Of a stretch of DNA of 64,000 nucleotides, positions 1 through 64,000 are shown piece after piece. The position numbers and the translations under genes were made by a program. Under the pieces are notes generated by a model that saw only the letters and a list, made by a program, of their open reading frames with translations, was not told the origin of the DNA and ran no database searches. Position 1 is the stretch's first letter. Each line of letters starts with the position of its first letter. The stretch spans positions 248,001-312,000 of the forward strand of contig NZ_CALPBY010000007.1 of assembly GCF_943181405.1 (NCBI RefSeq), read 5' to 3'. Source of the DNA: Cellulosimicrobium sp. Marseille-Q4280 (GTDB lineage: Bacteria > Actinomycetota > Actinomycetes > Actinomycetales > Cellulomonadaceae).

Positions 1-1224
1 GGCGCGCCGCTCCAGGCCCACGTCACGAACCTCGACGCGTCGCCGTTCCTGGGGCGCCTCGCGCTGCTGCGCGTCTTCAACGGGACCCTGCGCAAGGGCC
101 AGGTCGTCGCGTGGGCGCGCCACGACGGCACGATGCAGAACGTCAAGATCACCGAGCTGCTCGAGACCAAGGCGCTCGACCGCGTGCCCACCGACTCCGC
201 CGCTCCCGGTGACATCGTCGCCGTCGCGGGCATCGCCGACATCACGATCGGCGAGACGCTCACCGACCCCGACGACCCGCGCCCCCTGCCGCTCATCACG
301 GTCGACGACCCGGCGATCTCGATGACCGTCGGGATCAACACGTCGCCGCTCGCGGGCAAGGGCGGCAAGGGCCACAAGGTCACCGCGCGCCAGGTCAAGG
401 ACCGCCTCGACTCGGAGCTCGTCGGCAACGTCTCGCTGCGCGTCCTGCCGACCGACCGCCCCGACGCCTGGGAGGTCCAGGGCCGCGGCGAGCTCGCGCT
501 CGCGATCCTCGTCGAGCAGATGCGTCGCGAGGGCTTCGAGCTCACCGTCGGCAAGCCGCAGGTCGTCACGCGCACGATCGACGGCAAGACGCACGAGCCG
601 ATGGAGCGCATGACGATCGACGTCCCGGAGGAGTACCTCGGCGCCGTCACGCAGCTCATGGCGCAGCGCAAGGGCCGCATGGAGACCATGTCGAACCACG
701 GCACCGGCTGGATCCGCATGGAGTTCATGGTCCCCGCGCGCGGGCTCATCGGGTTCCGCACGCGCTTCCTCACGGAGACGCGCGGCACCGGCATCGCGTC
801 GTCCATCTCCGAGGGCTACGAGCCGTGGGCGGGCCCCATCGAGACCCGCACGACCGGCTCGCTCGTCGCGGACCGCGCCGGCAAGGTCACGCCGTTCGCC
901 ATGATCAACCTCCAGGAGCGCGGCTCGTTCTTCGTCGACCCCACGCAGGAGGTCTACGAGGGCATGATCGTCGGCGAGAACTCGCGCAACGAGGACATGG
1001 ACGTGAACATCACCAAGGAGAAGAAGCTCACGAACATGCGGTCCTCGACGGCCGACAACTTCGAGAACCTCATCCCGCCGCGCCACCTCACGCTCGAGGA
1101 GTCGCTCGAGTTCGCGCGCGAGGACGAGTGCGTCGAGGTCACCCCCGAGGTCGTGCGCATCCGCAAGGTCCTGCTCGACCAGACCGAGCGCGCCCGCGCG
1201 ACGTCGCGGGCCAAGCGCGCCTGA
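1..1224 (+). CDS. typA: TypA/BipA ribosome-associated GTPase, C-terminal part (5' end outside window)
   Basis: The reading frame is open from base 1, so only the last 407 codons are present and the N-terminal G domain lies outside. What remains starts in the translation-factor beta-barrel domain (LGRLALLRVFNGTLRKGQ). It continues through the EF-G domain III/V-like regions (GRGELALAILVEQMRREGFEL; MERMTIDVPEEYLGAV) and ends in the TypA-specific C-terminal domain (GMIVGENSRNEDMDVN). TypA is a translational GTPase of the EF-G/LepA family that binds the ribosome and supports growth under stress or at low temperature. The 8-bp gap to mshB suggests co-transcription, as in other actinobacteria. Family assignment is secure. 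Confidence 0.97.
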   Translation, partial: GAPLQAHVTNLDASPFLGRLALLRVFNGTLRKGQVVAWARHDGTMQNVKITELLETKALDRVPTDSAAPGDIVAVAGIADITIGETLTDPDDPRPLPLITVDDPAISMTVGINTSPLAGKGGKGHKVTARQVKDRLDSELVGNVSLRVLPTDRPDAWEVQGRGELALAILVEQMRREGFELTVGKPQVVTRTIDGKTHEPMERMTIDVPEEYLGAVTQLMAQRKGRMETMSNHGTGWIRMEFMVPARGLIGFRTRFLTETRGTGIASSISEGYEPWAGPIETRTTGSLVADRAGKVTPFAMINLQERGSFFVDPTQEVYEGMIVGENSRNEDMDVNITKEKKLTNMRSSTADNFENLIPPRHLTLEESLEFAREDECVEVTPEVVRIRKVLLDQTERARATSRAKRA

Positions 1225-1232
1225 CCCCTCGC

Positions 1233-2333
1233 GTGGTCGACCCCGTCGCCCGTCCCGCCGTCGTGCCCGCCGGCACCGTCCCGGTCGTGCCCGACGGCGG
1301 GCTGCTCGCCGTCCACGCGCACCCGGACGACGAGACGCTCGCGACCGGCGCGCTCCTCGCCACCTGGGCGGCGGCGGGGGAGCGCGTCACCGTCGTGACG
1401 TGCACGCGCGGTGAGCGCGGCGAGGTCATCGACACCGCGGCGCACCCGACGGGCGTGGGGCACCTCGAGGGTGACGGGCCGGCGCTCGCGGCCCACCGCG
1501 AGGGCGAGCTCACCCGTGCGCTCGCCGCGCTGGGAGTCACCGACCACGCCTTCCTGGACACGGTGGCTCCGCTCGCGCCGGGTCCGGGCGCCGGCAGCGA
1601 GGTGCCGGACGGCGCCCCCGCGGCCCGGTACACCGACTCCGGCATGGCCTGGGCGGCCCCGGGCATCGCGCGCGCGACGGCGGAGGCCGAGCTCCCCGAG
1701 GGAGCGTTCGTCGGCGTCCCGCTCGACGAGGCGGCGTCACGCCTCGCCGCCGTGGTGCGGGCGCGGCGACCGGCCGTCGTCGTGACGTACGAGGCGGGCG
1801 GGGGCTACGGGCACCCGGACCACGTGCGCGCGCACGAGGTCACGGTCCGCGCGCTCGAGCTCCTCGCCGCCGCGGGCGAGGAGACGCCCGAGCTCTGGAC
1901 CGCCGTCGTGCCCGCCGCGCTGCTGCGGTCCGCGCGGCGTGCGCTCGACGCGCGGCACGAGGTCCGGACGCTGCTCGACCGCGTCGACGGGCTCACCCTG
2001 CCCGACCCGGCCGCGCCCCTCCCGTCCGTCGCCCTGCCCGAGGAGCCTCCCGGTCCCGGCGAGCCGCGCGCGCGTTGCGACGGGCCCTCGGTCCTTGCGC
2101 TCCGCTCCGTCCCGGTCGTGCCGGTCCTCGCCGCGGTGCTCGGCGCCCTGCGCGCGCACGCGACGCAGGTGCAGCACGTCGGGGCGGCGTCGTCCGGCAC
2201 CTCGGACGTGCCGCTCGCCGGCTGGTACGCCCTGAGCAACGACGTGCTCGCGCCCCTGCCTTCACACGAGTTCTACGCCGCCTCCCGCGCCGCTCTCCCG
2301 GGTCCTCGGGATTCCGGCGCGCGCGGACAGTAG
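1233..2333 (+). CDS. mshB: N-acetyl-GlcN-inositol deacetylase MshB (mycothiol biosynthesis), PIG-L/LmbE family
   Basis: Zinc-dependent deacetylase of the PIG-L family. In mycothiol synthesis MshB removes acetate from GlcNAc-Ins to give GlcN-Ins, the substrate for cysteine ligation by MshC. The hallmark AHPDDE motif (His30, Asp33) and a second HPDH motif near residue 194 supply the metal ligands and catalytic base. The protein is about 366 aa, longer than the roughly 300-aa mycobacterial enzyme. The extra length is mostly a proline/arginine-rich stretch around residues 245-290. The GTG at 1233 is the first start after typA; no clear ribosome binding site precedes it. The neighbouring membrane protein and downstream fdxA/dapC echo the Rv1170-Rv1178 order, which favours MshB over the paralogue Mca. 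Confidence 0.85.
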   Translation: MVDPVARPAVVPAGTVPVVPDGGLLAVHAHPDDETLATGALLATWAAAGERVTVVTCTRGERGEVIDTAAHPTGVGHLEGDGPALAAHREGELTRALAALGVTDHAFLDTVAPLAPGPGAGSEVPDGAPAARYTDSGMAWAAPGIARATAEAELPEGAFVGVPLDEAASRLAAVVRARRPAVVVTYEAGGGYGHPDHVRAHEVTVRALELLAAAGEETPELWTAVVPAALLRSARRALDARHEVRTLLDRVDGLTLPDPAAPLPSVALPEEPPGPGEPRARCDGPSVLALRSVPVVPVLAAVLGALRAHATQVQHVGAASSGTSDVPLAGWYALSNDVLAPLPSHEFYAASRAALPGPRDSGARGQ

Positions 2334-2336
2334 CCT
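2331..2336 (+). promoter_or_regulatory. -10 hexamer TAGCCT of a probable leaderless promoter, made from the mshB stop codon
   Basis: TAGCCT begins with the TAG stop of mshB and ends 6 nt before the GTG at 2343. The spacing fits an actinobacterial leaderless transcript starting at the GTG. There is no ribosome binding site between. No convincing -35 was identified. Confidence 0.5.
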
Positions 2337-2342
2337 CTCCCT

Positions 2343-2768
2343 GTGGAAACCAGCACCGGACGTCTCGTGGGTCGTGGGGCGGCGTGCGCGCTGATCGGGG
2401 CGATCGTCGCTCTCGTCGGCACGGTCGCGCACCGCGCACCCGTCGTCGACCTGCCGGCGCTGCACCTCGGGCTCGTCCTCGCGCTCCTGGCCGTCCTCGC
2501 GGCGGGCGTGCTCTCGCGAGCCTGGGGTGGCTACGCCGGCCTTCTCGGCTACGGGATCGGCTGGGTCGTCGTCGTGCAGCTCCTCTCGCTCTCGGGGCCG
2601 GGGGGTGACGTCCTCGTCCCCAGCCAGGTCGTCGGGTACGTCTGGATCTACGGCGGACTGCTGGTCGTCGCGCTCGCCGCGTTCCTCCCGCGCTCGTGGT
2701 TCAGCGAGCGGCCCGTCCGGGTCGCGCTCCACGAGCGTCAGGTCGGGCAGAGCGGACATCAGGTGTAG
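2343..2768 (+). CDS. small four-helix integral membrane protein of unknown function
   Basis: 141 aa with about four hydrophobic segments: residues ~10-30, ~38-58, ~62-82 and ~96-116. They are joined by short loops and followed by a short basic cytoplasmic tail. No enzymatic motif is visible. A small membrane protein in this place, directly after mshB, also occurs in mycobacteria (Rv1171). The position is therefore conserved although the function is unknown. The GTG at 2343 is preceded by a TAGCCT -10 element and lacks a ribosome binding site, so it is probably translated from a leaderless mRNA. Confidence 0.75.
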   Translation: METSTGRLVGRGAACALIGAIVALVGTVAHRAPVVDLPALHLGLVLALLAVLAAGVLSRAWGGYAGLLGYGIGWVVVVQLLSLSGPGGDVLVPSQVVGYVWIYGGLLVVALAAFLPRSWFSERPVRVALHERQVGQSGHQV

Positions 2769-2779
2769 ATCCGCCCCGA

Positions 2780-2785
2780 TAGAAT
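2780..2785 (+). promoter_or_regulatory. probable -10 element TAGAAT for the VanW-family gene
   Basis: TAGAAT is the best -10 match in the 89-bp gap before the gene at 2858. It is followed by a small GC hairpin (about 2790-2807, arms GGTGCGG/CCGCACC) at or just after the expected transcription start. No good -35 is visible. Confidence 0.4.
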
Positions 2786-2857
2786 CCCCGGTGCGGGCCA
2801 CCGCACCCCTCGTCGTCATGCGCGCCTCGGCGCGCCCTCGCGTCACGGAGACAGTGG

Positions 2858-5785
2858 ATGGGTCAGCCGACCGATCGAGACGAAGTTCTCGGCACGCCTC
2901 AGGACTCCTCACCGGTGCCCCCGGCGGGCGAGCCGTCGACCCCCGCCGACCCGGCGGTGGACGGCACTCCCGAAGCTCCGGCCGACGCGGCCGGACGGGG
3001 CACCCAGGCGCCGGCGGAGACCGACGACGCCCCGACGGAGGGCGCTCAGGCCGCCCCGCAGCCCCACGAGGTCGCGGAGACCGGGGACGGGTCCGGGGAG
3101 AGCCCGGTCGAGGGCGTGCACGACGGCGCGCCGGCCGTGACCGCTGAGGAGGGCCAGGCCACGCCGACGTCGGAGGGCGAGGAGCCGGGCGTCGACGCAC
3201 CCGGGACGCCGGGCGCCGGGGCAGCCGAGGACCCGGACGACGACACGCCCTACGTGCCGCTCGTCTTCGCCTTCGACCCCGACGTCTCTGCCGTCGTCCG
3301 CTCCGCCGACGAGGGCGCGGACCCCGAGCGACCCGTCGCCGGGAGCACCGGGCCGGAGGAGGCAGGCGACGCACCTGCGAGCGCCGCGGAGCCGAGCCCC
3401 TCGGTCGAGCCGACCGCACCTGCCGAGCCGACCGCACCTGACGAGCCGACGCCGACCGCGCCGGCCCCCGCCGCAGCGTCTGCCGTCGGTGTGAGCGAGA
3501 CCGAGCCGGGCGTGGCCGTTCCCGTCGTCGGCTCGGGCACGTCTACGGAGGCACAGCCCGAGACCGCCGAGCCGGGGCTCCGCGAGACCGTCCCGGCGGC
3601 GCCTGCGCCTGCTGCGGCCGCTTCTGCGGAGTCCGCTCCTGCCGATCCCGGTCCGGCTGAGACCGCGCCGACCGACATCGCGCCGGCCGAGACCGCGCCG
3701 GCCGGGACCGCGCCGACCGAGACCGCGCCGACCGAGACCGCGCCGACCGACATCGCACCGGCCGAGACCGCGCCGGCCGAGACCGTGCCGGCCGAGGAGG
3801 CAGCCGCCGGCGAGGTGGCGCCGACCGACGCCGCGCCGTCGGACACCGAGGTCCTGGACCGGGTTGTCGCCCCGGTCGCCGCCGTTCCCGTCGCCGCCGT
3901 CCCGGCCGCCGCTCCGGAGCGGACCGAGGTCATCCCCGCCGTCGCGCCGTGGGAGCGGCCCGCCCCGGTGCGCGTCTCCGCCCGGTCGGCCGCCACACCC
4001 GCCGCCTCGCACGCTGCGCCGGCCGAGCCTGTCGCAGCCACCGCGGTCGGTGCGTTCCCGCCGGTCCCGCCCGACGAGGAGCGCGTGACGTCGCCGTTCG
4101 ACGGCTTCGACGAGGACGGCCCGCGCCGAGGGTGGGTCCGGGGCCTGATGTGGACCGGCATCGGAGTGCTCGTGCTCGGAGGCCTGTACACCGGCGCCCA
4201 GTGGTACTTCTCGGACAAGGTCCCGAGCGGCACGACCGTCGCCGGGGTGGACGTCGGCGGGAAGACGCGGACCGCGGCTCAGGACGAGCTCGAGGCCGCT
4301 CTCGGCCCGCGCGCCGCGGAGCCCGTGACGCTCGTGGCCGGGGACGCCACGACGACGCTCGACCCGGCGGCCTCCGGGCTCGCGTTCGACGCCGAGGCGA
4401 CGGCGGAGGAGCTCACCGCGTTCTCGATGAACCCCGTGCGCCTGTGGGAGCACCTGGTCGGGGGCGAGGCGAAGCCGCCGGTCGTGACGGTCGACGAGGC
4501 CGCGCTCGACGCGCAGGTCGAGGCGCTGCGCGGCGGTCTCGACGTCGCGCCGGTCGACGGGACCGTCCAGTTCGTCGACGGCGCCCCGACCGCCACCCCG
4601 GCCACCGACGGCGCGTCCGTCGTCATGGACTCCGCGGTGGACGCGATCGCGACCGGCTGGCTCGTCACCGACGGCCCGATCGAGCTCGCGACGGAGCCGG
4701 TCGCTCCGGAGATCACCCAGGAGGAGACGGACGCGGCGCTCGCCGAGGCGCAGAAGGTCGTCTCCGCCCCGGTCGTCGTGACCGTGGGCGACCAGTCGCC
4801 CGAGCTGCCCGCGGAGACGCTCGCCGCGACCGCGTCCTACGCGGCCGCCGACGGCGCGCTCGCCCTGACGTTCGACGGCACCGCGCTCGTGCAGGCGGTC
4901 GTCGACCGCACGAACGACCTGCTCACCGTCCCGGACGACGCGCACTTCGTCTTCTCGAACGGGGTCCCGGTCATCGAGGGCGGCGCGCCGGGCACGACCA
5001 TCGACCCGGCGGCCATCGCGACCGCGGTCACGACCGCCGCGACCGGCGACGACCGGACCGCTCCGGTGGAGCTCGTCGAGAGCGACCCCGCGCAGTCCGT
5101 CGCCGCGCTCGAGGCGCTCGGGGTCAAGGAGAAGGTCTCGGAGTTCTCGACGCCGCTGACGAGCGAGCCCGTGCGCACGGAGAACCTGCGCGTCGGGGCG
5201 AGCAAGGTCAACGGCACGCTCGTCCTGCCCGGGGAGACGTTCTCCCTCACCGAGGCGCTGTCCCCGATCACGGCCGCCGGCGGCTACCGCTCGGCCGGCA
5301 TCGTGCAGGACGGCAAGCACATCGAGGGTGTCGGTGGCGGCCTGTCGCAGATGGCGACGACGACCTACAACGCGGGCTTCTTCGCCGGTCTCGAGGACGT
5401 CGAGCACCGTCAGCACAGCTACTGGTTCACGCGCTACCCGGCGGGCCGCGAGGCGACGATCTTCGTCGGGTCGCTCGACATGCGGTTCAAGAACGACACC
5501 CCCTACGGCGTGCTCATGCAGTCGTGGGTCGGCGGCGGCGAGCTGCACGTCGCGATCTGGAGCACGAAGCACTTCGAGGTCGAGACCACGGCGAGCCAGA
5601 AGTCGAACGTCGTCCAGCCGACGACCGTGACCCACACGGGCGCGGACTGCGTGCCGCAGGCCGCGGGCAACCCCGGGTTCTCGATCACGAACTACCGCAA
5701 GGTCTACCTGGACGGCGAGCTCGTCAAGGACGAGGCGGACCGGTGGACCTACAAGCCGGACAACCAGGTGGTCTGCGCTCCCTGA
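2858..5785 (+). CDS. VanW-family cell-wall protein with long acidic Pro/Ala-rich cytoplasmic region and one membrane anchor
   Basis: 975 aa. Residues 1-425 are low-complexity, rich in Pro, Ala, Glu and Thr, and include a nine-unit pentapeptide repeat (ETAPx/TDIAP type). A single hydrophobic segment lies at about 427-450 ([20 protein letters not shown]), preceded by Arg residues, so the rest is outside. Residues ~455-770 contain two YoaR-like putative peptidoglycan-binding repeats ([13 protein letters not shown]..., [17 protein letters not shown]). The VanW domain follows at ~776-890, with [29 protein letters not shown] and the HSYWFTRYP strand. Two Cys near the C-terminus could form a disulfide. 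The family's biochemical role is unsettled, although it is wall-linked. ATG 2858 has GGAG upstream. The single-anchor topology is inferred. Confidence 0.88.
3656..3790 (+). repeat. 15-bp tandem repeat coding for nine (A/T)(E/D/G)(T/I)AP-type pentapeptides
   Basis: Nine in-frame 15-bp units encode [40 protein letters not shown] and AETVP within the disordered region of the VanW-family protein. Units are near identical at DNA level (gagaccgcgccgacc type), so slippage length variation is expected. Confidence 0.85.
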
Positions 5786-5810
5786 GCGCACCACCGGACG
5801 AGGAGTGCGC

Positions 5811-6776
5811 ATGCTCGGACGCAGCGAACGGGAGTCGGGACCGCAGGCGCTGCTCGCCGCGACGGCGGCGGGCTGGGGTGCGGACGGCGACGACAGCGGG
5901 CGCTCGGAGCCCGACGCGCTGCTCGACCTCGGCTCGACGACCGCGACCCTGTCGACCGTCGCGAGCATCGACGGGCTGTCCGCGGTCGTGCACCTCGGGC
6001 ACCCTGCGCAGCCGTCGCACGAGCTCGAGCGCGCCCTGCTCTCGGCGCCGCCCTCTCTCGTCCTCTCGGCGGCGGTGGCCGTGCCCGCCCAGTGGGTGTG
6101 GGTCGGCCGGTCGGCGAGCGCGCAGGACGCCTCGGGGCCGGTCGTGGTCGACGAGGCGGGGATGCGCGACCGGCGCCACGTGCTGCGGACGATGGGCATG
6201 AGCCCTCGGCTCGTCCCGACGCGCACGTCGCTCGAGGAGCGGGTCGCCCTGGCAGGGTCCGACGGCACGCTCGTCGTCGAGCGCTCCGTCGCGACGGCCG
6301 CGCTCGCGCCGCTCGGGTTCGGCGAGCTCCCCGGGAGCGAGGCGCTGTCCCAGGGCGCGCCCGTCTGGTACGGACTGCTCGAGTCGCGCGAGTCGGCGCC
6401 GCGCGCCGCGGGCGCGGCCCAGGTCTGGCTCGCCTTCGGCCCGCGCGACGACCACCGCGGGTCGTTGCAGCAGACCCTCGGCCTCGTCGCGGACGCCGGG
6501 ATCGACCTGCAGCACGTGCGCAGCCACCGCTCGCAGGCCGGGCCGCACATCTTCTTCTCCGCGTTCTCGTGCCCGGACGCCGACGTCCTCGACCGGCTCC
6601 TGGCGGACTTCGATGACCGCGGCGTCGCGCACCGGCTCCTCGCCGTGCTCCCGGGTCAGGAGTTCGTCCCGGGGCCGGACGCCCTGGCGCCGCGCTGGTC
6701 GGCCGTCGGACCCCTGTCGCGGCCGGCCGACGCGCCGGCGGCAGAGCCCGATCTGCCCCACCTGCGGCCGGCGTGA
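5811..6776 (+). CDS. degenerate prephenate-dehydratase-like protein with C-terminal ACT-like domain (probable non-catalytic PheA paralogue)
   Basis: 321 aa, overlapping the true pheA by 4 bp. It follows the PheA fold order. The N-terminal [14 protein letters not shown] matches GPQGSFTHQAAAGWG of the next gene. Residues ~55-97 ([13 protein letters not shown]...[16 protein letters not shown]) align with RGVVAIENT...VVAVDEVVLDISFDAFV. Residues ~152-170 ([19 protein letters not shown]) match the ASxxAAELYGL segment, and ~205-275 resemble an ACT domain ([12 protein letters not shown]). The catalytic TRF motif, the IEN motif and the HPxxLAQC motif are all missing. It is therefore unlikely to be a dehydratase and could be a regulatory partner of PheA. 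ATG 5811 is preferred over GTG 5805 because GAGGAG sits 6 nt upstream. The homology is my reading of the pattern, not a search result. Confidence 0.6.
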
Positions 6777-7720
6777 GCGGCGTCGGCTACCTCGGGCCGC
6801 AGGGGTCGTTCACGCACCAGGCGGCCGCGGGCTGGGGACGTGACCACGCCGACGACGCGCCGCTCGTCGCCCGCGGGTCGGTCGCCGACGTCTTCACCGC
6901 GGTGGCGGACGGGACCGACGCGCGCGGCGTCGTCGCGATCGAGAACACGGTCGAGGGCTACGTCGTCCCGTCGCTCGACGCGATCGTGGGCAGCGCCACC
7001 GTGGTCGCGGTGGACGAGGTCGTGCTCGACATCTCGTTCGACGCGTTCGTCCGCCCCGACCACGGCGCGCTCACCGAGGTGAGCGCGCACCCGCACGGGC
7101 TCGCCCAGTGCCAGGAGTTCGTGGTCCGCGAGGGTCTGCGCGCGGTGCCCGCGGCGTCGAACGCGGCGGCGTGCCGTGACGCGGGGGAGCACCAGGTCGC
7201 GCTCGGCCCGAGCATCTGCGGAGAGCTCTACGGACTGGACACGTACGCGCGCGCCGTCGAGGACTTCGCCGGCGCCCGCACGCGCTTCCTCGTGCTCGCG
7301 CAGCGCTCCGCCGCGCGCGACGTGCTGGCGCGCACGCGCGCGGGGCACGACGGCGCGTGGCGGACCATGCTCGCCGTGACGCCGGTCGTCACCGGCCCGG
7401 GCGTGCTCGCTCGGATCACCCGGTCGTTCGGCGCCCGGGGCGTGAACCTGTCCAGCCTCATCACCCGCCCGCTCAAGGCGGTGGCCGGGACCTACGTCTT
7501 CGTGCTCACCGTCGACGGCGCCCCGTGGGACGCGCCCGTGCGCTCGGTCCTCGAGGACCTGGTCGCCGCGGGTGACTCCCTCAAGACCCTGGGTGTCGTT
7601 CCGGCGCGCGGCGAGCTGGACGAGTCCGTTCACGCCGACGTCGACGCGGCGCACGTCCCGGTCGGGAGCGTCGGTGCCGGATCGTCGGCGGCAGCAGTCG
7701 AGAGCGGGCTGCTGTGGTGA
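6773..7720 (+). CDS. pheA: prephenate dehydratase
   Basis: Converts prephenate to phenylpyruvate, the committed step to phenylalanine. 315 aa, single-domain type with C-terminal ACT. It shows YLGPQGSFTHQAA at the start, VVAIENTVEGYV (~53-64), SAHPHGLAQCQEF (~104-116), the ELYGL segment and the catalytic TRF motif (Thr170-Phe172). The ACT domain (~197-275) contains GPGVLARI and GVNLSSLITRP. The usual ESRP phenylalanine-binding motif reads ITRP here (230-233), which may alter feedback inhibition. The GTG start overlaps the upstream stop (GTGA) and the 3' end overlaps tyrA, so the three genes form one operon. Confidence 0.95.
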   Translation: MSGVGYLGPQGSFTHQAAAGWGRDHADDAPLVARGSVADVFTAVADGTDARGVVAIENTVEGYVVPSLDAIVGSATVVAVDEVVLDISFDAFVRPDHGALTEVSAHPHGLAQCQEFVVREGLRAVPAASNAAACRDAGEHQVALGPSICGELYGLDTYARAVEDFAGARTRFLVLAQRSAARDVLARTRAGHDGAWRTMLAVTPVVTGPGVLARITRSFGARGVNLSSLITRPLKAVAGTYVFVLTVDGAPWDAPVRSVLEDLVAAGDSLKTLGVVPARGELDESVHADVDAAHVPVGSVGAGSSAAAVESGLLW

Positions 7721-8715
7721 CCGGCCGGGCTCCCGAGGACACGACACCACCGGGTTCGGTCGCGGTCGCCGGCCTGGGGCTCGTGGGCGGGTCGCTCGCG
7801 CGTCTCCTCCACGCGCGCGGCATCGCGGTCACCGGCTTCGACACGACGGCGTCGACGCGCGCGGCCGCTCGTGCGGAGGGCTTGCGCGTCGTGGACGACG
7901 TCGCGGAGCTGTGCGACCAGGAGCCGGACGTCCTCGTCCTCGCGGTTCCGCTGCGGGCGATGCGCGCCGTGACGACGGAGGTCGCGCGGCACGTGCAGGG
8001 CGCGACGGTGGTCACGGACGTGGGCAGCGTCAAGGGCGCGGTGCGCGACGCGGTCCGCGCAGCGGGCCTCGAGGCGCGCTACGTGGGTGCGCATCCGATG
8101 GCGGGCACGGAGCACTCCGGGTTCGACGCGTCGGACCCCGACCTGCTCGACGGCGCGTCCTGGGCGATGACGGTCGACCCGACGACGCGCGCCGACGCGT
8201 TCGCCGCCGTGCTGCGGCTCGTCACCGGCCCCCTGGGCGGCACGGTGCACGTCGTGACCGACGACGTGCACGACGAGTCGGCCGCCCTGATCAGCCACGT
8301 GCCGCACGTCCTCGCGACGGAGCTGCTCGGCGTCGTCGCCGACGCCCCCGTGCGCGACGTCGCCCTCGGCCTGGCGGCCGGCAGCTTCCGGGACGCGACG
8401 CGCGTGGGCCGTACGGACCCGCGCCGCACCGAGGCGATGGTGACCGAGAACGCGGCCTGGGTCGCGTCCGCGCTCCGGGTGGTGGTGCGCGACCTCGAGC
8501 GCCTCGTGCGCGCGCTCGAGTCGAACGCGCCCGTCGGGGAGTTCTTCGACCGCCCGGACCCGGTGCGCGCGCTCCTCGCGGAGCACGACATGGCGTCGAC
8601 GCCGGAGCGCGTGGTGCTCGACGAGGCGGGGGACTGGCGCGCCCGCCTCACCGCGCTCGGGGCGCAGGGGCGCGTGGCCGTCGGCGTGCAGGACGGCATC
8701 GTCGTCGTCCGCTGA
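7714..8715 (+). CDS. tyrA: prephenate/arogenate dehydrogenase (tyrosine biosynthesis)
   Basis: NAD(P)-dependent oxidative decarboxylation of prephenate or arogenate on the tyrosine branch. 333 aa. The N-terminal Rossmann fold carries GLGLVGGS (~24-31), followed by DVGSVKGAV (~104-112) and the substrate-binding HPMAGTEHSG block (~128-137). The helical C-terminal domain is present in full. The final ~60 residues (GARGRVAVGVQDG region) are short, so a complete ACT domain is not evident. The start is GTG 7714 or GTG 7717 (GTGA overlap with pheA); they differ by one residue. Co-factor and substrate preference cannot be read from sequence. Confidence 0.93.
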   Translation: MVTGRAPEDTTPPGSVAVAGLGLVGGSLARLLHARGIAVTGFDTTASTRAAARAEGLRVVDDVAELCDQEPDVLVLAVPLRAMRAVTTEVARHVQGATVVTDVGSVKGAVRDAVRAAGLEARYVGAHPMAGTEHSGFDASDPDLLDGASWAMTVDPTTRADAFAAVLRLVTGPLGGTVHVVTDDVHDESAALISHVPHVLATELLGVVADAPVRDVALGLAAGSFRDATRVGRTDPRRTEAMVTENAAWVASALRVVVRDLERLVRALESNAPVGEFFDRPDPVRALLAEHDMASTPERVVLDEAGDWRARLTALGAQGRVAVGVQDGIVVVR

Positions 8716-8774
8716 GGCGACGGATCCCGCCGCACCGGTGCGGCGGCGTCGGGGCCCGCGCGTCGCCCGCGTGC

Positions 8775-9098
8775 TCAGGCCGGTCGCCGCGGTGGACGCG
8801 GCGGCACGACCTTCCCCGCCACGATCTCGTCGAGCGGGACCACGACGAGGGGAGGGCCGGCATCGGCCGGTCCGTGGCCGCGGTGGGGCGGCCGACCGCC
8901 GCCGGCGTCCTCGCGCAGCGTGAGGGCCGCGTCGTCGCTGCCCACCACGACGCCGATGACGTCCGTCAGGGTCTTGTCGCTCGCGGCTGCCTCCGCCGCA
9001 CCCAGGCGGCGGCGGACGACGACCCGGGTGCCTGCCGGCCACGTGCGCCAGGGCGCTGCACCCGGCGCGTCGTCCGGTCGGCCCTGTTCGTGGGTCAT
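8775..9098 (-). CDS. small SH3-like domain protein resembling the N-terminal module of actinobacterial GNAT acetyltransferases
   Basis: 107 aa, divergent from fdxA. The pattern GTRVVVRRRL...LTDVIGVVVGSDDAALTLRE...LVVVPLDEIVAGKVVPPRP is a small beta-barrel. In many actinobacteria it forms the N-terminus of a GNAT acetyltransferase (Rv0428c type) encoded next to ferredoxin. Here it stands alone: the stop follows immediately after the barrel and no acetyltransferase domain is encoded downstream. ATG 9098 is chosen because homologous sequence begins shortly after it; upstream in-frame codons look non-coding. Function unknown. Confidence 0.65.
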   Translation of the reverse strand: MTHEQGRPDDAPGAAPWRTWPAGTRVVVRRRLGAAEAAASDKTLTDVIGVVVGSDDAALTLREDAGGGRPPHRGHGPADAGPPLVVVPLDEIVAGKVVPPRPPRRPA

Positions 9099-9272
9099 GT
9101 CACGTCCGTCCACTGGCTGGTCCCCGGTGGCCCACCACCGCCCGACCTGAGCGATACTAGACGTGCTTGCCCTCCGTGACCGCGCGCGGTCGCCGCCGGG
9201 GGCACGTGCCCCCACGTGACCCGGCACCTCTCGCCGCGCCAGGTCCGAACGCCGCCAGAAAGGTTCCCGGTC
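9099..9272. promoter_or_regulatory. divergent promoter region between the SH3-like gene and fdxA
   Basis: 174 bp. An AT-rich island at 9153-9160 (GATACTAG) offers TAGTAT on the minus strand, a good -10 about 55 nt before the SH3-like gene. On the plus strand GATACT is a weaker -10 for fdxA and would leave a leader of roughly 100 nt. GAAAGG at about 9258 is the fdxA ribosome binding site. Confidence 0.4.
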
Positions 9273-9590
9273 GTGACATACGTGATCGCCCAGCCGTGCG
9301 TCGACGTCAAGGACAAGGCGTGCATCGAGGAATGTCCCGTGGACTGCATCTACGAGGGCAAGCGGTCGCTGTACATCCACCCGGACGAGTGCGTCGACTG
9401 CGGTGCGTGCGAGCCGGTCTGCCCGGTCGAGGCCATCTACTACGAGGACGACGTCCCCACCGAGTGGAGCGACTACTACCGCGCGAACGTCGAGTTCTTC
9501 GACGACCTCGGCTCGCCCGGCGGTGCCGCGAAGATGGGTCTCGTCGAGAAGGACGACCCGATGATCGCGGCCCTCCCGCCGCAGGCCTGA
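9273..9590 (+). CDS. fdxA: 7Fe ferredoxin (3Fe-4S/4Fe-4S)
   Basis: 105-aa soluble electron carrier. The first cluster motif is C-x7-C-x3-CP ([16 protein letters not shown]), lacking the central Cys of a full CxxCxxC, as in 3Fe-4S sites. The second is complete, [12 protein letters not shown]. The C-terminal ~45 residues with the [13 protein letters not shown] helix are typical of actinobacterial FdxA/FdxC. GTG 9273 is chosen because MTYVIAQPC is the conserved N-terminus and GAAAGG lies about 10 nt upstream. The 14-bp gap to dapC indicates co-transcription, as in mycobacteria (fdxC-Rv1178). Confidence 0.95.
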
Positions 9591-9604
9591 CCGGCCGGCG
9601 GGAC

Positions 9605-10753
9605 ATGGGCTTCGCCGACCTCACCGGCCTCGCCTACCCCTGGGACACGCTCGCCCCCTACGTCGAGCGGGCGAGGGCCCACCCGCGCGGCCTCGTCGAC
9701 CTGTCGATCGGCACGCCGGTCGACCCGACGCCGACGGTCGTGCGCGACGCGCTCGCCGCGGCGTCCGACGCGCACGGGTACCCGACGACGCACGGCACGC
9801 CCGCGCTGCGCGAGGCCGTGGCCGCGTGGTTCGCGCGCCGGCGCGGGGTCGCCGACCTCGACCCGGACGCGGTCCTGCCCACGGTCGGCAGCAAGGAGCT
9901 CGTCGGCCTCCTGCCGTCGCTCCTGCGCCTCGGTCCGGGAGACGTCGTGGTGCACCCCGAGACCGCCTACCCGACCTACGACGTCGGCGCGCGGCTCGCC
10001 GGAGCGACGCCACTCGCGACCGACGACGTCGGCGCGTGGGCGGGGCGTCGCGACGTCCGCCTCGTGTGGGTCAACTCCCCGAGCAACCCCACCGGGCGCG
10101 TGCTCGACGCCGCCCACCTCGCACGCGTCGTCGCCGCGGCCCGGGAGATCGGCGCGGTCGTGGCGAGCGACGAGTGCTACGCCGAGCTCGCGTGGGCCGA
10201 GCCGTACGCGACCGACGGCGTCCCGAGCCTGCTCGACCCCGCGGTGAGCGGCGGGTCCCACGACGGGCTGCTCGTCACGTACTCCCTGTCCAAGCAGTCG
10301 AACGTCGCCGGGTACCGCGCCGCGTTCGTGGCGGGCGACGCCCGGCTCGTCGCCGACCTGCTCGCCACGCGCAAGCACCTGGGCATGATCGTGCCCGCTC
10401 CGGTGCAGGCGGCCATGGTCGCGGCACTGACCGACGACGCCCACGTCGCGGCGCAGCGCGAGGTCTACGCGCGGCGTCGGGAGGTCCTGCTCGCCGCGCT
10501 GCGCGGCTCGGGGCTCGACGTCGACCACTCCGAGGCGGGCCTGTACCTCTGGTCCCGCCCGGCGTCCGGCGGGGACGAGGCCGTGGACTGCTGGCAGACC
10601 GTGTCCGCGCTCGCCGACCTCGGCATACTGGTCGGACCGGGGTCGTTCTACGGCGCCGCAGGCGGCGGGCACGTCCGCGTCGCCCTCACGGCGAGCGACG
10701 AACGGGTCCACGAGGCTGCTGCGCGACTCTCCGGAGCCCGCTCGTTGGTGTGA
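9605..10753 (+). CDS. dapC: succinyldiaminopimelate aminotransferase (class I/II PLP enzyme)
   Basis: 382-aa fold-type I aminotransferase. In the succinylase route to meso-DAP it converts N-succinyl-2-amino-6-ketopimelate to N-succinyl-LL-DAP. Visible landmarks are the N-terminal DLTGLAYPWDTL, VNSPSNPTGRVL (~157-168), SDECYAELAW (~188) and the PLP lysine in YSLSKQSNVAGYR (~221-233). The FdxA neighbour, and dapD/dapE further along, support DapC over a general aspartate aminotransferase. ATG 9605 follows the fdxA stop by 14 bp. Confidence 0.88.
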   Translation: MGFADLTGLAYPWDTLAPYVERARAHPRGLVDLSIGTPVDPTPTVVRDALAAASDAHGYPTTHGTPALREAVAAWFARRRGVADLDPDAVLPTVGSKELVGLLPSLLRLGPGDVVVHPETAYPTYDVGARLAGATPLATDDVGAWAGRRDVRLVWVNSPSNPTGRVLDAAHLARVVAAAREIGAVVASDECYAELAWAEPYATDGVPSLLDPAVSGGSHDGLLVTYSLSKQSNVAGYRAAFVAGDARLVADLLATRKHLGMIVPAPVQAAMVAALTDDAHVAAQREVYARRREVLLAALRGSGLDVDHSEAGLYLWSRPASGGDEAVDCWQTVSALADLGILVGPGSFYGAAGGGHVRVALTASDERVHEAAARLSGARSLV

Positions 10754-10794
10754 TCCGCCTCACTCTCGGGTGGGGATCTCGTGACGGTTCAGGA

Positions 10795-10825
10795 TTGGTC
10801 ACGTGCGGGTGATGCGGGGTACGGT
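10795..10825 (+). promoter_or_regulatory. probable gltA promoter (-35 TTGGTC, -10 TACGGT)
   Basis: TTGGTC at 10795-10800 and TACGGT at 10820-10825, separated by 19 bp, lie in the 114-bp gap before gltA. A transcription start near 10832 would leave a leader of about 36 nt containing AGGAAGGGA, the ribosome binding site. Confidence 0.45.
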
Positions 10826-10867
10826 CGACCGCGCGGCAACGGCGCGAGCAGCAGCAGGAAGGGAACC

Positions 10868-12166
10868 ATGACCACCACACAGCAGGCGACGGTCCGCCTC
10901 CTCGTCGACGACCAGGCGCAGGACCTCCCTGTGGTCGCGGCGTCCGAGGGCAACGACGGCATCGTCGTGTCCTCCTTGCTGAAGTCCACGGGTCTCGTCA
11001 CGGTCGACCCCGGCTTCATGAACACGGCGTCGTGCGAGTCGAGCGTCACGTACATCGACGGCGACGCCGGCATCCTGCGCTACCGCGGCTACCCCATCGA
11101 GCAGCTCGCCGAGCAGTCGAGCTTCCTCGAGGTCGCGTACCTCCTCATCCACGGCGAGCTGCCCGACACGCCGACGCTCGACGCGTTCGTCGAGCGCGTC
11201 AACCGGCACACCCTCGTCCACGAGGACTTCCGCACCTTCATGGGCACGTTCCCGCGGAACGCCCACCCGATGGCCGTGCTCTCCTCCGCTATCAACGCAC
11301 TGTCGACGTTCTACCCCGAGTCCCTCGACCCGTTCGACGACGAGACGGTCGAGCTCGCCACGGTCCTGCTCCTCGCCAAGACGCGCACCATCACGTCGTA
11401 CCTGCACCGCCGCCGCGTCGGCGAGCCGCTGCTGTACCCGGACTACTCGCGCGGCTACGTCGACGACTTCCTGCGCATGACGTTCGCGACGCCCTACCAG
11501 CAGTACGAGGCCGACCCGGTCGTCGTCGACGCGCTCGACAAGCTGCTCATCCTCCACGCCGACCACGAGCAGAACTGCTCGACGTCGACCGTGCGCGTCG
11601 TCGGCTCGTCGCACGCCAACCTCTACGCGTCCGTCGCGGCGGGCGTCAACGCCCTCTCCGGCCCGCTGCACGGCGGCGCCAACGAGGCCGTCCTGTCGAT
11701 GCTCGACAAGATCGCCAGCGCGGAGTACGACGTCGACACCTTCATGAAGAAGGTGAAGAACAAGGAGGACGGCGTCCGGCTCATGGGCTTCGGGCACCGC
11801 GTCTACAAGAACTACGACCCGCGCGCCGCGATCGTCAAGAAGTCCGCCGACGCCGTGCTGTCGACCCTCGGCAAGAAGGACCAGCTCCTCGACATCGCGA
11901 TGCGCCTCGAGGAGATCGCCCTCCAGGACGACTACTTCGTCGAGCGCAAGCTCTACCCGAACGTCGACTTCTACACCGGCCTCATCTACAAGGCCATGGG
12001 CTTCTCCCCGGCCATGTTCACGCCGCTCTTCGCGCTCGGCCGCATGCCCGGCTGGATCGCGCAGTGGCGCGAGATGATGAAGGACCCCCAGACGAAGATC
12101 GGCCGCCCGCGCCAGGTCTACGTCGGCGCCACCGAGCGGGACTACGTCCCCGTCGCCGACCGCTGA
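10868..12166 (+). CDS. gltA: citrate synthase (type II, hexameric)
   Basis: 432 aa; condenses oxaloacetate and acetyl-CoA, entry to the TCA cycle. The sequence shows the N-terminal small-domain beta region (ATVRLLVDDQ), GILRYRGYPIEQLAE (~75-89) and HADHEQNCSTSTVR, the first active-site His block (~232-245). It also shows SGPLHGGANEAVL with the second His (~261-273) and MGFGHRVYKNYDPRA with the oxaloacetate-binding His/Arg (~308-322), where the catalytic Asp lies further on in QDDYFVERKLYPNVDFY. Length is typical of type II enzymes. ATG 10868 has a strong AGGAAGGGA upstream. Confidence 0.97.
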   Translation: MTTTQQATVRLLVDDQAQDLPVVAASEGNDGIVVSSLLKSTGLVTVDPGFMNTASCESSVTYIDGDAGILRYRGYPIEQLAEQSSFLEVAYLLIHGELPDTPTLDAFVERVNRHTLVHEDFRTFMGTFPRNAHPMAVLSSAINALSTFYPESLDPFDDETVELATVLLLAKTRTITSYLHRRRVGEPLLYPDYSRGYVDDFLRMTFATPYQQYEADPVVVDALDKLLILHADHEQNCSTSTVRVVGSSHANLYASVAAGVNALSGPLHGGANEAVLSMLDKIASAEYDVDTFMKKVKNKEDGVRLMGFGHRVYKNYDPRAAIVKKSADAVLSTLGKKDQLLDIAMRLEEIALQDDYFVERKLYPNVDFYTGLIYKAMGFSPAMFTPLFALGRMPGWIAQWREMMKDPQTKIGRPRQVYVGATERDYVPVADR

Positions 12167-12193
12167 GGTCCGTCTTCCCCGCAGCACTCCCGG

Positions 12194-12228
12194 ACGCCGC
12201 GTCGCCACCTCCCGGTGGGACGCGGCGT
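12194..12228 (+). terminator. gltA hairpin terminator
   Basis: A 10-bp perfect stem (ACGCCGCGTC/GACGCGGCGT) is extended by an inner CCACC/GGTGG stem with a TCCC loop, 28 nt after the gltA stop. The U-tract is weak (TTCGT). Confidence 0.65.
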
Positions 12229-12250
12229 TCGTGCGTCACGACTGGTCGGA

Positions 12251-12284
12251 TCGGGTCGGGTCGGGTCGGGTCGGGTCGGGTCGG
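12251..12284. repeat. TCGGG pentanucleotide array, six perfect units plus a partial
   Basis: Six consecutive TCGGG units (12251-12280) followed by TCGG, in the gltA 3' spacer. It lies on the outer side of structured element A. Not coding in any sensible frame. Confidence 0.9.
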
Positions 12285-12306
12285 CGGTCGTGGTCACCTC
12301 CGGGAC

Positions 12307-12401
12307 GGGGTGGGGTGTGCGGCGCCGGTCTACCATCCGCAGGCTCGTTCCTCGCCTGCTCCCGCCAGACCCACCACGACCGGCGCCGCACACCCCACCC
12401 C
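12307..12401 (+). repeat. structured element A: 24-bp perfect inverted repeat around a conserved 47-nt core
   Basis: Arms at 12307-12330 and 12378-12401 are perfect reverse complements. The 47-nt core (12331-12377) reads TACCATCC, a 6-bp inner stem (GCAGGC/GCCTGC) with a 9-nt loop TCGTTCCTC, then TCCCGCCAGACCCACCAC. An inverted second copy lies at 12774-12860 with the same unpaired sequences but different, still perfectly paired, stems. It could be a structured RNA, a palindromic mobile element or a dispersed repeat; orientation of any transcript is unknown. Confidence 0.75.
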
Positions 12402-12409
12402 CTCCCTCG

Positions 12410-12536
12410 TCCGGTCCGTCACCGTCCGCCACCGTCCGGCACCGTCCGGCACCGTCCGGCACCGTCCGGTCCGTCACCGTCCGCCACCGTCCGGCACCGC
12501 CCGGTCCGGCATCGTCCGGTCCGTCACCCGTCCGGT
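12410..12536. repeat. degenerate decamer array (ACCGTCCGGC type) with a 34-bp direct repeat
   Basis: About a dozen ACCGTCCGSC-like units. A 34-bp segment at 12411-12444 recurs exactly at 12466-12499. Located between the two structured elements. Confidence 0.85.
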
Positions 12537-12773
12537 GTCTCACCCCTCCGGTCGTCGCCTCGTCGCCCCGGCAGGTCGCGCCCGCTGCGGCTGCCTCGGC
12601 GCTGCTCCCGCGGGGTCGCCTCCGGTGCCGCTCCGGCGTCACCGCACCGTCCCGCGCGTTCGCGCGTCCGCCGGTCCGTCGCCTCGTCCCCGGGAGGCGT
12701 ATCGGTCGCCCTGTGTTCTCGACAGCGGGTCCTCGTCCGGCCACGTACCGGGGTGAGGTGGCCCGGGAGGGAG
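12537..12773. other. gene-free spacer with no recognisable feature
   Basis: About 237 bp between the decamer array and element B. Short open frames exist on both strands, as expected at this GC content, but none has a ribosome binding site or recognisable protein features. Confidence 0.5.
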
Positions 12774-12860
12774 CGAGGGGTGCGCGCGCGGTCGTGGTGG
12801 GTCTGGCGGGAGCGCGCGAGGGACGAGCGCGCGGATGGTAGACCGCGCGCGCACCCCTCG
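12774..12860 (-). repeat. structured element B: inverted second copy, 20-bp arms around the same 47-nt core
   Basis: Arms 12774-12793 and 12841-12860 are perfect reverse complements. The core 12794-12840, read on the minus strand, is TACCATCC, inner stem GCGCGC/GCGCGC, loop TCGTCCCTC, then TCCCGCCAGACCCACCAC. Against element A the unpaired bases differ at one position, while inner and outer stem bases change in compensating pairs (GCAGGC/GCCTGC to GCGCGC/GCGCGC; GGCGCC to GCGCGC on both outer arms). Confidence 0.75.
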
Positions 12861-12871
12861 GTCCCGACTCC

Positions 12872-12961
12872 CAGCCCGACGCGACCGACCAGCCCGACGC
12901 GACCGACCAGCCCGACGCGACCGACCAGCCCGACGCGACCGACCAGCCCGACGCGACGGTC
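12872..12961. repeat. 18-bp tandem repeat, about five copies
   Basis: Unit CAGCCCGACGCGACCGAC begins at 12872, 12890, 12908, 12926 and 12944 (last copy diverged at its end). It sits between element B and the 3' end of the lysozyme-fold gene, again on the outer side of the structured element. There are no spacers, so it is not a CRISPR. Confidence 0.9.
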
Positions 12962-12977
12962 GAGCACACGCAGCAGC

Positions 12978-13943
12978 TCAGGCGGGGTCGGGCGTCGCGA
13001 CGGTGAGTCGGACGGTGCCCGGGGTGGGCGGTGCGGCGTCGTCGGGCGCGACCGTGGTCCAGGTGGGGTCGGCGCGGGTCCAGCGGCGGTCGGCGACCTC
13101 GACGGTCTCGACGTTGGTCGCGTCCGCCGATGCGACGGCCCACTGGGCGACGGCCCAGGCGGCGCGCTCCGGACCGCCGTCGCCGGCCGCCGTCGGGAGG
13201 GACGTGGCGTCGACGACGACGGTTCCCGCCGCGCCGTCCACGGGGGAGACCGGAAGGGGGCCGAGGTCGCGGGTGACGCGGTCGGTGAGGAGGGCGGCGG
13301 GGTCGGAGCCGGCCGCGGGGAGCTCGCTGTCCGCGACGGCGGCGAGGTCGCACGTGAGGGTCGCGGGGGAGAAGCCCGTGAGGGCGGACGCCCACGCGCG
13401 CGAGCGGGGCTCGTGCTGGGCGTACGCGTCGGGGAAGCCGGAGCGCTGCACGGCCTGGGCCGCGACGGTGACCTCCATGTCCTCATAGCCTTCGATCGTC
13501 GCGAGGACGTCGTAGAAGGCGTTCGTCGAGTAGACCGGGTCCATGATCTGCTCGACGCTGCCCCAGCCCTGCGACGGGCGCTGCTGGAAGAGCCCGATCG
13601 AGTCCCGGTCTCCGTAGTCGATGTTCACGAGGCGCGACTCCTGGAGCGCCGTGGCGATCCCGATGGTCCCGGCGCGCGCGGGGAACCCGCGGCGCAGGGC
13701 CGTCGCGGTGACGAGCGCGGCGTTGTCGGCCTGCACGTTCGACAGGTACCAGGTGCGGCCGTCGGCGGTGGCGGCGCAGCGCTCGGCGACGGGCGTGTCG
13801 TCGTCGAGGCGGTTGAGCGCGACGACGACCGCGCCGACCGCGACCGCGGTCACCATGAGGAGCGTGACCGCGGCGCGCAGCGGGCGCCGACGCCGCCCGG
13901 CCCGCGCCGGGGGCAGGTTCCGTGCGGTGCGGGGCGGGGACAT
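12978..13943 (-). CDS. membrane-anchored protein with lysozyme/transglycosylase-like domain
   Basis: 321 aa. A basic N-terminus (RAGRRRRPLR) precedes one hydrophobic segment at ~25-43, giving a short cytoplasmic tail and an exported body. Residues ~75-190 contain the motif series ATALQESRLVNIDYGDRDSIGLFQQRPSQGWG and DPVYSTNAFYDVL. This matches a widespread actinobacterial wall-associated domain with a goose-lysozyme/transglycosylase-type helix and Glu (ESR) in the position of the catalytic acid. The C-terminal ~110 residues are Ala/Asp-rich without motifs. It is encoded 32 bp after dapD and probably co-transcribed. Hydrolytic activity is inferred, not shown. Confidence 0.7.
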   Translation of the reverse strand: MSPPRTARNLPPARAGRRRRPLRAAVTLLMVTAVAVGAVVVALNRLDDDTPVAERCAATADGRTWYLSNVQADNAALVTATALRRGFPARAGTIGIATALQESRLVNIDYGDRDSIGLFQQRPSQGWGSVEQIMDPVYSTNAFYDVLATIEGYEDMEVTVAAQAVQRSGFPDAYAQHEPRSRAWASALTGFSPATLTCDLAAVADSELPAAGSDPAALLTDRVTRDLGPLPVSPVDGAAGTVVVDATSLPTAAGDGGPERAAWAVAQWAVASADATNVETVEVADRRWTRADPTWTTVAPDDAAPPTPGTVRLTVATPDPA

Positions 13944-13975
13944 CGTCGTCGGCTCGTCGGTTCGTCGGGCAGGGA

Positions 13976-14968
13976 TCAGTTGGCGTGCAGCGCCGCGTTG
14001 AGCTCGACGCCCGTCCCGGTGCGCGACACCGCCTCGACGCCCCCCGTGAGCGAGTTGCGGCGGAACAGCAGGCCGGAGCTGCCAGCGAGCTCGCGCGCCT
14101 TGACCACGAGCGGCGCGCCCGTGTCGTCGGTCCGCCCGACGACCGTGACCTTCGTGCCCGCGGTGACGTACAGCCCGGACTCGACGACGCAGTCGTCCCC
14201 GAGCGGGATGCCGAGCCCCGCGTTCGCGCCGAGCAGCGAGCGGCGGCCGACGGAGATCACCTCGCGCCCACCGCCGGACAGCGTGCCCATGATGGACGCG
14301 CCGCCTCCGACGTCGGACCCGTCACCCACCACGACGCCCGCGGAGATGCGCCCCTCGACCATCGACGTGCCGAGCGTGCCGGCGTTGAAGTTGACGAAGC
14401 CCTCGTGCATGACGGTCGTGCCCGGCGCGAGGTGCGCGCCGAGCCGGACGCGGTCGGCGTCGGCGATGCGCACGCCGGACGGGACGACGTAGTCGACCAT
14501 GCGGGGGAACTTGTCGACGCCGAGGACCGTCACGGAGAGGCCCGCCGCGCGCAGGCGCAGGCGCGTCTCCTCGAAGTCGGTGGTGGAGCACGGCCCGTGG
14601 TTCGTCCAGACGACGTTGGCGAGGACCCCGAAGATCCCGTCGAGCGCGAGCCCGTGCGGCTCGACGAGGCGGTGGGACAGCAGGTGCAGGCGCAGGTAGG
14701 CGTCGGCGGTGTCGGCGGGCGGGACGTCGAGGTCGATCGACGTGCGCACGACGACGACCTCGACGCGGCGGACCTCGTCCCGCTCTGCGAGCGCCTCCAG
14801 CGACGCGGGCACGCTCGCGTCCTCGGGAGCCGTGCCGAGCACGGGCGAGGGGTACCAGACGTCGAGCACGGTGCCGTCGTCGGCGACGGTCGCGAGGCCG
14901 AGGCCCCACGCCGCGCGCGTTCCGGGGGCGGCCGCGGCCGGGGAGGTCGCAGGGGTCGCAGAAGTCAT
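13976..14968 (-). CDS. dapD: tetrahydrodipicolinate N-succinyltransferase
   Basis: 330 aa. Transfers succinyl from succinyl-CoA to tetrahydrodipicolinate in lysine/DAP synthesis. The actinobacterial long form is recognisable: an N-terminal alpha/beta domain with [11 protein letters not shown], then a left-handed parallel beta-helix of hexapeptide repeats (~180-300: [58 protein letters not shown]). A short C-terminal arm follows. It is divergent from dapE across only 36 bp, an arrangement shared with Rv1201c/Rv1202. ATG 14968 lies 7 nt after a minus-strand TAGGCT, so the mRNA is probably leaderless. Confidence 0.95.
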
Positions 14969-14975
14969 GCGGACC

Positions 14976-14981
14976 AGCCTA
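14976..14981 (-). promoter_or_regulatory. -10 hexamer TAGGCT for leaderless dapD
   Basis: On the minus strand TAGGCT ends 7 nt before the dapD ATG (14968) with no ribosome binding site. It is back-to-back with the dapE -10 at 14993-14998. Confidence 0.55.
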
Positions 14982-14992
14982 TCCGCCGCCGG

Positions 14993-14998
14993 TAGGGT
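14993..14998 (+). promoter_or_regulatory. -10 hexamer TAGGGT for leaderless dapE
   Basis: TAGGGT ends 6 nt before the dapE GTG at 15005. The 36-bp divergent gap leaves no room for leaders on either side, so both -35 regions must fall near or inside the opposite gene's start. Confidence 0.55.
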
Positions 14999-15004
14999 GC
15001 TGGG

Positions 15005-16156
15005 GTGACCTCTCCCACGGCCTCCGACGAGGCGAGCCGGGCGACCGGCGTGCCTCCCGTGCTCGACCTCACCGGGGACCTCCTCGCCCTCTTCCGCGCC
15101 GTGTGCGACACACCGTCGGTGAGCGGTGACGAGCAGACCCTCGCCGACGCGGTCGAGGTCGCGCTGCGCGCGTTCGCGCACCTCGAGGTGACCCGGGACG
15201 GGGACACGGTCGTGGCGCGCACGGCTCTCGGGCGCGAGCGCCGTGTCGTGATCGCCGGGCACCTGGACACGGTCCCTCTCACCGTCACGCCGAACCTGCC
15301 GACGCGTCTCGTCGGCGAGGGCGACGCCGCGGAGGTCTGGGGTCGAGGCACGGTCGACATGAAGGGTGGGGTGGCGTTGCAGCTCGCGCTCGCCGCCGAG
15401 CTCGTGGATCCCGCGCAGGACGTCACGTGGATCTTCTACGACAACGAGGAGGTCGCGGCCGAGCTGAACGGGCTCGGGCGCCTCGTCCGCAACCGTCCCG
15501 ACCTGGTGGCCGGCGACTTCGCGATCCTGGGCGAGCCCACGTCCGCGGGGCTGGAGGGCGGCTGCAACGGCACGCTGCGCGCCGACGTCCGCGTCCCTGG
15601 GGTGACCGCGCACTCGGCGCGCGCGTGGACGGGCTCCAACGCGATCCACGCCGCGCACGAGGTGCTCGACCGGCTCGCCGCGTACGTGCCGGCGGAGGTC
15701 GAGGTCGACGGGCTCGTCTACCGCGAGGGCCTCAACGCCGTCGGCATCCGTGGCGGCATCGCGGGGAACGTCGTGCCGGACGAGTGCGTCGTGACGGTCA
15801 ACTACCGCTTCGCGCCGTCGCGCACGGTCGACGACGCCGCGCGCCACGTGGTGGACCTGTTCACCGGGTTCGAGGTCACGGTGACCGACGCGGCACCGGG
15901 CGCACGTCCGGGTCTCGACGACCCCCTCGCCGCCGACTTCGCGGCGAAGGTGCTCGCCGTGACCGGCGGGGCGCCCGGTCCGAAGTACGGGTGGACCGAC
16001 GTCGCGCGGTTCGCCGAGCTCGGCGTCCCGGCCGTCAACTTCGGTCCTGGCGACCCCCTGCTCGCCCACAAGGACGACGAGCGGTGCCCGGTCGGGCAGC
16101 TCGCGCTGTGCCGTGACGCGTTGCGCGCATGGCTGACGGGCGACGACGCGGCATAG
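15005..16156 (+). CDS. dapE: succinyl-diaminopimelate desuccinylase
   Basis: 383-aa M20 metallopeptidase-family hydrolase releasing LL-DAP from N-succinyl-LL-DAP. Visible are [10 protein letters not shown] (first metal His, ~80-89), [12 protein letters not shown] (Asp bridging the metals, ~115-126), [16 protein letters not shown] (catalytic Glu, ~146), [16 protein letters not shown] (~174-189) and the C-terminal metal-ligand His in [11 protein letters not shown] (~353). The small dimerisation domain lies between. dapC, dapD and dapE all occur within 7 kb. The GTG start is 6 nt after a -10 hexamer. Confidence 0.95.
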
Positions 16157-16159
16157 GCT
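16154..16159 (+). promoter_or_regulatory. -10 hexamer TAGGCT formed from the dapE stop codon (leaderless LOG-family gene)
   Basis: The TAG stop of dapE is the first half of TAGGCT, which ends 6 nt before ATG 16166. Confidence 0.55.
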
Positions 16160-16165
16160 CGTCGC

Positions 16166-17032
16166 ATGAGCGACGACACGGGTACGGACGGACGCGCCGC
16201 GAGGCGTGAGGACGGGTCCGACGAGGGCATGCCGCAGCGCGGCACGGGGTACCGCAAGGGCCCGGTCCTCCTGCGCGGTGACCAGATCCCGCAGCAGACG
16301 ACGGACCAGCGCCTGCTCGACTCGAGCCAGAGCGCGGACTGGGTGCACTCGGACCCGTGGCGCGTGATGCGGATCCAGAGCGAGTTCGTCGAGGGCTTCG
16401 GCGCGCTCGCGGAGCTCGGTCCGGCCGTCTCCGTCTTCGGCTCCGCACGGACCAGGCCGGACCACCCGGACTACGCCCTCGCCGAGGACGTCGGACGGCG
16501 ACTGGTCGCCGAGGGGTTCGCCGTCATCACCGGCGGCGGTCCGGGGATCATGGAGGCGGCGAACAAGGGTGCGTACGAGGCCGGTGGCACGTCGGTCGGT
16601 CTCGGCATCGAGCTGCCGTTCGAGCAAGGGATGAACCCCTACGTGAACCTCGGCGTGAACTTCCGCTACTTCTTCGCGCGCAAGACCATGTTCGTGAAGT
16701 ACGCGCGGGGCTTCGTCGTGCTCCCGGGCGGGTTCGGCACGTTCGACGAGCTGTTCGAGGCGCTGACGCTCGTCCAGACGCACAAGATCACCGAGTTCCC
16801 GCTCGCTCTGGTCGGCTCGGACTACTGGGGCGGTCTGCTCGAGTGGGCGCGCTCCGCCGTCGTCGACCGCGGCATGATCAGCGCCCAGGACGTCGACCTG
16901 CTCCACGTGTGTGACGACCCCGCCGAGGCCGTGGCCTACGTGTGCGAGCGCGGCGCGCAGCTGCGCGCCGAGGAGTTCGAGGCGGCCGCGGAGCTCGAGG
17001 CCGCACAGCTGCGCGCCGCCGACGCCGGCTGA
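16166..17032 (+). CDS. LOG-family (TIGR00730) nucleotide phosphoribohydrolase-like protein
   Basis: 288 aa. Rossmann-like fold of the lysine-decarboxylase-like/LOG family: [15 protein letters not shown] (~89-103), [22 protein letters not shown] (~117-138) and the signature [12 protein letters not shown] (~189-200). Family members hydrolyse cytokinin or other nucleoside 5'-monophosphates to base and ribose 5-phosphate. The substrate here is unknown. The first ~55 residues (acidic, then [22 protein letters not shown]) form the extension common in actinobacterial members next to dapE/folP2 (Rv1205). The gene ends 5 bp before folP2. Confidence 0.9.
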
Positions 17033-17037
17033 CCGGC

Positions 17038-17967
17038 GTGGGCGCGGACCTGCCCCCGCTCGGGGTCCCGCCGCGGGGCACCACGCTCGTCCTGCGCGGG
17101 CGTGAGCTCGGACGCCCCGCGGTGATGGCGATCGTCAACCGCACCGACGACTCGTTCTGGGCGGGGGCCCGCCAGCTCGACGACGACGCCGCGCTCGCGG
17201 CCGTCGCGCGCGCGGCCGAGGAGGGCGCGGACCTCCTCGACGTTGGCGGGGTGCGTGCGGGCGTCGGGCCCGAGGTGACGACCGCCGAGGAGATCCGGCG
17301 CGTCGTGCCGTTCGTCGCCCGGGTGCGCGAGGAGTTCCCGGACCTGCTCGTCAGCGTCGACACGTGGCGCGCCGAGGTCGCCCACGAGGCGGCGCTCGCG
17401 GGCGCCGACCTCGTCAACGACACGTGGGCCGGTCACGACCCGCGACTGGTCGAGGTCGCGGGCGCGCACGGGATCGGGGTCGTGTGCTCCCACACGGGCG
17501 GCGCGACGCCGCGGACCGACCCGTACCGCGTGGCCTACCCGGCCCTGCCCGGTGCCGCGGACGACCGTGACGGCGTCGTGCAGGACGTCGTGGCGACGCT
17601 GCGGGCAGCGGCCGAGCGGGCCGTGGCGTGCGGCGTCCCGCGAGCCTCCGTGCTCGTCGACCCGACGCACGACTTCGGCAAGAACACGTGGCACTCGCTG
17701 CACCTGCTGCGGCGCACCGAGGTGCTCGCCGGGCTCGGGTTCCCCCTCCTCATGGCGCTGTCGCGCAAGGACTTCGTCGGCGAGACCCTCGACCTGCCGC
17801 CCGACGAACGCCTCGAGGGGACCCTCGCCGCGACCGCCGTCGCGGCGTGGCTCGGCGCCCGGGTGTTCCGCGCGCACGACGTCGCGGCGACGCGCCGCGT
17901 GCTCGACCTCGTCGCGGCCGTGCGCGACGAGGCCCCGCCCGCGAGGGCGCTGCGAGGGCTCGTGTGA
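17038..17967 (+). CDS. folP2: dihydropteroate-synthase homologue of the folP2 type
   Basis: 309-aa TIM barrel of the pterin-binding family. It shows [17 protein letters not shown] at ~25-41, where true DHPS has a GVxNVTPDSFSDGG-like loop. It also shows [36 protein letters not shown] (~108-131), ILVDP-like [17 protein letters not shown] and [12 protein letters not shown]. The altered first substrate loop and the LOG neighbour match mycobacterial FolP2 (Rv1207), reported to lack DHPS activity. A role outside folate synthesis is therefore possible. GTG 17038 is the first start after the upstream stop. The 3' end overlaps the next gene (GTGA). Confidence 0.82.
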
Positions 17968-19208
17968 CTGTGGCCTCCGACGAGCCCCCGGGGGTCGCGG
18001 GCCGGTCGGTGCGGCCGTCGCGCCCCGCCGGCCGCGCCCTGCAGCCGCGCACATGGCCGTGGTGGGCCCAGGCCCTCGCCGTGTACGCCCTCGCGCGCGC
18101 ACTGAGCGCGGTGGTCCTCGTCGTCGTCTCCCGCGCGCAGGAGGAGAACCTCTGGACCGACGCGGCGCCGTCGTACCTGGCCTACGTGGGCCGGATGTGG
18201 GACGCGAGCTGGTACGAGCAGATCTACGCGTCGGGCTACCCCGCCGTCCTGCCCGTGGGCGAGGACGGCGCGGTCGAGCAGAACGCGTGGGCCTTCTTCC
18301 CGCTCTTCCCGGCGCTCGTGCGCGGCCTCGACGCCGTCACCGGGGCCGGGTGGGACGTCCTGGCGCCGACGCTCGCGCTCGCCTGCGGGGCGGGGGCCGT
18401 CGTCGTGATCCACCGGCTCGTCGCGACGGCGGGCGCGGCGGCCGTCGAGCGGCGGCCCGGCCTGCCGCTCGCGACCGTGCTGCTCGTGAGCGTCTTCCCG
18501 TCGAGCCCGGTGCTCCAGGTCGCCTACACGGAGTCGCTCGCCCTCCTGCTGGTCGCAGCCTCCCTGCTGCTCGTCGCGCGCCGCCGGTACGGGTGGGCTG
18601 CGCTCGTGATCCTGCTCCTCGGGCTCACGCGCGCCGTCGCGCTCCCCATGGCGGCGGTGGTGGTCTGGCACGCGTTCGTCAGGTGGCGCCGTGGTGACCT
18701 GCGGGGGCCCGACGTCGCGCGCCTGGGCGCCCTCCTCGCCGTCGCCCTGGGCAGCGGGCTGCTGTGGCCGTGGGTGTGCGGCCTGGTCACGGGCACGCAC
18801 CAGGGGTACTTCCGGACGCAGGAGGCGTGGCGCGGCGGCGCGGACGTCGTCCCGTTCGTGCCGTGGGTCGACGTGTCGCGCTGGTTGTTCGACGGCACCG
18901 GACCGTGGGTCCTCGGGCTGCTGCTCGTCGTGGTGGCCGCCCTGGTGCTCAACCCCGTCGCGGCACGGCTCGGCCCCGAGATGCACGCGTGGGCCGGTGC
19001 CTACCTCGCCTATCTCGTCGCGACGGTCCAGCCGGGGACCTCGCTCGTGCGCTTCCTCCTCCTCGCGTTCCCGCTCGGCGCGGTCACCGCCGGCTGGACC
19101 CGCTCGCGCGCGTGGCTCACGGCGGTCTGCCTCGTGCTCGTCGCCGGTCAGGCGTGGTGGGTCTGGGAGCTGTGGCGGCTCGTCCCGCCGTCGGGCTGGC
19201 CGCCGTGA
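17964..19208 (+). CDS. polytopic GT-C fold glycosyltransferase, PIG-V/mannosyltransferase-like
   Basis: 414 aa with about 8-10 transmembrane segments. After the first membrane helix comes YLAYVGRMWDASWYEQIYASGYP (~70-92) and then NAWAFFPLFPALVRGL (~107-122). These are the WDxxWY...GYP and AFFPLxP signatures of PIG-V-type dolichyl/polyprenyl-phosphate-dependent mannosyltransferases; the acidic residue in the first loop is the expected catalytic site. Later helices include LATVLLVSVFPSSPVLQVAYTESLALLL. The acceptor is unknown: a cell-envelope glycan or glycolipid is plausible. It overlaps folP2 by 4 bp. Confidence 0.78.
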   Translation: MTVASDEPPGVAGRSVRPSRPAGRALQPRTWPWWAQALAVYALARALSAVVLVVVSRAQEENLWTDAAPSYLAYVGRMWDASWYEQIYASGYPAVLPVGEDGAVEQNAWAFFPLFPALVRGLDAVTGAGWDVLAPTLALACGAGAVVVIHRLVATAGAAAVERRPGLPLATVLLVSVFPSSPVLQVAYTESLALLLVAASLLLVARRRYGWAALVILLLGLTRAVALPMAAVVVWHAFVRWRRGDLRGPDVARLGALLAVALGSGLLWPWVCGLVTGTHQGYFRTQEAWRGGADVVPFVPWVDVSRWLFDGTGPWVLGLLLVVVAALVLNPVAARLGPEMHAWAGAYLAYLVATVQPGTSLVRFLLLAFPLGAVTAGWTRSRAWLTAVCLVLVAGQAWWVWELWRLVPPSGWPP

Positions 19209-19234
19209 CGCCCGGGACCTGGGCCGGGGTGAAC

Positions 19235-19240
19235 TAGACT
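19235..19240 (+). promoter_or_regulatory. probable -10 TAGACT for the DUF3117 gene
   Basis: TAGACT within GGTGAACTAGACTGTGC is the best promoter-like element in the 171-bp gap before 19380. It would give a leader of about 130 nt containing a CCCCGC/GCGGGG hairpin at 19331-19346. Confidence 0.35.
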
Positions 19241-19379
19241 GTGCTGCGGGCGTCGTCGGAGGTCGGACGCGCGTCCGGGGTGCGCGGTGGTGCACGCCCG
19301 GGCGTCGGTCGGGCCCTGATGGGCGCCCCTCCCCGCGCACGCGGGGTGGACCCGGGACTACGGAAATGGAGAGCCACCA

Positions 19380-19547
19380 ATGGCTGCGATGAAGCCGCGG
19401 ACGGGTGACGGCCCGCTGGAGGTCACCAAGGAAGGGCGAGGCATCGTCATGCGCGTCCCGCTCGAGGGTGGTGGGCGGCTCGTCGTGGAGCTCAACGCGA
19501 CCGAGGCCAGCGAGCTCGGCGACGCGCTCCAGGCCGTGGTGGGCTGA
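19380..19547 (+). CDS. DUF3117 family small protein
   Basis: 55 aa: MAAMKPRTGDGPLEVTKEG, then GIVMRVPLEGGGRLVVELNA and a short helix TEASELGDALQAVVG. This is the conserved actinobacterial DUF3117 protein (Rv1211 in M. tuberculosis), near-invariant in length and function unknown. GGAGAG lies 6 nt before ATG 19380. It follows the folP2/glycosyltransferase block, as in mycobacteria. Confidence 0.9.
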   Translation: MAAMKPRTGDGPLEVTKEGRGIVMRVPLEGGGRLVVELNATEASELGDALQAVVG

Positions 19548-21218
19548 TTGGCGGCTCGTGACCGCGCCGTGACGGGGGCGCCCGGCATCCCGCGCCCGCT
19601 GCCCGACGTGGTGGCGGCCCGGGGGACCGTGCGCGAGTCCCCGCTCCTGGTGGACGACGACGTCGCGGCGCTCGTCGTCGCCGTCGCTCCCGCCCGGGAG
19701 CCGGGGGACGGTCTCCAGCCCCGCGCCGGTACCGTCGACGCCGCGGTGCGGTACGGCGTCGACCTCGCGGAGCTGGCCGAGCGCTCCGGCGGTCCCTCGT
19801 TCGAGGGGCGGCCCGGCGACGTCGTGCGCGTCGACCTGCCGCGCGCCCACGTGGGGTCGCCCGGGAGACTGCCGTGGGCCGGGCTGCCGACGCGGCTCGT
19901 CCTCCTGGGCGTCGGGTCCGGGGACGCTGCCGCACTGCGGCGGGCCGGCGCTGCGCTCGCCCGCTCGGTCCGCGGGCTCGAACGCGTCGTGAGCGCCGTG
20001 ACGTCCGAGGCGGACCCGGACGAGGTGCGCGCTTTCGTCGAGGGCTACCTGCTCGCGGCCTACCGGCAGCAGCGCCGCTCCGGCTCGGCAGCCGTCCGGC
20101 CGTCGGCGCGGACCCCGGCGCAGGAGCCCACCGGGCGACGCGGTGCCGAGGCGCCGGCCGAGCAGCTCGTGCTCCTCACCGCGGAGTCGAGCCACGACCC
20201 GGAGCCGGCGATCGAGGCCGCCCGACGGGCCGCGCGCGCCACCTGGCTCGCCCGGGACCTGGCGAACACGCCCTCGGACCTGAAGGACCCCGCCTGGCTC
20301 GCGGAGCAGGCCCGCTCGATCGCGGAGGAGCACGGCCTGGACGTCCGCGTCCGCGGAGCGGACGAGCTCGCGACCGAGGGCTTCGGGGCGATCCTCGCCG
20401 TCGGCGCCGGCTCGGCGCGCGAGCCACGGCTCGTGACGGTCACCTACGACCCGCGCGACCACGGAACGGTCGCGGACGGCACGGGCTCGCCCCGCCACGT
20501 CGTGGTCGTCGGCAAGGGGATCACGTACGACACCGGCGGCCTGTCGATCAAGCCGCGCGAGGCCATGGTGCCGATGAAGACCGACATGGCCGGCGCAGCG
20601 GTGGCGCTCGCCGTCGTGATCGGCGCCGCGGAGACGCGGTCCGCGCACCGTGTGACGGCGGTGCTCCCTCTCGCGGAGAACCACGTCGGCGCGGCCTCGT
20701 ACCGGCCCGGTGACGTGCTGCGCACCTGGTCGGGGCGCACGGTCGAGGTCGCGAACACGGACGCCGAGGGGCGTCTCGTCCTCGCGGACGCGCTCGGCTA
20801 CGCGCTCGCCGAGCTCGCGCCGGACGTGCTCGTCGACGTCGCGACGCTCACCGGTGCCGCGAGCCTCGGCCTCGGGCGGGGGCACGGCGCGCTCTACGCG
20901 ACCGACGACGCGCTCGCCGGGGCGATCGAGGACGCCGCGGTCGCCACCGGGGAGCGCGTGTGGCGCATGCCCCTGGTGGAGGACTACGCGCAGGCCCTGC
21001 GGTCCGAGGTGGCGGACCTGCGCCACGTCCCCCTCGAGAGCCCTGGGGGAGGGTCGATCACGGCCGCGCTGTTCCTGCGCGAGTTCGTCGGGGACGTGCC
21101 GTGGGCGCACCTCGACATCGCGGGACCGGCCCGGGCGACGTCCGACCGCCACGAGGTCACCGAGGGCGCCACGGGCTACGGCGCGCGACTGCTCCTGGCG
21201 GCGCTGGACCGGCTCTGA
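19548..21218 (+). CDS. pepA: leucyl aminopeptidase, M17 family
   Basis: Cytosolic di-metal aminopeptidase, 549-556 aa depending on start. The catalytic C-terminal domain shows HVVVVGKGITYDTGGLSIKP (~316-335, metal-binding Lys/Asp), MKTDMAGAAVAL (~341-352) and the M17 signature NTDAEGRLVLADAL (~403-416). The N-terminal half is the macrodomain-like M17 region, with ARDLANTPSDLKDP at the junction. TTG 19548 directly follows the DUF3117 stop with GGTGGG upstream; GTG 19569 is an equally possible start. Confidence 0.92.
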   Translation: MAARDRAVTGAPGIPRPLPDVVAARGTVRESPLLVDDDVAALVVAVAPAREPGDGLQPRAGTVDAAVRYGVDLAELAERSGGPSFEGRPGDVVRVDLPRAHVGSPGRLPWAGLPTRLVLLGVGSGDAAALRRAGAALARSVRGLERVVSAVTSEADPDEVRAFVEGYLLAAYRQQRRSGSAAVRPSARTPAQEPTGRRGAEAPAEQLVLLTAESSHDPEPAIEAARRAARATWLARDLANTPSDLKDPAWLAEQARSIAEEHGLDVRVRGADELATEGFGAILAVGAGSAREPRLVTVTYDPRDHGTVADGTGSPRHVVVVGKGITYDTGGLSIKPREAMVPMKTDMAGAAVALAVVIGAAETRSAHRVTAVLPLAENHVGAASYRPGDVLRTWSGRTVEVANTDAEGRLVLADALGYALAELAPDVLVDVATLTGAASLGLGRGHGALYATDDALAGAIEDAAVATGERVWRMPLVEDYAQALRSEVADLRHVPLESPGGGSITAALFLREFVGDVPWAHLDIAGPARATSDRHEVTEGATGYGARLLLAALDRL

Positions 21219-21228
21219 CGGGTGGTCC

Positions 21229-21921
21229 TCAGCGGCGCACGGCGAGCAGCAGGCCGTCGCCGCTCGGCAGGAGCGCCGGGAGCACGCGGTCGTCGGCGCG
21301 CAGCGAACGCCCGACCTCGCGCACGATCGTGGTGACCTCGTCGCGTCGCGCCGGGTCGGCGACGCGGTCGTGCGAGAGTGCGCCGTCCACGGCCAGCACC
21401 CCGCCCGGGCGCAGGAGCCGCAGACCCTGCTCGACGAACTCGGGATAGCTGTGCTTGTCGGCCCCGACGAGGACGAGGTCGTACGCGCCGTCGGTGAGGC
21501 GGGGCAGGACGTCGCTCGCCCGGCCGGGGATCGTCCGGGTGCGTGCCGGCGGCAGCCCTTCCTCGGCGAAGGCCTCCTTCGCCGCGCGCTGGTGCTCGAC
21601 CTCGACGTCGATCGTGGTGAGGACGCCGTCCGCGGGCATGCCGCGCAGCAGCCAGAGCGACGCGACGCCCGTGCCCGTGCCGATCTCCACCACGGAGCGT
21701 GCCCCGAGCGCCGCGGCGAGGACGCGCAGGACCGCGCCGGCGCCGGGCAGGATGGCCGGGCAGCCGAGCTCGGCGGCGCGGTCGCGGGCGCGCAGGAGGA
21801 CCTCGTCCTCGGGGACGAAGTCCTCGCTGTACACCCAGCTGGCCGCCTTGGCGCTGCGGTTGGTGCCGACGTCGTTGCTGATCGAAGCCTCCGCGTGCTC
21901 GGGCCCTGACTTCCCTCGCAC
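21229..21921 (-). CDS. SAM-dependent O-methyltransferase (class I, family 3)
   Basis: 230 aa. Rossmann methyltransferase: [20 protein letters not shown] (~76-95, motif I), [18 protein letters not shown] (motif II), [33 protein letters not shown] (~148-180, metal/catechol-binding Asp region). This is the catechol/caffeoyl-CoA-type O-methyltransferase family, equivalent in position to Rv1220c upstream of sigE. Substrate unknown. GTG 21921 is chosen because typical homologues begin just before the [17 protein letters not shown] segment; no ribosome binding site decides it, so the start is uncertain. Confidence 0.85.
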
Positions 21922-22098
21922 CCGGCGGGCGCGGGATGGGTGCGGGGTGGGCGCGGAGCGCACCCTGTCTCGGATGGTACCCGCGATCGCCCACGACGCC
22001 CGGGACGACGCCCCGTCCGGTGCCGGCGGCGCGCCGGGGCCCGTCCGCCCACGTGTGCGCGTGGCGTGGACGTGCGGCGCGGGTCCGGTCGGGGACCG

Positions 22099-22124
22099 GG
22101 AACACCGGCCGGGCACCGGGCGTT
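22099..22124 (+). promoter_or_regulatory. ECF-type promoter GGAAC-N18-GTT upstream of sigE
   Basis: GGAAC at 22099-22103 and GTT at 22122-22124 are 18 bp apart, the classic actinobacterial stress ECF-sigma promoter spacing. They end 11 bp before the sigE ATG, which suggests autoregulation or control by a related ECF factor. Confidence 0.5.
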
Positions 22125-22135
22125 CTTCTGGGACG

Positions 22136-22768
22136 ATGAACGGTGTGAGCGACAGACGACCGACGACCCCGGCGAGCGGACCGGAGGGCGCGGGCGCGTG
22201 GGTTCCGCCCTCCTGGGACGAGATCGTCCGCGAGCACTCGGCCCGCGTGTTCCGGCTCGCCTACCGCCTCACCGGGAACCGGCACGACGCCGAGGACCTC
22301 ACCCAGGAGACGTTCGTCCGCGTGTTCCGCTCGTTGTCGAGCTACACGCCGGGCACGTTCGAGGGCTGGCTCCACCGGATCACCACGAACCTCTTCCTCG
22401 ACCAGGTCCGCCGCAAGCAGCGCATCCGCATGGAGGCCATGGGCGACGACGACTCCCACTACCCGGCCCGTGGGGAGCTCGCCCAGCCCGAGCGGGGCTT
22501 CGAGCACGCGAACCTCGACCACGACGTCCAGCGCGCGCTCGACGGCCTGAGCCCCGAGTACCGCGCGGCCGTCGTGCTGTGCGACATCGAAGGGCTGTCC
22601 TACGAGGAGATCGCGCTCACGCTCGGGATCAAGCTCGGGACCGTGCGCTCCCGGATCCACCGCGCCCGCGCGCAGCTGCGCGCGGCGCTGCCGCACCGCG
22701 ACCCGCACGACCGGCCGGCCTCCTCCTCCGACGAGCGGTCCGTGCGCACCGCCCAGGAGGTGGCGTGA
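22136..22768 (+). CDS. sigE: ECF RNA polymerase sigma factor SigE
   Basis: 210 aa. Region 2 (~25-95) contains [30 protein letters not shown] and the -10-binding [22 protein letters not shown]. Region 4 (~130-185) contains [44 protein letters not shown] with the -35 helix-turn-helix. Position before an anti-sigma factor, htrA and tatB matches M. tuberculosis sigE (Rv1221), a surface-stress sigma factor. ATG 22136 is used; GTG 22145 is a possible alternative. It overlaps the anti-sigma gene by 4 bp. Confidence 0.92.
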
Positions 22769-23691
22769 CGTCCCACCTGGGATCGCGGCTCTCCGCGCTC
22801 GTCGACGGCCAGCTCTCGCCGGCCGAGTCCGAGCGCGCTCTCAGCCACGTCGCGGGGTGCCGCCGGTGCGCCGACGAGCTCGCCGCGGCCCGGGACGCAC
22901 GCCGTGCACTGAGCGCCGCCGCCCACGTCGAGCCGGCGCCCGACCTCACCGCGCGACTCCTCGCGCTCTCGGCCCAGATCCCCCCGAGCGACCAGGACCC
23001 GCTGCGCCGTGCGCCGACGGCCGCCGACCCGTGGGCGCAGCGCCCCGTCCTGCCGGCCGGGGCGTGGAGCGGCGAGCTGCGCGGCGGGATGCTCCGTCGG
23101 CGGGTCGCGATGGTGGTCGCCGGAGGTGCCGGGGTCGTGGCCGTCGGGCTGTTCGCGCTCGGCGAGAGCCCGGTCGTCACCCCGGAGCTGCACCGGTCGG
23201 ACCCCCTGACAGTGCTGGCCCAGGCCGCCCCGCGCATCACCGCGGCGGGGACCGGCTCGGTGGCCGGCGGCGCCGAGACCGGTCTCGCGTCGCTCGCGGC
23301 GCAGGGTTGGACCGGGCCCACCGAGCTGCCCGACGGTGTCACGGTGGCCGCCGTGCGGGAGGACGCGGCCCGGCGGGTCCTCGAGATCGACCTCGCCACC
23401 CCGACGGGGGAGATCGTCGTCCGTGAGCAGGTCGGTCTGCTCGACGAGGCCGCGCTCGCCGGTCTCGACACCTGGGACGTCGACGGTCGCCGCGTGCACG
23501 TGCTGTCCGAGGAACCGTGGCACGTGGTGTGGCAGTCCGGTGACACGGTGGTCGACGTCGTCGCGGACACCGAGGACGAGGTGCTGGCCGATCTCGTGGC
23601 GGCGTTCCCCGACCGCGACTACGATGCCGGGGTCCCGGCGCGCATCTCCCGGGGCTGGACGACCATGACAGGAGCGCTCGGCACCTCATGA
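22765..23691 (+). CDS. rseA: anti-sigma factor with zinc-binding ZAS domain, membrane helix and large extracytoplasmic domain
   Basis: 308 aa. The N-terminal ZAS motif is H28-x3-C32-x2-C35 ([12 protein letters not shown]), which sequesters SigE. A linker leads to one hydrophobic segment at ~115-134, then ~170 exported residues. That outer domain ([13 protein letters not shown]... [15 protein letters not shown]... [19 protein letters not shown]) has no motif I can name. Mycobacterial RseA (Rv1222) is only about 150 aa, so this version carries its own sensor-like domain. AGGAGG precedes GTG 22765. It overlaps sigE and htrA by 4 bp each. Confidence 0.85.
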
Positions 23692-25226
23692 CCGATCCCG
23701 CTGCATCCTCGCCCGGCGGCGACGCCCCGAAGCGCCCTGACGAGGCACCGCAGGCACCGCAGGCACCGCAGGCACCGCAGGCACCGCACAACCCCTTCGC
23801 GCCGCCGTCGGCGTACCGGTCCGTCGCCCGCGTCGCTCCGACGTCGCTCCCGGTGCCGCCGCCCCCGTCCCGGACGGACGCCTCCGCGCCGGGGACCCGT
23901 GAGCCGGGGACCCGGGAGCCTGCGGCGAGCGGGCCGGCGACGAACGGGTCGACCGTCCCCGCCGCGACCGGCACGACGGCTCTGGGACGCACCGGTGCCT
24001 CGGCGCAGGACCCGTGGGACCCGTTGCGCTCGTTCGGCGAGCCGTCCGCGACCTCGCCGGTGGGCGGTTATCCCGACCTCGGTCGGCCGACGGTGGACCC
24101 GACGCTCGTCGCGCCGCCCGTCGTCGCGGGACGACGCCGACGGCTGGGCACGGGCAGCGTCGTGAGCCTCGTCGTCCTCGCGCTCGTCGCGGGAGCGCTC
24201 GGCGGGGTGGCGGCCGACCGTCTCCTCGACGGACCGTCGCAGCGGACGGCCGTCACCCTGCCCGCGGCGAGCGTCGAGTCGGAGGTGGATCGGGCGCCCG
24301 GCTCCGTGGCGGACATCGCGGCGACCGTGCTGCCCAGCGTCGTCTCGCTCCAGGTGCGGGGCGGGGACGGTGTCGCGACGGGTTCCGGGTTCGTGCTCAC
24401 GGAGGACGGCTACATCCTCACGAACAACCACGTCGTGGCCGGCGCGTCCGACGGCGGCGAGGTCGTCGTGCTCTTCGCCGACGGCCACGAGAGCCCGGCC
24501 GAGCTCGTCGGCCGGACGGTCGACTACGACCTCGCGGTCGTCAAGGTCGAGGACTCCGGCCTGACCCCGCTCGCGCTGGGCGACTCCGACGGCGTGGCCG
24601 TCGGGGACCCGGTGGTCGCCGTCGGGGCGCCCCTCGGGCTCAACGGCACCGTCACGACGGGCATCGTCAGCGCGCTCAACCGGCCCGTGCAGGCCGGGGA
24701 GGCGGCGCAGACGGCGTTCATCAACGCCATCCAGACGGACGCGGCGATCAACCCGGGCAACTCCGGGGGGCCGCTCGTCAACGGGCAGGGCGAGGTCGTC
24801 GGGATCAACTCCGCCATCGCGCAGCCGCCGGGTGCCATGGCGGCGACGGGAAGCATCGGCCTGGGTTTCGCGATCCCCTCCAACCAGGCGCGACGGACGG
24901 CGGAACAGCTCATCGGCGACGGCGTCGCGACCTACCCGGTCATCGGCGTGCTGCTCGACCAGCGGTACCAGGGCGAGGGCGTCCAGGTCTCGACCGACGA
25001 GCAGCAGGGGCAGCAGGCCGTGACCCCCGAGGGTCCCGCCGACGCCGCGGGGATCCGCCCCGGCGACGTCATCCTGTCGATCGACGGGCGCCCCGTCACG
25101 GAGTCCGACGAGCTCATCGTCGCGATCCGCGCCAAGGCACCGGGGGACGCGGTCACGCTGCGCGTGCGGACCGACGGGCAGGAGCGCGACGTGCGTGTCG
25201 TCCTCGACGAGGCGACGAGCGAGTAG
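23688..25226 (+). CDS. htrA: HtrA/DegP-family membrane-anchored serine protease with PDZ domain
   Basis: 512 aa. Residues 1-150 are Pro-rich and disordered, with a PQA PQA PQA PQA repeat near 20-32. A membrane anchor lies at ~152-178 (VVSLVVLALVAGALGGVAA). The trypsin-like domain has His248 (NNHVVAG), Asp281 (DYDLAVVK) and Ser359 (NPGNSGGPL). One PDZ domain follows (~425-505: EGPADAAGIRPGDVILSIDGRPV). It is probably an envelope quality-control protease in the SigE regulon, matching Rv1223. ATGA overlap with the anti-sigma gene shows translational coupling. Confidence 0.93.
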   Translation: MTDPAASSPGGDAPKRPDEAPQAPQAPQAPQAPHNPFAPPSAYRSVARVAPTSLPVPPPPSRTDASAPGTREPGTREPAASGPATNGSTVPAATGTTALGRTGASAQDPWDPLRSFGEPSATSPVGGYPDLGRPTVDPTLVAPPVVAGRRRRLGTGSVVSLVVLALVAGALGGVAADRLLDGPSQRTAVTLPAASVESEVDRAPGSVADIAATVLPSVVSLQVRGGDGVATGSGFVLTEDGYILTNNHVVAGASDGGEVVVLFADGHESPAELVGRTVDYDLAVVKVEDSGLTPLALGDSDGVAVGDPVVAVGAPLGLNGTVTTGIVSALNRPVQAGEAAQTAFINAIQTDAAINPGNSGGPLVNGQGEVVGINSAIAQPPGAMAATGSIGLGFAIPSNQARRTAEQLIGDGVATYPVIGVLLDQRYQGEGVQVSTDEQQGQQAVTPEGPADAAGIRPGDVILSIDGRPVTESDELIVAIRAKAPGDAVTLRVRTDGQERDVRVVLDEATSE

Positions 25227-25229
25227 TCT
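25224..25229 (+). promoter_or_regulatory. -10 hexamer TAGTCT formed from the htrA stop codon (leaderless tatB)
   Basis: The htrA stop TAG is the first half of TAGTCT. The GTG of tatB follows after 6 nt with no ribosome binding site. Confidence 0.55.
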
Positions 25230-25235
25230 GACGCC

Positions 25236-27309
<2,074 letters not shown>

Positions 27310-27318
27310 TCTCAGGGC

Positions 27319-28434
27319 GTGACCACGCAGGACCGCCCTGGGCCGACGACGCTCCGGCGTGTCACGGCCCGTGCGGCGGCGGTCGAGGAGTGGTGGAAGG
27401 ACAGCCGGCCCGGCCGCGCGACGTACCGCTACCTCTACTCCCGCGGCGCCCTCCTGTGCGGCGGCATCGCGTACTCCGCGCTGTTCTCGCTCTTCGCGGC
27501 GCTCACGATCGGGTACACGATCTTCGTGCAGGTCCTGGGCGGGCGCCAGGAGCTCATGGACGCCGTCTTCGCGTGGATCAACGACCTCGTGCCGGGCCTC
27601 ATCGCCGTCGACGGGTCGAGCGGTGTGATCCAGCCCGATGACCTGCTGCTCGACTCCGGGCTCAGCGTGACGAGCGCCATCGCAGGAGTCGTCCTGCTCT
27701 TCTCCGCCGTCTCGTTCATGTACCACCTCCGCGGTGCGGTGCGCACGATGTTCGGCGTGAGCGACGTAGGCCAGAGCCCGGTGCTCGCCCGCGTGCGCGC
27801 TTTCCTCGGCTTCGTCCTCCTCGCGATCATGATCCTCGTGTCGGCCGCAGCGGGCGTCGCGGTCACGACGCTGGGCAACCATGTGATGGCCGCTCTCGGC
27901 CTGTCGGGTGGCGCCGCGGTCCTCGTCGCGTTCTCGGGCCTGCTCGTCAGCGTGCTGATCGACGCGGTCGTCGTCGTGCTCGTGGTCGTCCTGCTCGCAG
28001 GCGTGGACGTGCGGCGCCGGGACCTCGTCGTCGGGTCTCTCACCGCCGCCACCGCCTTCGGGGGCCTGCGCTACCTCGGGTCGTCGTTCGTCGCGGGCAG
28101 CGCGAGCCGCAACGCCCTGCTCGCGTCGTTCGCCGTGCTGGTGACTTTGCTGCTGCTCGTGAACTTCATGGCGCGCATCCTCCTGGCGGTCTGCGCCTGG
28201 ATGGCCGACCCGCCGCGCGAGCCCGAGCCGGAGCCGGGCGGTCCGCGGCACGCCCGGGACGGCCGCCCCGAGCTCCCCGTGGTCGACGGCGCGCGGACGA
28301 ACCCGGGCCGCCACGTCCGAGTGGACGGCGAGGTCGGACCGGAGGAGCAGGTCCGTGCGGGCCACGGCAGGGGCAAGCCCTGGAGCCCTGTCGTCCGCGG
28401 CGTCCGCAAGGGCCGCCTCGCCCGCAGGACCTGA
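27319..28434 (+). CDS. YihY/BrkB-family integral membrane protein
   Basis: 371 aa with six predicted membrane segments: ~50-72, ~115-135, ~155-180, ~195-225, ~232-250 and ~265-285. YRYLYSRGALLCGGIAYSALFSLFAAL near the start and the FMYHLRGAVRTMFGV loop are characteristic of the YihY (formerly 'ribonuclease BN/BrkB') family. The ~80-residue hydrophilic C-terminus is charged. Function is unknown, perhaps transport or permeability. No ribosome binding site; leaderless start at GTG 27319. Confidence 0.85.
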   Translation: MTTQDRPGPTTLRRVTARAAAVEEWWKDSRPGRATYRYLYSRGALLCGGIAYSALFSLFAALTIGYTIFVQVLGGRQELMDAVFAWINDLVPGLIAVDGSSGVIQPDDLLLDSGLSVTSAIAGVVLLFSAVSFMYHLRGAVRTMFGVSDVGQSPVLARVRAFLGFVLLAIMILVSAAAGVAVTTLGNHVMAALGLSGGAAVLVAFSGLLVSVLIDAVVVVLVVVLLAGVDVRRRDLVVGSLTAATAFGGLRYLGSSFVAGSASRNALLASFAVLVTLLLLVNFMARILLAVCAWMADPPREPEPEPGGPRHARDGRPELPVVDGARTNPGRHVRVDGEVGPEEQVRAGHGRGKPWSPVVRGVRKGRLARRT

Positions 28435-28454
28435 TCACGAAGCGGGACGACGAA

Positions 28455-28501
28455 GGGGTGGGGGTGCTGCTGCCACGACCGGGCAGCAGCACCCCCACCC
28501 C
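28455..28501. terminator. bidirectional hairpin between the YihY gene and sdhB
   Basis: Perfect 20-bp arms at 28455-28474 and 28482-28501 with a 7-nt loop, between convergent genes. No U-tract on either side. Confidence 0.75.
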
Positions 28502-28536
28502 GTCCCAGGGTGACGACGCGCCGAGTGGTGCGAGCG

Positions 28537-29313
28537 TCAGAAGGCGCGCGTGATCATCGCGCGCTTGACCTCCTGGATCGCCTTCGTGACCTCGATGCCG
28601 CGCGGGCACGCCTCGGTGCAGTTGAAGGTCGTGCGGCAGCGCCACACGCCCTCCTTGTCGTTGAGGATCTCGAGGCGCTGCGTGGCGCCCTCGTCGCGGC
28701 TGTCGAAGATGAACCGGTGCGCGTTGACGATCGCGGCCGGGCCGAAGTACTGCCCGTCGGTCCAGAACACGGGGCACGACGACGTGCACGCGGCGCACAG
28801 GATGCACTTCGTGGTGTCGTCGAAGCGCTCGCGCTGCTCGGCGGACTGCAGGCGCTCCTTGCTCGGCTCGTTCCCCGACGTGATGAGGAACGGCATGATC
28901 TCGCGGTAGGACGCGAAGAACGGCTCCATGTCCACGACGAGGTCCTTGACCACGGGCAGACCCTTGATGGGCTCGACCGTGATGGGCTTGTCGGGGTTGA
29001 CGTCCTTGAGCAGCGTCTTGCAGGCCAGGCGGTTGCGGCCGTTGATGCGCATCGCGTCCGAGCCGCACACACCGTGCGCGCACGAGCGCCGGAAGGTGAG
29101 CGAACCGTCGTGCTCCCACTTGATCTTGTGGAGCGCGTCGAGCACGCGGTCGGTGCCGTGCGCGAGGACGGTGAACTCGTCCCAGTACGCGTCGTCGCCG
29201 TGCGCGGACTCGGGGGAGAAGCGGCGGATCCGGAGCGTGACCTCGAACGAGGGGATCTCTCCGGCCTTCGCCTCGGGTGCAGGAGCCGACGGGCTCTCGA
29301 GGGTGGCAGTCAT
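28537..29313 (-). CDS. sdhB: succinate dehydrogenase iron-sulfur subunit
   Basis: 258 aa. The 2Fe-2S domain has RRSCAHGVCGSDAMRINGRNRLAC (~84-107). The C-terminal ferredoxin domain has CILCAACTSSCP and CTEACPRGI for the 4Fe-4S and 3Fe-4S clusters. It passes electrons from SdhA flavin to quinone in the SdhCD membrane part. Last gene of a CDAB operon on the minus strand; ATG overlaps the sdhA stop (ATGA). Confidence 0.96.
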   Translation of the reverse strand: MTATLESPSAPAPEAKAGEIPSFEVTLRIRRFSPESAHGDDAYWDEFTVLAHGTDRVLDALHKIKWEHDGSLTFRRSCAHGVCGSDAMRINGRNRLACKTLLKDVNPDKPITVEPIKGLPVVKDLVVDMEPFFASYREIMPFLITSGNEPSKERLQSAEQRERFDDTTKCILCAACTSSCPVFWTDGQYFGPAAIVNAHRFIFDSRDEGATQRLEILNDKEGVWRCRTTFNCTEACPRGIEVTKAIQEVKRAMITRAF

Positions 29314-31145
29314 CAGTACTTCCGCTCCATGGGCTCGTACCGGGTCTGGGTGACGGGCTTGGAGCCCAGGGCGACCTTGTACCCGTCGAACGACTCGACG
29401 TGGTCGAAGTAGCCGGTGACATGCCCGTCCGCGACGTCGGAGGCCGACGTCGGACGGCGGTACGCCATCGTGTGCAGCATGTAGTTCGCGTCGTCCCGGT
29501 TCGGGTAGTCCTCGCGGTAGTGGCCGCCGCGGGACTCCTTGCGGTTGATGGCCGCGACGACGGTGACCTCGGCGATGTCGAGGAGGAAGCCGAGCTCGAT
29601 GGCCTCGAGCAGGTCGGTGTTGAACATCCGGCCCTTGTCCTGCACGGAGACGTTGCGGTACCGCTTCTGCAGCTCGCGGATGTCGGACAGCGCCTCGTTG
29701 AGCGAGTCGCCCGTGCGGAACACCTGGGCGTTCGCGTCCATCGTCTCCTGGAGCGCCTTGCGGACGTCGGCGACGCGCTCGCCGTCGGGCCGGTTGCGCA
29801 TCTCCTCGAGCTGGGCGATCACGGCAGCGGCCGGGTTCTCGGGCAGCTCGGAGTACTGGGCGGTCGCCGCGTAGGCGGCGGCGGTGCGCCCGGCACGCTT
29901 GCCGAACACGTTGATGTCGAGCAGCGAGTTGGTGCCGAGGCGGTTCGAGCCGTGGACGCTCACGCACGCGACCTCGCCCGCGGCGTAGAGACCCTTGACG
30001 ACGTGGCTGCTGTCGCGCAGCACCTCCGCGTCGACGTTGGTCGGGATGCCGCCCATCGCGTAGTGCGCGGTCGGGTAGACCGGGACGGGCTCGGTGTACG
30101 GCTCGATGCCGAGGTACGTCCGGGCGAACTCGGTGATGTCGGGGAGCTTCGCGTCGATGTGGGCGGGCTCGAGGTGCGTGAGGTCGAGCAGGACGTAGTC
30201 CTTGTTCGGCCCGGCGCCGCGGCCCTCCCGGACCTCGTTCGCCATCGAGCGGGCGACGATGTCGCGCGGCGCGAGGTCCTTGATCGTCGGCGCGTAGCGC
30301 TCCATGAAGCGCTCGCCGTCGGAGTTGCGCAGGATGCCGCCCTCGCCGCGCGCGGCCTCGGAGAGGAGGATGCCGAGGCCCGCGAGACCCGTCGGGTGGA
30401 ACTGGAAGAACTCCATGTCCTCGAGCGGCAGGCCCCGCCGGTACGCCAGCGCCATGCCGTCGCCCGTGAGGGTGTGGGCGTTGGACGTCGTCTTGAAGAT
30501 CTTGCCGGCGCCGCCCGTGGCGAAGATGATCGCCTTCGCCTGGAAGACGTGGATCTCGCCGGTCGCGAGGTCGTAGGCGACGACGCCGGTCGCGGTGACG
30601 GTCTCGTCGTCGGGGATCTCCCCGGCGGCGAGGTCGTGGTCCGTGATCAGGTCGAGCACGTAGAACTCGTTGAAGAACTCGACGTCCTGCTTGACGCACT
30701 GCTGGTAGAGCGTCTGGAGGATCATGTGCCCGGTGCGGTCCGCGGCGTAGCACGAGCGGCGGACGGCGGCCTCGCCGTGGTTGCGCGTGTGCCCGCCGAA
30801 GCGGCGCTGGTCGATGCGGCCCTCGGGCGTGCGGTTGAACGGCAGGCCCATGCGCTCGAGGTCGAGGACCGCGTCGATGGCCTCCTTGGCCATGATCTCC
30901 GCGGCGTCCTGGTCGACGAGGTAGTCGCCGCCCTTGACCGTGTCGAACGTGTGCCACTCCCAGTTGTCCTCCTCGACGTTGGCGAGCGCGGCGCACATGC
31001 CGCCCTGCGCCGCACCCGTGTGGGAGCGCGTCGGGTAGAGCTTGGAGATGACGGCCGTGCGGACCTTGCCGGACGACTCCAGCGCCGCGCGCATCCCGGC
31101 GCCGCCGGCGCCGACGATGACGACGTCGTACTGATGGGTTTGCAT
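29313..31145 (-). CDS. sdhA: succinate dehydrogenase flavoprotein subunit
   Basis: 610 aa. [11 protein letters not shown] nucleotide-binding motif (~12-22) and [10 protein letters not shown] (~40-49), whose His42 carries covalent [16 protein letters not shown] and the substrate-binding [14 protein letters not shown] (~246-259) follow; the capping domain includes YAMGGIPTN. The C-terminal Glu/Arg-rich helical domain is complete ([11 protein letters not shown]). Oxidises succinate to fumarate. ATG 31145 gives the usual [12 protein letters not shown] start. The 74-bp gap to sdhD is the only spacing in the operon. Confidence 0.97.
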
Positions 31146-31219
31146 CGGTTCCGATGCCTCCTGGGAGAGAGCTGTGGTGCCGCGGACGGCGGGGGTGGGG
31201 GCGTGGCGTCCTGCGGGCG

Positions 31220-31678
31220 TCAGTCGAAGCAGAACGAGGCGAGCAGCTCGGCCGGCGCGTTCGCGGGGCACGGCTCGAAGGTGAAGATCACGAGGGTGCC
31301 GAGCACCGTGACGATCGTGAACGCGAGGTACAGCGCGAGCTTGAGCACGAGCCGGGTGCCGTCGCGCTCCGCGTAGTCGTTGATGATCGTGCGGACGCCG
31401 TTCGTGCCGTGGAACATCGCGAGCCACAGCATGAGCAGGTCCCAGACCTGCCAGAACGGCGACGCCCACTTGCCCGCGACGAAGCCGAAGTCGATCGCGT
31501 GCACGCCCTCGCCGACCATGAGGTTGACGAAGAGGTGGCCGAAGATGAGGACGATCAGCACGACGCCCGAGGCGCGCATGAAGATCCAGCTGTACAGCTC
31601 GTAGTTGCTGCGCGTCGACTTCCTGCGCCGGTACGGGTCGCGCGGCGAGGCGACCTCTACCGTGGGTGCGGCGGCCAT
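31220..31678 (-). CDS. sdhD: succinate dehydrogenase membrane anchor subunit
   Basis: 152 aa with three transmembrane segments (~37-57, ~72-95, ~115-135). [24 protein letters not shown] and [16 protein letters not shown] supply probable haem and quinone residues. Overlaps sdhC by 1 bp. Ends with an unusual [16 protein letters not shown] tail. Confidence 0.92.
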
Positions 31679-32061
31679 CAGTGCCCCCCTCCGAAGACGT
31701 TCATCAGGTGGCGCGGGAGGAAGCCCGCCATCGTCACGACGAACAGGCCGACGACGATCCACAGCATCGTGCGCTGGTAGCGCGGTCCCTTGGCCCAGAA
31801 GTCGACGAGGATGATCCGGATGCCGTTGAACGCGTGGAAGACGATCGCGGCCACGAGGCCCGCCTCGCCCAGCCCCATGATCGGCGTCTGGTAGGTGCCG
31901 ATGACGGCGTTGTACGCCTCGGGCGAGACTCGTACCAGTGCCGTGTCGAGCACGTGGACGAGGAGGAAGAAGAAGATGAGCACGCCGGTCACGCGGTGCG
32001 CGACCCACGACCACATGCCTTCACGGCCGCGGTAGAGCGTGCCAGCTGGTGCACTGGGCAC
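31678..32061 (-). CDS. sdhC: succinate dehydrogenase cytochrome b556 subunit
   Basis: 127 aa, three membrane segments. [24 protein letters not shown] contains the quinone-site Arg and a His; [14 protein letters not shown] provides the haem-ligand His. GTG 32061 has AGGAGG 8 nt upstream, the one strong ribosome binding site of the operon. First gene of sdhCDAB. Confidence 0.93.
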
Positions 32062-32174
32062 TTTGGGGGCCTCCTGTGGCGAGATCAGGGGGAGATGCCG
32101 GGCGGACCCGGTGCGGACGGGACCATGGTCCCGGGCCGCGGAGAGCCCTCGTCGGCATCAGTCTCTGGGCTTCC

Positions 32175-32180
32175 ACCATA
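32175..32180 (-). promoter_or_regulatory. candidate sdhC -10 element TATGGT
   Basis: Minus-strand TATGGT is the best -10-like hexamer in the 234-bp divergent gap. It would give a leader of about 105 nt. Confidence 0.3.
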
Positions 32181-32283
32181 GTGACATCGGCGTCATGCTG
32201 CGGACCGCCGAGGGCCGCGCGAGGGCCTCGTGCGGGGTGTTTGTGACTGATCCCACAGCCGACGGGGGAACCGGGGCCCTCAC

Positions 32284-32289
32284 TATGCT
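32284..32289 (+). promoter_or_regulatory. -10 hexamer TATGCT for leaderless mannose-1-P guanylyltransferase gene
   Basis: TATGCT then GCCTTC (6 nt) then ATG 32296; no ribosome binding site. Confidence 0.55.
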
Positions 32290-32295
32290 GCCTTC

Positions 32296-33465
32296 ATGGT
32301 CCCTTCTCCCGCCCTGCCCTCCGCCACGCCGTCGACCGCCTCCCGGGGGCCCGGCTCGCCGATCGACGGGTTCTACGCGGTCGTCCCGGCGGGTGGCGCC
32401 GGGACGCGGCTGTGGCCGTTGTCGCGGGCCACGGCGCCCAAGTTCCTGCTCGACCTCACGGGGTCCGGGCGCACGCTGCTCCAGGCGACGGTCGACCGGC
32501 TGACGCCGCTGACCGGCGACGAGGGTGTCGTCCTCGTCACGGGGGAGCGGCACGTGGCCGCGGCGCGGAGCCAGCTGCCCGCTCTGCCGGCGCAGAACGT
32601 CCTCGCCGAGCCGTCGCCGCGCGACTCCATGGCGGCGATCGGGCTCGCCGCCGCCGTGCTCGAGCGCCGGCACGGCGACGTGGTCATCGGCTCCTTCGCG
32701 GCGGACCAGGTCATCACCGGGCACGACGCGTTCGAGGCGTCGGTGCGGGAGGCGGTCGAGGCCGCGCGCGCCGGATACGTCGTGACGATCGGGATCGCGG
32801 CCTCCCGGCCCTCCACGGCGTTCGGCTACGTGCACAGCGGCGAGCCGCTCGGGGTCGAGGGGGCGCCGAGCGCCCTGCACGTGAAGGGCTTCACCGAGAA
32901 GCCGGACGCGGCGACGGCGCAGCAGTACATCGCGTCGGGCGAGTACCGGTGGAACGCGGGCATGTTCATCGTCCGCGCGTCGGTCCTGCTGGCCCACCTC
33001 GCGGACCAGCGCCCGGAGCTGCACGACGGGCTGCGCACGGTCGCCGCGGCGTGGGACGGGCCGGACCGTGACCGGGTGCTCGCCGAGACGTGGCCGGCGC
33101 TCGAGAAGATCGCGATCGACCACGCCGTCGCCGAGCCGGTCGCGGCCGTCGGGGGCGTCGCCGTCGTGCCGGGCACGTTCGGCTGGGACGACGTGGGCGA
33201 CTTCAACTCGCTCGCCGCGCTGCTCCCGTCGGTGGACGATGCGGGCTCGAAGGTGCTCGGCGACACGGGCAAGGTCGTGCGCCGGGACAGCGCGGGCTCC
33301 GTCGTCGTGCCGGCCGGCGACCGCGTGGTGACGGTGCTGGGTCTGGACGACGTCGTCGTCGTCGACACTCCCGACGCCCTCCTCGTCACCACGAGGGCGC
33401 GGGCGCAGCAGGTGAAGTCGATGGTCGACGCCGTGCGCGAGCTGGGGTTGGACGAGCTGCTGTGA
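32296..33465 (+). CDS. manC: mannose-1-phosphate guanylyltransferase
   Basis: 389-aa nucleotidyltransferase making GDP-mannose from GTP and mannose 1-phosphate. The signature VPAGGAGTRLWPLSR (~35-49) with PKFLLDLTG is intact. FTEKPDAATAQQYIASGEYRWNAGMFIVRAS (~198-228) and GTFGWDDVGDFNSLAALL (~292-309) are type conserved blocks. It is a single-domain form lacking the phosphomannose isomerase domain. GDP-mannose could feed the GT-C mannosyltransferases. It overlaps the amidohydrolase gene by 4 bp. Confidence 0.92.
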   Translation: MVPSPALPSATPSTASRGPGSPIDGFYAVVPAGGAGTRLWPLSRATAPKFLLDLTGSGRTLLQATVDRLTPLTGDEGVVLVTGERHVAAARSQLPALPAQNVLAEPSPRDSMAAIGLAAAVLERRHGDVVIGSFAADQVITGHDAFEASVREAVEAARAGYVVTIGIAASRPSTAFGYVHSGEPLGVEGAPSALHVKGFTEKPDAATAQQYIASGEYRWNAGMFIVRASVLLAHLADQRPELHDGLRTVAAAWDGPDRDRVLAETWPALEKIAIDHAVAEPVAAVGGVAVVPGTFGWDDVGDFNSLAALLPSVDDAGSKVLGDTGKVVRRDSAGSVVVPAGDRVVTVLGLDDVVVVDTPDALLVTTRARAQQVKSMVDAVRELGLDELL

Positions 33466-34685
33466 GCGCCCGGCAGGACGACCTCGCGGACCTGCTCGGG
33501 CCCACCGCGGCGCGCCACGCCGCCGAGCTCGTCGGGATCCGCCGTGACCTCCACCAGCACCCGGAGGTGTCGCGCGCCGAGACGCGCACGACGGCGCTCC
33601 TCGCCGAGCGCCTGAGGACCGCCGGGCTCGACCCGCGGCCGCTGCCCGGCACCGGGCTCGTGTGCGACGTCGGCCCTGCGCCGGGCGACCTCGTCCCGGG
33701 CCCGGACGGCGTGCCGGCGCCCGCCCCGGGTCGCGTCGCGCTGCGCGCGGACCTCGACGCGCTGCCGCTGCAGGACCGCTGCGGGCTGCCGTGGGCGTCG
33801 ACCGTGAGCGGCGTCGCGCACGCGTGCGGCCACGACGTGCACACCGCGGCGGTGCTCGGTGCCGGGCTCGTGCTCGCGGACCTGCACGCCGAGGTCGGCC
33901 TCCGTCGTGGGGTCCGCCTGATCTTCCAGCCGGCCGAGGAGGTGCAGCCGGGCGGGTCGCTCGACGTGCTCGCGGCGGGCGGCCTCGACGGCGTGGACGA
34001 GATCTTCGCGATCCACTGCGACCCGAAGGTCGACGTCGGTCACATCGGGACGCGGATCGGGCCGATCACGTCGGCGTCCGACGAGGTCTCCGTGACGATC
34101 GCGTCGCCGGGTGGTCACACGTCCCGACCCCACCTGACGGGTGACGTCGTGTACGCACTCGGGCAGGTCATCACGCAGGTCCCCGCGGTGCTCGGGCGCC
34201 GGCTCGACCCGCGCTCCGGGGTCAACCTCACGTGGGGCGCCGTGCACGCAGGCTCGGCGCACAACGCGATCCCGAGCACCGGGACGGTGCGCGGCACGCT
34301 GCGCTGCCTCGACGTGCGCGCGTGGGAGTTCGCCGGGCAGGTGCTGCACGACGCCGTCGAGCAGGTCGTCGCGCCGTACGAGGTCGAGGTGACCGTGCAC
34401 CACACGCGCGGCGTCCCACCGGTCGAGAACGACGAGCGGTGCACGGGTCTGCTCGAGGCCGCGGCGCGCGACGTGCTCGGCCCCGGCTCGGTGCTGCTCA
34501 CGGAGCAGTCGCTCGGCGGCGAGGACTTCGCGTGGTATCTCACGAAGGTGCCGGGCGCGATGGCCCGGCTCGGGACGCGCACGCCGGGCGGCCGCGCGTA
34601 CGACATCCACCAGGGCGATCTCCAGGTCGACGAGCGCGCGATCGACGCGGGGACGAGACTGCTCGCGCGCGTCGCGCTCGGCTGA
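33462..34685 (+). CDS. M20D-family amidohydrolase (hippurate/N-acyl-amino-acid hydrolase-like)
   Basis: 407 aa. IRRDLHQHPEVSRAET (~25-40), VALRADLDALPLQD (~88), HACGHDVHTAAVLGAG (~116-131), FQPAEEVQPGGSLDVL (~151-166) and EEDFAWYL-like GGEDFAWYL (~349) give the metal-binding and catalytic set. Family members cleave N-acyl or N-carbamoyl amino acids, indole-acetyl conjugates or similar amides. Substrate unknown. M20 genes (amiA1/amiB1) also lie close to the mycobacterial salvage/lpdA locus. Confidence 0.88.
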   Translation: MSARQDDLADLLGPTAARHAAELVGIRRDLHQHPEVSRAETRTTALLAERLRTAGLDPRPLPGTGLVCDVGPAPGDLVPGPDGVPAPAPGRVALRADLDALPLQDRCGLPWASTVSGVAHACGHDVHTAAVLGAGLVLADLHAEVGLRRGVRLIFQPAEEVQPGGSLDVLAAGGLDGVDEIFAIHCDPKVDVGHIGTRIGPITSASDEVSVTIASPGGHTSRPHLTGDVVYALGQVITQVPAVLGRRLDPRSGVNLTWGAVHAGSAHNAIPSTGTVRGTLRCLDVRAWEFAGQVLHDAVEQVVAPYEVEVTVHHTRGVPPVENDERCTGLLEAAARDVLGPGSVLLTEQSLGGEDFAWYLTKVPGAMARLGTRTPGGRAYDIHQGDLQVDERAIDAGTRLLARVALG

Positions 34686-34797
34686 CGGACAACGGGCGGA
34701 TCGCCCGGCTCACCCTGCCGCGCCCGCGGTCCCGACCCGTGGACCGGGGTGTGTCACGCCTCAGACGCAAAGTGACGCTTGCATAACGAAGCAGCGG

Positions 34798-34815
34798 CGT
34801 TACCGGCAAGTAACG
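34798..34815. promoter_or_regulatory. 18-bp palindrome CGTTAC-N6-GTAACG, candidate operator of the nucleoside-importer operon
   Basis: Perfect 6-bp arms with a CCGGCA-type spacer, 21 bp upstream of the -10-like TAGTCT at 34837-34842. It lies in the most AT-rich part of the 262-bp promoter region. The cognate regulator is not identifiable here. Confidence 0.4.
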
Positions 34816-34836
34816 TCCGGGACGCATCCGGCTGAT

Positions 34837-34842
34837 TAGTCT
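34837..34842 (+). promoter_or_regulatory. probable -10 TAGTCT of the BMP/ABC/salvage operon
   Basis: TAGTCT within GATTAGTCTTCGG gives a leader of about 100 nt before ATG-context start at 34948; no clear -35. A long leader contrasts with the leaderless genes nearby. Confidence 0.4.
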
Positions 34843-34947
34843 TCGGTCCATAGAGGTCGACGGACCCCGTGGTCCTCCCGCGCAACGGCGCCCGGGGGGA
34901 TCCCGGTCAAGACGGCGGCCAGCGACGGACATCGACAGGAGCTCATC

Positions 34948-36042
34948 GTGAAGAGAGCAATGCAGTTCTCCGCGCTCGCGGCTGCGGCCGCGCTCGCGCT
35001 GGCCGCGTGCGGCGCGGCCCCGGAGGACGACGAGACCACGGGCGGCGGCGAGGACACGGCCGGAGGCAACACCGACTTCTCGGCGTGCATGGTCTCCGAC
35101 GCGGGCGGCTTCGACGACCAGTCGTTCAACCAGGCCGGCTTCGAGGGCCTGGAGCAGGCGGAGTCCGAGCTCGGGATCACGGCGACCGAGGTCGAGTCGT
35201 CCGCGGACACGGACTACGGGCCCAACATCGACAACCTCGTGCAGCAGGGCTGCAACCTCGTCATCGGCGTGGGCTTCCTCCTCGAGGACCCGATCCAGGC
35301 CGCGGCGGAGGCGAACCCCGACACGAACTTCGCCCTCATCGACTCCTCGTTCTCCGACGCGGACTTCAACCCGGTCGAGCTCGACAACGCGAAGCCGATC
35401 CTCTTCAACACGGCCGAGGCCGCGTTCCTCGCGGGCTACCTCGCCGCGGGCATGAGCGAGACGGGCACGGTCGCGACGTTCGGCGGCATCCAGATCCCGT
35501 CGGTCGCGATCTTCATGGACGGCTTCGTCGACGGCGTCGCGAAGTACAACGAGGACAACGGCACGGACGTCAAGACGCTCGGCTGGGACAAGGAGGCCCA
35601 GACGGGTTCCTTCACCGGCGACTTCGAGAACCAGGCGAACGGCCAGAACCTCGCCCAGGGCTTCATCGACCAGGGTGCCGACATCATCATGCCGGTCGCC
35701 GGCCCGGTGGGCCTCGGCGCGGCCGCGGCCGCCCAGAGCGGTGACGCCAAGATCATCTGGGTCGACTCCGACGGGTTCCTCACCACGGAGTACGGCGACA
35801 TCATCATCACGTCCGTGATGAAGGAGATCGGCCCGGCCGTCTTCGACACGGTGAGCGAGTCGGTCGACGGCAACTTCACCAACGAGCCGTACGTCGGCAC
35901 GCTCGAGAACGAGGGCGTGGGCCTGGCCCCGTTCCACGACTTCGAGGACGCGGTGCCCACCGAGCTGCAGGACAAGCTCGCGGAGTACCAGGAGCAGATC
36001 ATCGCGGGCGACCTCGTCGTGGAGTCGACGAACACCCCGTGA
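34948..36042 (+). CDS. BMP-family nucleoside-binding lipoprotein (ABC importer)
   Basis: 364 aa, GTG start. Signal peptide MKRAMQFSALAAAAALALAAC with lipobox LAAC (Cys21). An acidic Gly-rich linker follows, then the BMP/PnrA-like fold: MVSDAGGFDDQSFNQAGFEGL (~49), FALIDSSF, LAGYLAAGMSETGTVATFGGIQIPSV (~164-189), GADIIMPVAGPVGLGAA, VDSDGF. BMP-type proteins bind purine nucleosides, consistent with the cdd/deoA/add neighbours. A strong hairpin follows the gene before the ATPase gene. Confidence 0.92.
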   Translation: MKRAMQFSALAAAAALALAACGAAPEDDETTGGGEDTAGGNTDFSACMVSDAGGFDDQSFNQAGFEGLEQAESELGITATEVESSADTDYGPNIDNLVQQGCNLVIGVGFLLEDPIQAAAEANPDTNFALIDSSFSDADFNPVELDNAKPILFNTAEAAFLAGYLAAGMSETGTVATFGGIQIPSVAIFMDGFVDGVAKYNEDNGTDVKTLGWDKEAQTGSFTGDFENQANGQNLAQGFIDQGADIIMPVAGPVGLGAAAAAQSGDAKIIWVDSDGFLTTEYGDIIITSVMKEIGPAVFDTVSESVDGNFTNEPYVGTLENEGVGLAPFHDFEDAVPTELQDKLAEYQEQIIAGDLVVESTNTP

Positions 36043-36053
36043 CGACAGGCTGA

Positions 36054-36089
36054 GACGGTGGCCCGGGCGAGCCCGCCCGGGCCACCGTC
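36054..36089 (+). terminator. intra-operon hairpin between the binding protein and the ATPase genes
   Basis: Perfect 16-bp GC-rich stem (36054-36069/36074-36089) with an AGCC loop, no U-tract. It probably stabilises the upstream mRNA or partly terminates it, giving more binding protein than transporter. A TACGGT at 36116-36121 could be a second promoter. Confidence 0.6.
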
Positions 36090-36156
36090 GCCATGTTGCG
36101 CCGGGACGGCGGAAGTACGGTTCGATGGAGTTCCCTGTTCGGAGAGAGGGCAGCCG

Positions 36157-37758
36157 GTGAAGCTGGAGCTGCGCGGGATCACGAAGGTCTTCGGGTCCCT
36201 GGTCGCCAACGACCACATCGACCTGGTCATCGAGCCGGGCGAGATCCACGCCCTGCTGGGGGAGAACGGGGCCGGGAAGAGCACGCTCATGAACGTGCTC
36301 TACGGCCTGTACGACCCCGACGACGGAGAGATCCTCGTCGACGACGTCCCGGTGACCTTCACGGGTCCGGGCGACGCGATGGCCGCCGGCATCGGCATGG
36401 TGCACCAGCACTTCATGCTCGTCCCAGTCTTCACGGTCGCCGAGAACGTCGCCCTGGGGCACGAGCCCGTCAAGGGCGCCGGGCTCATCGACGCCCGGCG
36501 CGCACGCACCCTGGTCCGCGAGATCTCCGACCGGTTCGGCTTCGAGGTCGACCCGGACGCGATGGTCGAGGACATCCCCGTGGGCGTGCAGCAGCGCGTC
36601 GAGATCATCAAGGCGCTCTCGCGCGACGCGCGCGTGCTCATCCTCGACGAGCCCACCGCGGTGCTGACCCCGCAGGAGACCGACGAGCTCATCGCGATCA
36701 TGCGCCAGCTCAAGGCCGCCGGCACCTCGATCGTCTTCATCACGCACAAGCTGCGCGAGGTCCGCGCGGTCGCCGACCGGATCACGGTCATCCGCCGCGG
36801 CAAGGTCGTCGGGACGGCGGACCCGAGCGCGAGCGAGACCGAGCTCGCGTCGCTCATGGTCGGACGGTCCGTGTCGCTCGGCGTGGACAAGAGCCCGGCC
36901 GAGCCCGGCGACGCCACCTTCAGCATCACCGACCTCACGGTGATGGACGAGCTCGGGACGCCGGTCGTCGACCGGGTCAGCCTCGACGTCGCGCGCGGGG
37001 AGATCCTCGTCGTCGCCGGGGTGCAGGGCAACGGGCAGACGGAGCTCACCGAGACGATCGTCGGCCTGCGCCGGCCCGTCGCGGGCTCCATCTCGCTCGA
37101 CGGCACGGAGCTCGTGGGTCGTGGGGTCGCCGACGTCCTCGGCGCCGGCGTCGGCTACGTGCCCGAGGACCGCAGCACCGACGGGATCATCGGGACCTTC
37201 TCGGTCCAGGAGAACCTCGTGCTCGACCTCTTCACGTCCGCGCCCTACTCGAGCGCCGGGGCGCTGAACAAGGGCGCGATCCGGTCCAACGCCGAGCAGC
37301 GCGTCGTCGAGTTCGACGTGCGCACCCAGACCGTCGAGGCGCCCGCGGGCACCCTGTCCGGCGGCAACCAGCAGAAGGTCGTGCTCGCGCGCGAGATGTC
37401 GCGCCCGCTCCGGCTGCTCATCGCGTCCCAGCCGACGCGCGGCCTCGACGTCGGCTCGATCGAGTTCGTGCACAGCCGGGTCGTGCAGGAGCGCGACAAC
37501 GGCACCCCGGTGATCATCGTGTCGACCGAGCTCGACGAGGTGCTGGCGCTCGCCGACCGCATCGCGGTGATGTACCGCGGCCGGGTGGTCGGGGTCGTCC
37601 CCGGCGACACCGACCGCGACGTGCTCGGCCTCATGATGGCCGGCGTCCCGCTCGACGAGGCGGTCGCCCAGGCCGCGGAGCACCACACGACCCTCGGCGG
37701 GGCCGACCTCGAGGCCGACGCCGTCCCGCGCGACCAGCGCGAGGAGGAGGACCAGTGA
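36157..37758 (+). CDS. ABC transporter ATP-binding protein with two ATPase domains (nucleoside/simple-sugar type)
   Basis: 533 aa. Domain 1 has Walker A GENGAGKS (~35-42), a Q-loop HQHFML and signature QRVEIIKALSRDARVLILDEPTAVLTP. Domain 2 (~255-510) has a degenerate Walker A VQGNGQTEL, signature LSGGNQQKVVLAREMSRPLRLLIASQPTRGLDVGS, as in YufO/RbsA-type importers. In domain 2 Walker B ends in SQPTRG rather than DEP, normal for this class. GTG 36157 has GGAGAGAGG upstream. Overlaps the first permease gene by 4 bp. Confidence 0.94.
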   Translation: MKLELRGITKVFGSLVANDHIDLVIEPGEIHALLGENGAGKSTLMNVLYGLYDPDDGEILVDDVPVTFTGPGDAMAAGIGMVHQHFMLVPVFTVAENVALGHEPVKGAGLIDARRARTLVREISDRFGFEVDPDAMVEDIPVGVQQRVEIIKALSRDARVLILDEPTAVLTPQETDELIAIMRQLKAAGTSIVFITHKLREVRAVADRITVIRRGKVVGTADPSASETELASLMVGRSVSLGVDKSPAEPGDATFSITDLTVMDELGTPVVDRVSLDVARGEILVVAGVQGNGQTELTETIVGLRRPVAGSISLDGTELVGRGVADVLGAGVGYVPEDRSTDGIIGTFSVQENLVLDLFTSAPYSSAGALNKGAIRSNAEQRVVEFDVRTQTVEAPAGTLSGGNQQKVVLAREMSRPLRLLIASQPTRGLDVGSIEFVHSRVVQERDNGTPVIIVSTELDEVLALADRIAVMYRGRVVGVVPGDTDRDVLGLMMAGVPLDEAVAQAAEHHTTLGGADLEADAVPRDQREEEDQ

Positions 37759-39080
37759 CCCAGCAGGCCATGCCGGACGACGAGGGGACGCCCGTCGCCC
37801 CGCCGACCCCCGCACCGCCGAGCGACGTGCCGAAGCCCGAGCGGCCCGCCGGGCAGGGCGTCCTGCGCGAGATCCTCGAGAGCAGCTGGCTCGTCTCGCT
37901 GCTCGCGATCGTCGCGGCCCTCGTGATCGGCGGCGTCCTCATCGCCGCTGCCGACCCGGAGGTCCAGGAGGCGGCGACGTACTTCTTCGCGCGCCCGGCC
38001 GACTTCTTCTCGGCCGTGTGGGACGCGGTGTTCGGCGCCTACAGCGCGCTGTTCCAGGGCGCGGTGATCAACTTCCAGGCGACGGACCTGCAGCGCGCGC
38101 TGCGTCCGCTCACGGAGACGATGACCGTGTCGGTGCCGCTGATCCTCGCGGGGCTCGGGCTCGGCATCGGCTTCCGAGCCGGCCTGTTCAACATCGGCGC
38201 GCAGGGGCAGATCATCCTCGGCGGCATCTTCGCCGCCTTCATCGGCTTCACGTTCTCGCTCCCGCCGGGCCTGCACCTGGCCCTCGCGGTCCTCGGCGCT
38301 GCGCTCGGCGGTGCGATCTGGGCCGGCATCGCGGGCGTGCTCAAGGCACGCACGGGTGCGCACGAGGTGATCGTCACGATCATGCTCAACAACATCGCGG
38401 TGTACCTCGTGGCGTACCTGCTCACGACGCCCGCCTTCCAGCGACCGGGCAGCTCCAACCCGATCAGCCCGCCCATCCCCGGCAGCGCGACCTTCCCGCT
38501 CCTGCTCGGCGAGGGCTACCGGCTGCACCTCGGGTTCGTCCTCGCGCTCCTGGTCGCCGTCGGCGTCTGGTGGCTCATGGAGCGCTCGACGCTCGGCTTC
38601 CGCTTCCGCGCCGTCGGGGAGAACCCGAACGCGGCACGGACCGCGGGCATCTCGGTCCCGTGGGTCACGGTCTGGGTCATGGCCATCGCCGGCGCCCTCG
38701 CCGGTCTGGGCGGCGCCGCCCAGGTGCTCGGCACGGAGAAGGTGCTCACGGCCGGCGTCGCGGCGAGCTTCGGCTTCGACGCGATCACCGTCGCCCTCCT
38801 GGGCCGCTCGCGGCCGCTCGGCACGGTCCTCGCGGGCCTGCTGTTCGGCGCGCTCCGCGCCGGCGGGTTCGCCATGCAGGCCCGGACGGGTACGCCGATC
38901 GACATCGTCCTCGTCGTCCAGTCGCTCATCGTGCTGTTCATCGCGGCACCCCCGCTGGTCCGGGCGATCTTCCGCCTCCCGACGCCGGGCGGACCGACGC
39001 GGGCCGAGCGGCAGGCCGCACGCCGCCGCGACCGCGCGACGACCCCGACCACCCTGACGACGCAGGAGGCGGGCGCATGA
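37755..39080 (+). CDS. ABC transporter permease (nucleoside importer, YufP-like)
   Basis: 441 aa, BPD_transp_2 family. A ~40-residue Pro-rich cytoplasmic head precedes about 9-10 membrane segments. FRAGLFNIGAQGQIILGG and FRAVGENPNAARTAGI (the EAA-like coupling loop) are diagnostic. GRSRPLGTVLAGLLFGALRAGG follows. Paired with the next permease. ATGA overlap shows tight coupling. Confidence 0.93.
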   Translation: MTQQAMPDDEGTPVAPPTPAPPSDVPKPERPAGQGVLREILESSWLVSLLAIVAALVIGGVLIAAADPEVQEAATYFFARPADFFSAVWDAVFGAYSALFQGAVINFQATDLQRALRPLTETMTVSVPLILAGLGLGIGFRAGLFNIGAQGQIILGGIFAAFIGFTFSLPPGLHLALAVLGAALGGAIWAGIAGVLKARTGAHEVIVTIMLNNIAVYLVAYLLTTPAFQRPGSSNPISPPIPGSATFPLLLGEGYRLHLGFVLALLVAVGVWWLMERSTLGFRFRAVGENPNAARTAGISVPWVTVWVMAIAGALAGLGGAAQVLGTEKVLTAGVAASFGFDAITVALLGRSRPLGTVLAGLLFGALRAGGFAMQARTGTPIDIVLVVQSLIVLFIAAPPLVRAIFRLPTPGGPTRAERQAARRRDRATTPTTLTTQEAGA

Positions 39081-40384
39081 GCACCGCGACCACCCCGGCC
39101 CCGACCGTGCCCGGCGAGCCCGCCGCGCCGCGGTCGACCGCGAAGCCGCTGCCGCCGATCAGCTGGCGCGCACCGATCGCGTACGCCGTCATCGGCCTGA
39201 TCTCGCTCGTCGTCTTCGCGCTCCTCCCGCCCGGCGGGCGCGAGACCACGTTCCGTCTCTCCACGGCGGACGACTTCTTCCAGATCGAGCCGATCACCGT
39301 CAGCTCGAGCGGCGCGGCCCTCTTCCTGTCGATCCTCGCCCTCCTGCTCGCCGGTCTCTCCTTCTGGGCCGCGCGCGACCGTCGCAAGGTCGGCATCTGG
39401 CTGCCCATCGTGTTCGGCGTCCTGGTCGTCTTCGCCTTCCTGTGCTGGGCCGGCGCCGGCAAGTCGTCGATCCCGCTGACGGGCCTGCTGCAGGGTTCGC
39501 TGTTCCTCGCGGTGCCGCTGGTCTTCGGCGCGCTCTCGGGCGTGCTGTGCGAGCGGGTCGGCATCATCAACATCGCGATCGAGGGCCAGCTCCTCGCCGG
39601 GGCGTTCCTCGCCGCGGTCGTCGCGTCGCTCACCTCGAGCGCGTACGCCGGGCTCGTGGCCGCGCCGATCGCGGGTGCGCTCGTGGGCGTGCTCCTGGTG
39701 ATCTTCTCCGTCAAGTACTGGGTCAACCAGATCATCGTCGGCGTCGTGCTCAACGTGCTGGTGGTCGGGGTGACGAGCTACCTCTACTCGACGGTCCTCA
39801 CCGCGGACTCCGCGACCTGGAACACGCGCACGCCCCTGCCCGTCCTCGAGATCCCCGTCCTGTCGCAGATCCCCGTGATCGGGCCGGTGCTGTTCCGGCA
39901 GACGCTGCTCGTGTACCTCATGTACGTCGTCGTGATCCTGCTCCAGGTCTTCCTCTTCAAGAGCCGGTGGGGTCTGCGCCTGCGCGCGGTGGGGGAGCAC
40001 CCCAAGGCGGCCGACACCGTGGGCATCAAGGTCAACGCGACGCGCGTGCGCAACACCATCCTGGGTGGCGCCGTCGCCGGGCTCGGCGGAGCGTTCTTCA
40101 CGGTCGCCGCGGGGCTCGCGTTCGGCAAGGAGATGACCGGCGGCAAGGGCTTCATCGCCCTCGCCGCGATGATCCTCGGTCGCTGGAACCCCGTCGGCGC
40201 GCTGATCGCCGCGCTGCTGTTCGGGTTCTCCGACAACCTGCAGGTCGTGCTCGGGATCGTCGGGACGCCCATCCCCAGCCAGATCATGCTCATGACGCCC
40301 TACGTCGTGACGATCTTCGCCGTCGCCGGCCTCGTGGGTCGTGTGCGCCCGCCCGCCGCCGAGGGCATCCCCTACGTGAAGTGA
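39077..40384 (+). CDS. ABC transporter permease (nucleoside importer, YufQ-like)
   Basis: 435 aa, BPD_transp_2 family with about 10 membrane segments. CERVGIINIAIEGQLLAGAF and LRAVGEHPKAADTVGIKVNATRVRN match the coupling blocks of the partner permease. GGKGFIALAAMILGRWNPVGALIAALLFGFSDNL is the typical C-terminal block. It has an extra N-terminal hydrophobic region (~30-120) not seen in minimal homologues. Confidence 0.93.
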   Translation: MSTATTPAPTVPGEPAAPRSTAKPLPPISWRAPIAYAVIGLISLVVFALLPPGGRETTFRLSTADDFFQIEPITVSSSGAALFLSILALLLAGLSFWAARDRRKVGIWLPIVFGVLVVFAFLCWAGAGKSSIPLTGLLQGSLFLAVPLVFGALSGVLCERVGIINIAIEGQLLAGAFLAAVVASLTSSAYAGLVAAPIAGALVGVLLVIFSVKYWVNQIIVGVVLNVLVVGVTSYLYSTVLTADSATWNTRTPLPVLEIPVLSQIPVIGPVLFRQTLLVYLMYVVVILLQVFLFKSRWGLRLRAVGEHPKAADTVGIKVNATRVRNTILGGAVAGLGGAFFTVAAGLAFGKEMTGGKGFIALAAMILGRWNPVGALIAALLFGFSDNLQVVLGIVGTPIPSQIMLMTPYVVTIFAVAGLVGRVRPPAAEGIPYVK

Positions 40385-40391
40385 GGTCCCG

Positions 40392-40865
40392 ATGACGCAC
40401 GTGCCCGACGGCGGGACGCACCCCGGTGACGACGCTCGACCAGGACGCGGCGCCGTCGGGGACCCGGACCCCGCGGTCGACTGGGAGGCGCTGCGTTCCG
40501 CGGCCCGCGAGATCATGGAGCGGGCGTACGCGCCGTACTCCGGCTACCCCGTCGGCGCCGCCGCGCTCGTCGACGACGGGCGCGTGGTCGTGGGGTGCAA
40601 CGTCGAGAACGCCGCGTACGGCGTGACGCTGTGCGCCGAGTGCTCGCTCGTGAGCTCGCTCGTCGGCGGCGGGGGCGGGCGGCTCGTCGCGTTCGCGTGC
40701 GTCGACGGGCGTGGCGCCACGCTCATGCCGTGCGGGCGCTGCCGCCAGCTCCTGTGGGAGCACGGCGGCCCCGACCTGCTGGTCGACACCGTGCGTGGTA
40801 TCAAGACGATGAGGGACGTGCTGCCCGACGCCTTCGGGCCCGACGATCTGGAGGTGCGCTCGTGA
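40392..40865 (+). CDS. cdd: cytidine deaminase
   Basis: 157 aa; deaminates (deoxy)cytidine to (deoxy)uridine. YAPYSGYPVGAAALVDDGRVVVGCNVENAAYGVTLCAECSLV contains the zinc Cys and catalytic Glu (CAE); PCGRCRQ gives the other two zinc Cys. The first ~35 residues are an extra Asp/Gly-rich extension. It lies 7 bp after the permease gene and overlaps deoA by 4 bp. Confidence 0.96.
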   Translation: MTHVPDGGTHPGDDARPGRGAVGDPDPAVDWEALRSAAREIMERAYAPYSGYPVGAAALVDDGRVVVGCNVENAAYGVTLCAECSLVSSLVGGGGGRLVAFACVDGRGATLMPCGRCRQLLWEHGGPDLLVDTVRGIKTMRDVLPDAFGPDDLEVRS

Positions 40866-42217
40866 CCAACGACGACGGGGCCGTGCAGGGTGGCGCGGCC
40901 GACGAGGAGCAGACCGGTCCCGCGCAGGAGCCGTTCGACGCGGTCGACGTCATCCGCGCGAAGCGCGACGGGGGGCTGCTCGACGGCGCCCAGATCGACT
41001 GGGTGATCGACGCGTACACGCGGGGCGTCGTCGCCGAGGAGCAGATGGCCGCGCTCGCGATGGCGATCTACCTGAACGGGATGGACCGCACCGAGATCGG
41101 GCGCTGGACGCAGGCGATGATCTCGTCCGGCGAGCGCATGGACTTCGCGGGGCTGTCCCGCCCGACCGTCGACAAGCACTCGACCGGCGGTGTCGGCGAC
41201 AAGATCACGCTGCCCCTCGCCCCGCTCGTCGCCTCGTACGGCGTCGCCGTGCCGCAGCTCTCCGGGCGGGGCCTCGGCCACACGGGCGGGACGCTCGACA
41301 AGCTCGAGTCGATCCGCGGGTGGCGCGCCTCGCTGACCAACGAGCAGATGATGAACGCGCTCGAGCACGTCGGTGCGGTGATCTGCCAGGCAGGGTCCGG
41401 GCTCGCGCCCGCGGACAGGCTCCTCTACGCCCTGCGCGACGTCACGGGCACGGTCGAGTCGATCCCGCTCATCGCGAGCTCGATCATGAGCAAGAAGATC
41501 GCCGAGGGGACGGGCGCCCTCGTCCTCGACGTCAAGGTCGGCTCGGGGGCGTTCATGAAGGACCTCGAGTCCGCGCGCGAGCTCGCGCGCACGATGGTCG
41601 ACCTCGGGACCGACGCCGGCGTCCGTACGGTCGCGCTGCTCACCGACATGTCGACGCCGCTCGGCCTCACGGCGGGCAACGCGCTCGAGGTGCGCGAGTC
41701 GGTCGAGGTCATGCAGGGCAAGGGCCCGCAGGACGTCGTGGACCTCACCGTCGCCCTCGCCGTCGAGATGCTCGCCGCCGCGGGCCGCCCGCAGGACCCC
41801 GACGACGTCCAGCACGCCCTCGTCGGCGGGCGGGCCCTCGACAAGTGGCGCGAGATGATCGCCGAGCAGGGCGGCGACTCGCGCGCGCCGCTGCCCGTCG
41901 CGCGCGAGAAGGAGCACGTGGTCGCGGACCACGACGGCGTCATGTCGCGGCTGGACGCCTACGCCGTCGGGGTCGCCGCGTGGCGCCTCGGCGCGGGGCG
42001 CGCCCGCAAGGAGGACGTCGTGCAGGCCGGGGCGGGTGTCGAGCTGTTCGCGAAGCCCGGCGACGTCGTCCGCAAGGGCCAGCACCTCATGACCCTCCAC
42101 ACCGACACGCCGGACCGGTTCGACCGGGCCGTGCAGGCGCTCGAGGGCGCCTGGGAGATCGCCCCTCCGGGGTCCGACGTCTCGCCGGGACCGGTCGTCC
42201 TCGACCGCGTCGGCTGA
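40862..42217 (+). CDS. deoA: thymidine/pyrimidine-nucleoside phosphorylase
   Basis: 451 aa. Phosphorolyses thymidine and deoxyuridine (and perhaps uridine) to base and (deoxy)ribose 1-phosphate. The signature KHSTGGVGDK (~112-121) is intact, followed by SGRGLGHTGGTLDKLESI and SIMSKKIAEGTGALVLDVKVGSGAFMK. The C-terminal beta/alpha domain has GVELFAKPGDVVRKGQHLMTLHTD. Products link to deoC further along. Confidence 0.96.
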   Translation: MTNDDGAVQGGAADEEQTGPAQEPFDAVDVIRAKRDGGLLDGAQIDWVIDAYTRGVVAEEQMAALAMAIYLNGMDRTEIGRWTQAMISSGERMDFAGLSRPTVDKHSTGGVGDKITLPLAPLVASYGVAVPQLSGRGLGHTGGTLDKLESIRGWRASLTNEQMMNALEHVGAVICQAGSGLAPADRLLYALRDVTGTVESIPLIASSIMSKKIAEGTGALVLDVKVGSGAFMKDLESARELARTMVDLGTDAGVRTVALLTDMSTPLGLTAGNALEVRESVEVMQGKGPQDVVDLTVALAVEMLAAAGRPQDPDDVQHALVGGRALDKWREMIAEQGGDSRAPLPVAREKEHVVADHDGVMSRLDAYAVGVAAWRLGAGRARKEDVVQAGAGVELFAKPGDVVRKGQHLMTLHTDTPDRFDRAVQALEGAWEIAPPGSDVSPGPVVLDRVG

Positions 42218-42219
42218 GC

Positions 42220-42678
42220 GTGGCGGACCCCGGGGCGGGCGGGCCGCCGGACCCGCGCACCGAGCCGGGGCCGGACCACGCGGAACCTGTCGACGACCGC
42301 CGCCCGCGGTCCGTCTACGGTGTCGGGACCGAGCCCGACGCGCGGTTCAGCCTCGCGAACGAGCGCACGGCCCTGGCGTGGGTCCGCACGGGTGTGGGCC
42401 TCGTCGCCGGAGGCGTCGCCCTCACGTCGTTCTCGACCTTCGCGGACCTCCCCGGGCTCGTCGACCTCGTCGCGGCCGTCGCGTGCCTCGTCGGCGCGGC
42501 GTGCGCCCTGTACGCCCTGCTGTCGTGGCGCCGCAACGAGCGAGCGCTCCGGCTGCGGCAGCCGTTGCCCGCGCCCGGCGGCATCCCCGTCCTCGTGACC
42601 GGCGTGATCCTGCTCGCGGTGCTCATCGCGGGCTACTCGGTCGCAGCGGGCCTCGGCGAGGCGGGCGCACTGCCGTGA
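42220..42678 (+). CDS. DUF202 (YidH-type) membrane protein
   Basis: 152 aa. A charged Pro/Asp-rich head is followed by RFSLANERTALAWVRTGVGLVAGGVAL, the DUF202 signature, with three membrane segments (~64-84, ~90-110, ~128-148). Function unknown; these proteins often occur in pairs, as here. Confidence 0.88.
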   Translation: MADPGAGGPPDPRTEPGPDHAEPVDDRRPRSVYGVGTEPDARFSLANERTALAWVRTGVGLVAGGVALTSFSTFADLPGLVDLVAAVACLVGAACALYALLSWRRNERALRLRQPLPAPGGIPVLVTGVILLAVLIAGYSVAAGLGEAGALP

Positions 42679-43001
42679 GCGACCCCGTCGCACGGGACGA
42701 AGGCCTCCAGCCCGAGCGCACCGCCCTCGCCTGGCAGCGCTCCGTGCTCGGCGTGGTCGTCGGCGCGCTCCTGCTCGGCGCGGCCGGGCTGCGTAGCGCC
42801 AACGCCCTCGTCGTGGTGGCGGCCGCGGCGGTCGCGGTGCTGACGCTCGTCCCCGCCGTCCTGCGGCCGCCGACGGGCGGCCTGCCCGACAGCGGGCGGC
42901 TGCGCTCCTGGTCGTTCCTCGTCCGGCTCGTCGCGCTCGTGCTCGCGCTCGCCGGGATCGGCGCCGCGTGGGCGGTCGCGCGCGCGGTCGGCGCGGCATG
43001 A
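42675..43001 (+). CDS. second DUF202 membrane protein
   Basis: 108 aa. LQPERTALAWQRSVLGVVVGALLLGAAGLRS is the DUF202 signature; three membrane segments with a Pro/Ser-rich loop. It overlaps both neighbours by 4 bp, so the DUF202 pair and the next gene are translationally coupled in the salvage operon. Confidence 0.88.
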   Translation: MSDPVARDEGLQPERTALAWQRSVLGVVVGALLLGAAGLRSANALVVVAAAAVAVLTLVPAVLRPPTGGLPDSGRLRSWSFLVRLVALVLALAGIGAAWAVARAVGAA

Positions 43002-44038
43002 GCGCGCTCGGCGGGTTGCGGCTCACGTCCCTCGCCTCGCTGCTCGGCGCCGGTGCGCGGCCCCTGACGACGGGTGCGCGGCCGATCGCGCCCGGCCTCG
43101 GTACGTCGCTCACCGTCGCGGGCGCGCTCGACCGCGCGCGCGGCGCCGGGCACCGGGACGACGTCGTCGCCGGGCTCGCGCACGTGCTTCCCCGACTGCC
43201 CGTCGACACGCGCGTCGAGGTCGTCGACCCGCTCGGCCGTGCCTCGTCGCTCGCGCGCGTCGGTGGGCCCGCGGTCCGCCCCCTCACGCTCGCCGGTGCG
43301 CTCGCGCGGCAGGTCGACGGGACGACGTGCGGCTCGGCCGTGCTCGCGCTGCTCGCCGCCGCGGGCGATCCTGTGCTCGCCCTCTGGCTCGTGACCGGTA
43401 CCGCGCTCGACGGCGCTCCCGCGACCGCCGGCACGGACCCGGCTCCCGGTCCGCGCGTCGCACCGGACCGGTCGTCCGGGGGCGCCTCGCCGGGCGGGGC
43501 GGAGCACCGGTGGCGTCGCCTGCAGCACATCGTCAAGGCGCGCACCGGCCGGAAGGCGCTCGGGCCGTTCCCGTGGCCCGGCGCGCTCGGGACGCCGCCG
43601 TGGGGTGCGGCGCGCACCGCGCGGTACGCCGACGTGCGGTTCACGCACCACGCGGTCGACGGCGCGCGCGGGTACTCCGTGCTGGGCGCCGCCCTCGACG
43701 CGGCGGCTCGCGGGATCCCGGTGCCCCTGTTCACCGGCGGCGATCTGTCCGGCGGCGTCACGGCAGCGGTGCCACGTCACGTCGTGCTCCTCGTGGCCGC
43801 CGACGCCGCGACGACCGATGGTGCCGCGGGCCGGTCAGGCCCGGTGCGCGCGCCAGGGACCGCGGCGTCCGGGAGGGCCGGCACGCCCGGGGTGCGCCGC
43901 TGTTGGGTCTACGAGCCGTCGTCGGGCACGGTGCACCGGCTCGACGCCGCACGGCTCGCCGCGGGGGGACAGGCGGCGGCCGTGCGGCGGGCGCTCGGCG
44001 GCTGGCCGCACGTCGTGTGGGCGATCCTGCCCGCCTGA
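42998..44038 (+). CDS. unknown protein with possible papain-like/C39-type fold
   Basis: 346 aa, no signal peptide or membrane helix. Residues 105-120 (QVDGTTCGSAVLALLA) resemble the Q...C start of a C39-like cysteine peptidase (Gln105, Cys111). PRHVVLLVA (His261) resembles the His strand, and CWVYEPSSGTVHRL (~302-315) resembles the strand that carries the third residue ('DPxxG'), here Glu306. An Ala/Gly/Pro-rich linker (~135-170) splits the two halves. The fold assignment is my pattern reading. It could equally be a non-catalytic relative. Its job beside two DUF202 proteins is unknown. Confidence 0.55.
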   Translation: MSALGGLRLTSLASLLGAGARPLTTGARPIAPGLGTSLTVAGALDRARGAGHRDDVVAGLAHVLPRLPVDTRVEVVDPLGRASSLARVGGPAVRPLTLAGALARQVDGTTCGSAVLALLAAAGDPVLALWLVTGTALDGAPATAGTDPAPGPRVAPDRSSGGASPGGAEHRWRRLQHIVKARTGRKALGPFPWPGALGTPPWGAARTARYADVRFTHHAVDGARGYSVLGAALDAAARGIPVPLFTGGDLSGGVTAAVPRHVVLLVAADAATTDGAAGRSGPVRAPGTAASGRAGTPGVRRCWVYEPSSGTVHRLDAARLAAGGQAAAVRRALGGWPHVVWAILPA

Positions 44039-44189
44039 CGACGGCGAGGACGAGGGCGACGGCGGCCGCGCCGGAGGGACCGGCTCGGTGACCGGTCGGC
44101 GACCCGGCCGTCGACCGGGCGGGCTGGCGACCGGAGGACGCCCGCGTGAGGATGGAGGGGCCACGACCCGCCACGCTGAAGGAGTCGAC

Positions 44190-44429
44190 ATGAGCACGGT
44201 CCCGGGGGAGAACACCTGGCGAGACGCCGGTCTGGTCGAGCAGGACGAGGAGGCGGTGAGCCTCGTCGAGGAGGTCGAGACCGACGACACGGGCGTCGAC
44301 GACCCCGAGCACGAGCCGGACGACTACCGCCCCCGTTCGGCGCGGCCCGACCTCGACGGGGAGGCGAGCGAGGCGGACGTCGTCGAGCAGGCGTCGGCGG
44401 TCCCCGGCGCCGAGGACGACTACGTCTGA
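44190..44429 (+). CDS. small strongly acidic hypothetical protein
   Basis: 79 aa, more than a third Asp/Glu, with very few basic residues. MSTVPGENTWRDAGLVEQDEEAV start, predicted mostly disordered. GAAGGAG precedes ATG 44190 by about 6 nt, a strong ribosome binding site. It lies between the C39-like gene (151-bp gap) and add. I do not recognise the family. Confidence 0.65.
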   Translation: MSTVPGENTWRDAGLVEQDEEAVSLVEEVETDDTGVDDPEHEPDDYRPRSARPDLDGEASEADVVEQASAVPGAEDDYV

Positions 44430-44468
44430 CGCGACGACGCGTGACCGGCCCGCCGGCTCCGCGGCCGG

Positions 44469-44474
44469 TACCGT
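44469..44474 (+). promoter_or_regulatory. -10 hexamer TACCGT for leaderless add
   Basis: TACCGT then GAGCGC (6 nt) then ATG 44481; no ribosome binding site. Confidence 0.5.
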
Positions 44475-44480
44475 GAGCGC

Positions 44481-45611
44481 ATGACCACCGAGAACCGCCC
44501 GCTCACCGCGGACGTCATCCGTGCCCTGCCCAAGGTCGTGCTCCACGACCACCTCGACGGAGGGCTCCGTCCCGCGACGATCCTCGAGCTCGCGGCCGAG
44601 GTCGGGCACGAGCTGCCCGCCCACGACGCCGAGTCGCTCGCGACCTGGTTCGCCGAGTCGGCCGACTCCGGCTCCCTCGTGCGCTACCTCGAGACGTTCG
44701 ACCACACGATCGCCGTCATGCAGACCCACGAGGCGCTCGCCCGCGTGGCCCGCGAGGCCGTGCTCGACCTCGCCGCCGACGGCGTGGTCTACGCCGAGCA
44801 GCGCTGGGCACCCGAGCAGCACCTCCAGCGCGGGCTGACCCTGCAGGAGACCGTCGACGCCGTCCAGGCCGGCATCGAGCAGGGCGTCGCCGCCGCCGCG
44901 GCCGAGGGGCGCACCATCCGCGTCGGACAGCTCGTCACCGCGATGCGCCACGCCGACCGGTGGCAGGAGATCGCCGAGCTCGCCGTCGCGAACCGCACGA
45001 ACGGGGTCGTCGGGTTCGACATCGCCGGCGCCGAGGACGGCTTCCCGCCCTCGCGGCACGCCGAGATCTGGAGCTACCTCGCGGCGAACAACTTCCCCGT
45101 GACGATCCACGCCGGCGAGGCGGCCGGGCCGGAGTCGATCGCGGAGGCGGTGCACCTGGGCCAGGCCGGGCGCATCGGCCACGGCGTCCGGATCGTCGAG
45201 GACATCGCGTTCGACCCCGCCCACCCGCACAGCGCCGAGGGCGAGCCTGGCACGGCCGCGCTCGGGCTCCTCGCGCACTGGGTCCGGGACCACCAGATCC
45301 CGCTCGAGCTGTGCCCGTCGTCGAACGTCCAGACCGGCGCCGCGACGTCGATCGCCGACCACCCGATCACGCGGCTCAAGGAGCTCGACTTCGCCGTCAC
45401 GCTCAACACCGACAACCGGCTCATGTCGCGCACGTCGATGACGCAGGAGATGACGCTCCTCGTCGAGCAGGCGGGGTGGACCATCGACGACCTCGCGGAC
45501 GTGACGATGACGGCGGCGTGGAGCGCGTTCGTGCACCACGACGAGCGTCGCGCGCTGGTGGACGACGTGATCCTGCCGGGGTACCAGCTGGTCGAGGGCG
45601 CGCAGGTCTGA
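44481..45611 (+). CDS. add: adenosine deaminase
   Basis: 376-aa TIM-barrel zinc hydrolase converting (deoxy)adenosine to (deoxy)inosine. Metal ligands His22/His24 (LHDHLDGG), substrate-binding [18 protein letters not shown] (~210) and catalytic-His region GRIGHGVRI (~232) are present. So are [11 protein letters not shown] and [14 protein letters not shown] with the second Asp. Product inosine is the substrate of the PNP encoded at 51538. Confidence 0.95.
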
Positions 45612-45726
45612 GCTTCCGCGGTCTCGAAGGGCCACGGGGCTGGTTCAGCGGCCTCTGCGGAGGGTCGACCGTGATCGCGCGAGGTAGTACGGGGGGCGCG
45701 GGGTCGAACGCTGTGCGTGAGGGTGG

Positions 45727-45782
45727 CCGAGAACGACTCCGGTGCCGTCATCCGAGGACGACGGCACCGGAGTCGTTCTCGG
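45727..45782. terminator. bidirectional 23-bp hairpin between add and the short aldehyde dehydrogenase gene
   Basis: Arms 45727-45749 and 45760-45782 are perfect reverse complements with a 10-nt loop, ending 5 bp before the minus-strand gene's stop. The preceding 115 bp after add show no other feature. Confidence 0.8.
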
Positions 45783-45787
45783 CGGGG

Positions 45788-46741
45788 TCAGATGCCCTTG
45801 GGGTGCCAGACCGTCTTGATCTCCGTGTAGGCGAGGATGCGCTGGGGGAGCGGGGCCTCGGTCCAGTCGGGCTCGGTGTCGTTCCCGCGGCGGTCGACGG
45901 CGGGGCGCAGGACGCGCTTGACCGAGTCCGCCGCGGCGGCCTCGAGCTCTCCCCAGCCGACACCGGCTGCGGCCACCGCGCCCGCGAGGTCGATCGCGTT
46001 GACGTCGAGGTGGGACGCGAGCGGGGGAGCGAGCTCCTTCGTGCGGCCCGTGAGGACGTTGACGACGCCGCCCGGCACGTCCGACGTCGCGAGGACCTCG
46101 GAGAGCGTGACGGCCGGGATCGGCCGGTCCTCGCTCGCGACGACGATCACGGAGTTCCCCGTCACCAGCGGCGGGACGATCGTCGAGACGAGGCCGAGGA
46201 GCGACGAGCGCTGCGGCGCGAGCACCACGACGACGCCGGTCGGCTCGGGCGACGACAGGTTGAAGTAGGGCCCGGCGACGGGGTTGGCGGAGCCGGCGAC
46301 CTGCGCGACCTTGTCGGTCCAGCCCGCGTACCAGACCCAGCGGTCGATCGCCTCGGACACGGCGGTCTCCGCCTGCCGTGCGGTCAGGCCCTCCCCGGCG
46401 GCGACCTCGGCGACGAACTGGTCGCGACGTCCCTCGAGCATCTCGGCGACGCGGTAGAGCACCTGCCCGCGGTTGTACGCCGTCGCGCCGGCCCAGCCGG
46501 GCTGCGCGGCGCGCGCCGCGACGACGGCCTCGCGCGCGTCCTTGCGCGAGCCCTGCGCGACGTTCGCGAGGAAACGGCCCTTCGCGTCGACGACCTCGTA
46601 GGTGCGGCCCGACTCGCTCCGGGGGAACTTCCCGCCCACGTAGAGCTTGTACGTCTTGCGGACGCCGAGCCGCTCGGGTGCGGACGACCCGCGCGAGGCG
46701 CCGGCCTTCGTGGTCGTGCTGCCGCTCGTGGTGCGGGCCAT
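45788..46741 (-). CDS. truncated aldehyde-dehydrogenase-family protein lacking the catalytic domain
   Basis: 317 aa against ~480-500 for the family. Residues ~30-230 follow an ALDH N-terminal/NAD-binding domain (YKLYVGGKFPRSESGRTYEV, EAIDRWVWYAGWTDK, PTGVVVVLAPQRSSLLGLVSTIVPPLVTGNSVIVVAS, GGVVNVLTGRTKELAPPLASH). Sequence then drops the FTGS, ELGG (Glu) and Cys blocks and runs through ~70 unrelated residues. It ends in ILAYTEIKTVWHPKG, like an ALDH C-terminal oligomerisation strand. It is probably a non-catalytic partner of the full-length ALDH whose stop it overlaps (ATGA). No leftover catalytic domain exists nearby, so a recent frameshift is unlikely. Confidence 0.8.
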   Translation of the reverse strand: MARTTSGSTTTKAGASRGSSAPERLGVRKTYKLYVGGKFPRSESGRTYEVVDAKGRFLANVAQGSRKDAREAVVAARAAQPGWAGATAYNRGQVLYRVAEMLEGRRDQFVAEVAAGEGLTARQAETAVSEAIDRWVWYAGWTDKVAQVAGSANPVAGPYFNLSSPEPTGVVVVLAPQRSSLLGLVSTIVPPLVTGNSVIVVASEDRPIPAVTLSEVLATSDVPGGVVNVLTGRTKELAPPLASHLDVNAIDLAGAVAAAGVGWGELEAAAADSVKRVLRPAVDRRGNDTEPDWTEAPLPQRILAYTEIKTVWHPKGI

Positions 46742-48222
46742 CAGTACGTGCTCCCCTCGATCAGGTAGGACGCCAGGCCGTGCCGGCCGCCCTCGCGGCC
46801 GTAGCCGGACTCCTTGTAGCCGCCGAACGGGCTCGTCGGGTCGAACCGGTTGAAGGTGTTCGACCACACGACGCCCGCGCGCAGCCGGTCGGCCATCCAG
46901 AGGATGCGCGACCCCTTCTCGGTCCAGATCCCCGCCGAGAGACCGTAGGGCGTGTTGTTGGCCTTGGCGACGGCCTCGGCCGGCGTCCGGAAGGTCAGGA
47001 CGCTGAGGACCGGACCGAAGATCTCCTCGCGCGCGATGCGGTGCGCCGCGGAGACACCGGTGAAGAGCGTCGGCGCGAACCAGTACCCCGACTCCGGCAG
47101 CTCGCACGCCGGGCTCCACCGCGTCGCGCCCTCGGCGACGCCCGCCTCGGTGAGCTCGGTGATGCGGGCGAGCTGCTGCGGCGAGTTGATGGCGCCGACG
47201 TCGGTGTTCTTGTCCATCGGGTCGCCCACGCGCAGCGTGCCGAGGCGTGCCTTGAGCCGCTCGACGAGCTCCTCGGCGATCGACTCCTGGACGAGGAGCC
47301 GCGAGCCCGCGCAGCACACCTGGCCCTGGTTGAAGAAGATGCCGTTGACGATGCCCTCGATCGCCTGGTCGACCGGCGCGTCGTCGAACACGATGTTCGC
47401 GGCCTTGCCGCCGAGCTCGAGGGTCGCGTGCTTGCGCGTCCCGGCGATCTGCTGCGCGATGCGCTTGCCGACCGCCGTCGACCCGGTGAACGCGACCTTG
47501 TCGACGCCGGGGTGCACGACGAGCGCCGCGCCCGTGGACCCGGCCCCGGTGACGATGTTCACGACGCCGGGCGGCAGCTCGGCCTGCCGCAGGAGGTCCG
47601 CGAAGAGCAGCGCCGTGAGCGGCGTCGTCTCCGCGGGCTTGAGCACCACGGTGTTCCCTGTCGCGAGCGCCGGTGCGATCTTCCACGCGAGCATGAGCAG
47701 CGGGAAGTTCCACGGGATGACCTGCGCGGCGACGCCGTGCGGGCGGGGGGCGGCGCCGTAGCCCGCGTGCTCGAGCTTGTCGGCCCAGCCCGCGTAGTAG
47801 AAGAAGTGGGCGGCGGCCGTCGGGACGTCGACGTCGCGCGCCTCGCGGATGGGCTTGCCGTTGTCGAGCGTCTCGAGGACGGCGAACTCGCGGGCCCGCT
47901 CGGCGAGGAGCCGTGCGATGCGGAAGAGGTACTTCGCACGCTCACGGCCCGGCATGGGCCCCCAGACCTTCTCCTGGGCGCGGCGGGCGGCGCGGACGGC
48001 GCGGTCGACGTCGTCCTCGGTGGCCTCCGCGACCTCCGCGAGCACCTCCTCGGTGGCCGGGTTGACGGTCTTGAACGAGCCGTCGTCGGACGCCGCGGTG
48101 AACTCGCCGTCGATGAAGAGGCCGTACGACGACGCGATGTCGACGACGGCGCGCGACTCGGGGGCCGGGGCGTACTCGAACGGCGAGCCGGCGGTGGTCG
48201 GGGTGCTGCTCGTGGTGCTCAT
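46741..48222 (-). CDS. NAD(P)-dependent aldehyde dehydrogenase
   Basis: 493 aa. QVIPWNFPLLMLAWKIAPALATGNTVVLKPAE, VAFTGSTAVGK, catalytic Glu in LELGGKAANIVF, and catalytic Cys in FFNQGQVCCAGSR are all present. FGGYKESGYGREGGRHGLASYL ends the protein early, without the usual 'YTExKTV' tail, which the short partner supplies. Between deoC and the truncated ALDH it probably oxidises acetaldehyde made by DeoC to acetate. Substrate is inferred from context. Confidence 0.9.
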   Translation of the reverse strand: MSTTSSTPTTAGSPFEYAPAPESRAVVDIASSYGLFIDGEFTAASDDGSFKTVNPATEEVLAEVAEATEDDVDRAVRAARRAQEKVWGPMPGRERAKYLFRIARLLAERAREFAVLETLDNGKPIREARDVDVPTAAAHFFYYAGWADKLEHAGYGAAPRPHGVAAQVIPWNFPLLMLAWKIAPALATGNTVVLKPAETTPLTALLFADLLRQAELPPGVVNIVTGAGSTGAALVVHPGVDKVAFTGSTAVGKRIAQQIAGTRKHATLELGGKAANIVFDDAPVDQAIEGIVNGIFFNQGQVCCAGSRLLVQESIAEELVERLKARLGTLRVGDPMDKNTDVGAINSPQQLARITELTEAGVAEGATRWSPACELPESGYWFAPTLFTGVSAAHRIAREEIFGPVLSVLTFRTPAEAVAKANNTPYGLSAGIWTEKGSRILWMADRLRAGVVWSNTFNRFDPTSPFGGYKESGYGREGGRHGLASYLIEGSTY

Positions 48223-48245
48223 CTGTTGCTGTCCTCGGGTTCCGC

Positions 48246-49307
48246 TCAGTCGACGGTCACGTAGTCCGGGCCCCAGTAGGCACCCGTGGCGAGCTTGTTG
48301 CGCTGCATGAGCACGTCGTTGAGCAGCGACGACGCGCCGAACCGGAACCAGTCCGGGTCCAGCCACTGCGGGCCGGCGACCTCGTTGACGGCGACCAGGT
48401 ACTTGATCGCGTCCTTGGAGGTCTTGATGCCGCCCGCGGGCTTGACGCCGACCTGGACGCCCGTGAGCGCGAGGAAGTCGCGCACCGCCTCGAGCATGAC
48501 GACCGTCACCGGCAGCGTCGCGGCGGGGGAGACCTTGCCCGTGCTGGTCTTGATGAAGTCGGCGCCCGCGAGCATCGCGAGCCACGACGCGCGGCGCACG
48601 TTGTCGTACGTCGCGAGCTCGCCCGTCTCGAGGATGACCTTGAGGTGGGCGTGGCGCCCGTTCGCGCGGCACTCCTCGCGCACGGCGACGATGTCGTCGT
48701 AGACCTGCTCGTACCGGCCGGAGAGGAACGCGCCGCGGTCGATGACCATGTCGATCTCGTCGGCACCCGCCTCGACGGCGTCGCGCGTGTCGGCGAGCCG
48801 CACGGCGCGGGTCGCGCGTCCGGACGGGAACGCCGTCGAGACGGCGGCGACCTTGACGCCCGTGCCCGCGAGCGCCTCGACGGCGACCGGGACCATGTCG
48901 TTGTACACGCAGACCGCCGCGGCGGCCGGGCACGTCGGGTCGTTGGGCTCGGGGCGCACGGCCTTGGCGGCGAGCGCGCGGACCTTGCCGGGCGTGTCGG
49001 CGCCCTCGAGCGTCGTGAGGTCGACCATGCGGATGATCGTGTCGAGCGCCCAGGCCTTCGACGTGGTCTTGATCGAGCGCGTGCCGAGCATGGCCGCACG
49101 GCCGTCGGCGCCGACCTTGTCGACCCCTGGCAGGCCGTGCAGGTAGCGGCGCCAGCCGGTGTCGTCGAGGACGGCGGAGCCGGTCACGGAGCGGGCGAGC
49201 TCGGCGATCTCGACGGCGGGACGGTCGGCGGGTGCCGGGGCCGCCGGGGCCGCGTCGGAGCCCGCCGGGCCGGTCTCCCGGACCGACGGCGGTGTCGTGG
49301 TGCTCAT
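48246..49307 (-). CDS. deoC: deoxyribose-phosphate aldolase
   Basis: 353 aa. Cleaves deoxyribose 5-phosphate to glyceraldehyde 3-phosphate and acetaldehyde. VCVYNDMVPVAVEAL, EIDMVIDRGAFLSG (~185), KVILETGEL (Lys), ADFIKTSTGKVSPAATLPV with the Schiff-base Lys (~238) and VGVKPAGGIKTSKDAI (~290) are intact. It is the eukaryote-like long form with ~50 extra N-terminal residues. ATG 49307 follows minus-strand TAACCT by 6 nt (leaderless). Confidence 0.95.
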   Translation of the reverse strand: MSTTTPPSVRETGPAGSDAAPAAPAPADRPAVEIAELARSVTGSAVLDDTGWRRYLHGLPGVDKVGADGRAAMLGTRSIKTTSKAWALDTIIRMVDLTTLEGADTPGKVRALAAKAVRPEPNDPTCPAAAAVCVYNDMVPVAVEALAGTGVKVAAVSTAFPSGRATRAVRLADTRDAVEAGADEIDMVIDRGAFLSGRYEQVYDDIVAVREECRANGRHAHLKVILETGELATYDNVRRASWLAMLAGADFIKTSTGKVSPAATLPVTVVMLEAVRDFLALTGVQVGVKPAGGIKTSKDAIKYLVAVNEVAGPQWLDPDWFRFGASSLLNDVLMQRNKLATGAYWGPDYVTVD

Positions 49308-49313
49308 CGCCCC

Positions 49314-49319
49314 AGGTTA
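49314..49319 (-). promoter_or_regulatory. -10 hexamer TAACCT for leaderless deoC
   Basis: Minus-strand TAACCT ends 6 nt before the deoC ATG (49307). Confidence 0.55.
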
Positions 49320-49355
49320 CCCGTCGGTACGGTGCCGCGGATCGGAGAAGCGTGG

Positions 49356-49361
49356 CAGTCT
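49356..49361 (+). promoter_or_regulatory. weak -10-like CAGTCT before the small gene at 49368
   Basis: CAGTCT then GCCGCC (6 nt) then ATG; weaker match (first base C). Confidence 0.35.
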
Positions 49362-49367
49362 GCCGCC

Positions 49368-49607
49368 ATGATCACGCTGATGGACCGATTCCTGCAGGAC
49401 ACGCTCACACCGCGTGTGCGGGAGGCCGTCATCGCCTTCGCCGAGTCCGACGTCGGCTACCTGGAGATCACGGGTGACGTGTACAGCGCCGAGCTCTTCC
49501 GCGCGGACGGCGTGGCGGTCGTCCTCGACGAGCTCGATCCGGACGCCGAGATGCGCGTGCCACTCGAGGACTTCGTCCGGCTGGTCCGCGGTCGCACTCC
49601 CCGGTGA
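49368..49607 (+). CDS. small hypothetical protein
   Basis: 79 aa, MITLMDRFLQDTLTPRVREAV, then a strand-rich part (GYLEITGDVYSAELFRADGVAVVLDEL) and an acidic-to-basic tail. It starts divergently from deoC and ends before pgm on the other strand. Composition and length look coding but I do not recognise it. Confidence 0.55.
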   Translation: MITLMDRFLQDTLTPRVREAVIAFAESDVGYLEITGDVYSAELFRADGVAVVLDELDPDAEMRVPLEDFVRLVRGRTPR

Positions 49608-49679
49608 CTGTCCCGCCCGACCGCGTCGAACGAGGTCCCTCGACGAGGCGATGACGCCGTCGTGGCGGTGTCCGACGTC

Positions 49680-51536
49680 CTACAGGCCGAGCGCGCGCGA
49701 CATGTCGGCCTTCACGCGGTCGATCCGCTCGCGGGCGAACGCGCGGGCTGCGGTGAGGTCGTCGTGGGACGCGTCCGCGGCGACCGGGACGACGACCTCG
49801 AGGTAGCACTTCACCTTGGGCTCGGTCCCGCTCGGGCGCACGATGACGCGCGTCGAGTCGGCGGTGAGGAGCCGGACGCCGTCGGTCGGCGGGAGGCCGT
49901 CGAGCCCAGCGGAGAGGTCGGCGACGTCGGTCACCCCGGCGCCGGCGAGGGTGCGCGGCGGCGCCGAGCGCAGGTGCGTCATGGTGTCGCCGATGCGGTC
50001 GAGGTCGGTGAACCGCGCCGAGAGCTGGTCGCTCACGTGGAGGCCGTGCCGGCGCGCGAGGTCGTCGAGCGCGTCGACGAGCGTGCGGCCCTCGGCCTTG
50101 AGGCGGTTGGCGAGCTGCGCGACGAGCAGCGCGGCGCTGATGCCGTCCTTGTCGCGCACGTGCGCGGGGTCGACGCAGTAGCCGAGGGCCTCCTCGTACC
50201 CGAACACGAGGCCGTCGACGCGGCTGATCCACTTGAACCCGGTGAGGGTCGTCGCGAAGCCCAGGCCGTGCGCCGCGGCGATGCGCGAGAGCAGGCGGGA
50301 GGAGACGACCGAGCACGCGAGCACGCCACCGGCCGCCCCCGAGGAGGCGGCCCGTCGCGCGACGTCCTCGCCGAGCAGCGCACCGACCTCGTCGCCGTGC
50401 AGCATGCGCCAGCCGTTCGACCGCGCCGTCTCGGCGCCCTGGTACGTCCCGACGCGCGGGTCGTAGACCGCGACGGCGCACCGGTCGGCGTCCGGGTCGT
50501 TCGCGAGCACCACGTCCGCGCCCGCGTCCTGCGCGTACGCGAGCGCGAGGTCCATCGCGCCCGGCTCCTCGGGGTTCGGGAAGGACACGGACGGGAAGTC
50601 CGGGTCCGGGTCCAGCTGCTCCTCCACGGGCACGACGGTCGTGAACCCGGCCTCGCGCAGGACGTGCGCCACGACGGCGCCGCCCACGCCGTGCAGCGCG
50701 GTGGTGACGACCTTGAGCCGGCGGGGAGCGCCGTCGGACAGCGCGAGGACGGACGCGGCGTAGGCGCGGACGACGTCCCGTCCGAGCACCGTCCACCCGT
50801 CGCCCGCGCGCGGTACGGAACGGGCCGGCCCGACGGCGGCGATCGCCGCCGCGATGCGCGCGTCGTACGGCGGGACGATCTGAGCGCCCTGACCGCCGTC
50901 GGTGACCACCCGGCCGCCGAGGTACACCTTGTAGCCGTTGTCCGCCGGCGGGTTGTGGCTCGCGGTGACCATGACGCCCGCGTCCGCGTCGAGGTGGCGC
51001 ACGGCGAACGCGAGGACCGGCGTGGGCAGCGCGCTCGGCAGGACCGAGACGTCGAGGCCGGCGGCGGTCAGGACCGCGGCCGTGTCGACGGCGAACGCGC
51101 GCGAGCGGTGCCGCGCGTCGAAGCCGACGACCACCCGGGGCCGCGTGCCGCTGCCCAGCGCGTCGAGCAGGTACGCACCCAGCCCGGCCGCGGCACGCAC
51201 GACGACCGCCCGGTTCATGCGGTGGGGTCCCGCCGCCATCGCTCCGCGCAGGCCGGCCGTGCCGAACTCCAGCGGGCCGGAGAACCGGTCCCGCAGCTCG
51301 GCGAGCGCCGCGCGGCGCACGTCGTGCTTCCGGGGGTCGGGGGAGTCGGCGAGGTCCAGCAGGTGGCGCAGGTCCGCCTGGTCGCCCGCGTCGACGTCGT
51401 CGTCGATCCACGCCGCGACGCGCTCGAGGAACGCGGCGTGCGCCGAGCCCGGGTCGAACGACGGGTCGTCGGTGGCGTCGGCCGGAACGCTCGGCCTGGA
51501 CGTCTTCCCCCGCGGGGACGTGGCACGCTCGGTCAT
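49680..51536 (-). CDS. phospho-sugar mutase (phosphoglucomutase/phosphomannomutase family, probable phosphopentomutase role)
   Basis: 618 aa, alpha-D-phosphohexomutase superfamily. Residues: the phosphoserine loop VMVTASHNPPADNGYKVYLG (Ser in TASHNP, ~153), the metal loop DPDADRCAV (~345), sugar-binding GYEEALGYCVDP (~450) and phosphate-binding RPSGTEPKVKCY (~580). Long forms next to purine nucleoside phosphorylase can interconvert ribose 1- and 5-phosphate (PgmB/Pmm type, compare Rv3308). It lies 1 bp from punA in the same operon. Confidence 0.9.
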   Translation of the reverse strand: MTERATSPRGKTSRPSVPADATDDPSFDPGSAHAAFLERVAAWIDDDVDAGDQADLRHLLDLADSPDPRKHDVRRAALAELRDRFSGPLEFGTAGLRGAMAAGPHRMNRAVVVRAAAGLGAYLLDALGSGTRPRVVVGFDARHRSRAFAVDTAAVLTAAGLDVSVLPSALPTPVLAFAVRHLDADAGVMVTASHNPPADNGYKVYLGGRVVTDGGQGAQIVPPYDARIAAAIAAVGPARSVPRAGDGWTVLGRDVVRAYAASVLALSDGAPRRLKVVTTALHGVGGAVVAHVLREAGFTTVVPVEEQLDPDPDFPSVSFPNPEEPGAMDLALAYAQDAGADVVLANDPDADRCAVAVYDPRVGTYQGAETARSNGWRMLHGDEVGALLGEDVARRAASSGAAGGVLACSVVSSRLLSRIAAAHGLGFATTLTGFKWISRVDGLVFGYEEALGYCVDPAHVRDKDGISAALLVAQLANRLKAEGRTLVDALDDLARRHGLHVSDQLSARFTDLDRIGDTMTHLRSAPPRTLAGAGVTDVADLSAGLDGLPPTDGVRLLTADSTRVIVRPSGTEPKVKCYLEVVVPVAADASHDDLTAARAFARERIDRVKADMSRALGL

Positions 51537-51537
51537 G

Positions 51538-52389
51538 TCACACCAGCTTCGCGATGTCGGCCAGGAGGGCGCTGATACGGGGGCCCGCGGCCTGGCCGGC
51601 CTCGATGACCTCCGCGTGGGAGAGCGGCGTCGGGCTGATCCCCGCCGCGAGGTTCGTCACGAGCGAGATGCCGAGCACGTCGAGGCCGCAGTGCCGGGCG
51701 GCGATGGCCTCGATCGTCGTCGACATCCCGACCAGGTCCGCGCCGATGGCCCGCGCCATGCGGACCTCGGCCGGCGTCTCGTAGTGCGGCCCGGGGAACT
51801 GGGCGTACACGCCCTCGGCGAGGCTCGGGTCGACGCGGCGCGCGAGCTCGCGCAGGCGCGGCGAGTACACGTCGGTGAGGTCGACGAACGTCGGCCCCTC
51901 GAGCGGGCTGCGGCCCGTGAGGTTGATGTGGTCGGAGAGCAGGACGGGCGTGCCCGCGGCCCAGTCGGTGTTCAGGCCGCCGCACCCGTTCGTGAGGATC
52001 AGGGTCTCCGCCCCCGTCGCGGCGGCGGTCCGCACGCCGTGCACGACGGCGCGCACGCCCTTGCCCTCGTACAGGTGCGTGCGCGAGCCGATGACCAGGG
52101 CGTGGCGCACCGAGCCGTCCGCGCGCTCGACCCGGATCGAGCGCGTCACGGACAGGTGTCCGACGACCGCCGTCGCGGAGAAGCCGGGGATCTCGGCGGT
52201 GGGGATCTCGGCGACGACGTCGCCCAGGAGCTCCGCGGCGCCGCCCCAGCCCGAGCCGAGCACGAGCGCCATGTCGTGCCCGTCGACCCCGGTCGCCTCG
52301 GCGATGTGGTCCGCGGCGGCCCGCGCCACGACGAAGGGTTCGGTGCTCGGGTCGTCGAGCGAGGGTGTGCTCGGAGGCGTCGTCGTCAT
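51538..52389 (-). CDS. punA: purine nucleoside phosphorylase
   Basis: 283 aa, trimeric-PNP family. LGSGWGGAAELLG (~44), GHLSVTR, RTHLYEGKGVRAVVHGVR (~104), TNGCGGLNTDW (~133), GPHYETPAEVRMARAIGADLVGMSTTIEAIAARH (~199-232) and SLVTNLAAG (~245) are complete. Phosphorolyses inosine/guanosine. With add upstream and the mutase downstream it completes purine nucleoside breakdown. ATG 52389 follows minus-strand TAGCCT by 7 nt. Confidence 0.96.
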   Translation of the reverse strand: MTTTPPSTPSLDDPSTEPFVVARAAADHIAEATGVDGHDMALVLGSGWGGAAELLGDVVAEIPTAEIPGFSATAVVGHLSVTRSIRVERADGSVRHALVIGSRTHLYEGKGVRAVVHGVRTAAATGAETLILTNGCGGLNTDWAAGTPVLLSDHINLTGRSPLEGPTFVDLTDVYSPRLRELARRVDPSLAEGVYAQFPGPHYETPAEVRMARAIGADLVGMSTTIEAIAARHCGLDVLGISLVTNLAAGISPTPLSHAEVIEAGQAAGPRISALLADIAKLV

Positions 52390-52396
52390 GCCGCCC

Positions 52397-52402
52397 AGGC
52401 TA
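52397..52402 (-). promoter_or_regulatory. -10 hexamer TAGCCT for leaderless punA-mutase operon
   Basis: Minus-strand TAGCCT ends 7 nt before the punA ATG. Confidence 0.55.
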
Positions 52403-52514
52403 GTCCTCCCGCCGCGCGCTGACCTGGGGTGCGGCCGACCGGGCCGCCGCCCCGCCATGTCGGGACCTCGGCAGGCCGTCTCGCATCGTGACACGCGCGG
52501 GCCGTCCGGCCTGA

Positions 52515-52520
52515 CAGAAT
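52515..52520 (+). promoter_or_regulatory. -10-like CAGAAT for the lpdA-type gene
   Basis: CAGAAT then GGGCCGC (7 nt) then GTG 52528. The string CAGAATGGGC is shared with trpS. The in-frame ATG at 52519 overlaps the hexamer and so is probably not used. Confidence 0.5.
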
Positions 52521-52527
52521 GGGCCGC

Positions 52528-53970
52528 GTGACCCACGAGACCCTCGACCGTCAGGCCACCCGGATCGTCGTCGTGGGAGGTGGTCCCGGCGGTTACGAGG
52601 CGGCTCTCGTCGCCCGTCGGCTCGGGGGCGACGTCACGGTCGTCGAGCGCCAGGGGATGGGCGGCGCGGCCGTCCTCACGGACGTCGTCCCGTCGAAGAC
52701 GCTCATCGCGACCGCCGACTGGATGACGATCGCCGAGCGCGCCGCCGACCTCGGCATCCGCCTCCCCGTCGACACCGCCAAGGCGCAGCACCCGGCGATG
52801 CGCCGCCACATCGTCGACCTCGACGCCGTCAACACGCGCGTCATGGCGCTCGCGGCCGCGCAGTCGGCCGACATCCGGGCGCGCCTCGAGCGCGAGGGCG
52901 TGCGCGTCGTGACAGGCACGGGCCGGCTCGACGGCCCGTCCCGCGTCGTGGTCGAGGGCGGTGGCGGTGCGGGCGCCGACGTCACGCTCGACGCCGACGT
53001 GATCCTCCTCGCGCTGGGCTCCACGCCGCGCACGCTGCCCACCGCGCAGCCCGACGGCGAGCGCATCCTCACGTGGACGCAGCTCTACCACCTCACCGAG
53101 CTGCCCGAGCGCCTGATCGTCGTCGGTTCGGGCGTCACGGGCGCCGAGTTCGCGGGCGCGTACAACGCGCTCGGCTCGGACGTCGTGCTCGTGTCGAGCC
53201 GTGACCGCGTGCTCCCCGGCGAGGACGCCGACGCCGCCGAGCTCCTCGAGGGCGTCTTCCGGTCGCGCGGCATGACCGTCATGTCGCGCTCGCGGGCCGA
53301 GTCCGCGGTCCGCACGGCCGACGGCGTCGAGGTGACGCTCTCCGACGGCCGCGTGATCACCGGCTCGCACGTGCTGCTCGCGGTCGGGTCGATCCCCTCG
53401 ACGCACGGCATCGGTCTGGAGGAGGCCGGGGTGCGCCTCGCGCCGAGCGGGCACGTCGAGGTCGACAAGGTGTCGCGCACGTCGGCGCGAGGGGTCTACG
53501 CGGCAGGGGACTGCACCGGCATCCTGCCCCTCGCGTCCGTCGCGGCGATGCAGGGCCGCGTCGCGATGTCGCACGCGCTCGGCGACGCCGTCGCGCCGAT
53601 CAAGCTCCGCACGGTCGCCGCGAACATCTTCACCGCTCCCGAGATCGCGACCGTCGGGTACAGCGAGGAGCAGCTCAAGGCCCAGAGCAGCAAGTACGTC
53701 ACGACCACGCTCCCGCTCGCGCGCAACCCGCGGGCGAAGATGCTCGGCATGCGCGACGGCTTCGTCAAGCTCTTCGCGCACCCGGAGGCGGGGGTCGTGC
53801 TGGGCGGCGTCGTCGTCGCGCCGCGCGCGAGCGAGCTGATCTTCCCCATCACGCTCGCCGTGTCGCACCGCCTCACGGTGGACGACGTCGCGTCCGCCTT
53901 CACGGTGTACCCGTCGCTCTCGGGGTCGATCGCCGAGGTCGCACGCATGCTGCACCACCGCGAGGACTGA
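52528..53970 (+). CDS. lpdA: LpdA-type flavoprotein disulfide-reductase homologue (NAD(P)H:quinone reductase)
   Basis: 480 aa. FAD motif VVVGGGPGGYEAAL (~12-25), NAD motif VVGSGVTGAEFAGAYNALG (~199-217), second FAD block GVYAAGDCTGILPL (~321-334) and the dimerisation domain. The redox pair C-x4-C of lipoamide dehydrogenases is missing: the site reads GMGGAAVLTDVVPSKTLI. This matches mycobacterial LpdA (Rv3303c), a quinone reductase, also encoded near punA and the mutase. GTG 52528 is favoured by the promoter spacing; ATG 52519 adds three residues. Confidence 0.9.
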   Translation: MTHETLDRQATRIVVVGGGPGGYEAALVARRLGGDVTVVERQGMGGAAVLTDVVPSKTLIATADWMTIAERAADLGIRLPVDTAKAQHPAMRRHIVDLDAVNTRVMALAAAQSADIRARLEREGVRVVTGTGRLDGPSRVVVEGGGGAGADVTLDADVILLALGSTPRTLPTAQPDGERILTWTQLYHLTELPERLIVVGSGVTGAEFAGAYNALGSDVVLVSSRDRVLPGEDADAAELLEGVFRSRGMTVMSRSRAESAVRTADGVEVTLSDGRVITGSHVLLAVGSIPSTHGIGLEEAGVRLAPSGHVEVDKVSRTSARGVYAAGDCTGILPLASVAAMQGRVAMSHALGDAVAPIKLRTVAANIFTAPEIATVGYSEEQLKAQSSKYVTTTLPLARNPRAKMLGMRDGFVKLFAHPEAGVVLGGVVVAPRASELIFPITLAVSHRLTVDDVASAFTVYPSLSGSIAEVARMLHHRED

Positions 53971-54010
53971 GCACCCGGGCGACGGGCCGTGCCACGCCGG
54001 AGGGAGCGCG

Positions 54011-54484
54011 CTACAGCCTCGCCTCGACCCGCAGCGTCCCGGCGGCGTAGGCGAGATCGGTGATCTCGAGGCCCGGCAGGGTCCCGGCCAGCCCGGCGGC
54101 GAGGAGCGCCTGCACGTCGAGGGCGAGCCGCGCGTCGGGCAGCACGCGGACCGCGTCCGCGGGGAGGCCCTTCGACCGCAACGCACCCTGGAGCGGGCCC
54201 TCGGCCATCCCGAGCAGCTTGTGCGCGGGGAGCCCGGCGGCGCTCGCCTCCACGGCGACGACCGCCGTCCCCGCGACGAACGACTCGACGCGCAGCGTCC
54301 CGCGGACGACGGGGACGAGCCGCGCCGCGAGCCGCAGGGCCGACGGCGGGTCGGGCACCTCGCGCAGGTCGAGGACCACGCGCACGTCGTCGCCCTCGCC
54401 GGTCACCGAGCGCACGAACGGGGGCAGCGCCCCGGACGCACGCGCGAGCTCGACGGCCTCGGTCACGGTCAGCTCGATACGCAC
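54011..54484 (-). CDS. hypothetical protein, alpha/beta, possibly lipid-binding-like
   Basis: 157 aa, no signal or membrane segment. Alternating strands (VRVVLDLREV, GTLRVESFVAGTAVVAVEA, LALDVQALLAAGLAGTLPGLEITDLAYAAGTLRVEARL) suggest a curved beta structure. I do not recognise a family. GTG 54484 lies 6 nt after minus-strand TAAGGT. Convergent with the lpdA-type gene, 40 bp apart. Confidence 0.65.
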   Translation of the reverse strand: MRIELTVTEAVELARASGALPPFVRSVTGEGDDVRVVLDLREVPDPPSALRLAARLVPVVRGTLRVESFVAGTAVVAVEASAAGLPAHKLLGMAEGPLQGALRSKGLPADAVRVLPDARLALDVQALLAAGLAGTLPGLEITDLAYAAGTLRVEARL

Positions 54485-54490
54485 CGGCCG

Positions 54491-54496
54491 ACCTTA
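54491..54496 (-). promoter_or_regulatory. -10 hexamer TAAGGT for leaderless gene at 54484
   Basis: Minus-strand TAAGGT ends 6 nt before the GTG at 54484. Confidence 0.5.
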
Positions 54497-54542
54497 ACCC
54501 GGGCTCACCGCGCTCGCGGGCGGGGGCCGGCGTCGGCCGCGC

Positions 54543-56750
54543 TCAGTCCGTGGCGCGGACCTCGGTGAGCAGCGAACGGTGGTCGGACGCCGTGTCGTCG
54601 AGCACCTCGAACGACCGGAACGTCACCGGCGCTGAGCCGAGGACCCAGTCGATGCGGTGCGCCGGGGCGACCGCGGGTGACGTGAGCGCGTCGGGGTCGC
54701 CCGCGGCGTCCTGGCCGCTCTCCAGGCCCTGGTCCTCGAGGAGCGCGATCTCGTCCCACCCGGGCTCGGCGTTGAGGTCGCCGGCGAGGACGTACGCACC
54801 CTCGACCGGTTCGGCGGCGAGCAGGGCGTCGAGCTGTTCGAGACGCGTGGGCGTGCTCTCCTCGCGGTGCTGGAGGTGGACCGACGTGACGCGCACGGGC
54901 ACGCCGCCCGCGTCGACGGTCGCGGACACCGCGGAGCGCTGCTGCGGGCCCGCGCCGAACGGCAGCGCGTGGCGCTCGACGTCGGCGAGGTCGCCCAGGG
55001 CGGGGTCCCAGAGGAGGACGTTGACGAACTGGCGGTCGGCCGCCGGCGCGGCGACGAACCGCATGCCGGTCTCGCGCGCGAGGTACGAGGCCATGTCGGC
55101 ACCGCCGCCGAGCACCCAGCCGCGCGAGACCTCCTGCAGCGCGACGACGTCCGCGCCCGAGGTCTCGATCGTCGCCACGACCTCGTCCAGCCGGACCGAG
55201 GGGTCGGCGCTCACGCCGTAGTGCAGGTTCCAGTCGAGCACGCGCAGGAGACCGGGCTCGCGGTCGGCGGTGGCTCCGGACGCCGGTGCGAGCACCTGTG
55301 TCGTCCCGACGAGCGCCAGCACGGCGACAGCTCCCGCGACGGCGACGAGCGGTCCGGTCCGCAGGCCGCCGCTCTCGACGCCGTCCGCCTGCGCGCCTGC
55401 GAGGGGCATGCCGCCGCCGGCAGGGTCGGCGGGCTCGGCGGAGGCGGCGCTCGCGGCGCGTGCCGTGCGGTACGCGGTGACGACGGCGACGACCGCGAGG
55501 ACCGCGGCGGCACCGACGGGCACCCACCCGTTGCGGAACGGGAGCGGCACGTCGTAGTCGATCTGGTAGCCGAGGACCGGGACCACCACGCCCAGCCCGG
55601 CGAGCGTCGCCGCGCCCGCGAGCCGCAGCCAGGTGACGTCGCGCGCGGGGCGGTCGAGGCCCAGGGAGAGCGTCGCCGCGGCGGCGGGCACGAGGAGCGT
55701 GAGCAGCACGACGAGCGCCCAGCCCCCGGCCGTGCCGGGTCCGTCGAGGCGCGGGACCGCGAGGAAGGCGACCGCGACGCCTCCGACGAGCAGCACCGGT
55801 GGCCCCCAGACGGCGACGAGCCGCCCGGCGCCACGGACGCTCCGGGCAGCGCGCGCGACCCACGGCACCGCCCAGGCGGTCAGGAGCGCTGCAGCGGCGA
55901 GCGCCGCGACCGCCGGGGCGAGCGCGACCCCGGACTGCGAGGCGACGAACGCCGGGTTCGCGAGCGCCTGCACGACGAGCGCGAGGAACGGGCCGAGCAG
56001 CCAGAGTCCCCGGGCACCGGGCCACGCGGCGCGCCCTCGCACGACCCACGCGCACGCGAGCGCCCCGAGCCCGACCGCGACCGTGAGAGACCAGGCGAGG
56101 GGCCCGTCGCGCCAGTAGGCGTCCCACGTGCCGAGGAGCGCGCTCAGCGCCGCGGCGAGCAGGGCGCCGAAGGTCACGCCGAGGGCGACGAGACCGCCGC
56201 GCGCGCGGCCGGCCGGCCGAGCGTCGCCCGGGTGGGGGTCCGCGGGACGGGGTGCCGCGCCCGTCGTCCCGGCCACGGCGTCGGTGGGCCGGGAGCGCGA
56301 GCCGCTCGCGAACGCGGCGACGATCACGAGCGTGGCGATCCCCAGCGCGACCGTCGCGAGCCCCACGCCGTAGCGCACGAGCCCCAGGTCCGCGCCGGCG
56401 GCGATCGCGGTGCCGAGGCCCTGGAGCACGAGCCGCGCGACGACGAGGGAGCAGACCGCGAGGAGCACGACCTTGCCCGTGATCTCGAGCCGCGCGGCGA
56501 TCATCACGACGAGGACGCCGGGGGCGGCGTAGGTCGCGAGCGCCGTGAGCGCGACGGTCGTGATCCCCGCGGCGAACGCGTGGTCGAGGAGCGGCCCGCT
56601 CGACCGGACCAGCTCGACGACGAGTGCCGTGACCAGCACGAGCAGGACGAGGACGGCCCGACCCGGGTCCCGGTCCGGCCGGCCCGGTGGCGTCGTCGTG
56701 CCCGAGGTGTCGCCGGTCGGGGAAGGGGGAGCCTGCGGCGTCGCGCTCAC
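54543..56750 (-). CDS. polytopic membrane protein fused to an endonuclease/exonuclease/phosphatase domain
   Basis: 735 aa. Residues ~30-500 hold about a dozen hydrophobic segments with Pro/Ala/Gly-rich loops. Residues ~505-733 form an EEP-fold domain: LDWNLHYGV (Asn), VVALQEVSRGW (Glu), TSVHLQHRE, VLAGDLNAEPGWDEI (Asp/Asn) and SDHRSLLTEV (Asp-His). All catalytic positions are present, so a phosphodiesterase acting on the outer membrane face is plausible (lipid or nucleic acid). CWH43-C-like proteins share this layout. GTG 56750 follows minus-strand TACCTT by 7 nt. Confidence 0.85.
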   Translation of the reverse strand: MSATPQAPPSPTGDTSGTTTPPGRPDRDPGRAVLVLLVLVTALVVELVRSSGPLLDHAFAAGITTVALTALATYAAPGVLVVMIAARLEITGKVVLLAVCSLVVARLVLQGLGTAIAAGADLGLVRYGVGLATVALGIATLVIVAAFASGSRSRPTDAVAGTTGAAPRPADPHPGDARPAGRARGGLVALGVTFGALLAAALSALLGTWDAYWRDGPLAWSLTVAVGLGALACAWVVRGRAAWPGARGLWLLGPFLALVVQALANPAFVASQSGVALAPAVAALAAAALLTAWAVPWVARAARSVRGAGRLVAVWGPPVLLVGGVAVAFLAVPRLDGPGTAGGWALVVLLTLLVPAAAATLSLGLDRPARDVTWLRLAGAATLAGLGVVVPVLGYQIDYDVPLPFRNGWVPVGAAAVLAVVAVVTAYRTARAASAASAEPADPAGGGMPLAGAQADGVESGGLRTGPLVAVAGAVAVLALVGTTQVLAPASGATADREPGLLRVLDWNLHYGVSADPSVRLDEVVATIETSGADVVALQEVSRGWVLGGGADMASYLARETGMRFVAAPAADRQFVNVLLWDPALGDLADVERHALPFGAGPQQRSAVSATVDAGGVPVRVTSVHLQHREESTPTRLEQLDALLAAEPVEGAYVLAGDLNAEPGWDEIALLEDQGLESGQDAAGDPDALTSPAVAPAHRIDWVLGSAPVTFRSFEVLDDTASDHRSLLTEVRATD

Positions 56751-56757
56751 GGGACCG

Positions 56758-56763
56758 AAGGTA
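56758..56763 (-). promoter_or_regulatory. -10 hexamer TACCTT for leaderless EEP-membrane gene
   Basis: Minus-strand TACCTT ends 7 nt before the GTG at 56750. It lies in the 167-bp divergent gap shared with the pyrimidine operon. Confidence 0.5.
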
Positions 56764-56917
56764 CCGGGCGCCCGGCCGGCCCGCGACGTCCGTGCCGGTG
56801 CGTGCCGGTGCGCGCCGTCCGTGGCGTCAGTGCCGCCCGGTGCGGAGGTGTGATCCGTGCCACACTGGGGGATCGGCGGCGACGGCGCGCCACCACCTCG
56901 GCGCGCGAGGAGGAGAC

Positions 56918-58564
56918 GTGGATCGGACGACCCGGACCCTGGGCACCACGAGCGCCCCGCGCGGCGTGAGGATCCCCGCGGCGCCCGACAGCACCGTCGT
57001 GGACAGCGACGAGACCGGTACCCGGCCCGCGGGCGCTCCCGGGCAGCCGCGCGTCGTCGGGCACTGGGTCGGCGGCGCGCTGCGCACGGACGCCGTGCGG
57101 CACGCCCCGGTCCACGATCCCGCCCGGGGCACCGTCTCGGGCCGGGTGGCCCTCGCGTCCGCCGAGGACGTCGACGCCGCGGTCGCGGCAGCCCGCGAGG
57201 CGTTCGGTGCCTGGCGGGCGACGAGCGTCTCGCGCCGTGTCGAGATCCTCTTCGCGTTCCACCAGCTCCTCGTGGAGCACCGGGACGAGATCGCGGCCGT
57301 CGTGAGCGCGGAGCACGGCAAGGTGCTCTCCGACGCCGCGGGCGAGGTGGCCCGCGCGCTCGAGTGCGTCGAGTTCGCGTGCGGCATCGGGCAGCTCCTC
57401 AAGGGCGGGTACACCGAGCAGGCGTCCGCGGGCGTCGATGTGCACGAGGTGAAGCAGCCCCTCGGGGTCGTCGCGTGCATCACGCCGTTCAACTTCCCCG
57501 CCATGGTGCCGCTGTGGATGATCCCCAACGCGATCGCCTGCGGGAACACGGTCGTGCTCAAGCCGAGCGAGCGCGACCCGTCGGCGTCGCTCGTCGTGGC
57601 GCGGCTGCTCCAGGAGGCGGGACTGCCCGACGGCGTGGTGAACGTCGTGCAGGGCGACCGCGTCGCCGTCGAGCGGCTGCTCGAGCACCCCGACGTCGAG
57701 GCCGTGAGCTTTGTCGGGTCCACGCCCGTCGCGCGCCACGTGTACGAGACCGCCACCCGGCACGGCAAACGGGTCCAGGCCCTCGGCGGCGCCAAGAACC
57801 ACATGGTCGTGCTGCCCGACGCCGACGTGGACGTCGCCGCCGACGCGGCGGTCTCGGCGGCGTACGGGTCGGCGGGCGAGCGGTGCATGGCGGTGTCCGT
57901 GCTCGTCGCCGTGGGTGCGGTCGCCGACCCCCTGGTCGAGGCGATCCGGGAGCGCGTGGCGCGCCTCGTCGTCGGGCCGGGTGACGACCCGGCCTCGCAG
58001 ATGGGTCCGCTCATCACCGCGGAGCACCGTGACCGCGTCGCCGCGCGCGTGGCGACGGCCGAGGCGGAGGGCGCGACGCTCGTCGTCGACGGTCGCACGA
58101 CACCGGACCGCGGGGCAGGCGACGGCTCGGGCGCCGCCGACCTGGGGGCAGGCTTCTTCCTGCACCCCACGCTCGTCGACCACGTGCGGCCCGAGCACAC
58201 GGTGTACCGCGAGGAGATCTTCGGGCCCGTGCTGTCCGTGGTCCGCGCCGACACGTACGACGAGGCGGTCGGCCTCGTCAACGACAACCCGTACGGCAAC
58301 GGCGCGGCGATCTTCACGCGCGACGGTGGCGCGGCGCGCGCGTTCGAGGTCGACGCGCGCGCGGGCATGATCGGCGTGAACGTCCCCATCCCGGTGCCCG
58401 TCGGCTACTACTCGTTCGGCGGGTGGAAGAGCTCGCTGTTCGGCGACCTGCACGTCTACGGCCCCGAGAGCGTGCAGTTCTACACGCGCACCAAGGTCGT
58501 CACGACCCGCTGGCCCGACCCCGCGACGTCCGCCGTGGACCTCGGCTTCCCCCGGACGAGGTGA
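56918..58564 (+). CDS. mmsA: CoA-acylating (methyl)malonate-semialdehyde dehydrogenase
   Basis: 548 aa, ALDH superfamily, MmsA/IolA type. CITPFNFPAMVPLWMIPNAIACGNTVVLKPSE, FVGSTPVARHVYE, ALGGAKNHMVVLPDAD (GGAKNH is diagnostic: no catalytic Glu) and catalytic Cys in YGSAGERCMAVSV (~328) are present. PVGYYSFGGWKSSLFGD is at the C-terminus. Converts malonate semialdehyde, from beta-alanine, to acetyl-CoA and CO2. A ~50-residue N-terminal extension precedes the fold. GTG 56918 has GAGGAGGAG upstream. First gene of the pyrimidine-degradation operon. Confidence 0.93.
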   Translation: MDRTTRTLGTTSAPRGVRIPAAPDSTVVDSDETGTRPAGAPGQPRVVGHWVGGALRTDAVRHAPVHDPARGTVSGRVALASAEDVDAAVAAAREAFGAWRATSVSRRVEILFAFHQLLVEHRDEIAAVVSAEHGKVLSDAAGEVARALECVEFACGIGQLLKGGYTEQASAGVDVHEVKQPLGVVACITPFNFPAMVPLWMIPNAIACGNTVVLKPSERDPSASLVVARLLQEAGLPDGVVNVVQGDRVAVERLLEHPDVEAVSFVGSTPVARHVYETATRHGKRVQALGGAKNHMVVLPDADVDVAADAAVSAAYGSAGERCMAVSVLVAVGAVADPLVEAIRERVARLVVGPGDDPASQMGPLITAEHRDRVAARVATAEAEGATLVVDGRTTPDRGAGDGSGAADLGAGFFLHPTLVDHVRPEHTVYREEIFGPVLSVVRADTYDEAVGLVNDNPYGNGAAIFTRDGGAARAFEVDARAGMIGVNVPIPVPVGYYSFGGWKSSLFGDLHVYGPESVQFYTRTKVVTTRWPDPATSAVDLGFPRTR

Positions 58565-58623
58565 GGGGACCGGCCCGCACGACCCTGACCGACGCTCACC
58601 GAGCCCGGACGAGAGGAGGACGC

Positions 58624-60045
58624 GTGACGACGGAGGACCTCACGCGGGGGGCAGCGACACGGCCCGACTCGCGCACGCGTGCCGACGACCGGTACGTCTT
58701 CCACTCGTGGTCCGCGCAGGGCGCGATCTCGCCGCTCCCCGTCGCCGGCGGCGAGGGCGCCTGGTTCTGGGACGAGGACGGCAACCGCTACCTCGACTTC
58801 GCGTCCCAGCTCGTCAACCTCAACCTGGGTCACCAGCACCCGCGCCTGGTCGCGGCCGTCCAGGCGCAGGCGGCGCGGCTCGCGACCGTCGGTCCGACGT
58901 TCGCGAACGACGTGCGGGGCGAGCTCGCGCGGCTGATCGTCGAGCGTGCGCCGGGCGCGACGGCCGGCGACGCGTCGCGCGACCGGCGATGGCGCGTGTT
59001 CTTCACGAACGGCGGGGCGGACGCCGTCGAGAACGCGGTGCGGCTCGCGCGCCTGCACACCGGCCGGGCCAAGGTGCTCTCCGCGTACCGGTCGTACCAC
59101 GGGAACACCGCCACGGCGATCACCCTCACCGGCGACCCGCGGCGCTGGCCGAACGAGGTCGCGCCCGACCCGCAGGTGCGCCACTTCCTCGGGCCGTACA
59201 CGTACCGCTCGGCGTTCGGCGCGCGCGACGACGCCGAGGAGGGCGAGCGCGCCCTCGCGCACCTGCGGGAGGTCGTGAGCCTCGAAGGACCGGGGACGAT
59301 CGCGGCGATCCTGCTCGAGACGATCGTCGGGACGAACGGCGTGCTCGTCCCGCCCGACGGCTACCTCGCGGGCGTGCGCGCGCTGTGCGACGAGCACGGG
59401 ATCCTGCTGGTCGTCGACGAGGTCATGGTCGGGTTCGGCCGGGTCGGGGAGTGGTTCGCGATCGACCGGTGGGGCGTCGTGCCCGACCTCGTGACCTTCG
59501 CCAAGGGCGTGAACTCCGGGTACGTGCCGCTCGGTGGTGTCGTCATCGCCGAGCACGTCGCGCAGACCTTCGACGACCGCGTGTTCCCCGGCGGGCTCAC
59601 CTACTCCGGTCACCCGCTGGCCTGCGCCGTCGCGGTCGAGTCGATCCGCACGTTCGAGGACGACCGGATCCTCGAGCGGGTCCGTCGGCTCGGCGACGAG
59701 CTGATCGGCCCCCGCCTGCGCGAGATCGCCGCCCGCCACCCGAGCGTCGGCGAGGTGCGCGGGCTCGGCTTCTTCTGGGCGGTCGAGCTCGTGCGCGACA
59801 GGGAGACGCGCGAGCCGTTCGTCCCGTTCAACGCGAGCGGACCGGCCGCCGCTCCCATGGCGGCGGTCGTCGCCGCGGTGAAGGAGCGCGGCGTCTGGCC
59901 GTTCGTCCACTTCAACCGCCTGCACGTCGCGCCGCCGCTCGTCACGTCCGCCGACGACCTCGAGCACGGCCTCGCCGCGATCGACGCCGCGCTCGACGTC
60001 GCCGACGACCACATCGGGAAGCCCAGGACGAAGGAGGGGTCATGA
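58624..60045 (+). CDS. class III aminotransferase, probable beta-alanine:pyruvate type
   Basis: 473 aa. RYVFHSWSAQGAISPLPVAGGEGAWFWDEDGNRYLDFASQ start, then TNGGADAVENAVRLAR (~138), SYHGNTATAITLTGD, VDEVMVGFGRVGEWFA (PLP Asp, ~268) and FAKGVNSGYVPLGGVV with the PLP Lys (~291). Likely moves the amino group of beta-alanine to pyruvate, giving malonate semialdehyde for MmsA. Specificity is inferred from the operon. GAGAGGAGG precedes GTG 58624. Overlaps the next gene by 4 bp. Confidence 0.9.
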   Translation: MTTEDLTRGAATRPDSRTRADDRYVFHSWSAQGAISPLPVAGGEGAWFWDEDGNRYLDFASQLVNLNLGHQHPRLVAAVQAQAARLATVGPTFANDVRGELARLIVERAPGATAGDASRDRRWRVFFTNGGADAVENAVRLARLHTGRAKVLSAYRSYHGNTATAITLTGDPRRWPNEVAPDPQVRHFLGPYTYRSAFGARDDAEEGERALAHLREVVSLEGPGTIAAILLETIVGTNGVLVPPDGYLAGVRALCDEHGILLVVDEVMVGFGRVGEWFAIDRWGVVPDLVTFAKGVNSGYVPLGGVVIAEHVAQTFDDRVFPGGLTYSGHPLACAVAVESIRTFEDDRILERVRRLGDELIGPRLREIAARHPSVGEVRGLGFFWAVELVRDRETREPFVPFNASGPAAAPMAAVVAAVKERGVWPFVHFNRLHVAPPLVTSADDLEHGLAAIDAALDVADDHIGKPRTKEGS

Positions 60046-60878
60046 CCACCGTGCGCGCCGCACTCACGCAGGTCCGCTGGACCGGCGACAAGGAGTCGAT
60101 GATCGACGTCCACGAGAAGCACCTGCGCGACGCCGCCGACCAGGGCGCGCGGCTCGTGTGCTTCCAGGAGCTGTTCTACGGCCCGTACTTCTGCCAGGTG
60201 CAGGACGCCGCGTACTACGCGTACGCCGAGTCCGTCCCCGGGCCGACCGTCGAGCGGTTCTCGGCGCTCGCGGCCGAGCTGGGGACCGTCGTCGTGCTGC
60301 CCGTGTACGAGGAGGAGCAGCCCGGCGTCCTCTACAACACGGCAGCCGTGATCGACGCCGACGGGCGCTACCTCGGCAAGTACCGCAAGACCCACATCCC
60401 GCACGTGCGCGGGTTCTGGGAGAAGTTCTACTTCCGCCCGGGCAACCTCGGCTACCCGGTGTTCGACACCGCGGTCGGGCGCGTCGGCGTCTACATCTGC
60501 TACGACCGGCACTTCCCCGAGGGGTGGCGGGCGCTCGGGCTGAACGGCGCGGAGATCGTCCTCAACCCCAGCGCGACGAGCCGTGGCCTGTCGAACTACC
60601 TGTGGCGGCTCGAGCAGCCGGCCGCCGCCGTCGCGAACGAGTACTACGTCGGCGCGATCAACCGGGTGGGCGTCGAGGACCTCGGGGACGACGACTTCTA
60701 CGGCACGTCGTACTTCGTCGACCCCGAAGGGGCGTTCGTCGGGGACCCGGCGGACGACCACGAGGAGGAGCTCGTCGTGCGCGACCTGGACCTCGACCTG
60801 CTGCGCGTCGTGCGCGACCGGTGGCAGTTCTACCGGGACCGCCGCCCGGACGCCTACGAGGACCTCACCCGGCCCTGA
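60042..60878 (+). CDS. beta-ureidopropionase / N-carbamoyl-amide hydrolase (nitrilase superfamily)
   Basis: 278 aa. The Glu-Lys-Cys triad is visible: Glu in VCFQELFYGPYFCQ (~44), Lys in YRKTHIPH (~115) and Cys in GVYICYDRHFPEGWRALGLNGAEIVLNPSAT (~150). Hydrolyses N-carbamoyl-beta-alanine to beta-alanine, CO2 and ammonia. It sits directly between the aminotransferase and dihydropyrimidinase. The 278-aa length is short for the eukaryotic enzyme but typical for bacteria. Confidence 0.92.
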   Translation: MTTVRAALTQVRWTGDKESMIDVHEKHLRDAADQGARLVCFQELFYGPYFCQVQDAAYYAYAESVPGPTVERFSALAAELGTVVVLPVYEEEQPGVLYNTAAVIDADGRYLGKYRKTHIPHVRGFWEKFYFRPGNLGYPVFDTAVGRVGVYICYDRHFPEGWRALGLNGAEIVLNPSATSRGLSNYLWRLEQPAAAVANEYYVGAINRVGVEDLGDDDFYGTSYFVDPEGAFVGDPADDHEEELVVRDLDLDLLRVVRDRWQFYRDRRPDAYEDLTRP

Positions 60879-60960
60879 GCCGCTCCTCCCGCCGGCGATA
60901 CCGCACGGCCACCCGCACACCCACCCCGACACCGCTCGCTCCAGCAGGGAGGACCACGAG

Positions 60961-62397
<1,437 letters not shown>

Positions 62398-62456
62398 GGG
62401 CGGAGCCGGGCGTCGTCCGCCGGGCGCAGCCGCATCGGACCGATCGGGGAGGGCTC

Positions 62457-63524
62457 GTGGACCTGGGAGTGGTGCTGCAGAACGACCCGCCCGCGTGGCG
62501 GGTCGTCGACCTCGCGCGGCAGGCGGAGACCTACGGGTTCAGCCACGTGTGGACGTTCGACTCGCACCTGCTGTGGGAGGAGCCGTTCGTCGTCTACTCC
62601 CAGATCCTCTCGGCCACGCACCGCGTCACCGTCGGGCCGATGGTCACCAACCCCGCGACGCGCGACGTCACCGTCACCGCGTCGCTCTTCGCGACCCTCA
62701 ACGAGATGTTCGGCAACCGGACGGTCTGCGGCATCGGGCGCGGCGACTCCGCGGTGCGCGTCATCAACGGGCGGCCCGTGACGGTCGCCGAGCTGCGCGA
62801 CGCGATCGCCGTGATCCGCGGCCTCGCGTCGGGCGAGGCCGTCGAGTACCGCGGCTCGACGCTCCGCCTGCCGTGGAGCCCGGGGTCGCGCCTGCCCGTG
62901 TGGGTCGCGGCCTACGGGCCGCGGATGCTCGCGCTGACCGGCGAGGTCGGCGACGGGTTCATCCTCCAGCTCGCCGACCCCGACGTCGTCGCGTGGTCCG
63001 TCGCGGCCGTCCGCGCCGCGGCCGAGCGCGCCGGCCGCGACCCCGACGCCGTGAGCATCTGCGTCGCAGCGCCCGCCTACGTGACCGACGGCGCGGCGTC
63101 GAGCCGGGCCGGGCGTCGCTCGCTCGCCCACGCGTACGACCAGTGCCGGTGGTTCGGGGGGATGGTGGGGAACCACGTCGCCGAGATCGTCGCGCGCTAC
63201 GGGCCCGGCGGCGCGGAGGAGTCCGCGGGCGTGTCGATCCCCGAGGCGCTGACGGCGTTCGTCGCGGGCCGCGAGGGCTACGACTACAACGAGCACGGGC
63301 GCGCCGGGAACACGCACACCGCGTTCGTCACGGACGAGATCGTCGACCGGTTCTGTCTCGTCGGTCCGGCGGAGCGTCACGTCGAGCGCCTGCGCGAGCT
63401 CGCCGCGCTCGGCGTCGACCAGTTCGCGGTCTACCTCCAGCACGACGCGAAGGACGAGACCCTGCGTGCGTACGGCGAGACGATCGGCCCGGCCGTCCGC
63501 GACCTGGCTCCTACCCGGGAGTAG
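62457..63524 (+). CDS. LLM-class flavin-/F420-dependent oxidoreductase
   Basis: 355-aa luciferase-like TIM barrel. LGVVLQNDPPAWRVVDLARQAETYGFSHVWTFDSHLLWEEPF start, VGPMVTNPATRDVTVTASLFATLNEMFGNRTVCGIGRGDS (~60-100), LPVWVAAYGPRMLALTGEVGDGFILQLADPD (~145-175). GTARDS-like flavin region and the C-terminal LVGPAERHVERLRELAALGVDQF follow. It is last in the pyrimidine operon and could supply the reductive first step or a ring oxidation. No dihydropyrimidine dehydrogenase gene is present in this window. Co-factor (FMN or F420) cannot be decided from sequence alone. Confidence 0.88.
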   Translation: MDLGVVLQNDPPAWRVVDLARQAETYGFSHVWTFDSHLLWEEPFVVYSQILSATHRVTVGPMVTNPATRDVTVTASLFATLNEMFGNRTVCGIGRGDSAVRVINGRPVTVAELRDAIAVIRGLASGEAVEYRGSTLRLPWSPGSRLPVWVAAYGPRMLALTGEVGDGFILQLADPDVVAWSVAAVRAAAERAGRDPDAVSICVAAPAYVTDGAASSRAGRRSLAHAYDQCRWFGGMVGNHVAEIVARYGPGGAEESAGVSIPEALTAFVAGREGYDYNEHGRAGNTHTAFVTDEIVDRFCLVGPAERHVERLRELAALGVDQFAVYLQHDAKDETLRAYGETIGPAVRDLAPTRE

Positions 63525-63539
63525 GACGGGCGGCGCCGG

Positions 63540-64000
63540 TCAGGTGGACGGAGCGCCGTCGAGCAGATCGTGCAGCGTCGGCCAGGCGTCGGCGAAGGCG
63601 GGGAGCAGGGGGAGCCCGGCGACGTCGTCGACCGGGACCCACCGCACCTCGACGCTCTCCGCGTCGGTCGCGGTCGGCGCGAGGTCGACCCCGTCGGCCA
63701 CCTCCGCCACGACGGTCGTGTACCGCCACGGCCCGTGGTCGAGCACGCGCTCCCCGAGGACCCGCACGGTCGCCGGGTCGATCCCCGCCTCCTCGTGGGC
63801 CTCGCGCAGCGCGCCCTGCTCGGGCGTCTCGTCGGGCCCGACGGCGCCGCCCGGCACGCCCCACGTCCCGCCCTGGTCGCTCCACGGGGCGCGGTGCTGC
63901 AGGACGACGTGGGTCGCCCGGCCGTCGTCGCCGCGCCGTGCGAGGAGCAGCCCGGCGGCCCCGAAAAGACCCCAGTGGCGCCGGCCGCACGCGCACTCGA
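63540..64000 (-). CDS. NUDIX hydrolase (5' end beyond the window)
   Basis: The frame remains open to base 64000, so the N-terminus is cut. The visible part begins ...ECACGRRHWGLFGAAGLLL and contains the complete Nudix box GGAVGPDETPEQGALREAHEEAG, preceded by WSDQGGTWGVPGG. Hydrolyses a nucleoside diphosphate linked to another group; substrate unknown. A GTG at 63857 lies inside the box and is not a plausible start. It converges on the LLM gene with a 15-bp gap. Confidence 0.9.
   Translation of the reverse strand, partial: ECACGRRHWGLFGAAGLLLARRGDDGRATHVVLQHRAPWSDQGGTWGVPGGAVGPDETPEQGALREAHEEAGIDPATVRVLGERVLDHGPWRYTTVVAEVADGVDLAPTATDAESVEVRWVPVDDVAGLPLLPAFADAWPTLHDLLDGAPST

Follow-up and report, generated by a model that had tools for sequence, protein, structure and literature searches.

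What are the two nested hairpins that lie in opposite orientation between gltA and a convergent neighboring gene in Cellulosimicrobium sp. Marseille-Q4280, and by what process do such units arise and keep their shape? Direct reading of the window (the whole stretch of DNA that was analyzed, 64,000 nt) together with a repeat search placed a + copy at 12307-12401 and a - copy at 12774-12860; their parts and neighbors are listed in Table 1. The first-pass annotation had described two structured copies with perfect outer arms of 24 and 20 bp, 47-nt cores and inner 6-bp stems, and each of these was present. The unpaired parts it had called conserved agree in register at 8/8, 8/9, and 18/18 positions, and the inner stems differ between the copies but are perfectly paired in both (GCAGGC/GCCTGC versus GCGCGC/GCGCGC). 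Outside each arm, one C.C mismatch is followed by an additional GGGA/TCCC stem. When the four strands of the two hairpins were folded as single-stranded DNA, z-scores were -6.9 to -10.1 and none of 200 shuffles of each strand folded as well; in the C-rich strand of the - copy the best fold adds two pairs between the internal-loop strands. The repeat search also found simple direct repeats adjoining both elements, with CACCGTCCGG units and 18-nt CCAGCCCGACGCGACCGA units (window 12410-12530 and 12871-12960). No Pfam family was found for the stretch 12981-13856 of the right neighbor.

Table 1. Features of the gltA downstream region, in window coordinates.
Feature	Position	Strand	Detail	Evidence
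gltA (citrate synthase), left neighbor of the hairpins	10868..12166	+		
Separate hairpin immediately 3' of the gltA stop codon	12186..12236	+		repeat search, by-eye genus comparison
5' outer arm, + copy	12307..12330	+	24 bp, perfect	sequence reading, repeat search, DNA folding
Core, + copy	12331..12377	+	47 nt	sequence reading, core scan, covariance model
Core part, + copy	12331-12338	+	TACCATCC	
Inner stem, + copy	12339-12344	+	GCAGGC	
Loop, + copy	12345-12353	+	TCGTTCCTC	
Inner stem, + copy	12354-12359	+	GCCTGC	
Core part, + copy	12360-12377	+	TCCCGCCAGACCCACCAC	
3' outer arm, + copy	12378..12401	+		sequence reading, repeat search, DNA folding
3' outer arm, - copy	12774..12793	-		sequence reading, repeat search, DNA folding
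Core, - copy	12794..12840	-	inner stem GCGCGC/GCGCGC, loop TCGTCCCTC	sequence reading, core scan, covariance model
Core part, - copy	12794-12811	-	TCCCGCCAGACCCACCAC	
Core part, - copy	12833-12840	-	TACCATCC	
5' outer arm, - copy (read on the - strand)	12841..12860	-	20 bp, perfect	sequence reading, repeat search, DNA folding
Convergent right neighbor of the hairpins	12978..13943	-		

BLAST with the gltA spacer returned 82 matches at about 40 places of the same genome (G000). From 39 stretches taken there, a scan for the core gave 42 copies and the covariance model 43 matches, one of them weak. The model (R1) was built from 52 copies (alignment A1). It matches only the two hairpins within the window and gives 46 matches in the whole genome; these further copies are the decisive evidence that the two window hairpins are not due to chance. 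The search of related genomes by covariance model that had been proposed turned up many more, with 12-84 matches in each of the 17 genomes of the genus. Beyond the genus, R1 finds members in 52 of 221 family genomes (17 of them those of the genus), in 25 of 396 genomes sampled from the order, and in five of 394 sampled from the class, among them G000 and G295, which had already been counted. Copy numbers in the family, order, and class searches are lower bounds, since at most 20, 11, and 11 candidates per genome, respectively, were scored under stricter filters, and single matches at E near 1e-5 in these searches may be due to chance. A scan with the exact core pattern gave at least 107 stretches, 80 of which were used, the rest entering only the scan of all loci; among the matches listed were Cellulosimicrobium, Luteimicrobium album, Actinomyces urogenitalis, other Actinomyces, and a record labeled Sphaerisporangium. 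The element flanks on contigs of that record (Sphaerisporangium cinnabarinum ATCC 31213; L060, L066, L081, L086, L111) are about 85-99% identical to Cellulosimicrobium loci, so the record looks mislabeled. Carriage by viruses or plasmids was rejected: viral contigs held no exact core match, and the 109-nt + copy found no match at E 1e-5 in plasmids and phages. Many equal-scoring copies of one subfamily occur in six genomes (G004-G007, G009, G016), where they sit within arrays of a CGAGGTAGAACCNTGGTC-like repeat; in spacers L205-L214, L217, and L225-L239, these 20-21 nt tandem arrays lie 5' of the element and inverse arrays 3' of it. A distant member in another family of the class (L247:1501-1614, E 2e-7) keeps the internal loop and has an altered apical part, and lies between what we take to be dnaA-like and dnaN-like genes.

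In each unit one hairpin is nested in another: long arms of variable sequence enclose an asymmetric internal loop of 8 and 18 nt, followed by an inner stem of 5-7 bp and a 9-nt loop. Its unpaired strands (TACCATCC, TCGTYCCTC, and TCCCGCCAGRCCCRCCAC) are nearly invariant in their own genome: across the 42 copies of G000, the 35 unpaired nucleotides depart from the consensus at 1.3 positions on average (0-5 per copy). The same copies have 20 distinct inner stems, and Watson-Crick pairs make up 581 of the 630 outer and 237 of the 247 inner pairs inspected. In A1, which combines 34 of the 42 G000 copies with 18 named copies and leaves out near-duplicates or odd ones (L023, L025, L031, L037, L039, L048, L054, and L042:4450), standard pairs fill 89.6% of cells; changes affect both sides of a pair in 300 cases against one side in 15, and pairing falls to 40-52% when partners are slid out of register. 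A second alignment (A2) holds 24 copies from 20 loci of other genera and families, chosen among the family and order matches and fitted to the structure of the model; 93.6% of its pairs are formed, and covariation is 0.80 versus 0.17 after shuffling. The 8-nt unpaired strand shows some drift in A2. Core identity is given by construction in the 18 named A1 rows and the A3 loci, which were fetched with the exact core pattern, and not in the G000 copies or A2, which were fetched without it. The first-pass annotation had taken the compensating changes as the mark of selection on structure. The stems do mostly stay paired, and the accumulation of unpaired substitutions that it had named as speaking against the idea was not seen. 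The conclusion is nevertheless too strong, since template switching between inverted repeats homogenizes the arms, altering both together, and can invert the spacer (accessible text of PMC8604942), and a single event of this kind can bring about compensatory stem changes (accessible text of PMC8794818).

Alignments A2-A4 yielded 151 elements, of which 119 could be placed relative to genes called from codon usage, once 23 that lay no more than 700 nt from the end of a locus, and nine short ones, had been set aside. Forty lie in convergent spacers, 53 in tandem spacers, one in a divergent spacer, and 25 inside called genes (14 sense and 11 antisense). These 25 copies agree with the mode of life of Rickettsia-type palindromes, which are carried in frame in protein genes. 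The open frames that hold copies include dnaE2, ligD, and hrpA, among others. In an NCBIfam scan of 10 host proteins, seven passed the cut-off: an error-prone DNA polymerase carrying two copies, DNA ligase D, an HrpA from another family of the order, likewise with two copies, a heavy-metal P-type ATPase, a molybdate permease/ATPase fusion, a PdxR-like regulator, and a RecB-like nuclease. A biotin carboxylase and a urea/branched-chain permease (L028 and L038) scored below the cut-off, and one host (L052) was without a family. When each shared site was counted once (92 groups), 29 of the 34 groups in convergent spacers had the element closer to the gene of its own strand (P = 4e-5), and no polarity was found in tandem spacers (21 versus 17) or in genes (10 sense versus 9 antisense groups). 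The convergent polarity finds no explanation in a symmetric DNA palindrome.

Comparison of relatives shows occupied and empty sites. The gltA spacer is 811 nt long in G000 and 587 nt in G015, where both elements are present, and in 11 of the 17 genus genomes it is 66-140 nt and without a core. In G008 it holds one element, on the + strand, with arms resembling those of the G000 - copy, and in G005, G012, and G016 it holds a different core within other arms. At another site (L217) the spacer is 476 nt in G005 versus 7 nt in G007, and dnaE2 of several relatives is without the inserts. Set against the marks of a MITE, the element has long arms, and no target duplication was seen at the empty sites, where spacers are too diverged for the insertion ends to be fixed to the base. 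In five genomes (G004, G005, G009, G012, G016) dnaE2 contains sequence like the outer left arm of the element with the hairpin absent, which fits either loss of the hairpin or extension of the arms into the target. The dnaE2 gene of G013 (L258) has one element, in which a 100-nt stretch shares 95% identity with the second element in the G000 dnaE2 gene; it lies at a different place in the gene and in the opposite orientation.

The flanks of the 151 copies define 26 groups of different loci that share a site, and in five of the 26 the core has the opposite orientation relative to the same flanks. Four of the inverted groups were aligned; the alignment of L039 with L112 is poor near the element, and the pair L067/L179 is distant enough (68-74% identity) that its two units may have been inserted independently. 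The inversion in the Actinomyces pair L061/L084 also covers sequence outside the arms, where L061 has a further inverted repeat. Arms also change in concert. L066 and L121 occupy the same site in wider flanks that are 95-96% identical, and by eye at least three arm positions differ between them in mirror image, although the adjoining spacer sequence differs as well, and the whole unit may therefore have been replaced at this site. The G015 counterpart of the window - copy has, by eye, the same two bases missing from each arm. By analogy with the template-switch literature, template switching would explain both the homogenization of the arms and the inversion of the core. In the accessible text of PMC8604942 and PMC8794818, the inverted repeats of yeast genes and the stems of rRNA likewise show arm homogenization and inversion of the spacer or loop; those systems, however, each involve one locus with a short spacer or loop, the yeast spacers being much shorter than the element core, whereas here the core is about 47 nt long and the family is dispersed.

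We therefore read the elements, with a probability of roughly three in four, as dispersed palindromic DNA elements of the REP/RPE kind, present in Cellulosimicrobium and patchily in other Actinomycetia, whose arms are homogenized and whose core is sometimes flipped by template switching. Of the first-pass suggestions, a REP/MITE-like palindromic element is the one borne out, by the dispersed copies, the REP-like preference for spacers, and the insertions inside ORFs. Each unit would spread as non-autonomous DNA and would be recognized in its folded form, as a hairpin or cruciform, through the conserved unpaired strands; template switching at the replication fork would then keep the arms complementary and occasionally flip the core. 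We infer the spreading step, with a mover that in this genus would be something other than a RAYT. The element resembles REPs and RPEs in its working and fails two tested REP features, the transposase and the stem size. Identity to a described transposon terminus, which had been named as an outcome against the proposal, was not found, and neither Rfam nor the literature yielded a described element with this core, in line with the earlier statement that no named element with it was known to the annotator. The literature search, core-string queries included, covered open-access articles, subscription journals lying mostly outside it. The family thus adds a large and apparently undescribed group of palindromes to the Actinomycetia, and shows core inversion at shared sites.

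Tentatively, the same observations could reflect something more specific: a novel recombination or copying system acting on folded single strands, which would read the unpaired strands and ignore the stem sequence, insert into spacers and genes across Actinomycetia, and invert the core in place, all without a RAYT-type transposase. We regard this as possible but doubtful. As a mechanism, the first-pass suggestion of an ssDNA hairpin used in recombination may likewise apply. Integron attC sites are recognized as folded single-stranded DNA with unpaired bases, and the element may be likened to them in that structure is kept while stem sequence varies. The question raised is what recognizes strands that are conserved across families while the stems stay free. 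A retron or group II intron-like retroelement was rejected as the agent; the reverse transcriptase family PF00078 is found in only three of the 17 carrier genomes of the genus, that of the window among them.

Rather improbable, in our view, is that each copy is a functional DNA site, protein-binding or chromosome-organizing, kept by selection copy by copy rather than as a selfish unit. Some sites are common to different genera (L052/L073/L171 and L089/L106/L170/L183), with drifted arms and a conserved core, so that units can evidently persist for long; such persistence suggests that the individual copy has a function, something not expected of a purely selfish element. Across 55 shared-site pairs (57 less two whose core could not be parsed), identity is 96.4% in the unpaired strands, 85.1% in the arms, and 65.8% in the flanks, although these pairs are non-independent and pattern-fetched loci inflate the value for the unpaired strands. 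Against such a site stand the copy number of 12-84 within the genus and the sites that are empty in relatives, and the core could also be refreshed by copying from other units.

Dispersed DNA palindromes also account better for the pairing statistics than a structured RNA, another first-pass suggestion. Conserved loops, strong covariation, the near avoidance of divergent spacers (1 of 94 spacer copies), and the sense polarity in convergent spacers would all suit a new family of non-coding RNA or 3'-UTR elements whose stems are kept by selection on the transcript. Under such selection, however, G.U pairs should far outnumber A.C, and the counts show otherwise: G.T to A.C ratios in the stems are 20:29, 12:18, 10:24, and 9:15 in four partly overlapping alignments, and 8:10 in the G000 copies (outer 7:7, inner 1:3). 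A.C is slightly in excess, and since A.C on one strand is G.U on the other, there may be weak RNA-level selection on the G-rich strand. The orientation within genes and tandem spacers is mixed, the core is inverted in the five groups described above, and the window units lie beyond a hairpin that belongs to gltA itself. The Rfam comparison proposed by the first-pass annotation gave only two matches, both to miRNA families and, at 26.6 and 20.1 bits, far under the gathering scores of 74 and 105. We accordingly reject the RNA family on the G.T/A.C counts, the mixed orientation in genes, and the core inversion, and consider a structured RNA unlikely. The element offers a natural case of textbook covariation, in both stems and over dozens of copies, that looks like RNA and behaves like DNA, and it warns against taking covariation alone as a sign of RNA function.

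Very unlikely, too, is a factor-independent terminator or insulator at gene ends, which would suit strong hairpins 3' of genes and the avoidance of divergent spacers. Inspection by eye shows a hairpin directly 3' of the gltA stop codon in every genus genome but G013 (16 of 17). It is likely to be the gltA terminator, separate from the element, and relatives without the element keep it, so the element itself appears not to be needed to terminate gltA. A search for a T-run terminator pattern at the hairpins found none, 25 of the 119 copies are inside genes, and a terminator has no need of conserved unpaired strands.

Least probable of all is a REP of the kind found in Pseudomonas or E. coli, moved by a RAYT (Y1 tyrosine transposase): despite the similar preference for spacers, the copies carried by dnaE2 and by genes for DNA ligase and RNA helicase, hosts that the accessible text of PMC3733652 also lists for REPs, and the GTAG (CTAC/GTAG) at the arm-loop junction of the G-rich strand in 52/52 A1 rows (18 of them fetched with TACC fixed), the Y1 family PF01797 has no match in 17/17 genus genomes (control matches in 5/14 named genomes), GTAG recurs by eye in just 10/24 A2 rows at a position that spans the loop-arm junction and leaves no free foot, the arms of at least 20 bp with a nested hairpin are unlike REP stems of 6-13 bp, and strand bias by chromosome half is not significant in G012, G009, or G005 (permutation P 0.14, 0.38, and 0.17, origins not located). 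A RAYT is thereby rejected as the mover within the genus. The likeness to GTAG REPs and REPINs extends to inverted pairs such as that of the window, whereas the rarity of G.T pairs is a further difference, GT pairing being often observed in GTAG REPs (accessible text of PMC3733652). CGTC REPs, RPE-4, and RPE-6 are closer in being dispersed palindromes of spacers and genes, DNA-repair genes included, with no dedicated transposase known according to the accessible text of the same survey. As described there, the CGTC REP has stems of 8-9 bp that begin with AT, loops of 4-5 nt, and in most cases a CCA tail; set against that description by eye, the element differs in that its stems are nested, its hypervariable arms measure about 20 bp or more, its inner stem is GC-rich and 5-7 bp long, and it has a 9-nt loop and an 8/18-nt internal loop, and membership in the CGTC REP/RPE class was rejected on these stem and loop sizes. 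The string "actinobacteri" does not occur in the main text of this 2013 survey, as far as that text is accessible (PMC3733652).

Two further observations concern exchange between units. At one site shared by two genera (L182:4001-4076 and L032:2994-3080), the arms are similar and TACC...GCCAGRCCCACCAC is kept, and the inner hairpin is different. The scan of all loci also recovered a second palindromic family, core B (GCTCGGGGCTGC...TGACGCCCC), in L188, L194, L229, and 19 other loci, and its inner stem likewise varies in pairs by eye. The arms of core B (GGTGCTCGGG and CCCTTCGCATCC) are common to some copies of the present core (core A), for example L058 and L104, as if cores had been swapped between the same arms.
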